Shown in pieces: positions 1-41,611 of a stretch of DNA of 41,611 nt. Origin of the DNA: an uncultured Clostridia bacterium (GTDB lineage: Bacteria > Bacillota > Clostridia > Christensenellales > Borkfalkiaceae); assembly GCA_947629515.1 (NCBI GenBank), contig CANRDY010000010.1, positions 1 to 41,611 of the forward strand, read 5' to 3'. The position numbers and the translations under genes are program-made. A model generated the notes under the pieces. It made no database searches. It saw only the letters and a program-made list of their open reading frames with translations, and was not told the origin of the DNA. Position 1 is the stretch's first letter. Every line of letters begins with the position of its first letter.

Positions 1-36
1 ATATCTTTCATAGAAATATTACTTGCTCCGCGGAGC

Positions 37-77
37 ATTTTGTTGCACGCCTATTCGCCTAAGGCGTGCAACAAAAT
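37..77. other. 15-bp stem-loop in the leader of the giant surface protein gene
   Basis: A perfect inverted repeat, ATTTTGTTGCACGCC paired with GGCGTGCAACAAAAT around an 11-nt loop, lies about 50 bp before the first gene. A smaller palindrome, GCTCCGCGGAGC, sits just before it at 25-36. No U-run follows on either strand, so it may be the end of an upstream gene outside the window or a leader structure. Confidence 0.4.
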
Positions 78-126
78 AAAATTATTGAAAAGCCGCAACG
101 GAGCAGGAGTTTTAAGGGGAAAGATT

Positions 127-3100
127 ATGACAAAAATTAAACAACGCTTGCTTGTTGTTTTGGCGTTTATTTTATGCGCTGTCACGCTGTTGGCGGGACT
201 TTTTTTATTTACGGGAAAAAATTTCCAAAAGGCGGAAGCGTTTGATGGTAAGGAAGCGGTTGATGTAACTGAAATTTATAATAGTAAAATAGGGAAATTT
301 GACCGTGATAAACTTGAAACTATTTTTTCGTATCTAATCGGAAAAACAACTTATAAAGATATAAACGACGCGGCAATGGAAACAATCTCTCATGAAGATT
401 TCAATAGTAAGGACAAAATAATAACTTTTGGCGGACTTAAATGGACACCTGTTTTTTTAACTACCGAAAGAGGCACTTCCAATCCCGATTTGGTTTTATA
501 TTATGCCGGTGCTGATTTGGACGAAATAACTGCTTTCGATCCCAAACATGAAGATAATTCGTGGGAGTTTGTGTCGCCAGCTCTAGGTTTAAATTGGGAC
601 GATTATTATACGAAAAGCAGTATCGATAGTAAATCAGTTGTTATTTACGGCACAAGCTATATGCGAGCATATCTTAATGGTACTCAGTATATAAAGCTTG
701 ATGATCCTGGCAGCCCAACTTTATCAACTTTGTCGGAAGGTCAGGCGGTACAAAACAAAACTTTGAAAAAATTTGTTGATACTTTTGGTTCGAAATATAT
801 TTACACTCCTTCACAGGCAGGTTGGCAGTCAAACGAAAACGTTTTGCAAGACAGTCGGAGTTGGGTTAGTGTTGAATTTAAAAATAACAGTAGTGGTGAC
901 GCATATACGCCACTTGATTATGCTATTCCGAATGAAGCTTTTGGTACGCCATCAAAGGGAACATTGCCTAGTGATTTTACTAGCGCATCACAACTTGCCG
1001 CATATAGTGCTTGGAAAGACGATTATCTTTGGGTACCGAGTTTTTCCGAAATAGGTTGTACAGGTAATTACGGTGCTATGCCTGTTAAACTTAAAGACAG
1101 TAGTGGCAAAGCCCTTAATTATTTTGAGTATTCCGATGTAATATGCAAAGGGATGTTCGGTATTGATTCCGATTCAAAAATATTTCATGAAAATAATGAA
1201 AGATGGCTAAGATCCGGAAGTATAGGTGATAATAGTACTGATAAGGTTGCATTTTCTGATTTGGCTTCTGAGGGCTTATGGAATTATTATGGTATGTCTG
1301 AAGATCAACACTCCAGAGCCAACCCCTGCATACACTTGAACCTTAAAGCTGTTTATGATAATTCGGTTTATATTGTTCCCAACCCGTCGCAGACAAGACC
1401 TCAACAGACTTTTACATATAACGGCGCAGAGCAGTCGATAACCGTAAATCTCAATAAGCACCTCTATTTGTCGAGCAAAACCGAGGGTTCTGACTTTTCG
1501 GGCACGACTTTCAAGGCAAAGAACGTAGGTACATATTATATGAGCGTTCGTTGCAACAGCGACGCGGTTTGGGAAGATACGGGCAACGCGACCGACCCGC
1601 GCTACGCGGCTCAAATTACAATCACCCCCAAACCAATCACACTGAAAATAAGCAGTCCAACGGTTACATACGGCGACGACCCCGCCGCGCTTGCGATAGA
1701 CCCCACGCCGCAGAACAGTACGTCGTTTGCGGAAAAAGAGACAATTGCAAATATTCCCGACATTAATTCCAAAATCAAATTCAACAATGGGTCGTCAAAG
1801 CCCACAAGCACGACCGACAAAGGTTCATATAACCTTACGGCAGATAACGGCGTTATAGGCAATTATAACGTTACTTTCGTTTCCGGTAAATACACCGTAT
1901 CGGCGCGCACGCTGAAAGTCAAGTGGACGGCGAACCCGAACGCCAAGAACTGGAAGGCGTTTAACGGCAGTTCTTCGGTGAGCGAAATCTATTACGACGG
2001 CGCGCACCCCGCGTTCTCAACTACGGCAAGCTCCGAGAATATAGACGCAACTTTCGCCGTAGACACAGCGGGCTTGCCATCGAGTATATCGGCTGAGGCG
2101 GGGAAGTTAGCCCTTAAAATATCGGGCAACTGCAACAAAAAGGACGTGGACGAAACAACGCACTCCACGACCGCCTCGTTCAGCGCAACGCAGACCAACT
2201 ACGTGCTGGACAGTTCGACTACGACAATTCAATATAAAATAGTCGCGCGCCCCGTTACGGTAAAAATCGGTAATTTGCTTGGAACTTCGGGCAGTCAATA
2301 CGGTTCGAACCAAGCCTCGCTTGCGAACGCAAGCATAACACCCGATACCACGGGCAACAAGTTTAACTTTATAGGTTCGGACGGAGCAAGGTCGAACTTC
2401 ACGCTTTCGTGTGCCGTTACAAGCACAAGCGTGCCGGGATACTATCCCATAACGTGCACTTTCGGCGGTTCGAACGAACAGCTTAAAAAGAACTACGAAG
2501 TGACGTTTACGGGCGAGTTCGGCTCGGGTTCTTACACAAACAATACATACTCTGCAAGCAACGGCACGGCGGGCGTATATCAGGTGCGCAACGCGACGAT
2601 CACCGCCAACGCCAACGCCGAAATGCCGCAGAAGTGGACGGTGGACAACAGTGCGGGAACTATCATTATGTCGTACTTCCACGACCACGACGGCGAAAAG
2701 AGGACGTTAGAGGGTGAATGGTTCACCACGAAAAACAGCCAAGCCGTGACTTTGAAGTACTCCGAGACTTCGGAGAGCGGCGCGTGGTCAAATACTATCT
2801 CCGACGCGACCGATCCCAAAACATACACGTATTGGGTGCAGGTTTCGGCGCAGTATCACGACACGCGCGTGTATAAAGTGACGTTCAACGTTACTTCCGA
2901 AAGCGTGACGGTGACGTTCAAGGGCGATAATTTAGCGGAAGCGCAGTACGGCGCGGCACTGCCCCAAGAGGACGCGCTTTGGGCGTTGGTGCAAAGCGTT
3001 GAGGGCTTGCACTTCGAAAACGAGGATTTGGAAGGGCAGAACGCCATTACCAAATTAAAAGATATAATAGAACTTTATCTCACGGACGGGCACGGCGCGC

Positions 3101-6100
3101 TTACGGCGGCGGAGGCTGTTGAGGGCAGTTATGCGATAGCGTTCCGCTTTAAGGGCGGCGAAAGTTCTTCGAACTATATCATTATGCTGAGCAACCAGAC
3201 GGGTAAGTATACCGTTAAGGCGCGCGAGCTGACTTTGGACGATTTAGACTGGGGTCATTTGAACGATATAGGGTTCACAATGGAATACGGCGACGATTTA
3301 GCCGCAGACCATGCGCAACACCACCCCAATCCCGCGTTGAAGGGGGATATAACGAAGCCCGAGAGCGCGGCGAGCCTTTCGAAGGTTTTGACCTTTGAAA
3401 TTTGGCACAAGAACGGCGAAAAGGTGGCGGACGAGCACGCGCACGACGCGGGGCAGTACACCGTTAAAATCACGGGGTTGCCCGACGGCTGGGATAAAAT
3501 GTATAAAGTGTCCGTATCGGGTCTTGAAAAGGACTTTAATATAACGGCTAAGGAAATTTCGCTTACGATAATCAAAGCGCAAAGCACGGCTTATCACGCG
3601 CAGACTTTGGCGGAAATGACCGAGACCCTCAACGACCAGATGATACAATATCTTACGGCGCACGAGGGGCTGCTGGACAGAGATTACGGCTTTATCAAGC
3701 TGACCGTGGAATACACGGGCGAGGGCTACGAAACGCCCGAAACGTGCTACCCGAACGCGGGAAAACTTGTAATAAAGGGCGAAGCGACGGGCACGGCGGC
3801 GACCAACTACGAGATAAGCTGGACGAACGGCGAGTGGGAGATCACCAAGGCGACCAACACGCTGAGCGGAGAATATTCGCGCGCGGATTGGGTGGAGAAA
3901 GGATCGCCCTCGGCTGAGAATAACACGCTTTCGGCGACGTTCGGCGACGGAGTTACATTAAAATATTACACGAAATTCGAGAACGGCGAATACAGCGACC
4001 TCTACGAGGGCGGGTTCGACGAAAACACGCCTAAGGGCACGTACTACGTTAAGGCGTATGTTGCGGGAACGGATAATTACACCGAAATAGACGAATATGT
4101 CGGGCAGTTCGAAGTAACAGACCACAGCGCGCACACGTGGGTGGCGGACGAGGCGAACGGCTGGACGTGGACATGGGACGGCGAGAACAACACCTACACG
4201 GTGAAGCTGACCTTTAAGTGCAGCGCGGGGCTTGAAGAGCACACGCACGAAGAGACCGCGGAAGTAGCGACAGACGATTCGGGCGCGCCGACATGCACGG
4301 AAGAGGGCGACATAAAGTACACGGCGACGGTGACCTACGAAGGCAAGACGTATACGTCGGAAAAGACCGACCACAAAGCGGCAAAGGGACACAGAACGGA
4401 CGCAATGATTTTCCACCCCGAAGTAGCGGCGGAGTGCACGAAAGCGGGATCGGTGCAGTACTACGAGTGCCCCGACTGCCACAGATATTTTGAAGAGAGC
4501 ACGGCGGAAACGGAGATATTCGAGACCGTGGTTGAAGCGACGGGGCACAGCTGGAACGACGGGGTTATAACCAAAGACCCCACGTGCACGGCGGCGGGCG
4601 AGAAGAAAGTTACGTGCACGGCGTGCAACGAAGAAAAGACCGAAGAAGTTGCGGCGTTGGGTCACGATTGGCAGGACGAGAACGTGACGGTTCAGCCGGA
4701 CTGCACGCACACGGGGTTGAAGAATCAGAAGTGCTCGAGGTGCGAAGCCACTCAAAACGATGTGGAAGTGCCCGCGCTGGGGCATAGCTGGAACGCGGGT
4801 GAGGTTACCGACGAGGCGACCTGCACGCACGCGGGAACTAAGACCTACACCTGCGAACGCGACGGTTGCGGCGTGACCCGCACGGAAGTAGTAAAGGCGG
4901 CGGGACACAGGTGGAACGCAGGCACAGAAGAACCGCAACACAGCTGTACGGAGCCGGGGACTATAACCTACGCTTGCGAGGACTGCGGCACGACCCGCAC
5001 GGAGACCGTGCCCGCCCAACACACGTGGGAGACGCAAACGGTAACCAAACCCGCGACGTGCACGGAGAACGGGCTGGAAAATCAGAAGTGCAAGTTCTGC
5101 GAAGAGACCCGCGAGAGCGTTGTGATACCCGCGCTGGGGCATCAGTGGAACGACGGTTCCGTAACAAAAGCGGCGGACTGCACGCACACGGGTACAAAGA
5201 CATACACTTGTACGCGCGGCGGAGATTGCCATGCCGAAAAGACGGAAGAGATACCCGCGCTGGGGCACCTGTGGGACAACGGCACGGTGACGAAAGCGGC
5301 GGACTGCACGCACACGGGTGCAAAGACATATACTTGCACGCGCGGCGGCGACTGCCACGAGACCAGGACGGAAGAAGTGCTTGCGCTGGGACATTCGTGG
5401 ACGGTGGACGAAGTAACGCAGGAACCCGACTGCACGCACACGGGCTTGCAGAACAGACGTTGCACAAGGTGCGACGCGGTTGAAAAGAACGCGGAGATCC
5501 CCGCACTCGGACATGAGTGGGTGGACGGAGCGATAATAAAGCATGCGGACTGCATGCACGCGGGAGCAAAGAATCAGGTGTGCTCGCGTTGCGGTTACGA
5601 GCGTGACGGGGTGGAAATACCCGCGCTCGGACACAGCTGGGATACGGGAACGGTGATAAAAGCCGCCACGTGCGAAGATAGCGGAACGATAGAGTTCAAG
5701 TGCACACGCGCGGGTTGCAACGAGAGTTACACCGACGAGCTCGAAGCAACGGGACACAGCTGGGGGAACGTTATTGTGACCAAAGCCGCCACGTGCGAGG
5801 AGACGGGACTTCAAACGGCAACCTGCCTTGTATGCGGCAAGGAGCAGGAAAATATCGAAATACCCGCGAACGGACACACGTGGGAGGACGGCGAAATAAC
5901 TTCGGCGGCGACCTGCGAGAGCGCGGGCAGCAAGAACAGAGTTTGCACCGTCTGCGGCGAAACCGAGGAGGGGGTTGAAATACCCGCGCTCGGGCACAGC
6001 TGGGACGAGGGCAAAGTGACCCTTGCGCCCACGTGCGACGCCGCGGGTCAGAGAGTGCACACCTGCACGAGGTGCGGGGAGCAGTCCGAGCCCGAGACGA

Positions 6101-6591
6101 TAGCGGCGGCGGGGCACCATTGGGACAACGGCACGGTCGTCAAGTCGCCCAAGTGCGAGAGCGCGGGCGAGACGGTTTACACCTGCACGCGTTGCGGTGA
6201 AATCGAGAGAAAGTACCCCGAAGCGTTGGGGCACGCCGTTGACGCGAACGCATGGGAACGCACCGAAACGAGCCATTGGCAGAGATGTTTAAGGTGCGGC
6301 GAAGAGGTGAACAAACACGCCCATAACTATAACGAGGGCGAAATCACCACTCAACCCACCGAGACCGAGGCGGGCGTTAAGACCTACACCTGCGACGACT
6401 GCGGAATGGAAAAGACCGAAAGCGTTGCACCGACGGGCACAGCGGGCGGCGAAGGCACGGGCGACGGTTCGGGCACGGGCGACGGACCGCTCGACGGTGG
6501 GGATATAGGACCGTTTGTGGTTATAATCGGCGTAGAGGGCGTAATGCTCATAGTGCTCATCGCGGCGGTCGCGGTATTGAAGAGGAGATAA
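127..6591 (+). CDS. Giant exported surface protein: DUF6273-like domain, MBG-like repeats, GHxW/CxxC repeat array, C-terminal membrane anchor
   Basis: A 2154-residue protein with an N-terminal signal peptide (hydrophobic core about residues 8-29, likely cleavage after AEA at 38). Residues about 95-410 resemble the DUF6273 type of extracellular domain, with a LWVPSFSE motif and a WLRSG motif. Beta-rich MBG-like modules (YGDD, NYxITW patterns) run to about 1330. Then follow about fourteen 40-residue units that begin GHxW and carry two CxxC-like cysteine pairs (1473-2034), a Gly/Asp-rich linker, and a final hydrophobic helix (about 2128-2151) ending KRR. No LPXTG sorting motif is visible, so the helix is probably the anchor. 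ATG 127 was chosen over ATG 40 because it directly precedes the signal peptide and follows the purine-rich AAGGGGAAAG. The first 1.3 kb is visibly more AT-rich than the rest. A role in adhesion or wall structure is inferred. Confidence 0.85.
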   Translation: MTKIKQRLLVVLAFILCAVTLLAGLFLFTGKNFQKAEAFDGKEAVDVTEIYNSKIGKFDRDKLETIFSYLIGKTTYKDINDAAMETISHEDFNSKDKIITFGGLKWTPVFLTTERGTSNPDLVLYYAGADLDEITAFDPKHEDNSWEFVSPALGLNWDDYYTKSSIDSKSVVIYGTSYMRAYLNGTQYIKLDDPGSPTLSTLSEGQAVQNKTLKKFVDTFGSKYIYTPSQAGWQSNENVLQDSRSWVSVEFKNNSSGDAYTPLDYAIPNEAFGTPSKGTLPSDFTSASQLAAYSAWKDDYLWVPSFSEIGCTGNYGAMPVKLKDSSGKALNYFEYSDVICKGMFGIDSDSKIFHENNERWLRSGSIGDNSTDKVAFSDLASEGLWNYYGMSEDQHSRANPCIHLNLKAVYDNSVYIVPNPSQTRPQQTFTYNGAEQSITVNLNKHLYLSSKTEGSDFSGTTFKAKNVGTYYMSVRCNSDAVWEDTGNATDPRYAAQITITPKPITLKISSPTVTYGDDPAALAIDPTPQNSTSFAEKETIANIPDINSKIKFNNGSSKPTSTTDKGSYNLTADNGVIGNYNVTFVSGKYTVSARTLKVKWTANPNAKNWKAFNGSSSVSEIYYDGAHPAFSTTASSENIDATFAVDTAGLPSSISAEAGKLALKISGNCNKKDVDETTHSTTASFSATQTNYVLDSSTTTIQYKIVARPVTVKIGNLLGTSGSQYGSNQASLANASITPDTTGNKFNFIGSDGARSNFTLSCAVTSTSVPGYYPITCTFGGSNEQLKKNYEVTFTGEFGSGSYTNNTYSASNGTAGVYQVRNATITANANAEMPQKWTVDNSAGTIIMSYFHDHDGEKRTLEGEWFTTKNSQAVTLKYSETSESGAWSNTISDATDPKTYTYWVQVSAQYHDTRVYKVTFNVTSESVTVTFKGDNLAEAQYGAALPQEDALWALVQSVEGLHFENEDLEGQNAITKLKDIIELYLTDGHGALTAAEAVEGSYAIAFRFKGGESSSNYIIMLSNQTGKYTVKARELTLDDLDWGHLNDIGFTMEYGDDLAADHAQHHPNPALKGDITKPESAASLSKVLTFEIWHKNGEKVADEHAHDAGQYTVKITGLPDGWDKMYKVSVSGLEKDFNITAKEISLTIIKAQSTAYHAQTLAEMTETLNDQMIQYLTAHEGLLDRDYGFIKLTVEYTGEGYETPETCYPNAGKLVIKGEATGTAATNYEISWTNGEWEITKATNTLSGEYSRADWVEKGSPSAENNTLSATFGDGVTLKYYTKFENGEYSDLYEGGFDENTPKGTYYVKAYVAGTDNYTEIDEYVGQFEVTDHSAHTWVADEANGWTWTWDGENNTYTVKLTFKCSAGLEEHTHEETAEVATDDSGAPTCTEEGDIKYTATVTYEGKTYTSEKTDHKAAKGHRTDAMIFHPEVAAECTKAGSVQYYECPDCHRYFEESTAETEIFETVVEATGHSWNDGVITKDPTCTAAGEKKVTCTACNEEKTEEVAALGHDWQDENVTVQPDCTHTGLKNQKCSRCEATQNDVEVPALGHSWNAGEVTDEATCTHAGTKTYTCERDGCGVTRTEVVKAAGHRWNAGTEEPQHSCTEPGTITYACEDCGTTRTETVPAQHTWETQTVTKPATCTENGLENQKCKFCEETRESVVIPALGHQWNDGSVTKAADCTHTGTKTYTCTRGGDCHAEKTEEIPALGHLWDNGTVTKAADCTHTGAKTYTCTRGGDCHETRTEEVLALGHSWTVDEVTQEPDCTHTGLQNRRCTRCDAVEKNAEIPALGHEWVDGAIIKHADCMHAGAKNQVCSRCGYERDGVEIPALGHSWDTGTVIKAATCEDSGTIEFKCTRAGCNESYTDELEATGHSWGNVIVTKAATCEETGLQTATCLVCGKEQENIEIPANGHTWEDGEITSAATCESAGSKNRVCTVCGETEEGVEIPALGHSWDEGKVTLAPTCDAAGQRVHTCTRCGEQSEPETIAAAGHHWDNGTVVKSPKCESAGETVYTCTRCGEIERKYPEALGHAVDANAWERTETSHWQRCLRCGEEVNKHAHNYNEGEITTQPTETEAGVKTYTCDDCGMEKTESVAPTGTAGGEGTGDGSGTGDGPLDGGDIGPFVVIIGVEGVMLIVLIAAVAVLKRR
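4543..6228 (+). repeat. In-gene array of about 14 GHxW/CxxC repeat units
   Basis: The coding sequence repeats a unit of about 120 bp. Each encodes GHxW, a central Cys (often CTHTG or CTxAG), then a CxxC or CxxxxC pair and an IPAL/VPAL-like end. Two central units (about 5146-5390) are nearly identical at DNA level, which suggests recent duplication. Two degenerate units without GHxW follow. Confidence 0.85.
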
Positions 6592-6603
6592 GGGGGAACC
6601 GAA

Positions 6604-7371
6604 ATGAATGGTTTGATAAACGGCGTAAAGCTGTTCGGTTCGGAACTGAGTATGAACAGCACGCTTGCGTATGTGCTTGTGATAATCGGCATGGCACTGT
6701 TGCTGGGGGCGATAATCACCTTGCTTGTGATGCTGGTATTGTCGCTGAGGAAGAAGAAAGAGGACGAGGAAGAGAACGACGAACAGCTCAACCTCGAAGA
6801 GCAAGCCGAGGAGATCGAGGAAGTAGCCGCGGCAGCGGCGGAATTGCCCGAGGAAGAATCGGTTGCGGGCGGTGTGCTGACCTACGACAGAAGTTTTACC
6901 GCAAAGTATATCCAGTCGTCTGACGACATAAAGCAGTACTATATCAAGATAAAGAACCAATTGCTTTCGTATAAGAAAGTAGGCGCGCGCATGAGCTGGA
7001 AACGCGAGAGCTTCCACAAGGGCAGAGAGACCATTGCAAGGCTGACTTTCAGAGGAAAGACCTTGTGCTTGTATCTTGCGCTCGATCCCGCGAAGTTTAC
7101 GGACAGCAAGTACGCCGTTGAGGACGTTAAGGAAATCGCATCATACGCCGACACACCTTGTTTGTACCGCATACGGAGCGACAGGCGCGAGAACTACGCG
7201 GAAGAGCTTATCGCCGAACTTATGACCGAAAAGGGCATTATAAAGACCGACCGCCCCTCCGAGGACTATTATCTCCCTTACGAGGGCATAGTGGAACTTA
7301 TCGAGAAAGGTTTAATAAAGCGCGTTATCCGCGACACCTCTTTCCCCGACTTATCCCAACAGACGGTGTGA
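6604..7371 (+). CDS. Membrane-anchored protein with a conserved-looking cytosolic domain, function unknown
   Basis: A 255-residue protein starting 12 nt after the giant surface protein. The ribosome site AGGGGGAA overlaps that gene's stop region, so the two are probably cotranscribed. One transmembrane helix lies at about residues 20-47. It is followed by KKK, a very acidic Glu-rich stretch (about 50-85, probably helical), and a compact mixed domain from about 97 onward with motifs YDRSF, MSWKRESF, GKTLCLYLALDPA and PCLYRIRSDRR. The positive residues after the helix place the domain inside the cell. I do not recognise the family with certainty and see no enzyme motif. Position suggests a partner of the surface protein, but this is only context. 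Confidence 0.75.
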   Translation: MNGLINGVKLFGSELSMNSTLAYVLVIIGMALLLGAIITLLVMLVLSLRKKKEDEEENDEQLNLEEQAEEIEEVAAAAAELPEEESVAGGVLTYDRSFTAKYIQSSDDIKQYYIKIKNQLLSYKKVGARMSWKRESFHKGRETIARLTFRGKTLCLYLALDPAKFTDSKYAVEDVKEIASYADTPCLYRIRSDRRENYAEELIAELMTEKGIIKTDRPSEDYYLPYEGIVELIEKGLIKRVIRDTSFPDLSQQTV

Positions 7372-7393
7372 GCAATACATAATAAACACGAGA

Positions 7394-7423
7394 GCCGCGC
7401 GGGCGTTTCAACGCCCGCGCGGC
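7394..7423 (+). terminator. Strong intrinsic-terminator-like hairpin after the surface protein operon
   Basis: A perfect 13-bp GC-rich stem, GCCGCGCGGGCGT with ACGCCCGCGCGGC, has a TTCA loop and is followed by AAACTTTT. The U-run is short and offset. Confidence 0.7.
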
Positions 7424-7430
7424 AAACTTT

Positions 7431-7499
7431 TAAATACTCCCTCGCCATTAAATACTCCCTCGCCATTAAACCCCTCGCCATTAAATACTCCCTCGCCCC
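7431..7499. repeat. 18-bp intergenic tandem repeat, about 4 copies
   Basis: The unit TAAATACTCCCTCGCCAT occurs twice perfectly. A 15-bp shortened copy follows, then a fourth copy with a changed end. It lies between the terminator hairpin and the proB promoter and encodes nothing visible. Confidence 0.85.
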
Positions 7500-7545
7500 T
7501 AACCTTCACCCCCGCGCCAAGAAATCGCTTCGGGGGCAAATTAAG

Positions 7546-7575
7546 TTGACTTATTTGCCCGCAATGTTGTATCAT
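7546..7575 (+). promoter_or_regulatory. Candidate proB promoter
   Basis: TTGACT, an 18-bp spacer and TATCAT fit a vegetative promoter. Transcription would start only about 15 nt before the proB ATG, which leaves just enough room for the AAAGG ribosome site. No T-box motif is visible. Confidence 0.45.
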
Positions 7576-7596
7576 ATTAAAAAGGTCAACAAAATT

Positions 7597-8367
7597 ATGA
7601 GATTAGTAATAAAAGTAGGCACTTCCACGCTCACGCACGCAAACGGCAGATTAAACATTCGCCGTGTGGAAGAGCTTTGCAAAACCATATCGGGTCTTAA
7701 AAACGCCGACCACGAGGTCGTCCTCGTCACGTCGGGCGCGATCGCAATGGGCGTAAGCAAGCTCAAACTTCCCGCCCGTCCGCAAGACGTTCCCACCAAA
7801 CAAGCCGTAGCGGCAGTGGGGCAGTGCGAACTCATGTACATTTACGACAAATTTTTCTCGGAGTATAACCACACCGCCGCCCAGATCCTCATCACGGGCG
7901 ACGACGTTGAGAACCAACAACGCCGCTCTCACCTCGAGGACACCTTTTCCCGTCTTTTCGAGCTTGGCGCGATCCCCGTTATTAACGAAAACGACACCGT
8001 CTCAACGGCAGAAATAGTTTCGTTGGGCGATAACGACACCCTTGCGGCGATAGTTGCCCTCATCGTAAAAGCCGATCTTCTGGTTCTGCTTTCGGACATA
8101 GACGGGCTGTACACCGCCGATCCCCACAAAGACGGTTCGGCAAAATTGATACCCCTCGTCACGGAAATAACGCAGGAGATAACCTCGCTTGCGGGCGGGG
8201 CGGGAACTTCGCTCGGCACGGGCGGAATGTCCACAAAGATAGGCGCGGCACGCACCTGTATGTCGGCGGGCATCGACATGGCGATCGCCAACGGCAGCGC
8301 CCCCTCGGTTCTTTACGACATAATCGGCGGCAAGAGCGTGGGCACGCGCTTCACGGCTAAAAAATGA
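7597..8367 (+). CDS. proB: Glutamate 5-kinase
   Basis: Phosphorylates glutamate with ATP to gamma-glutamyl phosphate, the first step of proline synthesis in the cytosol. The 256-residue product has the amino-acid-kinase signature: VIKVGTSTLT at the N-terminus, VTSGAIAMG, INENDTVS, GDNDTLAA, LLSDIDGLYTADP and GTGGMSTKI. It ends just after the kinase domain, so the C-terminal PUA domain of E. coli ProB (about 367 residues) is absent; short forms like this are known in many Bacillota. ATG 7597 is preferred over the in-frame ATG at 7546 because it directly precedes the conserved N-terminus, has AAAGG about 10 nt upstream, and the longer form would overlap the promoter. proA follows after 157 bp. 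Confidence 0.96.
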   Translation: MRLVIKVGTSTLTHANGRLNIRRVEELCKTISGLKNADHEVVLVTSGAIAMGVSKLKLPARPQDVPTKQAVAAVGQCELMYIYDKFFSEYNHTAAQILITGDDVENQQRRSHLEDTFSRLFELGAIPVINENDTVSTAEIVSLGDNDTLAAIVALIVKADLLVLLSDIDGLYTADPHKDGSAKLIPLVTEITQEITSLAGGAGTSLGTGGMSTKIGAARTCMSAGIDMAIANGSAPSVLYDIIGGKSVGTRFTAKK

Positions 8368-8401
8368 TAACGGCAACAGCCGAGTATATCGAGCAGTTTA
8401 G

Positions 8402-8499
8402 AACCGTTTGCAAGTGCGAACCGTTTGCAAGTGCGAATCTTAACATTGAAGAACCGTTAACAATTACGAACCGTGAAAAGTGCGAACCGTTAACAAGCG
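8402..8499. repeat. 17-bp degenerate tandem repeat between proB and proA
   Basis: Two perfect copies of AACCGTTTGCAAGTGCG are followed by four degenerate copies of 15-17 bp that keep the AACCGT head (third copy AATCTT). Together they fill most of the gap between the two genes. No reading frame or terminator is seen. Confidence 0.85.
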
Positions 8500-8524
8500 A
8501 AAGCCGCAAAAAAGTGAGGGATAA

Positions 8525-9784
8525 ATGACCACAACCGAAATTCTTACAATTGCAAAAAAGGCGAAGTCCACCGCCGCGTTGATGTCTACGGAGCAGAAAA
8601 ACGCCGCGCTCATCGGAATGGCGGCGGCTATCGAACGCGAGACGCCCGCGATCCTTAAAGCCAACGCCGCAGACGTTGCCGCCGCACGCGGCAATCTTTC
8701 CGAGGCAATGATAGACCGCCTTATTTTGAACGAACAGCGCATAAGCGCAATGGCGGAAGGTCTCCGCGCCGTCGCGCACCTGCCCGACCCCGTGGGCAAC
8801 GTGCTTGAAGAGTTCACCCGCCCCAACGGTATGCGCGTCAAAAAGGTGACCGTTCCCATAGGCGTGGTGGCGATAATTTACGAAAGCCGCCCCAACGTCA
8901 CTTCCGACGCCGCCGCGCTCGCCTTAAAGAGCGGCAACGCATGCGTTTTGCGCATTGGCAAAGAGGCGTACGGCTCGGCACGGGCGATAGTGGGCGCGAT
9001 GAAAAAGGGACTTGAAAAGAGCGGGGTCACAAAGAACCTCATCAACCTCGTCGAGGACACCTCGCGCGAGAGCGCGCACGAGCTTATGACGGCAGTCGGC
9101 ATGGTCGATCTGCTCATTCCGCGCGGGGGCAAGGGGCTTATCCAAAGTTGCGTCGAAAACGCAAAAGTGCCCTGCATACAGACGGGAACGGGCATATGTC
9201 ATGTGTTCGTGGACGAGAGCGCGGACTTCGAAAAAGCCTTTCACATAATCGAAAACGCCAAGTGCAGTCGCCCGTCGGTGTGCAACGCAATGGAAGTTTG
9301 CCTTGTGCACAAGGCGATCGCACAAAGTTTTTTACCCGAACTCCACAAAAAACTCGTCATGGAACGCAGGGTGAACCCCGTCAAGCTTAAACTCGATCCT
9401 GTTGCGTTCGGGCTGATAGGAGAAAGGGCGAACTGTTATCCCGCCGACGGCAACGATTTCGACTCGGAGTTCCTCGATTACATAATGGCGGTGGGGGTTG
9501 TGGAGAACGTAGCCGCCGCCATAGCGCACATATCCGCCCATTCGACGGGTCACAGCGATTGTATAGTTACCGAGAACAAAAAGAACGCCGAACTTTTTAC
9601 AAGGGCGGTCGACAGCGCGGCGGTATACGTCAACGTCTCCACGCGGTTCACCGACGGCGGGGAATTCGGGTTGGGGTGCGAAATGGGCATATCCACCCAA
9701 AAGCTACACGCCCGCGGACCTATGGGGCTAAGAGAGCTTACTTCTTATAAATATGTAATTGAGGGAGAGGGGCAAACCCGTTAA
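8525..9784 (+). CDS. proA: Glutamate-5-semialdehyde dehydrogenase (gamma-glutamyl phosphate reductase)
   Basis: Reduces gamma-glutamyl phosphate with NADPH to glutamate semialdehyde, which cyclises towards proline. The 419 residues match the usual family length. Visible signatures are IYESRPNVTSDA, LIPRGGKGLI, the catalytic cysteine in SRPSVCNAMEV (Cys253) and the C-terminal HARGPMGLRELTSYKY. A good ribosome site, GTGAGGG, lies just before the ATG. It is paired with proB upstream; proC is not in the window. The glycine usual in the LRGGKE motif is Ile here (LRIGKE), a minor departure. Confidence 0.97.
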   Translation: MTTTEILTIAKKAKSTAALMSTEQKNAALIGMAAAIERETPAILKANAADVAAARGNLSEAMIDRLILNEQRISAMAEGLRAVAHLPDPVGNVLEEFTRPNGMRVKKVTVPIGVVAIIYESRPNVTSDAAALALKSGNACVLRIGKEAYGSARAIVGAMKKGLEKSGVTKNLINLVEDTSRESAHELMTAVGMVDLLIPRGGKGLIQSCVENAKVPCIQTGTGICHVFVDESADFEKAFHIIENAKCSRPSVCNAMEVCLVHKAIAQSFLPELHKKLVMERRVNPVKLKLDPVAFGLIGERANCYPADGNDFDSEFLDYIMAVGVVENVAAAIAHISAHSTGHSDCIVTENKKNAELFTRAVDSAAVYVNVSTRFTDGGEFGLGCEMGISTQKLHARGPMGLRELTSYKYVIEGEGQTR

Positions 9785-9799
9785 AAGACGACAAAAAAG

Positions 9800-9832
9800 G
9801 CGCGGCTTGCCGCCCGAAGCGGCAAGCCGCGC
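9800..9832 (+). terminator. Terminator after proBA
   Basis: A perfect 14-bp stem, GCGCGGCTTGCCGC with GCGGCAAGCCGCGC, has a 5-nt loop. A T-rich stretch follows about 20 nt downstream rather than immediately. Confidence 0.65.
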
Positions 9833-9873
9833 AATTAAATTACAAATTTTTTTGCAAAAGTATTAAAAAGCGT

Positions 9874-9901
9874 TTGCTTTTTTCGGCAATTTATATATAA
9901 T
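9874..9901 (+). promoter_or_regulatory. Candidate tRNA promoter
   Basis: TTGCTT, 16 bp and TATAAT lie just upstream of tRNA-Pro. The expected start falls about 15 nt before the mature 5' end. Confidence 0.6.
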
Positions 9902-9922
9902 AATATGTGCTGTTTGCGGTAA

Positions 9923-9999
9923 TGAGGTGTAGCGCAGTTTGGTAGCGCGTCTGGTTAGGGACCAGAAGGTCGTGGGTTCAAGTCCCGTCACCTCAACCA
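9923..9999 (+). tRNA. tRNA-Pro, anticodon AGG
   Basis: A full cloverleaf folds: acceptor TGAGGTG/CACCTCA, D stem GCGC/GCGC, anticodon stem TCTGG/CCAGA with loop TTAGGGA, T loop TTCAAGT, discriminator A and encoded CCA. The anticodon at 34-36 reads AGG, so it is assigned to proline codon CCU. An A34 proline tRNA and a U1-A72 first pair are both unusual for bacteria. The two outer T-stem pairs are G-U type. Confidence 0.93.
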
Positions 10000-10002
10000 G
10001 AG

Positions 10003-10035
10003 ACGGGGCAAAATGCAATGTTTTGCCCCGTTTTT
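10003..10035 (+). terminator. Terminator-like hairpin between the two tRNAs
   Basis: ACGGGGCAAAA pairs with TTTTGCCCCGT around a 7-nt loop and is followed by TTTTC. It ends about 12 nt before tRNA-Gly, leaving no room for a separate promoter, so tRNA-Gly probably depends on read-through or on processing at this hairpin. Confidence 0.65.
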
Positions 10036-10046
10036 CAAAAGAGCAT

Positions 10047-10121
10047 GCAGGTGTCGCCTAGCGGTATGGCGTCAGCTTCCCAAGCTGATTTCGGCGGGTC
10101 CGACTCCCGTCACCTGCTCCA
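10047..10121 (+). tRNA. tRNA-Gly, anticodon CCC
   Basis: Acceptor GCAGGTG/CACCTGC pairs perfectly. The anticodon stem is TCAGC/GCTGA with loop TTCCCAA, giving anticodon CCC. Discriminator is T and CCA is encoded, as expected for bacterial glycine tRNAs. The T loop reads TCCGACT, so the near-universal U55 is C. The D stem has only three clear pairs, but G18 and G19 are present. Confidence 0.9.
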
Positions 10122-10124
10122 TGT

Positions 10125-10159
10125 AAAGCGCGCCCTCGTCTGTGACGAGGGCGCGCTTT
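10125..10159 (+). terminator. Terminator after tRNA-Gly
   Basis: A perfect 16-bp stem, AAAGCGCGCCCTCGTC with GACGAGGGCGCGCTTT, has a 3-nt loop and ends in a short T-run. Confidence 0.8.
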
Positions 10160-10181
10160 CTGCCGTAAACTTCGTAATTAC

Positions 10182-10282
10182 TTTTTAAATATTATCGGAG
10201 TAACATAAGGCACTTTTCGCGCGCGGGCGGAACGCCGGCGCGCATATTATCGGAGCTTATTATGGCACTGTCCGCTCGCGCA
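10182..10282. repeat. Dispersed intergenic repeat: two AATATTATCGGAGC boxes around a GC-rich hairpin
   Basis: TTTTTAAATATTATCGGAG is followed by AACATAAGGCACTTTTCGCG, a GCGCGCGGGCG/CGCC-GGCGCGC hairpin, then a second ATATTATCGGAGC box running into TATGGCACTGTC. The same boxes recur near 31512, 31553, 31965 (inverted), 34585, 34961, 35221 (inverted) and 41378. The rest of this intergenic stretch up to the next promoter shows no gene. Confidence 0.75.
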
Positions 10283-10442
10283 CCTACCCATTTAACGCCG
10301 TCACCCCAACCACAGCAAACCGCCCCCCAAAAAATTTTCAACCTATGCCCCACTTAAAACGGCAATGTTGAAAAAAATTTCCAAAAATTTATAAAACATT
10401 GCATTAATTTATGCAATTATGTAATATTTTATCGTAAAGTCA

Positions 10443-10470
10443 TTGACATTTTAACAGTTTCTGTTATAAT
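10443..10470 (+). promoter_or_regulatory. Promoter of the BspA-like protein operon
   Basis: Perfect TTGACA and TATAAT hexamers with 16-bp spacing lie about 330 bp before the start codon, implying a long untranslated leader. Confidence 0.75.
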
Positions 10471-10571
10471 TTAAAGTGTAGTTTAATAAACTCGCTCATT
10501 ATGGGCGCGGCAAAAAAACGCCCAAAGCGTCACAAAAAACGCCTGAGGCTTCAAAAACGCCCAAGCGCGGC

Positions 10572-10626
10572 GCGGGTATTTTTAATACCCGCCTTTGCGG
10601 AACGCATACACAGCGTTCCGCAAAGG
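10572..10626 (+). other. Two strong hairpins in the BspA-like gene leader
   Basis: GCGGGTATT-TTT-AATACCCGC is followed at once by a perfect 14-bp stem, CCTTTGCGGAACGC with GCGTTCCGCAAAGG. Neither is followed by a U-run, so they may be protective or regulatory leader structures. No known riboswitch consensus was recognised. Confidence 0.6.
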
Positions 10627-10650
10627 AACAAAAGTTGCCCGCCACACGGC

Positions 10651-10719
10651 GCGGCACATAACGCCAAACGCGGCACATAACGTCAAACGCGGCACATAAC
10701 GTCACATGCGGCGCACAGC
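10651..10719. repeat. 19-bp tandem repeat in the BspA-like gene leader
   Basis: GCGGCACATAACGTCAAAC or close variants occur three times head to tail, followed by a partial fourth copy. Upstream of the hairpins a looser repeat of AAAAACGCC recurs three times at roughly 21-bp spacing. Confidence 0.8.
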
Positions 10720-10796
10720 CGCAAAAAGTTGGTTCAAAGCCGCAAAAAAATCAGCTTGTAATTTTTAACTTGAATGTTAAGGGGAGAAATCGTAAT

Positions 10797-13700
10797 ATGA
10801 AAATTTTTAAGAAAGGCTTTAAGGCGACGCTGTTTGCTCTTGTTTCGGTACTTGCTATTTGCGTGATAGGAGCGTCGGCGTTGCTTTTTTCTGCGCCCAA
10901 AGCGTACGCGGCTTCAAGCCCCGTGCAACCCATAGCTTCGGGCACGTCGGTAACTCTCAAAGATGAGAGCGATTTCGACATTGAAAATACGACGGCGGCG
11001 AGTATGGATAACAGTGGTACGACTTATAAGGTCTTAAAGGGCATTAAGGCGGACAAGATAGCCGAACTTCAAAACTGCGATTCCATAATAATAGAAATAC
11101 CCGAGGGCGTTGAAGTTATCGAAGTCCGCGCTTTCAGAAACACCAACGACAGCTATGGAAACCCCGTTAACGGTAAAATCACTTCGGTAAAGATATCTTC
11201 GACTGTGCAGATAATCAACGCCGAGGCTTTTTATGAATGTCGCAATCTTCAGACCGTCGATTTTACGGGTGCGACGTCGCTGACGGAAATTCGCGGTTAC
11301 GGTAGTTATAGGAACGGAATACTCAATACTTCTTCAACTAATCTTAATGGCGCGTTCTATAACTGCGCTTCGATAAACTCGCTTACAATTCCCGACAGCG
11401 TTACGGCTATCGGTTCGGGGGCGTTCCGCGGGCTTTCTTCCCTTACGCAAATAACCTTGCCTTTCGTCGGCGAGAAGAGCGGCTCGACAAGTCTTAACAA
11501 TCTGTTTGGCTACATATTCTCGCGTCCAAGCGAAAACGGCGTTTCTGGGTCGACATATATACGGCAGTACGCCTATACGAGCGACGATACGTCCCCGGGA
11601 AACGCTTATTACAGTATTCCCGGCTCGCTTACCACCGTTACAATAACGGGCGGAAGCGGGATAAATTATACGATAATCGGCGGTGCGTTTTACGGTTGCA
11701 CAATGCTCAAAAACGTAACCTTGCCCGCAAACCTTACAGAAATAAAGGCTTACACTTTCTACGGTTGCACCAATTTGACCGCTCCCGAAATTCCCGCAAG
11801 CGTGACTCAAATAGGCAAACGGGCGTTTTACAATTGTACAGGTTTGACCTCGTTCACTTTGGGTAACGGCGTTAACGGAGTGGGGGACGAGGCGTTTAGC
11901 GGTTGCACAAACCTTACTTCAATTGAACTTAAAAATGTTGTAAGTATCGGAAAGAGCGCGTTCAAAGGCTGTACGGCTTTGGACAAAGTAACTCTCCCCA
12001 ACACTGTTGAAACAATAGGCGAAGAAATCTTTTCGGGTTGCTCGTCTCTCGGTTCGGCAGGTCAGGGTTCTGTACAACTTTCGACCAACTCGCATTTTAC
12101 AACTATTTCCAAAATGGCGTTTTACAGTTGCAAGCAGTTGCAATCGATTGTAATACCCGCGCAAATAACCAAAATAGACGATCAGGCGTTTTATGATTGC
12201 AATAATCTGCACGGCGTAGACCTTGAAAAAATATCGCTTTCGAGCATCGGAGCAAGTGCTTTCAATAATTGCACGAGCAGTTCCTTTACGTCGGTTTCTT
12301 TCCCCGCAACGCTCACAAGTATCGGTGCAAGCGCGTTTTACGGAGTAAAGCTCAATTCAATAAAATTCGCCCCCGACTGCGCTCTTACCGAAATAAAGGG
12401 CGGCAGCGGTAACACCAGCGGCGCGTTTTCGGGTTGCAGTATTACCGAAATAACTCTTCCCGCAAAGTTGCAGACGATAGGCGGTTATGCTTTCTACAAT
12501 TGCAGAAATCTTAACACCGTAAAATTCGAAGCGACTTCCAAACTTGACGATATTCAGCAAAACGCTTTTGCAAGTTGCGGTTTGCTAACTTCGATGGAAT
12601 TGCCCGCAAGCGTCACCAAGATAGGCAACAATGCTTTTTCTTCCTGTAATCTCGGCGCGAACGGCGGCGCGATCGCGTTGCCCGAAAATTTAACAACAAT
12701 AGGCGATAGCGCGTTCTATTCCTGTCAGGGCATAAGTTCCGTTACTTTGCAAAGTTCGGTTGAAAGTATAGGCAAAAGCGCGTTCTACAACTGTCAGAAT
12801 ATGATGTCGATAGCTCTCAATGACGGCTTGCAGACGATAGGCGACGGAGCGTTCCAGAGTTGCGGTAAATTATCCGAAATTACCATACCTTCCACGGTGA
12901 CCTCTTTCAGTTCGACAGTCGTCCCCGCAAATTTATTTTACGGTTGCAGTAACTTATGGAGCGTCGTTTTCGAGTGCGACGTTACAAACGACATTCCCGT
13001 CCAGATTTTCTATAACTGCAGATCACTTTCTGAAATCAACTTTAAAAAGGCGTTTACTCCCACAAAAATAGGCAACGGAGCGTTTTATTCGACTGCAATA
13101 ACTTCTTTCACCGTTCCCTCGTCGGTTGAGCAAATAGATCACACGGCTTTCTGCAATTGTTCCAAACTTGAAACTGTAACGTTCGAACCCGAATCACAAC
13201 TTACAAAAATGGGGGATACGGGTACCAGATACAGCGGCGTATTCCAGGGTTGCACAAAACTCAGAACGCTCGAAATCCCCAAAAATTGCAGTGAATTGGG
13301 ATACAGGTTCTGCAACGGCTGTACCGATCTCACAAGCGTAACTTTTGCCGACGCCGAGAGCAGGGGCAGTGATAAACAAATAAAAAATATCCGCGCCTAT
13401 GCCTTTAGCGGTTGCACCTCGCTCGGCGAGTTTACCATTCCCTCAACGGTCACGATCATAGGCGACTATGCATTTGACGGTTGTTCTGCTCTTGAACTTA
13501 AAGACAATAGAGGGCATTATCTTCCCGAAAATCTCGCAACGCTCGGCACTTATGTATTCCGTAATTGTACAACGCTTTCGGCAATAAATATTCCCAAGGC
13601 TTTTACAACGGTTTCGTCCTATCTGTTCTCGGGCTGCACCAACCTTGCAACAGTCACTTTCGAAGCGGAAAGTATCACGGCAATAAATAACAACGCGTTC

Positions 13701-16700
13701 GAAAAATGCGCCGCGCTCGAAACATTTACCGCTAACTTCGCTTCGACCGCCACCATAGGCGCGAGTGCCTTTGAGGGCTGTACTTCGCTTGCCGAATTCA
13801 AACTTCCCTCGCAGATACAGGTAATAGACAGACATATTTTCCATAACTGCACCGCGCTTTCGTCGGTATATTACGACGGTATCGAAAAGGAAGAGGGCAA
13901 ACTTCTGCTCCCCGATACGGTAACTACAATTCGCGGGGCGGCGTTCTACGGTTGCGGCTTTACCGAAGTAACAATTCCGAACAGCGTTCTCAACATAAAC
14001 GCAAGTACAAATTCGGGCGAAAACGATACAAATTACGGCGTTTTCGAGATTTGCAAAAACCTTACGACAGTCAATTACAACTCAGCTCTTACATACGTTT
14101 CCGAAAAGTGCTTCCGCGACTGTCAACAGCTTACGAAGTTCAATCTCCCCGAAGACAGTTTGCTGACCTACGTAAAAAGTAACGCTTTCTCGCATTGCTT
14201 TAATTTCACCGACTTCGACTTTGACCGACTTACGGGCGGCGAAAAGCACATAGGGCAGTACGCATTCTGGGGCTGTCCTTATGCCGAACTCGACCTTACA
14301 AACCTCGATTGGATAGAATACGGAGCGATCGGCGGCAACAATTCCCTTACGACTCTCACCTTGCCGTTCATAGGCGAAAAGCTGAGCACAATATCGGGTT
14401 CTTCCTCGGTTCTTGCAAGCCTTTTCGGCAACAGCTCATGGGAGGGCGGCGTGCAGATAAGCGTAATGTACGGCAACAGCGATACCGCCGACAGCGGCAC
14501 TTATAATTATACTTACTGGATACCGCAAAGTCTTAAAAACGTAACCATTGTTCATGCGAACTCCTCGGGCATAATTCCCCGTTCGGCGTTCAGCGGCTTT
14601 AAGGATCTTGTATCCATAACTCTGCCCGAATTAGGCTACACGACCGTGCGCGATTATGCGTTCCGCGGCTGTACGTCGTTGCGCTCGCTCGTCATTCCCG
14701 CAACGGTCACCTCGTTCGGCGGAGCAAGCGGCGTGAGCCACGTGTTCGAGGGTTGCAACTATCTGGAATCCCTCGAAATTCCCATAATAAATACCGCGGG
14801 TTCAAGCACCCGTAAAGACCTTGCCGTGCTCTTCGGCGTAACTTCGGCAGATACGGGTCTTTCGAACCAACGCGCTTTGAAAAACGTCACCATCTCCGTT
14901 TCGGACACCTTGGGCGAAAACGCGTTCAGAAACGGCAATTGGCTCGAAAGCATAACCCTGCCCGAGAACATGACGAGCATAGCGGCGGGGGCGTTCTACG
15001 GTTGCACCAACCTTTCAACATTGACACTGCCGTTTTTGGGGCTTAACGCCGATTCAAGCGCGAACGCCTCGCTCGAAACGCTCTTCGGCGCGGGCAGCGT
15101 TCCCGCAAGTCTTAAAGAGGTAATTCTTCTCGGCGGTCTTGTCGGCGAGCGCGCGTTTGCCGAAACTTCGGTCGAAAGCGTCACCCTTCCCGCAGGTCTT
15201 GCCGAGATAGGGGAGTACGCGTTCTACAAGAGCAAACTCAAAACCATAATTATTCCCGACGGCGTAACCACGCTTTCGGCGCACGCGTTCGAGGGCTGTT
15301 CCGATCTTGCCCAAATAACCTTTACGGGCAACCCGCGCACGGTTGGCGCATACGCTTTTGCGGACTGTACGAATCTTACTCAAATCGAACTTTCGTCGTT
15401 CTCCGATATAGGCGAATACGCATTTAAGGGCTGTTCGGGAATCGGTTCGGTCAGCCTCAGTACGGTAAGAAATATAGGCGCGCACGCGTTCGACGGCTGT
15501 CAGAACCTTAAAACCGTCACCCTTTCGACCGTGCTTTCGGAGATAGAAGATTACACTTTCAACAACTGCACCCAATTGAACAAAATAGAGGTGGAGGGCG
15601 AGACCTCGGCAAACGACGTATACCTTCCCAAAACTGTAACGCGCGTGGGCGACTCGGCTTTCCGCAACTGCGCGGCAGTTACGAGCATTGCCCTTTCGGA
15701 ATCCCTTAAAACGATAGACAGAGGCGCGTTTGCGGGGAATACGGGCTTGCGCATAATAATGATACCCAAGGGCGTGACCACGGTAGCCGCTTCGGCGTTC
15801 GAGGGCGACACCGCGCTTGAATTTGTATATCTTCCCGACAAAGCCATATACGGAACGAGCGCGTTCGCAAACGTGCCCTCGACCGCGCTTTTGATAGCCT
15901 CGGATAAAAATGCGTACGATTCGATAATTGCCGACGGCAACTTAAAGCTGTTCGAGAACCAGCTCACCTACCTTATTTCCATAAAATATAATCGCGTGAC
16001 CAACAACGGCGCGACGCCCGAAGTCGAGCTGTACGCAACCGAATACCGCCTTTATAAAAAGACGTTCGACTTCAAGCGTGCGGCAGACGGCAGCTGGAGT
16101 ATCGATCCCGCGGGCGGGGAAGTCAACTTCCCGCTCACCGAAAACGGCTATTCTTCGACGGTATGGCGCGATTCCAAAACCGACGGCACAGTGATCGACA
16201 CCAAAAAGGTAAACGAACTGCTTTCGCAGAGCACGGCGGAGATAGAGCTTTACGCAACGGTTTATGCGAAAGTCGCACCCGTGCTTGCCGCAAACCTCAA
16301 ATACGGCTTGCCCCGTCTCGATCTCACCTTGCCCGCAACCAAAGCGGCGACGGTCATTAACTACATAAACACCAACATTTTAGACGACTCCTCGCCCAAG
16401 TTCAACCGCGACGTATTCCGCGTAGTTCGCTGGGAATATAACCCCATCGGCGGCGGCGCAACAACGCTGACTATGCTCGGCAACGCGGGCGTGTATAAGG
16501 CGCATATCAACCTTGTATCTTCGCTCGGCGCGTTTGCGGACGACATTGTTGTGGCGTTCACCATTGAACAAAAGGTCATCGACCTTTCAATGGAATGGGT
16601 TTCGGCAAGAGCCGTTGCCGAGGGCGAAAAGATGGTTTGGCAGCCCCTTGAAGATTTCGAGGGCGGTACGGTCGGAAGCCAATCGGTCGCTTCCATAAAG

Positions 16701-18923
16701 AACGGCATGGCGCGCGGCAACGGTAAGCAAATTACCGTAAAACTAATCGACGACGCTATGGGCGATATTCCCAAACTTGTGGACGGCGGTAATGTGTATT
16801 CCGCTGTCGATGACAGACAAAATACAAACTATGGAATGAGTGAAGGTAAGTACCTAACTCAACTGACCTTGACCTTATACGATAAGATAAACTACAAATT
16901 CGATACCGTAAACATAAATTCCGAAGCCCTTAGATCGGAGTATTCCTGCACCGTAACCATAGGTATCGACGGCAACGCGACCATAGCTAAGACGTGGGTA
17001 ATAATCGGCGGCGGCTCGGGAAGCTCGGGCAGCGGCGGAGGCGGTGGTGGCGGTGGCGGCACTGAAGTCAACACCACGCCCCTTGTGGACGAAAACGGCG
17101 ATCCCTGGCAAATGACGGGCGGCTGGACTTACGGCGATACCAACTTCGACTTCTCAAAGATAATCCCCACGCCCGGTTACGCCCCCGCGGAAAAGGTAGT
17201 ATTCACTCTTCAGAACCGCACGCAGGCGACTATTTCGGCAGAGGGAATAATGCTTACGTCCGCGCTCAGGGCAGACGATAATATATCGTTCACTCTCGAA
17301 ACCGATTCGTCGACGGGCAAGAACGGCTTTGAAACATGGATAAACGCCGCCGTTCCCGCGGGCGACTATAAGCTCGCCGTCAAAATCGACGCCAACGTCA
17401 ACCCGTCGGTATCCACCCCGTACAGCGCAACGTTCTACTTCACGGTAGACGCAATTTCGCTCACTGGCGGCGGTTCTTCCCAACTCTTCGATTCGGCGTA
17501 CGAGTTCTCGTATAACCAAAACGTCCAGCTTCCTCAGGCAAGCATAACCATGCCCGAAAGCGGCGATCTGAGGAACGGCACGGGCTGGGCGGATACCAAG
17601 TACGACGAGCTGTATTCCTCGGGCTACGTAATAGAGTACAGCGTCGACTACGGCGACTACATGACCGAGGACGACATAAAAGCCGATACGCTCAACACCG
17701 TTCTCAAAAACGTTCTGCGCGACGAAAACGGCGAAGTTCAGCCCTACACGGTATATTACCGTCTGAACGCAAAGAACTTCGAAACGGTAGGCGGAGACTA
17801 CGACGAGCAGCATAAGTTCACCGTAACCATAAACCCCGCCGACAACGTAATGACAACGGCATATTCCCGTGCGGACTGGACGGACGGCGAAGCCGCTTCT
17901 ACCGAAACTGCTCCCCACATGCTCTTCGAGCACGAGGGCGGACTTCGCTATCGGGTAAGATATTATTCCGACGCGGAATGTACAAAGTTGTACACCGAAT
18001 CTTCATACCCCGTCGGCACGTATTACGTCAAAATTTTCGTGGACGGCACGTCCAACTTCAACGCCTATGAATCGCAGGCGTTCAGCTTCACCGTTCACCC
18101 CAAGTCGACCGTTCCGCCCGAGCCTACCCAACACAGGCTCTTCGGACCGTCGTCGCCCAACGGGTTCTCCGTTACCGAACCTTGGCAGTGGGACATAAGA
18201 ACGCTCATAATCACGGGCATAGTTGTGGCGGTAGTCATTCTGCTTTGCATATTCGTGCTCATCGCCATACTCGCTCTGCGCGCTCACCGCAGAAGAAAGG
18301 TATTGTATGAACGCATAATGACGGTAACTTCCCGTCCCGTCGGTTATCTCGGCGGACAGCAAAACGCGCCCACTCTCGGCTACGGACCTATGCCCATGCA
18401 GAGTTTGCCTTCCTACGAAGAGGAAGACCCCGACTCCGACGGCTTCTACGACAGTATGGGACCCGAATCGCCTTTCTGGCGGCAGTATTGGGGCGCGCCC
18501 GCCGAGCAAGACCCCGCGTTCCCCTCGAACGGTTCGCCCGCAGAGGGAGCGGAGCAGAGCGGCGCAGGCGTTCGGAATTCGGGTGAACAGTCGGGCGTAA
18601 GCGGCGAGGCAGCGGCAGCCGACGCAACACAGCAAGGCGAAGCCGCCGAAAGTCGACCCGTGCAGGGCGCGGCACAGAGCGGCGCGCAAGCGGACGTTGC
18701 GGCACAGAGCGGCGCGGCGCAACCCGCCGATGCAACAAATGCACCCGCGCAACCCGCCGAAAACGCGGCGACCAACGCAACCAACGCGGCAAGTTCAACC
18801 AACCCCGCGGCAACCAACGCAACAACCGCCGAAAGCGCGAACCAAGCGGCAACCAACGCAACGGCAGAGCAACCCGCGCAGAGCGGCGAAAAGCCCGAAA
18901 ACGGCAACGGGGAGGGCGAATGA
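10797..18923 (+). CDS. Giant BspA-like leucine-rich-repeat surface protein with membrane anchor and cytosolic tail
   Basis: A 2708-residue protein. The signal peptide has its core at about residues 9-30 and probable cleavage after AYA. Several dozen LRR_5/BspA-type units of about 23 residues follow (IGxxAFxxCxxLxxVxLPxxV), spanning about residues 85-1720. Next come beta-rich modules, a Gly/Ser linker at about 2070-2088, more MBG-like modules, a transmembrane helix at about 2468-2495 (stop-transfer RAHRRRK), and about 210 cytosolic residues. The tail ends in an Ala/Gln/Asn/Thr-rich low-complexity stretch. BspA-type proteins are known adhesins; the binding partner here is unknown. ATG 10797 was chosen for the AAGGGGAGA site 10 nt upstream and the signal peptide. 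The next gene begins at its stop codon. Confidence 0.88.
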   Translation: MKIFKKGFKATLFALVSVLAICVIGASALLFSAPKAYAASSPVQPIASGTSVTLKDESDFDIENTTAASMDNSGTTYKVLKGIKADKIAELQNCDSIIIEIPEGVEVIEVRAFRNTNDSYGNPVNGKITSVKISSTVQIINAEAFYECRNLQTVDFTGATSLTEIRGYGSYRNGILNTSSTNLNGAFYNCASINSLTIPDSVTAIGSGAFRGLSSLTQITLPFVGEKSGSTSLNNLFGYIFSRPSENGVSGSTYIRQYAYTSDDTSPGNAYYSIPGSLTTVTITGGSGINYTIIGGAFYGCTMLKNVTLPANLTEIKAYTFYGCTNLTAPEIPASVTQIGKRAFYNCTGLTSFTLGNGVNGVGDEAFSGCTNLTSIELKNVVSIGKSAFKGCTALDKVTLPNTVETIGEEIFSGCSSLGSAGQGSVQLSTNSHFTTISKMAFYSCKQLQSIVIPAQITKIDDQAFYDCNNLHGVDLEKISLSSIGASAFNNCTSSSFTSVSFPATLTSIGASAFYGVKLNSIKFAPDCALTEIKGGSGNTSGAFSGCSITEITLPAKLQTIGGYAFYNCRNLNTVKFEATSKLDDIQQNAFASCGLLTSMELPASVTKIGNNAFSSCNLGANGGAIALPENLTTIGDSAFYSCQGISSVTLQSSVESIGKSAFYNCQNMMSIALNDGLQTIGDGAFQSCGKLSEITIPSTVTSFSSTVVPANLFYGCSNLWSVVFECDVTNDIPVQIFYNCRSLSEINFKKAFTPTKIGNGAFYSTAITSFTVPSSVEQIDHTAFCNCSKLETVTFEPESQLTKMGDTGTRYSGVFQGCTKLRTLEIPKNCSELGYRFCNGCTDLTSVTFADAESRGSDKQIKNIRAYAFSGCTSLGEFTIPSTVTIIGDYAFDGCSALELKDNRGHYLPENLATLGTYVFRNCTTLSAINIPKAFTTVSSYLFSGCTNLATVTFEAESITAINNNAFEKCAALETFTANFASTATIGASAFEGCTSLAEFKLPSQIQVIDRHIFHNCTALSSVYYDGIEKEEGKLLLPDTVTTIRGAAFYGCGFTEVTIPNSVLNINASTNSGENDTNYGVFEICKNLTTVNYNSALTYVSEKCFRDCQQLTKFNLPEDSLLTYVKSNAFSHCFNFTDFDFDRLTGGEKHIGQYAFWGCPYAELDLTNLDWIEYGAIGGNNSLTTLTLPFIGEKLSTISGSSSVLASLFGNSSWEGGVQISVMYGNSDTADSGTYNYTYWIPQSLKNVTIVHANSSGIIPRSAFSGFKDLVSITLPELGYTTVRDYAFRGCTSLRSLVIPATVTSFGGASGVSHVFEGCNYLESLEIPIINTAGSSTRKDLAVLFGVTSADTGLSNQRALKNVTISVSDTLGENAFRNGNWLESITLPENMTSIAAGAFYGCTNLSTLTLPFLGLNADSSANASLETLFGAGSVPASLKEVILLGGLVGERAFAETSVESVTLPAGLAEIGEYAFYKSKLKTIIIPDGVTTLSAHAFEGCSDLAQITFTGNPRTVGAYAFADCTNLTQIELSSFSDIGEYAFKGCSGIGSVSLSTVRNIGAHAFDGCQNLKTVTLSTVLSEIEDYTFNNCTQLNKIEVEGETSANDVYLPKTVTRVGDSAFRNCAAVTSIALSESLKTIDRGAFAGNTGLRIIMIPKGVTTVAASAFEGDTALEFVYLPDKAIYGTSAFANVPSTALLIASDKNAYDSIIADGNLKLFENQLTYLISIKYNRVTNNGATPEVELYATEYRLYKKTFDFKRAADGSWSIDPAGGEVNFPLTENGYSSTVWRDSKTDGTVIDTKKVNELLSQSTAEIELYATVYAKVAPVLAANLKYGLPRLDLTLPATKAATVINYINTNILDDSSPKFNRDVFRVVRWEYNPIGGGATTLTMLGNAGVYKAHINLVSSLGAFADDIVVAFTIEQKVIDLSMEWVSARAVAEGEKMVWQPLEDFEGGTVGSQSVASIKNGMARGNGKQITVKLIDDAMGDIPKLVDGGNVYSAVDDRQNTNYGMSEGKYLTQLTLTLYDKINYKFDTVNINSEALRSEYSCTVTIGIDGNATIAKTWVIIGGGSGSSGSGGGGGGGGGTEVNTTPLVDENGDPWQMTGGWTYGDTNFDFSKIIPTPGYAPAEKVVFTLQNRTQATISAEGIMLTSALRADDNISFTLETDSSTGKNGFETWINAAVPAGDYKLAVKIDANVNPSVSTPYSATFYFTVDAISLTGGGSSQLFDSAYEFSYNQNVQLPQASITMPESGDLRNGTGWADTKYDELYSSGYVIEYSVDYGDYMTEDDIKADTLNTVLKNVLRDENGEVQPYTVYYRLNAKNFETVGGDYDEQHKFTVTINPADNVMTTAYSRADWTDGEAASTETAPHMLFEHEGGLRYRVRYYSDAECTKLYTESSYPVGTYYVKIFVDGTSNFNAYESQAFSFTVHPKSTVPPEPTQHRLFGPSSPNGFSVTEPWQWDIRTLIITGIVVAVVILLCIFVLIAILALRAHRRRKVLYERIMTVTSRPVGYLGGQQNAPTLGYGPMPMQSLPSYEEEDPDSDGFYDSMGPESPFWRQYWGAPAEQDPAFPSNGSPAEGAEQSGAGVRNSGEQSGVSGEAAAADATQQGEAAESRPVQGAAQSGAQADVAAQSGAAQPADATNAPAQPAENAATNATNAASSTNPAATNATTAESANQAATNATAEQPAQSGEKPENGNGEGE

Positions 18924-18925
18924 TC

Positions 18926-21673
18926 ATGAATAAAAGGTTCAAAAAGATAGCCGCCATAGCGGCGTGCGCCGTGCTTGCCTCGTCGATGGCGTCAACTTTT
19001 ACGGGCTGTATTCCGGGCGCAACTCACAACTATTCGCAGGAACAACTGCGCGTGAATGTCAACGACGAGAACAGACTCACATGGAAAAACGGGCTTGAAC
19101 TCGTCTGCAACATAGGCTACGAAACGAGCAGCGACACGGCGATATCATTCACCTCGCAGAACTCGCTCACCCCCGCGGGCACGGAGCTTGTGCTCCCCGA
19201 CGGCAAAACTTACAGTCAGGGCGACTTAAAGCCCGCATGGCAGGCTCTCGAAGATAAGTTGCACGTGCAGTTTATCGACGAATACGTCCCCGCAAAGTCC
19301 GACGATTCGATAGATAAACTCATAACCGACACCAACGACGAAAGGCTCTACACCGACGAAAACGGCAACCTCGTGTCGGACGAAACGCACTGCCTTTGGG
19401 ACTACGACATAATCACGGGCTCTTGCGCGGCGATACAGAGCGCGCAGGCGACCTCGCCCGAGGCGAAGTTCCTCGATTTAAGCCTTTATCTCGACTATAT
19501 GCCCAACTATAAGGCGTTTTTGAACGACAACCCGCTCATCTATCTCTCGCTCATCACCGATACGGACACGGGCGCAATGTACTACGCGCCCTACTTCGAC
19601 GGCAACGACGATATCGAAAAATACACGATGATACAGAAGAGCTGGGCTTATAAGCTCCTCGACGTCGACTACACCGACGTAGGCGAAGCAGAGGACGACA
19701 CGACGACGTTCAAAGAACAAGCCGAAATGAAGAACTCGGGTCAGAGCAACATTTCCACCAAGAGTACGGTAGCGGGAGACAACGTCGTAATTGACGGCAC
19801 GCGCTCTTTCATTACGTCCTTTATGGGAACGACGGGTCGCACGAGGATAGAGGTAATAAGCCCCACCGACCCGAGAATGCGTAACAAAGATTACGTCTAC
19901 GTCGACTATTCCAACGCGTTGGAAGCCGCAACCGACGACAGCACTCCGCTCGGCAAGTCAATCAAGCAAGCCGCGGGAATGGCGTACACGGGCAACAGCG
20001 GCAACATAGTCGACTTGCAGAACTTTGTAATAAACGAGACCCACGGCGAAGTAACGGGCTTACAGCTTGTCAGCATACTTCAAAACTATATCGACGCCGC
20101 CTACTTAACGAGCACGGGCGCGCCCTATTATTCCAAAGAACGCAGGCTCGCCCGCTCCGACATATTCTGCGGGGTATCCGCCGCGTGGGACGTCGACCTT
20201 CTCGCCGCAATGAGCCGTTGCGTGGTAACGGGGCTTGACCTTTTGGGCAACTCCGTCAGCAGTATGCAGAGCGTAAGCGATCTGTTTGCGTTGGGCGGAC
20301 GTTCGTCGTTCACCCAGAGAATTGCAGATATGTACGCCCTTGCAGGCGAACTCTACGGCGTTCGCGGTCTTGAATCGCGCTACGAGTTTACCTATATCGA
20401 CGCCGACGGCACGGTACGCGACGCACGCGAGAACACGGCGACGTGGGAGGCGATGAACCGCCTTTCGGCTTTCGCCAAAGAGGGGCTGTTGTACACGGGC
20501 GACGTAAAGGGGACCGACCGCTCGGTCTATTCCACAAAGAGCGAAAACATAGGTCCAGTGTACTTCCTCGAACACGACTACGTTCAAACCCAAACGCTCT
20601 ATCAGATGAGGCTCGACCCCGAAATTTCTATGGGCACGTACATGATACCCGCCGACTACGAGTTTTCGCCCATAATCACCGCCGTATCGCGCTGGAACGA
20701 CGGCAGCGGCGCAGAGGACAACTTTAAGGTAATGCGCTTTTCCGAGAGCTGGCGTTCTGTAAAGAATACGGGGTTTGCGATCCCTTACCAAAGCGTTTCG
20801 AATAACCCCGAACGCCTTTCGGCAGTGCTCGCGTTCATCGATCTGTTCTTCTCGAAAGACGGACAAATTCTCATGTCGTACGGACCTCAGTCCGAAAGCG
20901 GCAACGAGTCGCCCGACGGGTGGTGGTACGCCGAAGAACTTGCGGAATACGATCTGACCGATACCACCAAGTTCCGCAAAATTGCCGACAAGACCAACTA
21001 CCTCGAAGCGCAGTACGAAAATATCGACGGCACGTGTTTTGTATATAACGGCAAAGCGTACGTCGGTTTGGACTACGCGGGCAGGCAAATTCCCATAATG
21101 ACCGACGACAATATCAACTGCTTCAAAGGCAAGGGCTTCGGCGGTCACGACCCCATAAGTTCCTACACGCTGAACTACACCAACTACGCCCGTAAAGTAA
21201 TAGGCTCCGCGCTTCCCATAGGCAACAAGGATCAGGGCTTCGAATATCAGTGCACCGCCGAGTGCGGGCTTGAAGGCGCGGACGTAGTGGGCGCGGCTCT
21301 CAACAAAGCGGGAGTCATTAAGCACGTCTATCAGCAGTTGGAGAACTCCGAAAACAGCCTGTGGTACGTAATAATGCCCACACTTTTGCCCCTTTCCACC
21401 GAGGCTTCCGAAACGCTCAAAGAGGACGGGCAAAAGGCAATCGACGGGCTTTTCAAAAACAGCTCGTCCGAAGCGCGCAACGCGCTTGTAAGGGTAATGT
21501 ACAACGGCTTTGCAAACGGCACGCTCGACGGCACAACGCCGATCCCCTCTTCGGCGCAGGGCATAGTCGATATGCTCAACGGGCTGGGAATGAGCGTCCG
21601 AACCAAAAACGTCGACGACGCATGGCAAAAACTGCGCGGCTATTACGAGGCGCATATAAAACAGCACGTATAA
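18926..21673 (+). CDS. Large extracellular solute-binding lipoprotein
   Basis: A 915-residue protein with a lipoprotein signal whose lipobox ends TFTGC (Cys28). The body resembles family-1-type extracellular solute-binding proteins, best seen near the C-terminal half in the pattern AVLAFIDLFFSKDGQILMSYGPQ...WWYAEE. At about 900 residues it is roughly twice the usual length. No ABC permease or ATPase gene is adjacent, so it may work with a transporter encoded elsewhere or have been recruited for another surface role. It is coupled to the BspA-like gene. ATG 18920 would overlap that gene's stop as ATGA, but GGGGAGGG is better spaced (9 nt) for ATG 18926. Confidence 0.8.
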   Translation: MNKRFKKIAAIAACAVLASSMASTFTGCIPGATHNYSQEQLRVNVNDENRLTWKNGLELVCNIGYETSSDTAISFTSQNSLTPAGTELVLPDGKTYSQGDLKPAWQALEDKLHVQFIDEYVPAKSDDSIDKLITDTNDERLYTDENGNLVSDETHCLWDYDIITGSCAAIQSAQATSPEAKFLDLSLYLDYMPNYKAFLNDNPLIYLSLITDTDTGAMYYAPYFDGNDDIEKYTMIQKSWAYKLLDVDYTDVGEAEDDTTTFKEQAEMKNSGQSNISTKSTVAGDNVVIDGTRSFITSFMGTTGRTRIEVISPTDPRMRNKDYVYVDYSNALEAATDDSTPLGKSIKQAAGMAYTGNSGNIVDLQNFVINETHGEVTGLQLVSILQNYIDAAYLTSTGAPYYSKERRLARSDIFCGVSAAWDVDLLAAMSRCVVTGLDLLGNSVSSMQSVSDLFALGGRSSFTQRIADMYALAGELYGVRGLESRYEFTYIDADGTVRDARENTATWEAMNRLSAFAKEGLLYTGDVKGTDRSVYSTKSENIGPVYFLEHDYVQTQTLYQMRLDPEISMGTYMIPADYEFSPIITAVSRWNDGSGAEDNFKVMRFSESWRSVKNTGFAIPYQSVSNNPERLSAVLAFIDLFFSKDGQILMSYGPQSESGNESPDGWWYAEELAEYDLTDTTKFRKIADKTNYLEAQYENIDGTCFVYNGKAYVGLDYAGRQIPIMTDDNINCFKGKGFGGHDPISSYTLNYTNYARKVIGSALPIGNKDQGFEYQCTAECGLEGADVVGAALNKAGVIKHVYQQLENSENSLWYVIMPTLLPLSTEASETLKEDGQKAIDGLFKNSSSEARNALVRVMYNGFANGTLDGTTPIPSSAQGIVDMLNGLGMSVRTKNVDDAWQKLRGYYEAHIKQHV

Positions 21674-21717
21674 CCCGCAACCAACGCCAAATAACCCGCA
21701 ACAAACAAAATAACGTT

Positions 21718-21749
21718 AATTCCCCCATAAGACGGCTTACGGGGGAATT
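21718..21749 (+). terminator. Terminator after the lipoprotein gene
   Basis: AATTCCCCC-ATAAG-ACGG-CTTAC-GGGGGAATT forms a long stem with one mismatch, followed by TATTTTA. Just before it, TAACCCGCAAC appears twice, the first copy covering the stop codon. Confidence 0.7.
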
Positions 21750-21767
21750 TATTTTACGTTGCGGTTA

Positions 21768-21796
21768 TTGACATTTTGTTGCATTGAGTATATAAT
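21768..21796 (+). promoter_or_regulatory. Consensus promoter of the cyclic-di-GMP block
   Basis: TTGACA, exactly 17 bp, TATAAT: a perfect vegetative promoter, with the start expected about 50 nt before the first GGDEF gene. Confidence 0.85.
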
Positions 21797-21852
21797 AAGT
21801 TATAAGCGATATTATAATCTTATTTCGGTATCGCCGTTATAGGGGGACTTCT

Positions 21853-22962
21853 ATGACAAAAGAAACATTGGTAAAAAAATTCCCGTACTTCAAGACCGTC
21901 GATTTCGATCACGCGTTCGACAATCTCACCGAGGTTTTCACGCGCGAAGTCATCGGCAAGTATATCCGTCGGCTCGTCGAAGAGAAAAAGCCGTTCAGCC
22001 TTTTCATTGCCGACGTCGACAACTTCAAGTACATTAACGACGGTTACGGGCATAAAGCGGGAGACGAAGTTCTTTCGGGCATCGCGCAGTTCTTGATGGA
22101 TTCCGTCGGCATGCGCGGCGTTGTCGGCAGATACGGCGGCGACGAATTCCTTTTGGTGTGCGAAGGTCTTACCGAATACAAAGACGTGTGGGACATCGGA
22201 CACGAAATTAATATGACGATAGGCAATCTCCGCTTTTCAAACGAGAGTATTCCCTCGATAACCATTTCAATGGGAATTGCCCGCTATCCCGTCGACACGC
22301 TCGACTACGAAGAGCTGTGGACGCTTGCCGACAAGGCGTTATACCGCGGCAAGATGAAGGGCAGAAACTGCTTTATAATCTATCTTGAAAGCAAGCACAA
22401 GAACCTCGACTTAAAGGCAAAAAGAGATCTGTCTTTCTCGTCGATGTATCTCCATGCAAAGATTTTCGATACTCTCACTGGCACAAGCAATCTTGCGGCG
22501 GCGATCCGCAACCAACTGCGCTTTCTCGTCACATATTATATGTTCGACCACTTATGCGTGGAAACGCGTTCGGGAATGAAGTTCAACATGGTCCATTCCC
22601 TTGCGAAAAACAAAGATTTCAAGCCTCTCGACTACAATGAAATTTCAAAAATAGTCGACAACTCGGGGCTTGCCTACGCAAACAAAATAAGCAGCTACAA
22701 CAACATAATGGGCGAGGAATTTGTCGAACGCCTCAAAGAACAGAAGATAGTCTCCGCCGTGTACTGCAAAATAGCCGCGTTCGACAAGGAGTTCGGCTAT
22801 ATCCGCATCGAAATGACCGACACCGCGCGCATATGGCAGAACGGCGAACTCGACATAATAATAACCACCGCAAGGCTTATAGGGCTTTCGCTCTATTACA
22901 GCAGACAGACGATAGAGGAACTCGACGACGGCAAGACCGAAACCGTCGGCGAGGAAAAGTAA
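21853..22962 (+). CDS. Diguanylate cyclase, GGDEF domain followed by a GAF-like region
   Basis: A soluble 369-residue protein. The N-terminal half is a GGDEF domain with an intact RYGGDEF active-site loop (GGDEF at residues 95-99) and the DVDNFKYIND and GDEVL motifs, so it should join two GTP into cyclic-di-GMP. The usual RxxD inhibitory site five residues before GGDEF is absent, so classical product inhibition is not expected. Residues about 195-355 look like a divergent GAF-type sensor (inference). AGGGGGAC precedes the ATG. It is the first gene of the signalling block and the only one in the window with a canonical GGDEF motif. Confidence 0.9.
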   Translation: MTKETLVKKFPYFKTVDFDHAFDNLTEVFTREVIGKYIRRLVEEKKPFSLFIADVDNFKYINDGYGHKAGDEVLSGIAQFLMDSVGMRGVVGRYGGDEFLLVCEGLTEYKDVWDIGHEINMTIGNLRFSNESIPSITISMGIARYPVDTLDYEELWTLADKALYRGKMKGRNCFIIYLESKHKNLDLKAKRDLSFSSMYLHAKIFDTLTGTSNLAAAIRNQLRFLVTYYMFDHLCVETRSGMKFNMVHSLAKNKDFKPLDYNEISKIVDNSGLAYANKISSYNNIMGEEFVERLKEQKIVSAVYCKIAAFDKEFGYIRIEMTDTARIWQNGELDIIITTARLIGLSLYYSRQTIEELDDGKTETVGEEK

Positions 22963-22985
22963 ACGGCAAAAAAGTAAACGGCAAA
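22956..22985. repeat. 15-bp perfect tandem duplication across a stop codon
   Basis: AAAGTAAACGGCAAA occurs twice in a row; the first copy contains the TAA stop of the diguanylate cyclase gene. Confidence 0.8.
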
Positions 22986-23037
22986 ATGTAAGGGGAAAGA
23001 AGAAGAGTATAATTACAGCAAGGAGTAAGTTACAGCT

Positions 23038-24159
23038 TTGAACAAACCGACCGAGAAAAAGAAAATACTTATAGCCGACGATTCGCAGATGAACCGCGAA
23101 ATACTCAAAGACATTCTTCAGGACAACTTCGCCATAGCCGAAGCGTGCGACGGCGACGAGGCGATCTCCGCGCTCGCTTCCGACAAGAGCATATCGCTTG
23201 TGCTCCTCGACATAAATATGCCCAAGGTCAACGGATTCGAAGTGCTCGAAGAGATGAACAGAACAAAGCTCATCGAAGAGACCCCCGTTATAATAATTTC
23301 AGCCGAGAACGCCCCGTCGTTTGCGGAGAGGGCGTTCAATCTGGGAGTGACCGACTACATAAGCCGCCCCTTCGACGCGCATATAGTTGTGCGCAGAGTT
23401 GTGAACACGCTCGTGCTCTACGGCAAGCAAAAAAGGCTGATGGAAGCGGTACAGGAGCAGATCTTCGAAAGGCAGAAGAACAACTCCATGATGATAAGCA
23501 TATTGAGTCATATCGTGGAGTTCAGAAACGAGGAGAGCGGTCCTCACATTCAGCACATAAGAATAATAACCGAATTTTTCCTGCGTGCGCTCGGCGCGCT
23601 TCACCCCGAGTACGCCCTTTCGGAAGAGGAAATAACGCTCATCGGCACGGCTTCGTCCTTGCACGACATAGGCAAAGTATCCATTCCCACAGAGGTCCTG
23701 AACAAGCCCGGCAGACTCACGCCCGAGGAATTCGCCATAATGAAGACCCATTCGGCGATAGGCGCGTCCATGCTCGAAAAGTTGCCCTTATACACCGACG
23801 AACCGCTCGTTAAAACGGCGTATCAGATTTGCCGCTGGCATCACGAAAGGTACGACGGCAGAGGCTATCCCGACGGCTTAAAGGGAGACGAAATACCCAT
23901 GTCCGCTCAGGTGGTCGCGCTTGCCGACGTATACGACGCATTGACGAGCGAACGCGTCTACAAGGCGGCGTACTCGCACGAAAAGGCGGTCGAAATGATA
24001 AAGAACGGCGAGTGCGGCACATTCAACCCGCTTCTTATGGAAGTGCTCGATAAGTGCGCGGACGGGCTGTACGAGGCGTTGCACAGTACGCCCGACGTCG
24101 AAAGCGATCTTCGCAAAGTTGCGGCGGAAGTGTTAAAACGTGTTTTAACGGATGAATGA
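23038..24159 (+). CDS. Response regulator with HD-GYP cyclic-di-GMP phosphodiesterase domain
   Basis: A 373-residue protein. Residues 8-125 form a receiver domain with the acidic pair Asp14/Asp15 and phospho-acceptor Asp58 (LLDINMP). The conserved Lys before Pro-Phe is Arg (SRPF, Arg110). Residues about 150-350 are an HD-GYP domain with HDIGK and HHERYDGRGYP, expected to hydrolyse cyclic-di-GMP when phosphorylated. The start is TTG, supported by AAGGAG 12 nt upstream and by the immediate start of the receiver fold. The HPt gene follows after 35 nt, so these are probably partners in one relay. Confidence 0.9.
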   Translation: MNKPTEKKKILIADDSQMNREILKDILQDNFAIAEACDGDEAISALASDKSISLVLLDINMPKVNGFEVLEEMNRTKLIEETPVIIISAENAPSFAERAFNLGVTDYISRPFDAHIVVRRVVNTLVLYGKQKRLMEAVQEQIFERQKNNSMMISILSHIVEFRNEESGPHIQHIRIITEFFLRALGALHPEYALSEEEITLIGTASSLHDIGKVSIPTEVLNKPGRLTPEEFAIMKTHSAIGASMLEKLPLYTDEPLVKTAYQICRWHHERYDGRGYPDGLKGDEIPMSAQVVALADVYDALTSERVYKAAYSHEKAVEMIKNGECGTFNPLLMEVLDKCADGLYEALHSTPDVESDLRKVAAEVLKRVLTDE

Positions 24160-24194
24160 TCCAAAAGAGTTACAAAAGTTTACAAGGGAGAAAT

Positions 24195-24545
24195 ATGAAC
24201 GTTAAAGAATTTTATGCCGCGATAGACGGCGATTACGAGGGCACGCTCTCGCGGTTTTTAAGCGAAGAAAGGGTAAAGAGGTTTGCCCTTAAATTCGAGC
24301 AGGACCCCAGCTTTTCACAGCTCTGCGAGGCGTTGAAAAACGGCGACGTCGGCGAGGCGTTCCGCGCCGCTCACACTTTAAAGGGCGTTTGCCAGAACCT
24401 CGGCTTCGATTCGCTCTATCGTATCTCGTCCGAAATAACCGAGATCTTGCGCGGGGGAAGTTTGAACGTAGACCAAAAAATGCCCGCACTCAAAACCTGT
24501 TACGGCACGGTTATGACGGCTCTCCGCGCCCTCAAAGAGGATTGA
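24195..24545 (+). CDS. HPt phosphotransfer protein
   Basis: A small all-helical protein of 116 residues with the HPt signature AAHTLKGVCQNLGF; the phospho-accepting histidine is His60. It probably carries phosphate between the hybrid kinase encoded 16 nt downstream and the HD-GYP response regulator upstream. ATG 24195 is chosen for the AAGGGAG site just before it. A longer form from ATG 24156 would overlap the upstream stop as ATGA and add 13 residues unlike an HPt fold. Confidence 0.88.
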   Translation: MNVKEFYAAIDGDYEGTLSRFLSEERVKRFALKFEQDPSFSQLCEALKNGDVGEAFRAAHTLKGVCQNLGFDSLYRISSEITEILRGGSLNVDQKMPALKTCYGTVMTALRALKED

Positions 24546-24561
24546 AACACACAATAAGACC

Positions 24562-27500
24562 ATGCAACAGAAAAAGAAGTTCAAAATCAACATAAGGTTT
24601 TTGCAGAGGTTCTTGCCCATTCTGATAGTGTTGCCCATAATCATAACCTTTTTTACTGTGTTTATGATCAACAACTACAACAGGGTAATACAGCAAAACG
24701 GCGAATATGTTGCCGAAACGGCGCAAAAGACTGCGATAAGGGTGGGGAGCGAGCTATCCACGGCTTCCGTAACCCTTATGAATATTGCCTCTCTTTGCGA
24801 ACCGCTCCCCGATAACGACGGCTATCCCGAAAACTTAAAGCAGATAAACACCGCCATATTCGCCAACGTCGACTATGTAAGCACGAACGGCACTATATAC
24901 CGTTATTTCAAAGAAGAGAACAGAGTTGAATCCCAGCCCGCTCAAACATACGCCGAGTACTACACCCGCGGCGTCGACGAAGGGCATACGGGCGTTTACG
25001 CCGCGCTCCGCAACGACGGCTTTTCCAATCAGGACGGCACGCGCGTTCTCAACGTGTACACCCCCGTAACAGTGGGCGGCGAAACAAAGGGCGTTCTCCT
25101 CGGAAGGTTCTCCGAAGAAAAGCTCCGCAGTTTTATCGACATAACTTTCTTCAATCACCCGTCGGAAGTTTTTCTGTACAGCGTAGATTTTGCCGAAAGC
25201 GGTTCGCTGCAAATAGGCGATATTAAATTACTGATAAGCTCGGACGAGTCGGTAGTGCAGGAGGGCGAGGGCGCAAACGACATTTACTCCCGCCTGAACC
25301 GCGAAAAAGACCAACTCATATCCGAAATTCAAAAGGTCTACGACGCTCAGCAAGGCGGCATAATGTTCAACACCGAAACGAACGAAGGCGTCGCGGCGGC
25401 GTACCTCACGTTCGTCCCCGGCGACAACAAGGTTCACCCTTGGCTCGTATTGCAGACCTTCCCCGCCGCAGTGACCGCGGGAATGACAAAGGTTGTCAAC
25501 CTCGAGGGCGTTCAGCTCGGTTTGGGGCTTATACTCGCGCTCGCGGTTTATATAGTTTTCCTCATAATAATAAATTACATTCAGAACAGACGGCTCGTCA
25601 AAGACAACCGCGATAAATCCTACGTCGTCGACGCGCTCACCCAGCTCTACGACAGGTTCGTATACGTCAACCTCGACGCGCAGACGTACAGGTACGTCGC
25701 CGACACCACGCCCACCGACGGCAATATAGTCGCAGAGGGCGCGTACGCCGATTTCAGAAAGAGCGTGGTCGCCTCGTTCAAAGACGGCTACGACAGAAAA
25801 TGGCTCAGCAACAAACTTGCCATAGCGCAGATAAAGCAGGACCTCGGCAACGGCAACAACGAAATTCGCTATGAATACCGCACCGCCGACGGTCAGGACG
25901 GTCAAAACAAGAATATGTGGGAAGAGATGAGCATAATCTGTCTTTCCCGCAACGTCGACGGCAAGGCTTCCGAAGTGCTGTTCGCCCGTCAGAATATATC
26001 GGCTCTCAAAGAGCGGGAGCTTCAGAATCAGGTCGTGCTCAAAGAGGCTCTCCGTGCCGCCGAGGACGCCAACAGAGCCAAGAGCGATTTCCTCTCGAAT
26101 ATGTCGCACGACATACGCACGCCCATGAACGCCGTAATAGGCTTCTCGTCGCTCCTCGAAGAGTTCGCCTACAACCCCGAAAAGGTGTTGGAATACAGCA
26201 AAAAGATAAAGGCTTCGGGGCAGCATTTGCTGGGGCTTATCAACGACATTCTCGACATGAGCAAGATCGAGAGCGGCAAGATAACCCTCAATATTTCCGA
26301 GTTCACCATATCAGAATTGCTCGAAGACATCAATTCGGTAATATCGCCTCAGGCAAGGGCGAAGAACCTCACATACAGGTTCAACACCTACGAGCTGTTG
26401 CACGAAAATTATCTGGGCGATAAACTCCGTATCAGCCAGATACTCATCAACATTCTTTCAAATGCCGTAAAATACACCCCCGAGGGCGGCACTATCGAGT
26501 TCACTGTCCGTGCGGGCGGAAAGTCGTCAGACAATATCGACGGCTTGAAATTCACAGTAAAAGACAACGGCGTGGGCATGAGCGAGGAATTCCTCAAAAA
26601 GGTCTACGAACCGTTCGAACGCGAAGAGAACGACATGATAGCCAAGATACAGGGCACGGGTCTGGGAATGGCGATCACCAAGAACCTTGTCGACCTCATG
26701 GGCGGAACTATCGACGTTCAATCCAAACTCAACGAGGGCACGACGTTCTCCGTCGGGCTTCAGCTAAGAGTGGTCGAGCAGACCGACGACGGCGATTTCT
26801 GGAGAGATTACAACATTAAAAGAACGCTCGTCGTCGACGACGAAGAGGATATCTGCATAAACGTAAGTGATATATTGAAGCACGCGGGTGTCGAAGCCGA
26901 CTACTGCACCGACGGCAACGCCGCATACAAACTCGTAAAGCAGTCGGTCGCCGAGGGCAAGCCCTACGACGTGGTTTTAATAGATTTGAAAATGCCCGTA
27001 CTCGACGGCGTTGAAACAGCCCGTCTTGTCAGCGGCGAGCTGGAGGGCGCGTCCGTGCTCATCTTGACTGCCTACGATTGGGAGAATATCGAAAGCGCGG
27101 CAAGCGCGGCGGGCGTGCAGGGATTTATGTCAAAGCCGTTCTTCATATCGGCTTTCAAGCGCACCATAGCATCCATTCGCAGCCGCGTTTCAACGACCGA
27201 ACAAAAGCCCGTTCAGGGCGAAAACCCGCTCGAAGGCATGCGCTTTCTCGTCGCCGAGGACAACGAGATAAACGCCGAGATAATAGAGGAACTCCTCGCC
27301 ATTTCGGGAGCAACGTGCGAGATAGCCCAAAACGGCAAGATCGCCCTCGAAAAGTTTATCAACAGCCCCGTCGGCGCGTACGATATGATTTTAATGGACG
27401 TGCAGATGCCCGTTATGGACGGTTACGCGGCAACCCGCGCCATACGTTCGAGCAAGCACCCTTCCGCAAAGACCATACCCATTGCCGCCATGACGGCAAA

Positions 27501-27738
27501 CGCGTTCGCCGACGACGTAAAACAGGCGTTGCGCTCGGGCATGAACGCCCATATAGCCAAGCCGATTTCGCTTGAAATACTCAAAGCCTCGGTGGCGCAG
27601 TTAAAGGACGAACGTCAGCGCAAAGAACAGCCCAAAAAGGAACAGCCGAAAAAAGAACAACCCAAAAAGGAACAGCCTAAAAAATCAAAAAAAGAACCCC
27701 CCGAACAGCCCGACAGCTCCGATAAGAACAAAAAGTAA
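24562..27738 (+). CDS. Membrane hybrid histidine kinase with two receiver domains
   Basis: A 1058-residue protein. Transmembrane helices at about 15-37 and 315-337 enclose a large extracytoplasmic, probably Cache-type sensor. A PAS-like region follows. The HisKA motif is FLSNMSHDIRTPMN (His516), and the ATPase boxes are NILSNAVKY, DNGVGM and GTGLGMA. Two intact receivers have Asp808 (LIDLKMP) and Asp946 (LMDVQMP). The C-terminus is lysine-rich with four KEQPK units. Presence of receivers and an adjacent HPt implies a His-Asp-His-Asp relay to the HD-GYP regulator (inference). The ATG has no clear Shine-Dalgarno sequence, so translation may be coupled to the HPt gene 16 nt upstream. Confidence 0.92.
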   Translation: MQQKKKFKINIRFLQRFLPILIVLPIIITFFTVFMINNYNRVIQQNGEYVAETAQKTAIRVGSELSTASVTLMNIASLCEPLPDNDGYPENLKQINTAIFANVDYVSTNGTIYRYFKEENRVESQPAQTYAEYYTRGVDEGHTGVYAALRNDGFSNQDGTRVLNVYTPVTVGGETKGVLLGRFSEEKLRSFIDITFFNHPSEVFLYSVDFAESGSLQIGDIKLLISSDESVVQEGEGANDIYSRLNREKDQLISEIQKVYDAQQGGIMFNTETNEGVAAAYLTFVPGDNKVHPWLVLQTFPAAVTAGMTKVVNLEGVQLGLGLILALAVYIVFLIIINYIQNRRLVKDNRDKSYVVDALTQLYDRFVYVNLDAQTYRYVADTTPTDGNIVAEGAYADFRKSVVASFKDGYDRKWLSNKLAIAQIKQDLGNGNNEIRYEYRTADGQDGQNKNMWEEMSIICLSRNVDGKASEVLFARQNISALKERELQNQVVLKEALRAAEDANRAKSDFLSNMSHDIRTPMNAVIGFSSLLEEFAYNPEKVLEYSKKIKASGQHLLGLINDILDMSKIESGKITLNISEFTISELLEDINSVISPQARAKNLTYRFNTYELLHENYLGDKLRISQILINILSNAVKYTPEGGTIEFTVRAGGKSSDNIDGLKFTVKDNGVGMSEEFLKKVYEPFEREENDMIAKIQGTGLGMAITKNLVDLMGGTIDVQSKLNEGTTFSVGLQLRVVEQTDDGDFWRDYNIKRTLVVDDEEDICINVSDILKHAGVEADYCTDGNAAYKLVKQSVAEGKPYDVVLIDLKMPVLDGVETARLVSGELEGASVLILTAYDWENIESAASAAGVQGFMSKPFFISAFKRTIASIRSRVSTTEQKPVQGENPLEGMRFLVAEDNEINAEIIEELLAISGATCEIAQNGKIALEKFINSPVGAYDMILMDVQMPVMDGYAATRAIRSSKHPSAKTIPIAAMTANAFADDVKQALRSGMNAHIAKPISLEILKASVAQLKDERQRKEQPKKEQPKKEQPKKEQPKKSKKEPPEQPDSSDKNKK

Positions 27739-27752
27739 TAGGTGTCAACGCC

Positions 27753-29846
27753 GTGATGCAGCTTCTTGCGGAAAAACTCAATAAAATGACGGTCATCAAA
27801 GCCGTTGCCTCGCTCATTGCGATAATAGCGGTAATTGCCGTAAGTTTCTTCGCCGTACAGACTTTTGCGGAGAACGGCGCGCAGACCGCCGCCCTTAACG
27901 CATATACCTCGTGGGCGGAGAACCTCTCGCGCGGGGTAGGCGAGAACCTCGAAGCAAGCGGTTACGATCTTTCGACCATAGGCGAGGAGGAGGCAAGATC
28001 GCTCTTTTCCAAGGGGTATAACGGCTTCGAGGGCGTCGCGCTCGCGGCGGACACGGGCAGGGTGGTCTATCCCTCGTCGCAAAGCCAATCGCGCCTCGGC
28101 GACTACAACATAGGTTTTTCGCCCCAAAGCGTTCTCGTTTCCCTTGTCAACCGCGGCGAAAAGTGCTACGCCGTAGCCGTCGCGCCCATAGGCGAGGCGG
28201 GGTACGCCATAGGTTACATAGATTTCACCGCAACGGCGGCACAGCTTGCGCGTATCCGCACCCTCACCATAGCGTTGGGAATTACCTCCGCGGTCGTGTC
28301 TATAGCCGCTTATGTGGTATTTATAATAACCACGGGGCTTAACGAACGCGGTCACAAATACGCGTATAAATTCGTGACCGACCTCGAGGGCAGGATCCTT
28401 CGCTCCAACGCCGCTTTCAAACAGGACTTCCCCCAAACCGTGCGCATTTTCGACAACGTTGCGCACTTCCACGAAGAAAAGCTGAACGCAATCAAGCTCG
28501 GAAGCGGCGAAGACGAGGTGTTTATCGCATGCGCCGCCAAAAAGACGGCAAGCGGCAAGGTGAAGATCTCCGCCGACAGGCTCGCCATGCCCTACAACGC
28601 GCAGGCGACCCAGCCGCGCGAGATGATGCGCGAGGCATACACCTCGTTTCTCCCGCACGGCAAGCCATTCCTTATAGGCAACATATTCTTTGCCGATCTG
28701 CATAACATCAAGGATATGTTCGGGCGGGAATTTGCCGAGCAGGTCCACAAGATTCTGTACGACAAGATATCCGAGCGTTTTTCATACCTCTACGAACTCA
28801 ACCTCTACAACATAGGCGTGCTCTATCCCGACGGCAAAAAGCTCGAAACGCTTATGCAGGACTTGAAAGATATAGTCAATTCCCTCAACGAATCGCTTAA
28901 AATCGAAAACAACATAGTCAACATAAGCGTCAAGTGCGGGTTCGCCGTGTGCGACAACAGCATGGAACAGCGCGGCTTCGAATACGCCATGACCGCCGCC
29001 GACGCCGCCTTGCGCCGCGCCACACAGGACAAGCTCAAAAATTATTACGTATTCCACGGATCGGAAATAAAGCAATACGCCAAGTATTTCTTCAACTACG
29101 ACATACGTCAAATGCTTGAAGACAACATGTTCGAGCTTGAATATCAGCCTCAGTACGGCGTTAAAGAGAACCGCGTAGTCGGCTTCGAAGCGCTTTTCCG
29201 CGTAAAGAAGAGCGCGAACGTCTTTGTCAACATATTCGATCTGATATCCTACGCCGAGCGCAGCGGCAACATGGTCTTGCTTGGCGACTTCATTTTCAAC
29301 ACGGCAATGGACTTTGCAAAGCGTGTGGAAGATAAAAACGTCACCGTGTCGGTCAACGTTTCGCCCGTTCAGCTTATGCAGGCGGGCTTCTGCGAAAACT
29401 TTTTGAACCTTTACGAAAGTCACGAAATAAAAACGGGCGTGCTCTGCGTTGAAATAACCGAGTCGTTCCTCGTGCAGAACTTCGACGACGCGGTCAAAAA
29501 GCTCGAAGTTCTCCGCCAGCACGGCATCGAAGTGCACCTCGACGACTTCGGTACGCGCTATTCGTCGCTTCTGTACCTCAAAAAATTGCCCGTGCAGGTC
29601 ATCAAAATCGACCGCGAATTCATAATGGACATCAACGAAAACGACTACGACAGGTCTATAACCGAAATGGTCATCGGCATCTGCAAAAAGCACAACATGA
29701 CAAGCATATCCGAGGGCGTGGAAACGCGCGAGCAGTTCGACACGCTCAAACAACTCGGCATCGACGTAGTGCAGGGCTATCTCATCGGCAAGTCAATGCC
29801 CGCGGACGCGGCGTTCAAAATGATTGACGAGTTCAGATTAAAGTAA
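27753..29846 (+). CDS. Membrane sensor with degenerate GGDEF and intact EAL phosphodiesterase
   Basis: A 697-residue protein. Helices at about 15-37 and 165-190 flank a short extracytoplasmic sensor, followed by a PAS-like segment and a GGDEF-fold domain whose signature is lost (NIGVLYPDG in its place). The C-terminal EAL domain keeps the key residues: EAL at 479-481, NVSPVQL, EITES, DDFGTRYSS, KIDREF, SEGVET and QGY. It should therefore cleave cyclic-di-GMP, with the GGDEF fold perhaps serving as a GTP sensor. The start is GTG 27753 or ATG 27756; AGGTG upstream fits either. The gap to the kinase gene is 14 nt. Confidence 0.9.
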   Translation: MMQLLAEKLNKMTVIKAVASLIAIIAVIAVSFFAVQTFAENGAQTAALNAYTSWAENLSRGVGENLEASGYDLSTIGEEEARSLFSKGYNGFEGVALAADTGRVVYPSSQSQSRLGDYNIGFSPQSVLVSLVNRGEKCYAVAVAPIGEAGYAIGYIDFTATAAQLARIRTLTIALGITSAVVSIAAYVVFIITTGLNERGHKYAYKFVTDLEGRILRSNAAFKQDFPQTVRIFDNVAHFHEEKLNAIKLGSGEDEVFIACAAKKTASGKVKISADRLAMPYNAQATQPREMMREAYTSFLPHGKPFLIGNIFFADLHNIKDMFGREFAEQVHKILYDKISERFSYLYELNLYNIGVLYPDGKKLETLMQDLKDIVNSLNESLKIENNIVNISVKCGFAVCDNSMEQRGFEYAMTAADAALRRATQDKLKNYYVFHGSEIKQYAKYFFNYDIRQMLEDNMFELEYQPQYGVKENRVVGFEALFRVKKSANVFVNIFDLISYAERSGNMVLLGDFIFNTAMDFAKRVEDKNVTVSVNVSPVQLMQAGFCENFLNLYESHEIKTGVLCVEITESFLVQNFDDAVKKLEVLRQHGIEVHLDDFGTRYSSLLYLKKLPVQVIKIDREFIMDINENDYDRSITEMVIGICKKHNMTSISEGVETREQFDTLKQLGIDVVQGYLIGKSMPADAAFKMIDEFRLK

Positions 29847-30106
29847 TTTTTGTTTTGAACTTCGCCTTTGCGAACTTCGCCCCGCCGCCTCGGCTTGCCC
29901 CGCGCTCCGTTTCCGCCGCGCAAAAGCCGAGCCGTCCCACGGCGCACCCCGCGCACCCCCGCGCAAAAATTCGGCGCGCGCCGCGCGCCATTACACAACC
30001 CCCGCGCCAGCCCGCGCCGCGCGCCTTCCCCAAACCCCGCGCGCCATTAAATCAACCAACCCAACCAATCACATAAAAAAACAAATCAAAACGGAGGAGT
30101 GTGCCC
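29847..30106. other. Pyrimidine-rich, low-complexity intergenic stretch
   Basis: Very C-rich on the + strand with recurrent CGCGC and a twice-repeated CCGCGCGCCATTA. No promoter or RNA recognised. It ends in the ribosome site GGAGGAG of the next gene. Confidence 0.5.
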
Positions 30107-31507
30107 ATGTACACGTCGCTTTTGAATACAAATCTCGATTCGGGAGTAACCATACTTATAACCGTTCTCGTATTTCTGTTGTCGGGAGTGGCGATCTTTT
30201 TCCTGTTTTTGGGGATAAAGCGCGAGCGCGGCAAATACATCAGCGGCAAGCTCAAAACGGGCGCGCTCGACAAAGAGGGCTTCGACGAGTTCCTCAAAAA
30301 GAAATTCGCTTCCGCCAACAAAACCACCCATTTCACGGTTTTCTACGTTGAAATAAACGACGCCAAACCCCTCATGGAATCGTTCGGCGAAAAGCAGTAT
30401 AAAAACGCCGTCGCCGCCCTCGAAGACCGCTTTTACAAGCTCTTTCCCAAGGGCACGCGCATTTGCCAGTACGAGTACGACGGGCTTATGATCTACTCCG
30501 AAGAGGACTTCGACAAAAAGGAGATAAGCGACATAGCTTCGTTCTGCCTTGTCGAGGGTCACAAGCCAATCGGCACGATAACGCGCGTTCGCCTCGAACT
30601 CGACATAAACATAGGCGTATGCAGTTACAACGCGTTCAGCCCCGACTTCGACGCGTTCAAACAAAACCTCGAGCTTGCTCTGGCAAGCGCAAAGAGGAGC
30701 GGTTTGAACCGTTTTGCGGTATACTCTTCCGAGCTTTTGGGGAGCGACACCGAAGAGTACAAGTACTATCAGGAGATCAAGCAAGCGATCGAGGACAACG
30801 AATTTACGCTCTATTATCAGCCCATTTACGACCTCGCGGCAAACAAGCCGATTGCATACGAAACGCTTTTGCGCTGGAATCACAAGACGTTGGGCGTGCT
30901 TTCTCCCGCAAAATTCCTTACGATAATCGAGCAATCGGGCGATATAAATTGGGTAGGCGCGTGGGCGTTCGAAAAGATGATATCGACGTACGCAAGGCAC
31001 AAAGAAAAGGCTTCCGACGGCGTAATTTTCTCGATGAATCTTTCGCCGAAGCAGTTGATGAACCCCAAGCTCGTCGAGGACTTCCGCCGCATACTCAAAA
31101 AATACAAGATAAATGCGGGTGAGGTCTGCCTCGAAATCGTCGAGTTCGCCATGTTCGACAAAGTTCCGCAGGTCAAATCGAACATAGAGCACCTTGTGCA
31201 GAGCGGCTTTAAGATAGCCGTCGACGACTTCGGGCTTGAAATGAGCTCGTTGAAGATGCTCGAGAACCTGCAAGTCAACTATGTAAAGCTCGACAAGAGT
31301 TTTGTACAGCAATCGCAGGACGACTTTCTTATCGGCGGCGTAGTAGACGCGCTTGTCGGCTATGCCGAGAAGAAAGAGTTTAAGATAGTGGCGGAGGGGA
31401 TAGAGGACGAAGTAACGCTTGAATACATAAAGGAGCGCAAGATCCACTGCGGGCAAGGCTACTATTTCGGCAAACCCCAACCCCCCGAAGAATACGGAAT
31501 ATTGTAA
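30107..31507 (+). CDS. Membrane-anchored EAL-domain protein with degenerate GGDEF-like domain
   Basis: A 466-residue protein with one N-terminal transmembrane helix (about residues 14-36), a GGDEF-fold region without the motif, and an EAL domain. The EAL signature reads ETL (residues 252-254). Other catalytic positions are kept: NLSPKQL, EIVE, DDFG, KLDKSF, AEGIE and GQGYYFG. It is probably an active cyclic-di-GMP phosphodiesterase, although the changed motif leaves room for a binding-only role. ATG 30107 lies 7 nt after GGAGGAG; the in-frame GTG at 30101 is too close to that site. Confidence 0.88.
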   Translation: MYTSLLNTNLDSGVTILITVLVFLLSGVAIFFLFLGIKRERGKYISGKLKTGALDKEGFDEFLKKKFASANKTTHFTVFYVEINDAKPLMESFGEKQYKNAVAALEDRFYKLFPKGTRICQYEYDGLMIYSEEDFDKKEISDIASFCLVEGHKPIGTITRVRLELDINIGVCSYNAFSPDFDAFKQNLELALASAKRSGLNRFAVYSSELLGSDTEEYKYYQEIKQAIEDNEFTLYYQPIYDLAANKPIAYETLLRWNHKTLGVLSPAKFLTIIEQSGDINWVGAWAFEKMISTYARHKEKASDGVIFSMNLSPKQLMNPKLVEDFRRILKKYKINAGEVCLEIVEFAMFDKVPQVKSNIEHLVQSGFKIAVDDFGLEMSSLKMLENLQVNYVKLDKSFVQQSQDDFLIGGVVDALVGYAEKKEFKIVAEGIEDEVTLEYIKERKIHCGQGYYFGKPQPPEEYGIL

Positions 31508-31511
31508 ATAA

Positions 31512-31621
31512 CATTATTCTAAATACTATCTGAGCACAATAAGCCACTGTCATTTTTAAATAATATCGGAGCACATTAAGGTATTTTTTCGCGCGCGGGC
31601 GTTTTTCCAACGCCCGCGCGC
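31512..31621. repeat. Dispersed repeat: two TATCGGAGC-type boxes and a GC-rich terminator hairpin
   Basis: TTCTAAATACTATCTGAGC...GCCACTGTCATT is followed by a second box, TTTTTAAATAATATCGGAGC. Then comes a perfect 13-bp hairpin, GCGCGCGGGCGTT with AACGCCCGCGCGC, which may also terminate the EAL gene transcript. It is close in form to the copy at 10182. Confidence 0.75.
31591..31621 (+). terminator. Terminator-like hairpin after the EAL gene
   Basis: 13-bp GC stem with 5-nt loop; preceded rather than followed by a T-run, so it could work better on the opposite strand. Confidence 0.5.
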
Positions 31622-31649
31622 CTTATAATGTCCCGCCCACCCGCCCCCA

Positions 31650-31994
31650 ATTCGCTCCCCCTCGCGGCAATCACTCGTTTCATTCGCTCCCCGCACATGA
31701 ACGCCTCACCTAATCATTCGCTCCCCTTCACTTGTGAGGGGGAGCTGTCCGCTCCGCGGACTGAGGGGGAGTATTTTAAATAATAACTGTCACCCTGAGC
31801 GAAGCCGCATAGCGGCGTAGTCGAACGGGTCTATTCCGCAGTATAGCGGAGTAATTATTTCAAAACAGTGGGGGTCGATTTCAAAGAGCAAGCACAGACC
31901 ACGTTGGGATTCTCTCACTTAATCGAACCCGCTACGCGGGCTTCTCATAGCGTTCGAAATGACAGTGCCATAAGTTGCTCCGATATTATTTAAA
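31650..31994. repeat. Composite dispersed repeat, including an inverted copy
   Basis: The head ATTCGCTCCCC occurs three times; the third copy continues through a two-hairpin module (CTCCCC...GGGGAG, then GTCCGC-TCC-GCGGAC, then TGAGGGGG). Next is a TGTCACCCTGAGCGAAG element with two small hairpins. The last part, from about 31879, is the reverse complement of the element at 34600-34760: TTTCAAAGAGCAAGCACAGA...TCTCACTTAATC...CATAGCGTTCGAAATGACAG...TTGCTCCGATATTATTTA. No gene is seen. Confidence 0.8.
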
Positions 31995-31997
31995 ATT

Positions 31998-32033
31998 GCG
32001 GCGGGCGCGCGGTTTTAATCGCGCGCCCGCCGC
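31998..32033. terminator. GC-rich hairpin next to an inverted TATCGGAGC box
   Basis: GCGGCGGGCGCGCG pairs perfectly with CGCGCGCCCGCCGC around an 8-nt loop. It lies directly beside the inverted repeat box, as at 35242. Confidence 0.5.
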
Positions 32034-32113
32034 TTTCCGTTGAACAGTCCACACGCTCGTCTCTCCGTACCCGCCGTTAAGACACCCGTCCGCCGCACAC
32101 TTCTCACCACAAC

Positions 32114-32226
32114 TTTTTACCGCAGGTAAAAAATTTCACTTGCGCGAAGCGCAAATTTCACTTTTGCCGCAAGGCAAAAATTTCACTTTTTGCGTTAGCA
32201 AAAAATTTCACTCGCACGCAGTGCGA
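32114..32226. repeat. Array of five different hairpins joined by the fixed linker ATTTCACT
   Basis: The five stems are TTTTTACC-GCA-GGTAAAAA, TTGCGC-GAA-GCGCAA, TTTTGCC-GCAA-GGCAAAA, TTTTTGC-GTTA-GCAAAAA and TCGCAC-GCA-GTGCGA. Between neighbours lies the same ATTTCACT, whose last T joins the next stem. A fragment of the same design recurs at 33279-33308. The array lies about 70 bp upstream of the TasA-like gene's promoter, so it is not in that transcript. Confidence 0.85.
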
Positions 32227-32294
32227 AACTTCCACCCCCCAAATGTCCCGATTTCACCAAATGCGAAAAAATTTAACTTTTTTTCGAAAAGTTA

Positions 32295-32323
32295 TTGACA
32301 ATTGCAAACACACATATTAAAAT
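32295..32323 (+). promoter_or_regulatory. Promoter of the first TasA-like gene
   Basis: TTGACA, 17 bp, TAAAAT; expected start about 25 nt before the ATG. Confidence 0.8.
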
Positions 32324-32353
32324 ATATAGGTGTAAAGATATAGGTAGAGTAAT

Positions 32354-33100
32354 ATGGTCAGTAATTGGATGAAGCGTCTCAAAATGATGCGAATATCTAA
32401 ATATGCGATAATCATCTGCCTGTTGCTTTCGCTCGTATTCGCCGGGTTCACCATATACGGCGCAAACACCGGCAACTTCAATATATACGTCGCGGGTTCC
32501 GACGTCAGCGTCGCCGTCTACATGAAAGACGACAAGTCCGACCTCGGCTCGCACTTATCGGTTCCCACCCTCGAAAAGATGTACGACAACACCTTTTCGT
32601 ATTTACCCGCCGACATAGTATCGGGGCAGGGCACGCCCGAACGCCATTTGGGCACAAAGAACGACGAATACAACCGCTACATAGCCTTTTCGCTATGTTT
32701 GGTGAACCAGTCGGAGCGTGCGATCGACTACACCGTCAACTTATCGGTAGTGGGCACGCGAGAGGGCGCAACGGGCGGCAAGGTAATCAGCGCAATGCGA
32801 GTCGCCTTGATAAAAGGGGAAGAACCGTTAAACACGGCTAAGATTTATGCCGCCCCCGAAAGCACGCCCGAAAACGAGCAATTCTTAAACGAAGCGTTAA
32901 AGGAATACGGAGAATATCCCACGCCCGTAAATTATTTCATATCCGAAGAGCAGTTATTTTCCGAGGACTATAACGAACTACCCGCAGGCGGGGAAGAGAA
33001 GTTCACTGTGATAATATGGCTTGAGGGCTGTGACGTAGACTGTATCGACAATTTATTTGGTGGAAAGATCCGCATGCGCCTCGACTTCCTCGGTAAATAA
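32354..33100 (+). CDS. TasA/camelysin-like exported protein 1
   Basis: A 248-residue protein with an N-terminal hydrophobic segment (about residues 17-36) that looks like a signal or anchor for SipW-type processing. A beta-rich extracytoplasmic body contains NRYIAFSLCLVNQ. It ends with the motif TVIIWLEGCDVDC...GGKIRMRLDF. The same C-terminal motif (xIWxEGxDxDCxxxIxxxKIxxxLxF) is found in the exported protein encoded next, and I associate it with clostridial TasA/camelysin-type proteins. These form or nucleate extracellular fibres in Bacillus biofilms; fibre formation here is inferred. ATG 32354 was chosen because it follows AGGTAGAG and the promoter; Met6, Met11 or Met12 are possible. Confidence 0.75.
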   Translation: MVSNWMKRLKMMRISKYAIIICLLLSLVFAGFTIYGANTGNFNIYVAGSDVSVAVYMKDDKSDLGSHLSVPTLEKMYDNTFSYLPADIVSGQGTPERHLGTKNDEYNRYIAFSLCLVNQSERAIDYTVNLSVVGTREGATGGKVISAMRVALIKGEEPLNTAKIYAAPESTPENEQFLNEALKEYGEYPTPVNYFISEEQLFSEDYNELPAGGEEKFTVIIWLEGCDVDCIDNLFGGKIRMRLDFLGK

Positions 33101-33111
33101 TAACGACCCGC

Positions 33112-33338
33112 CATTCGCGCCCCTTTTTCATTTTAACCCCACCAAATATTCCCTCCCCTTTTTCAAGGGGGAGGGGAGGGTAGGGGTTCTCCAATAAGAA
33201 CTAAACAATATATAGCTTGTCCTTTCAACCCTCTTGCGCCGTTCGAGAAAGAATGAAAGAGGGGGGAGCGTTCAGAAACGCAAAAAATTTCACTCGCATG
33301 TAGTGCGAAACACCCCGTCTCTATCGGTTCTCCAACCG
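33112..33338. repeat. Dispersed-repeat fragments between the two TasA-like genes
   Basis: It holds ATTCGCGCCCC, a CCCTCCCC-TTTTTCAA-GGGGGAGGGGAGGG hairpin and a GGTTCTCCAA motif. It also holds half of a TTTTTGC-type hairpin with its ATTTCACT linker and a TCGCA/TGCGA hairpin, then the small hairpin CGGTT-CTCC-AACCG just before the second gene. No promoter is obvious, so that gene may rely on read-through. Confidence 0.65.
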
Positions 33339-33385
33339 TAGAAATAAAAATTCCGTAAAAAATTTATAAGGAGTATGGAAAAATT

Positions 33386-34276
33386 ATGAAAGCAACAAAA
33401 AGACTGATTGGCGCGGTAGTCGCGCTGGTCGCCGCGCTTGCCGTATCGGTCGGCGCAACATTCGCATGGTTCACCACGCAGAACACTGCTAAGGTCAACG
33501 CGTTCGAAGTTTCCGTACGCGACGCCACGGGTAACCTTTCGATAGGTTTATCCGCGGAATCTTTGAGCCAAGCTCCCTTGACCATTGATACCTCTACGGG
33601 TGCTTATACGAACCTTAAACTCAAAGACGTAACTTCTGAAGACGGTGTTACCATCAACGATAAAGAAGAGAGCCCCGCAACCGCAAATACCGATTATTTC
33701 AAGCTTGAACTCTATTTCATGTCTACAACAGCTGTAAAGGTTTATCTTGCTGAGGGTTCGCAAGTTGTATGTTCTTCTCCCAATGCAACTAACGATTTGG
33801 TTCTCGACACCGCAGCACGTGCTATCGCAGGTTCAAAATATGGTCAAGATGTTTCAACTAACGGCAAACTCACGACCAACGCCGCTAATGCCGCAAGGGT
33901 ATCTTTTGTAGATACCGCTACGGGCAAGATTTGGGAACCTAACGCAAACCAAGGCTTCCATGAAAAGAATCTTGCCGAAGACTATGAAAAGTACATAAAA
34001 GGCGGAGCGACTAGTTGGTCAGTAACCGATGAGCCCACCAATGTTCCCGCAACGCCGGCTATTTCTTCTGCGGACGATTTGGTTGCAAAGACCGCAACGT
34101 CTAAGGACGTAACAACTAAGACCGAACTTTTCTCGCTTGAAGCAAATGTTGCCAAGAAAATTACCATAAACATTTGGATCGAAGGTAAAGACGGCGACTG
34201 CCTTAACTCCATATTCGCTGATAAAATAGCGACCACGCTTGAATTTGTAGCGATTGAAGCGGGCGCAGGTGCTTGA
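33386..34276 (+). CDS. TasA/camelysin-like exported protein 2 with SipW-type signal peptide
   Basis: A 296-residue protein. The N-terminus has the classic SipW-cognate signal: a basic start, a hydrophobic core at about residues 8-27, then GATFAWFTTQNTAKVNAFEV, closely like TasA/camelysin precursors. The body is beta-rich and Ala/Thr-rich, and the C-terminus carries the shared motif INIWIEGKDGDC...DKIATTLEF. It is probably secreted by one of the two SipW-like peptidases encoded downstream and may be the main fibre subunit, since it has a strong AAGGAG ribosome site and its own terminator. The central part is visibly more AT-rich than the neighbouring genes. Confidence 0.85.
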   Translation: MKATKRLIGAVVALVAALAVSVGATFAWFTTQNTAKVNAFEVSVRDATGNLSIGLSAESLSQAPLTIDTSTGAYTNLKLKDVTSEDGVTINDKEESPATANTDYFKLELYFMSTTAVKVYLAEGSQVVCSSPNATNDLVLDTAARAIAGSKYGQDVSTNGKLTTNAANAARVSFVDTATGKIWEPNANQGFHEKNLAEDYEKYIKGGATSWSVTDEPTNVPATPAISSADDLVAKTATSKDVTTKTELFSLEANVAKKITINIWIEGKDGDCLNSIFADKIATTLEFVAIEAGAGA

Positions 34277-34316
34277 TTTCCATAGAGAATAAGTCTTTAA
34301 CGAAAAAACAAAGTAT

Positions 34317-34344
34317 AAGAGGGCGGGTCACCCCGCCCTCTTTT
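34317..34344 (+). terminator. Terminator after the second TasA-like gene
   Basis: AAGAGGGCGGG pairs with CCCGCCCTCTT around TCAC and is followed by TT: a typical intrinsic terminator. Confidence 0.85.
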
Positions 34345-34437
34345 CCCGTGTCCAATGTCCAATATCTTACCCGCTTTCTCCCGTAAACTTCGTATATGCT
34401 TCGCAAGCGTTCCGCTTGACCATTCGCGCCCCTATTA

Positions 34438-34760
34438 AACCCCCACCTTCAATTCCTCCCCCTTACCAAGGGGGAGGGAATAAGGAAAAAATATTCGCTC
34501 ACTTTCTGGAAAATAACTTTTTACTATTCGCTCCCCTTCGCTTGCGAGGGGGAGCTGTCCGCGAAGCGGACTGAGGGGGTGTATTCCAAATATTATCGGA
34601 GCGAAATCAGCCACTGTCATTTCGAACGCTATGAGAAGCCCGCGAAGCGGGTTCGCGCGAGGGCGAACGCCCGACGCTCTGCCGAGGGTTCCCGCTTGCG
34701 TGAAACGGCAGATTAAGTGAGAGAATCCCCCCGTGGTCTGTGCTTGCTCTTTGAAACGCG
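34438..34760. repeat. Composite dispersed repeat, full-length form
   Basis: In order: a CCTCCCCCTTACCAAGGGGGAGG hairpin block; ATTCGCTCCCC with the two-hairpin module (GCTCCCC...GGGGAGC; GTCCGC-GAA-GCGGAC); the box TTCCAAATATTATCGGAGC; GCCACTGTCATTTCGAACGC; nested GC hairpins (CCCGC-GAA-GCGGG and further arms); and an end reading GTGGTCTGTGCTTGCTCTTT. No gene is seen inside. The first 104 bases recur exactly at 34808-34911. The stretch from 34345 to 34437 holds only short repeats such as GTCCAATGTCCAAT. Confidence 0.8.
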
Positions 34761-34807
34761 AACAAAAAGCAATCTTTAATTAAGCGTTCTTGCGCGGTAC
34801 TGCTGTG

Positions 34808-35200
34808 AACCCCCACCTTCAATTCCTCCCCCTTACCAAGGGGGAGGGAATAAGGAAAAAATATTCGCTCACTTTCTGGAAAATAACTTTTTACTATTCG
34901 CTCCCCTTCGCGGCAAGCCGCGAGGGGGAGCTGTCCGCGAAGCGGACTGAGGGGGTGTATTCCAAATATTATCGGACTATATTATGGCACTGTCATTTCG
35001 AGGGATATGAGACCCGCGAAAGCGGGCGATTGACCGAGAGAATCCCCCCCGTGGTCTGTGCTTGCTCTTTGAAACGTGAACAAAAAAAACCGCTCGTTCA
35101 TTGCCTCTTGCTTGCTCCCGCTACCCCTACCCTCGCCCTCCCCCTCCGAAGCGGAAGGGGAGGGAAAGTTGGTAAGAATAGGGGGAGGGAACACAAGGGA
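34808..35200. repeat. Composite dispersed repeat, second copy, plus trailing fragments
   Basis: It repeats the preceding element with a 104-bp exact match at its start, a 6-bp insertion in the first hairpin, and a further 56-bp exact match through the ATTATCGGA box. It then diverges to a GAGGGATATGAGACCCGCG form with a shorter hairpin region and the same GTGGTCTGTGCTTGCTCTTT end. At 35113-35200 follow CCCTCGCCCTCCCCCTCC/GGAAGGGGAGGG fragments. No gene is seen. Confidence 0.8.
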
Positions 35201-35220
35201 GGGGGGGTCGTCGTGTTTGC

Positions 35221-35270
35221 GCTCCGATAATATTTAAAAAAGCGGCGGGCGGCGATACGCCGCCCGCCGC
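35221..35270. terminator. Inverted TATCGGAGC box with adjoining GC-rich hairpin
   Basis: GCTCCGATAATATTTAAA is the dispersed box on the minus strand. It is followed by a perfect 13-bp stem, GCGGCGGGCGGCG-ATA-CGCCGCCCGCCGC. The same pairing of box and hairpin occurs at 31975-32033. Confidence 0.6.
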
Positions 35271-35303
35271 AGGACGACGGGACGAAAAACTTTCTTAATA
35301 CAC

Positions 35304-35332
35304 TTGACAAACGATAATAAATATCTTATAAT
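35304..35332 (+). promoter_or_regulatory. Consensus promoter of a small + strand RNA
   Basis: TTGACA, exactly 17 bp, TATAAT, with no reading frame of any size downstream before a terminator. Confidence 0.85.
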
Positions 35333-35338
35333 AAAATC

Positions 35339-35425
35339 ACAACAAGGGTAAACCCTAAACGGTTAGCCCCGTGGTCGATTAAAAATAACCGCCGTTCGAC
35401 GCCAATCTCGGGCGGTTATTTTTTT
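35339..35425 (+). ncRNA. Predicted small RNA, candidate antisense antitoxin
   Basis: The RNA would start near 35339 from a perfect promoter and end at the hairpin AAAAATAACCGCC / GGCGGTTATTTTT (35381-35423) followed by T's, giving about 87 nt. It contains no usable reading frame. Its 3' arm is complementary to the last codons and stop of the opposite-strand 34-codon gene, and the hairpin can terminate both strands. Its 5' end (CAACAAGGGT, then CGGTTA, then CCCCGT) matches, in the same order, the 5' end of the opposite transcript. This layout resembles type I toxin-antitoxin loci; function is inferred. Confidence 0.65.
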
Positions 35426-35520
35426 ATTGTCAAGAAAATTTTATCTTTCGTGACGCGGATAACCTCTATGTACCCCTCGTCGAGCAAGCCCAACAGAAAG
35501 AGTATAAGCTCTATCCTCAT
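35416..35520 (-). CDS. 34-residue hydrophobic peptide, candidate type I toxin
   Basis: A minus-strand reading frame beginning MRIELILFLLGLLDEG and ending FLTIKK. The N-terminal half is hydrophobic and the C-terminal half basic, as in small membrane-active toxins, but I do not recognise the family. It has its own promoter and a strong ribosome site (AAGGGGGG, 10 nt before ATG), which lies in a CCCC-GTAA-GGGG hairpin that could hide it. The stop codon lies in the shared bidirectional terminator, where it overlaps the opposite-strand RNA. It could instead be a non-toxic small protein or chance frame. Confidence 0.6.
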   Translation of the reverse strand: MRIELILFLLGLLDEGYIEVIRVTKDKIFLTIKK

Positions 35521-35587
35521 AAAAATTTCACCCCCCTTACGGGGCATGATTTAACCGCCTTCGGGAAACCCTTGTTGCTTGTTTTTA

Positions 35588-35616
35588 ATTTTATTCCTCT
35601 TGTCATTATTTGTCAA
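35588..35616 (-). promoter_or_regulatory. Promoter of the 34-residue peptide gene
   Basis: On the minus strand TTGACA, 17 bp, TAAAAT. The start is expected near 35580, giving a leader of about 60 nt that begins AAGCAACAAGGGT. Confidence 0.8.
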
Positions 35617-35769
35617 GAGGTTTTTTATTGTTTTATAAAATATCGCCCGCGCGCATTATGTTGTACGATATTGCCCGTTTTCACCCTTTCTTTTTCTCCC
35701 ATGCGCGGGGTTTTGCCGAAAAATATTAACTTTTTTTGTTAATCATAATAAAAAATTTGGTTCATAGTA

Positions 35770-35798
35770 TTGAAAAAAATATATGCGTATGCTATAAT
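35770..35798 (+). promoter_or_regulatory. Promoter of the signal peptidase-AAA operon
   Basis: TTGAAA, 17 bp, TATAAT, about 33 bp before the start codon. The region 35617-35769 before it shows nothing recognised. Confidence 0.75.
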
Positions 35799-35830
35799 AA
35801 TGAATGATAATTTATAAGGCGTAGTTTTTT

Positions 35831-37042
35831 ATGGAAGCACAAAAAAAGCAAAAAGTCCAAAAAGTTCTCAGCATTGTATTAAATGTGCTCGTCGCGATCA
35901 TTCTCGTGCTTGCGCTTGTCGTTACTATCAATAACATAATTTCCTCGCAAAAAGGCTACACGTCTTATTTCGGTACGGCATTCGTCACCGTCGAAAGCGA
36001 ATCGATGAACGCCGAAAAACCCGCCGAGTACCCCGACGCCCTCAACGGCTTCGCCCCCGGCGATCTGCTTACCGTTAAAGTCCTCGAGGGCGACGACCTT
36101 AAAAACCTCAAAGAGGGCGACATAGTTTCGTTCTACCTTGACGTTATCGACGGCAACGGCACAAAACACACCATAATCAACTCGCACCGTATCATAAAGG
36201 TTGAACCCGCGGGCAGTAAGGTGACCTATCAGACCAAGGGCGACAACAACGACGTCCAAGACCCTTATCAGGTGTACACCGACGGCGTTAAGGGCAATTA
36301 TCAGGCAATAGGCGTAGTCACGGGCAACGCGGGCGGAATAGGCAAAGTGTTCCAATTTTTCCGCTCCTCGACGGGCTTCCTTGTGTGCGTGGTAGTTCCC
36401 TCGTTCCTCGTGGTCGCGTACTTCGCGTTCAACCTTATACGCGAGATAATGAAGAACCGTAAACTTGCGAGCGTAAACCAAAAGGCGCAGATGAAAGAAG
36501 AGCTTTTAGCCGAACTCCGCGAGCAAGGTCTTATAACCGAACCCGCCGCAGAACAAGCGACGGATCAGACGGCGCAGGGCGAACAGCCGCCCGAGCAGTC
36601 GGCGGAAAAAGCGGCGGAGCAACCCGCCCAAGCCGAAGTGCAAGCGGCAGTTATAGCAACCGCCCAAGCCGAGGAACAGCCCGCAACCGAACAGCCGACC
36701 GAAGCCCCCGCAGAGGTCGCCGCAGAACCCGCAGAACCCGCCGCAGAGGCGGTCGCGGAACAGTCCGCGCAAGAGGAAGTTCAAACAACCGCGCAAGCGG
36801 CGGTTCAGCCCGAAGAAACTCCCGCCGAAACAGCCGCCGAGCCCGCGGAAGCTTCCAAGCCCGCCGCACCTAAAAAACCCGCCGCCAAAAAGCCCGCCGC
36901 TAAAACGACGGCTAAAAAGTCAACTTCAACGCAAAAGAAGCCCGCAACGCAGAAAAAAACTTCGGCAAAGAAGCCCGCGGCGGGCGGCACGAAAAAGCCT
37001 TCTACCAAGACTTCAACCGCTAAAAACGTAACAAAGAAATAA
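35831..37042 (+). CDS. SipW-like signal peptidase I with long cytosolic low-complexity tail
   Basis: A 403-residue protein. A transmembrane helix at about 12-37 is followed by an extracytoplasmic catalytic region and a second helix at about 177-205. The catalytic serine is in VESESMN (Ser58). The second motif is SHRIIKVE, with His119 in place of the bacterial-type lysine, as in SipW and archaeal/ER-type enzymes. It should cleave signal peptides of TasA-like proteins outside the membrane. The tail of about 195 residues is unusual: a short coiled coil, Glu/Gln/Pro/Ala repeats, then a strongly basic end built of KKPAAKK-like units as in histone-H1-like tails. The ribosome site is weak (AAGGCG). 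The AAA+ gene follows after 22 nt. Confidence 0.88.
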   Translation: MEAQKKQKVQKVLSIVLNVLVAIILVLALVVTINNIISSQKGYTSYFGTAFVTVESESMNAEKPAEYPDALNGFAPGDLLTVKVLEGDDLKNLKEGDIVSFYLDVIDGNGTKHTIINSHRIIKVEPAGSKVTYQTKGDNNDVQDPYQVYTDGVKGNYQAIGVVTGNAGGIGKVFQFFRSSTGFLVCVVVPSFLVVAYFAFNLIREIMKNRKLASVNQKAQMKEELLAELREQGLITEPAAEQATDQTAQGEQPPEQSAEKAAEQPAQAEVQAAVIATAQAEEQPATEQPTEAPAEVAAEPAEPAAEAVAEQSAQEEVQTTAQAAVQPEETPAETAAEPAEASKPAAPKKPAAKKPAAKTTAKKSTSTQKKPATQKKTSAKKPAAGGTKKPSTKTSTAKNVTKK

Positions 37043-37064
37043 TTATCCTTAACGGGGCAAACGT

Positions 37065-38612
37065 ATGGGTGAATTTTCACAATATTACGTAGATTTTCTA
37101 TGGACGTTATTGCAGAACATATGGGGTTTTATAAGCTCCATAGGTCTTGCCATATATAAATTTTTCATACTCGACATAGGTCAGTATTTCACTCAGCTCG
37201 GCGCGGCGATTTCCTCGTTCGACGTGTTGGGGTGGATATGCCTTGTTGTGATAGTCGCCGTCAATTCGACCCTTGTATTTTTCCTCTGCTACCGACTTTT
37301 CCAGCTTATCAGAAGATATATCGCCTATCGCGGCAAAGCCGTCGAAAAGGACAAACTTGTTGAAGAGATCGCCCGTTTAAGGGAGCAAGCCGACCAGCTC
37401 GTCAAAGAGAAAGGGCAGATATTCGCCCTCAAAATGGGAGTGGACGGCGCGTATCAGCTCCCGAACGGCGAGGAGCAACCCTCGCAGGCGGCGGGTGAAG
37501 AACAGCCCGTTCCCGCAGACGGCGCAAGTCGATTTACAAAACTTATCAATCTCGACGAAAAGTACGCCCGCGACCCGCAGGTCATCTACATGGCGGATTC
37601 GGATATGCTCACCCTTGAAGGCGTGGTAAAGCGGTTCGTCAACTTTGCGGCTTCACAGCTTAAACTTTACTACACCGAAGAGACGATTCGTCTTTGGTTT
37701 GCGGGGCTTGCCACCTCGAAGATAATGATCCTCGAAGGTATCTCGGGTACAGGTAAAACCAGCCTGCCCTATGCAATGGGCAAGTTCTTCAATAACGACA
37801 CGGCGATAATATCGGTTCAGCCCTCGTGGCGCGACAGAGCCGAGCTTGTGGGCTACTTCAACGAGTTCACCAAAAAGTTCAACGAAACCGACTTCCTTGC
37901 AAGCCTTTACGAGTGCACCCTGCGCGAAGACCCCAATTTCATTGTGCTCGACGAAATGAACCTTGCGCGTATCGAGTATTATTTCGCCGATTTCCTTTCC
38001 ATAATGGAAATGCCCGACGTAAGCGAATGGCGGATAGACCTTATCCCGTCGCCCGCGGCAAGCGATCCCAAGAACATTGTTTACGGCAAGTTGCTCGTTC
38101 CGCAGAACGTGTGGTTCGTAGGCACGGCGAACAACGACGACTCGACCTTTACCATAACCGACAAGGTTTACGACCGTGCCGTCGCCATTGCCCTTAACGA
38201 AAAGGCGAGCTTCTTCGACGCGCCTCTCACCGAGTCGTACAACTGCTCGTATTCGTACCTCGAACAGCTGTTCGAACGCGCCCACGCCGATTATTCGATA
38301 TCCGACGTGAACGAAGAGAAGGTCAAATCTCTCGACGGCTTTATCCGCGATAAGTTCAAAATTTCGTTCGGCAATCGTATCATGAAGCAGTTGCGGCTGT
38401 TCGTGCCCGTCTACATGGCGTGCGGCGGAACCGAGCTTGCGGGTATCGACTTCATAATCTGCACCAAGATCCTGCGCAAGTTCAACTCGCTGAACCTGCC
38501 GTTCCTTATGAAAGAACTTTCCGACTTGCTTGCGTTCTTCGACAAAACGTTCGGCAAGGGAACTATGACCAAGTGCATAGCGTATGTAAAAGACTTGCAA
38601 AAAATGAATTGA
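37065..38612 (+). CDS. Membrane-anchored McrB-like AAA+ ATPase
   Basis: A 515-residue protein. Two N-terminal transmembrane helices (about 13-37 and 50-78) precede a coiled coil (about 95-122). An AAA+ domain of the McrB/MoxR branch has Walker A GISGTGKTS (225-233), Walker B FIVLDEMNLARIEYYFADFL (Asp296, Glu297) and a sensor-1-like VGTANNDDST. McrB itself is a soluble GTPase motor of a restriction enzyme, whereas this protein has no McrB DNA-binding N-terminus and is tied to the membrane. It lies between a SipW-like peptidase and a DUF2357-like gene, so a role in fibre export or assembly is possible but inferred. Confidence 0.85.
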   Translation: MGEFSQYYVDFLWTLLQNIWGFISSIGLAIYKFFILDIGQYFTQLGAAISSFDVLGWICLVVIVAVNSTLVFFLCYRLFQLIRRYIAYRGKAVEKDKLVEEIARLREQADQLVKEKGQIFALKMGVDGAYQLPNGEEQPSQAAGEEQPVPADGASRFTKLINLDEKYARDPQVIYMADSDMLTLEGVVKRFVNFAASQLKLYYTEETIRLWFAGLATSKIMILEGISGTGKTSLPYAMGKFFNNDTAIISVQPSWRDRAELVGYFNEFTKKFNETDFLASLYECTLREDPNFIVLDEMNLARIEYYFADFLSIMEMPDVSEWRIDLIPSPAASDPKNIVYGKLLVPQNVWFVGTANNDDSTFTITDKVYDRAVAIALNEKASFFDAPLTESYNCSYSYLEQLFERAHADYSISDVNEEKVKSLDGFIRDKFKISFGNRIMKQLRLFVPVYMACGGTELAGIDFIICTKILRKFNSLNLPFLMKELSDLLAFFDKTFGKGTMTKCIAYVKDLQKMN

Positions 38613-38648
38613 TTTAAGGCGGGCGGGCGCAAGCCGTTCGTCAAAAGG

Positions 38649-38676
38649 CGGGCGGTGGTTAAAAGCCGCCCGTTTA
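38649..38676 (+). terminator. Weak terminator-like hairpin after the AAA+ gene
   Basis: CGGGCGG pairs with CCGCCCG around a 10-nt loop, followed by TTTATTA. A direct repeat AAGGCGGGCGG (38626, 38645) lies just before. It may only attenuate transcription. Confidence 0.45.
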
Positions 38677-38735
38677 TTAATACAATGCCAAATTGTTACA
38701 AATCCAACCCCGCAAATTAAAATAAGAGGAAAAAT

Positions 38736-40361
38736 ATGGAAGAAGAATTTTTACAGTCGTTCATACAAAAATTTCAAGGCGACAACGAGCTTTACACCAA
38801 GTTTTACGAAGCTCTGCGCAGCGGTGACAACAAGCTGTTTCACAACACCGTCGCCGAAAATTTTACGCTTGACGACAATTGGATATACACGATAGAGGGC
38901 GCGCTGTTTTCGGTGGAGCTTATCGCCAAAAACCCGCGCAGATTCATCAAAGAGGAAGAGAGCATTGTCGACGTCGAGCGCGCCAAACGCACCAACGCAA
39001 AAACCGTGCGCCACCTTTCGTCTCACACGCAGAACATACAGTCGATCACGCGCGACAACGTTCGCCCCAAAAAGGTTCTCGTGTCGGAGATCGAAGAGGA
39101 TATCGCCATTTATGAGAACCGTTTTGTGTTTGCGCTTATCGACAGAGTTGTAATGTTTGTTGAGCAACGTTACCGTGACATCGGCGACAAGGCAAAGAAT
39201 ATCGAGCACACGAACCTAAATATGCGTTCGGCGTTCAACATGGGCAAAAACAAATTCGAGTGCAGTCTCGACATAAAAGTCACCGAGCCGTCGCGCAACG
39301 TCGAGGCAACCGAAAAGCTCGAAGAGCTGCTCGGCAAAATCGAAAATATCCGCAAGCGGTTGCGCATATTGAAGAACACCGACTTTTACAGAGAACTTTC
39401 GAAGTCCAAACCCGTAAAGCCGCCCATACAAAAAACCAACCTTTTGCGAATGAATGTCGATTATCGCAACTGTTATCAGCTTTGGCTGTACATTTCGGCG
39501 TACACAACGGTGGGTTACAGCGTCGAAGTCACCGAAAAGACCCTGCCCGTCGAGGGCGACTACTTCGACGACTTAACAGTTGTTTGTGCGCTCGCGGCGC
39601 AGTCGCTTGTTGAGGACGGCAATCTGAACCGCGAGCTTTACGACAGTCTCCCCGCCGTCAAGCGCGAAGAGCGGGACTACAAGGTAGTAACGTCTTATAA
39701 ATACGTTCCCGACTTCGGCGACGACAAGACCAAGGCGGGCGAGGAGAGCGTAAACGAGTACTATTTCAAGCAAATGCGCAACGAGCTTATCCGCGCCACC
39801 CGCCGCAATGCGATTGAAGAAAAGAAAGAGCTTGACTTAAATTTCAAACGCTTTTTCCGTGCAATTGCAAAAATTAACGGTGCAATGTACGACGATATAA
39901 TCAAAACGGAGTACGAAAAACAGCCCAAGGGCAGGTCGGCGATACAAAAAAAAGAGGCGGCGGTTCGCAACCAAAGCGTGCTTGTAAGGCGTTATCACCA
40001 GCTTGCCAAACTTCAAAAACAGGAGCTTGAAAGAATTTTGCGCCTTGAAAAGCGTGAAATGTTAAAGCTCGTCAAGCTCTCGAAAGAGGCGTTAAAGACC
40101 AAGCAACGCCGTTTGGAAAGCATCGAGGCGAAAAAGCAGAAGAAGCTGAAAGAATTGAACCGACAGACGGCGGAGGCACAGCAGAACGCCGATGCATACG
40201 AGCGCGAACTTATCGGGCTTGACGCGGCAAAGGAAGCCCAACGCGAAGAGGAGCGCAGACAACGCCGCGAAGAGGCTAAACGCCAGCGCGAACTCAAAAA
40301 ATACAGAGAACTGAAAGAAAAATTCGATGGAGAAAACAACGGAGACGGAGACGAAGAATAA
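38736..40361 (+). CDS. DUF2357-like partner of the AAA+ ATPase, C-terminal coiled coil, no visible nuclease
   Basis: A 541-residue soluble protein. The N-terminal two-thirds resembles DUF2357/McrC-type partner proteins, with the hallmark YENRFVFALIDRVV near residues 127-140 and a helical region with RKRLRILKNTDFY. In this family a PD-(D/E)xK nuclease often follows. Here I see instead a long charged coiled coil (about 415-535) rich in Lys, Arg, Glu and Gln, and no nuclease motif. Pairing with the McrB-like ATPase upstream matches the known pairing of such proteins. AAGAGGA precedes the ATG. The end overlaps the next gene by 35 nt. Family assignment is from motif memory. Confidence 0.7.
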   Translation: MEEEFLQSFIQKFQGDNELYTKFYEALRSGDNKLFHNTVAENFTLDDNWIYTIEGALFSVELIAKNPRRFIKEEESIVDVERAKRTNAKTVRHLSSHTQNIQSITRDNVRPKKVLVSEIEEDIAIYENRFVFALIDRVVMFVEQRYRDIGDKAKNIEHTNLNMRSAFNMGKNKFECSLDIKVTEPSRNVEATEKLEELLGKIENIRKRLRILKNTDFYRELSKSKPVKPPIQKTNLLRMNVDYRNCYQLWLYISAYTTVGYSVEVTEKTLPVEGDYFDDLTVVCALAAQSLVEDGNLNRELYDSLPAVKREERDYKVVTSYKYVPDFGDDKTKAGEESVNEYYFKQMRNELIRATRRNAIEEKKELDLNFKRFFRAIAKINGAMYDDIIKTEYEKQPKGRSAIQKKEAAVRNQSVLVRRYHQLAKLQKQELERILRLEKREMLKLVKLSKEALKTKQRRLESIEAKKQKKLKELNRQTAEAQQNADAYERELIGLDAAKEAQREEERRQRREEAKRQRELKKYRELKEKFDGENNGDGDEE

Positions 40362-41244
40362 TCCGCAAAGCGAAGATATATCCGAAAACAGCGCGGCAGA
40401 ACCGAAAGAGACAACGACCGTAGCACCGACGGAACGGTTTGAAACGCCCGTTGAGCCGACGGAGCAGACCAAAACGCCCGCCGCGTCCGCAAGCGGCGAA
40501 ATCGTGTTCGACAACGGCGAAACTTTGCCCGCGAACGAAAACGCCGAACCCGCGCCCGAAAACGGCACATACGAGAACGCCGCGCCCGAAAACGGCGAAA
40601 CTGTGTCCGAAAGCGGCGCGCCCGCCCAATCGGTCTCAAAGCGCAAAAGGATAATTTCGATAATAAGTTTTGCGCTGTCGGCAATAATCTTTGCGCTTGC
40701 GCTTTCGGTATTCATAACAACGCTCACGGCGCGATCGCAGAACCGACCCGCGGTGCTGTTCGGGTATTCGTTTGCGGTAGTCGTTACCGATTCAATGGTT
40801 CCCGAAATAGACGTAGGCGAACTTATCATAATCCGCAGTTGCGGGATAGACGAGATAGCGGTGGGTGAGAACGCGGTATTTGTCGGCTTAGAGGGCGAGT
40901 ACAAAGACAAGTGGATAGTCCACAAGGTAATTGAAAAGACGAAAGCCGAGTACAGCGGCGAAACCTTTACCGAGCTTACGACCAAGGGCGTGAACAACCC
41001 CGTAGCGGACGAAAACAAGGTGACGTCGGCAAACTTTTTGGGGGTAGCGGTCTATCACAACGCGGCGTTGGGCGGACTGTTCACATTTTTGCAACAGCCC
41101 ATGAATTGGGTATATATACTTATAATAGTGGTTGTGACGGTGATAGCGGTATCGCAGGTAGTGCGCATAGTCAAGATAGTTAAAACCCGCAAACGCGATC
41201 CTTCCCCCGACGTTGACGGCAAAGACAAGGAGAACAAGGAGTAA
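40327..41244 (+). CDS. Second SipW-like signal peptidase I
   Basis: A 305-residue protein. A cytosolic N-terminal region of about 100 residues, rich in Pro, Thr, Glu and Asn, precedes a transmembrane helix (about 107-130). The catalytic part has VVTDSMVPEI (Ser156) and a histidine in IVHKVIE (His199), the Ser-His arrangement of SipW-type enzymes. A second helix follows at about 258-283, then a short basic tail. ATG 40327 is the only methionine before the catalytic region, so translation begins inside the end of the DUF2357-like gene, a sign of coupling; no good ribosome site is seen. It differs clearly from the signal peptidase at the head of the operon, so the two may divide substrates. Confidence 0.85.
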   Translation: MEKTTETETKNNPQSEDISENSAAEPKETTTVAPTERFETPVEPTEQTKTPAASASGEIVFDNGETLPANENAEPAPENGTYENAAPENGETVSESGAPAQSVSKRKRIISIISFALSAIIFALALSVFITTLTARSQNRPAVLFGYSFAVVVTDSMVPEIDVGELIIIRSCGIDEIAVGENAVFVGLEGEYKDKWIVHKVIEKTKAEYSGETFTELTTKGVNNPVADENKVTSANFLGVAVYHNAALGGLFTFLQQPMNWVYILIIVVVTVIAVSQVVRIVKIVKTRKRDPSPDVDGKDKENKE

Positions 41245-41254
41245 AATAAGGAAT

Positions 41255-41611
41255 AAAAACATTCGCTCCCCCTCGCGGCACGCCGCGAGGGGGAGCTGTT
41301 GCATTATATTACTTCTTATTCGCGCCCCTTCATTTATGAGGGGGAGCTGTCTGCGAAGCAGACTGAGGGGGTGTTTTCTAAATATTATCGTAGCAACATA
41401 AGGAACTGTCATTTCGAGGGGTATGAGACCCGCGAAAGCGGGTTCGCGCGAGGGCGTAAGCCCGACGCTCTGCCGAGGGTTCCCGCTTGCGGGAAACGGC
41501 AGATTGACCTGGGGTTCTCGCGCGGCGTAAAGAACAACGCCGCGCTCGGTCACCGCTTGCGCCTTGCACTATGCGCAAGCTCATCTCGTGCGGCAAAACA
41601 GCGGGTGTCCG
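41255..41611. repeat. Composite dispersed repeat running off the window end
   Basis: It starts with a 15-bp hairpin, GCTCCCCCTCGCGGC / GCCGCGAGGGGGAGC (41265-41296), which may also end the operon. Next are ATTCGCGCCCC with the two-hairpin module (GTCTGC-GAA-GCAGAC), the box TTCTAAATATTATCGTAGC, AACTGTCATTTCGAGGGG, and the nested GC hairpin region (CGCGCGAGGGCG...GACGCTCTGCCG). Beyond 41510 it changes to a different, hairpin-rich sequence. No gene is seen. Confidence 0.75.

Follow-up and report, generated by a model that had tools for sequence, protein, structure and literature searches.

Do the two promoters that face each other at positions 35304–35616 of a contig from an uncultured Clostridia bacterium drive a toxin and its antisense RNA? 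The window, i.e., the whole stretch of DNA analyzed here (41,611 nucleotides), had been annotated from its letters alone, and this first-pass annotation proposed a candidate type I toxin–antitoxin locus. We put the probability that the locus is a chromosomal type I toxin–antitoxin locus at roughly 0.8, a reading supported by selection on the peptide frame, recurrence of the unit and the occurrence of the RNA unit beside Hol_Tox-like peptides. The features of the locus are as follows.

35304..35332, plus strand: promoter of the small RNA, TTGACA-17-TATAAT (12/12 matches), conserved in A1
35616..35588, minus strand: promoter of the peptide mRNA, TTGACA-17-TAAAAT (11/12 matches)
35521..35581, minus strand: 5′ leader of the peptide mRNA (predicted start), beginning like the small RNA with CAACAAGGG..CGGTTA
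35529..35544, minus strand: SD G run in a CCCC-GTAA-GGGG hairpin, the hairpin itself at 35533–35544
35416..35520, minus strand: 34-codon class A peptide ORF, MRIELILFLLGLLDEGYIEVIRVTKDKIFLTIKK, with its stop TAA (35416–35418) within the terminator
35381..35426, both strands: bidirectional intrinsic terminator with a 13-bp stem, the zone of complementarity between both RNAs
~35339..~35426, plus strand: candidate antitoxin small RNA of ~88 nt (predicted ends, the start taken from the −10 box)
35242..35270, minus strand: strong GC hairpin and T run on the mRNA strand, a possible end of read-through mRNA whose membership in the locus is uncertain

Two opposed near-consensus promoters ~255 bp apart had been described, and this was borne out: both sites have 17-bp spacers, and the two −10 boxes are spaced by 255 bp. 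Six promoter-like sites were counted in 34800–36100 vs 2.0 in shuffled sequences; given this excess and the recurrence of the whole unit with a promoter on each side, the facing-promoter layout is more than chance. The arms of the terminator (35381–35393 and 35411–35423) form a 13-bp stem of 100% complementarity, conserved in A1, and the TAA of the peptide sits inside one arm, confirming the annotated single bidirectional terminator that holds the peptide stop. Convergent promoters and a common terminator also give the two predicted RNAs the complementary 3′ ends that had been noticed; because the terminator is common and bidirectional, their 3′ terminator loops would be fully complementary. 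The ribosome site was likewise found in its hairpin, as the minus-strand SD G run overlaps 35533–35544, and the non-coding RNA, annotated as ~87 nt, measures ~88 nt by its predicted ends. The description of the product as a hydrophobic and basic peptide of 34 codons held for its length and only partly for its character: it is slightly basic (6 K/R, 5 D/E), and strong hydrophobicity is limited to the N-terminal part.

Plus-strand sequences of 23 loci served to build a small-RNA model, R1. It scored the small RNA of the window with 126 bits (E = 1.2e-28), a value to be read with the window row being part of the model, and also fitted the minus-strand promoter and leader (35616–35518, E = 1.7e-5). 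Since R1 matches both strands of the unit, the unit is nearly symmetric; its leaders contain an inverted repeat (35340–35365 and 35552–35577) of 73% complementarity.

In the toxin–antitoxin reading, the minus-strand promoter would produce an mRNA for the 34-residue peptide, which would harm its own cell if over-produced, and the plus-strand promoter would produce an antisense RNA of ~88 nt. Pairing would begin at the 3′ terminator loops and may expose the mRNA to RNase III, close the ribosome site, or both; the ribosome site is probably already partly hidden by the local hairpin. The small size of the peptide and the hairpin around its ribosome site might instead point to a leader peptide with a regulatory role, or to a peptide that is secreted as a signal or resembles a bacteriocin. 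However, the predicted mRNA stops where the peptide frame itself stops, and therefore would control no downstream gene in cis; moreover, no obvious common neighbour was seen at the six loci whose neighbouring ORFs were listed (ten neighbours scanned with Pfam), so that the probability of this explanation is close to nil.

Synonymous bias in the peptide frame, named beforehand in the first-pass annotation as a refutation test, was clearly present. Among 45 distinct 34-codon class A genes, the 213/990 pairs at 60–99% identity showed pN 0.168, pS 0.502 and pN/pS 0.336, with pN < pS in 213/213 pairs, which are not independent because the genes are related; the same pairs gave pN/pS of 0.93 (frame +1) and 1.67 (frame +2). 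In class B, represented by 21 35-codon genes and 124/210 pairs, pN/pS was 0.442 with pN < pS in 123/124 pairs, and 0.82 and 1.54 in frames +1 and +2, and five 33-codon class A genes showed 0.61 (7 pairs). The start codon and the last three codons were excluded, and therefore the terminator does not drive this signal. The peptide frame is under purifying selection. Such selection would also fit a small protein conserved for a useful, non-toxic function, e.g., as a regulator associated with the membrane, with a cis-antisense RNA tuning its amount.

A search of related genomes with the peptide and the whole unit, as the first-pass annotation had suggested, revealed that the layout recurs in many of them. 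The 1.7-Mb genome of the window itself contains 10 R1 matches at E ≤ 1e-5 (14 candidates scored); the unit DNA matches three places in it and the peptide four. Across the taxonomic family, the peptide matched at E ≤ 1 in 21/201 genomes, the unit DNA at E ≤ 0.1 in 135/201 (mostly short weak pieces) and R1 at E ≤ 0.01 in 262/398 (many close to the threshold), and the R1 matches listed in the family, down to E = 1.6e-13, cover > 100 places. Several dispersed copies per genome, as seen among the matches listed, speak against the useful small protein.

The fetched loci yielded 94 units, each with a distinct small RNA, sufficient upstream sequence and an SD-led ORF that ends in the terminator; 89 belong to the family and 5 come from other parts of the order (one of the 94, L146, is a misread frame). 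Units without an SD-led ORF were left out and tallied separately. A peptide-side promoter scoring at least 9.5, a feature absent from R1, was present in 88/94 units vs 6.4% of shuffled leaders, and the small-RNA promoter, though part of R1, was good in 94/94. In the order, R1 matched at E ≤ 1e-6 in 16/396 genomes; eight of these lie outside the family, of which six carry TM-like peptides, G458 an amphipathic one and G531 class A peptides. At E ≤ 1e-5, 53/245 genomes of the class and 9/239 of the phylum were matched, the genome of the window counted in both. Thirty-five farther R1 loci were fetched from the class and phylum searches (the window's genome omitted; a few overlap), and 26 of them have an SD-led ORF of 18–45 codons ending in the terminator, compared with 56/2633 stop codons elsewhere in the same loci; 9/35 have no ORF by this rule. 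In the named genome set, one exact small-RNA pattern hit 8 contigs from 6 assemblies, every one of them a MAG labelled "Clostridia bacterium" or "uncultured Clostridia bacterium".

The inverted leaders and −35 boxes and the many dispersed, some tandem, copies could also point to a selfish palindrome of MITE-like type, bounded by terminal inverted repeats, in which the ORF would be incidental. The strong coding constraint speaks against an incidental ORF, as do against a mobile element the blastn searches at E ≤ 0.01, with 0/50,697 phage records and 1/72,556 plasmid records matched, and we regard this explanation as highly improbable. A phage or plasmid origin of the locus was rejected on the same searches, and one exact pattern of the small RNA was found in 0 viral contigs. 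The single plasmid record belongs to Monoglobus pectinilyticus, a named gut species in culture. It carries four tandem R1 units (NZ_OY725742.1, L262:2333–3527; E 9e-16 to 9e-18), three of which encode the 22-aa TM-like peptide MEYVYIIIFMIVFITLIESIKK, the fourth lying outside the listed stretch; the PLSDB gene table, which is incomplete, has no gene at these units. The tandem units of M. pectinilyticus would make the group accessible to experiment.

The small RNA was also found where the peptide is lost. Among 112 same-family RNA units, 3 were excluded (no room or N), and an intact SD-led peptide ORF was missing in 20 of the remaining 109 by a heuristic ORF test, at least two of the 20 (L046 and L146) looking like single frameshifts; in several, only C-terminal residues remain, preceded by foreign sequence. 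From the peptide side, 15/16 matches at E ≤ 0.01 have an RNA unit, and in the exception, L063, the ORF extends beyond its usual end into other sequence close to the contig end. This asymmetry is biased because the loci were mostly gathered with the RNA model, and RNA kept while the peptide is lost is thus no more than suggestive of toxicity of the predicted toxin. Copies with the RNA and no peptide speak, again, against a small protein kept for a useful role.

The peptide can differ between units with closely related RNAs. G097 contains two units whose small RNAs are identical over the first 38 nt past the −10 box, one encoding a class A and the other a class B peptide, and they are sisters on the RNA tree (98/92; 105 columns, 46/90 inner branches unresolved), on which at least 5 changes of peptide kind are needed within the family. 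Type II toxin–antitoxin genes lie near some units, namely PemK in the genome of the window and YafQ/RelB and Fic in G292. In the latter (L125, G292:C12:1–6500), four RNA units, none with its peptide ORF intact, stand ~1 kb apart and alternate with minus-strand gene pairs including YafQ/RelB, adjoined by Fic; this region looks like a toxin–antitoxin island.

Class A peptides (33–36 aa) have a hydrophobic N-terminal part followed typically by G-x-I-x-S-x-x-VTKDKI-xxx-IKK, and class B peptides (32–38 aa) have a leucine-rich amphipathic stretch followed by IEYIAIKRxKK. TM-like peptides occur inside the family in G023/G062 and G011, and the R1 matches outside the family mostly carry TM-like peptides of 20–37 aa. 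The best 17-residue Kyte–Doolittle mean averaged 2.48 in 33 TM-type peptides (range 1.74–3.57; ≥ 2.0 in 29/33), which were hand-picked to include the same-family G011 and omit the amphipathic G458 peptide and the class A peptides of G531. Class A averaged 1.60 (≥ 2.0 in 4/55 distinct peptides, class A being the default label, so that the divergent L191, L194 and L032 are counted in it) and class B 0.95 (≥ 2.0 in 0/25). The window peptide, at 1.81, falls within the TM-type range at its low end. As 51/55 class A and 25/25 class B peptides lie under 2.0, the usual membrane action is not implied. Judged from sequence, class A peptides look like a short amphipathic helix in their N-terminal part, followed by a C-terminal hairpin with KK at its end, and our guess is that such a shape would be better suited to an intracellular target or to binding at the surface of the membrane than to a simple transmembrane pore.

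The window peptide had been called unlike any known one, and it indeed has no family match in Pfam, NCBIfam or PHROGs; ten representative peptides searched against the same three collections reached E 0.087 at best. Two peptide families of the window's clade, without a name in any of the three, stand where a transmembrane peptide is found otherwise, and they are mostly less hydrophobic. The lack of a toxin-family match and a hydropathy mostly below that of TM-type peptides favor the small-protein explanation, as does the purifying selection. However, the same RNA unit elsewhere carries Hol_Tox-like and other short TM-like peptides, and this, with the copy number and the peptide losses described above, leaves a useful small protein an unlikely explanation.

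The type I toxin–antitoxin reading is connected to known toxins through G514. Its five R1 matches (best E = 1.8e-13) are overlapped or touched by its five Hol_Tox (PF16935) matches, 3 over and 2 under the Pfam cut-off, and any Hol_Tox match was found in 3/297 genomes. The peptide of two C50 copies in G514 scores 31.9 bits vs the Hol_Tox cut-off of 23.3 and also matches PepG1 under its cut-off; its hydropathy is 2.36, a comparison with the 1.81 of the window peptide on the hydropathy scale only. One of the 33 TM-type peptides matches Hol_Tox (Pfam), with PepG1 and ComI (NCBIfam) matched under their cut-offs, and the window peptide has no PF16935 match over the cut-off in the Pfam profile search. 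The annotated novelty of the system therefore stands for the peptide families of this clade and not for the RNA frame, which belongs to a wide group including the Hol_Tox loci. Against Rfam, the unit matched no family over the cut-off, and nothing relevant was found at ten further loci; the best known model on the whole unit was BsrG (RF01412), with 25.9 bits under its 55-bit cut-off, and the same model gave 37.4 bits at L200. A T-box leader just under the Rfam cut-off (87 of 93 bits) was noticed near Hol_Tox units at L200:2048–2292.

The locus resembles the Hol_Tox group, i.e., TxpA, BsrG and PepG1 with SR4 and RatA, in its convergent toxin and RNA, predicted 3′-end pairing, SD in a hairpin and K-rich C terminus; TxpA, BsrG and PepG1 are all grouped, as we take it, with PF16935. 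Unlike the Bacillus subtilis pairs, for which PMC6562991 gives 100–140 bp of complementarity, the shared part here is about the terminator. With Fst/par of pAD1, as presented in PMC7472228, it has in common convergent promoters, a short peptide (33 aa in the toxin Fst), a common bidirectional terminator and an SD-sequestering stem. In contrast to Fst, the window peptide has no PXXXG motif and no proline at all, and compared with the Fst direct repeats DRa/DRb, which provide a second complementary region, there are short direct repeats of 8 nt (TAACCGCC) and 10 nt (a GGTAAACCCT-like pair), the longest leader repeat being inverted. The C. difficile pairs CD2517.1–RCd8, CD2907.1–RCd9 and CD0956.2–RCd10 are similar in convergent overlap, small peptide and charged C terminus; their toxins are longer, at 50–53 aa, with a predicted TM domain and demonstrated membrane localisation, according to PMC6563280. 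No description of the present family was found in the literature searched, which covered few subscription journals and included PMC6563280, PMC6562991, PMC7472228, PMC5608710 and PMC8309996.

We tentatively consider a broader idea, in which an antidote RNA frame (promoter, CGGTTAGCC-type leader and TAACCGC-type terminator with the toxin stop) is conserved over the class and a few lineages of the phylum, and unrelated short peptides are swapped into it. In most lineages these would be TM-like, and the two large families of this uncultured clade that are not plainly so may represent a new type I toxin action on an inner or membrane-surface target. A precedent for such a swap is given by bsrG/SR4 loci with BsrH/E in place of BsrG (PMC6562991). 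PMC8309996 divides type I toxins into membrane peptides of small size and a cytosolic category with two members, RalR and SymE, which act without membrane insertion. RalR and SymE cleave DNA or RNA, and nothing in the 34 residues here would hint at a nuclease. Such a family, with many copies, a single antidote frame and several kinds of peptide, would provide a test of what an antidote RNA must keep, how toxins get exchanged and whether small type I toxins have further targets.

The two leaders of a unit resemble each other more than those of different units. In 45 non-redundant units out of 88, the mean local score between mRNA and RNA leader was 13.69 within units vs 9.74 between units, the maximum of 5000 permutations being 11.0, and other taxonomic families have, by eye, different leaders that are again common to both RNAs (L197/L210, L199, L200 and L202). 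Selection for mutual pairing was rejected as the cause, as the duplex was −20.25 within units vs −21.16 between units and 98% of 5000 permutations were at least as stable. A possible cause is 5′–3′ pairing of read-through mRNA, as in the Rfam structure of BsrG; alternatively, a quasi-palindrome may have undergone mutational correction. The mRNA leader and the RNA terminator arm share an exact complement of 6.66 nt on average vs 4.50 nt in shuffles (at least 7 nt in 24/41 units). Among the first 60 units, pairing of the mRNA leader was weakly favored both with the RNA leader (−25.27 vs −22.67 shuffled; 43/60 under the shuffled mean) and with the terminator (−24.52 vs −23.25; 40/60). At least 4 of 5 SD bases are paired in the MFE fold of 77/88 leaders (mean 4.43 vs 3.39 shuffled). 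The U-turn motif in terminator loops was rejected as a hallmark, its presence in 71/88 vs 66.5% of shuffles being a mild excess. Some peptide mRNAs (e.g., L037, L039, L054, L072 and L183) show, by eye, an additional small 5′ hairpin reminiscent of the upstream helix in Fst RNA I.

Other features of the window were noted in passing. Two tRNAs and a Gut-1 RNA (RF01706; 32128–32213, minus strand) pass the Rfam cut-offs in the window; a Gut-1-like RNA was rejected as an identity for the locus, since the match lies 3 kb off with none at the locus itself. The genome of the window has 42 Gut-1 matches at E ≤ 10, 21 of them over the Rfam cut-off, and weak matches occur in 9/14 control genomes, none over the cut-off; the phrase "Gut-1 RNA" was not found in the literature searched. 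A dispersed intergenic repeat was recognized by eye at 34500–34620 and 34870–34980, with perhaps a third copy near 41300, judged from a similar ORF translation alone. A reading frame that is already open where the window begins spans 1–6591 (2183 aa when counted from its first TTG); by eye, it has ~15 GHxW/C-x2-C repeats and a hydrophobic C terminus.
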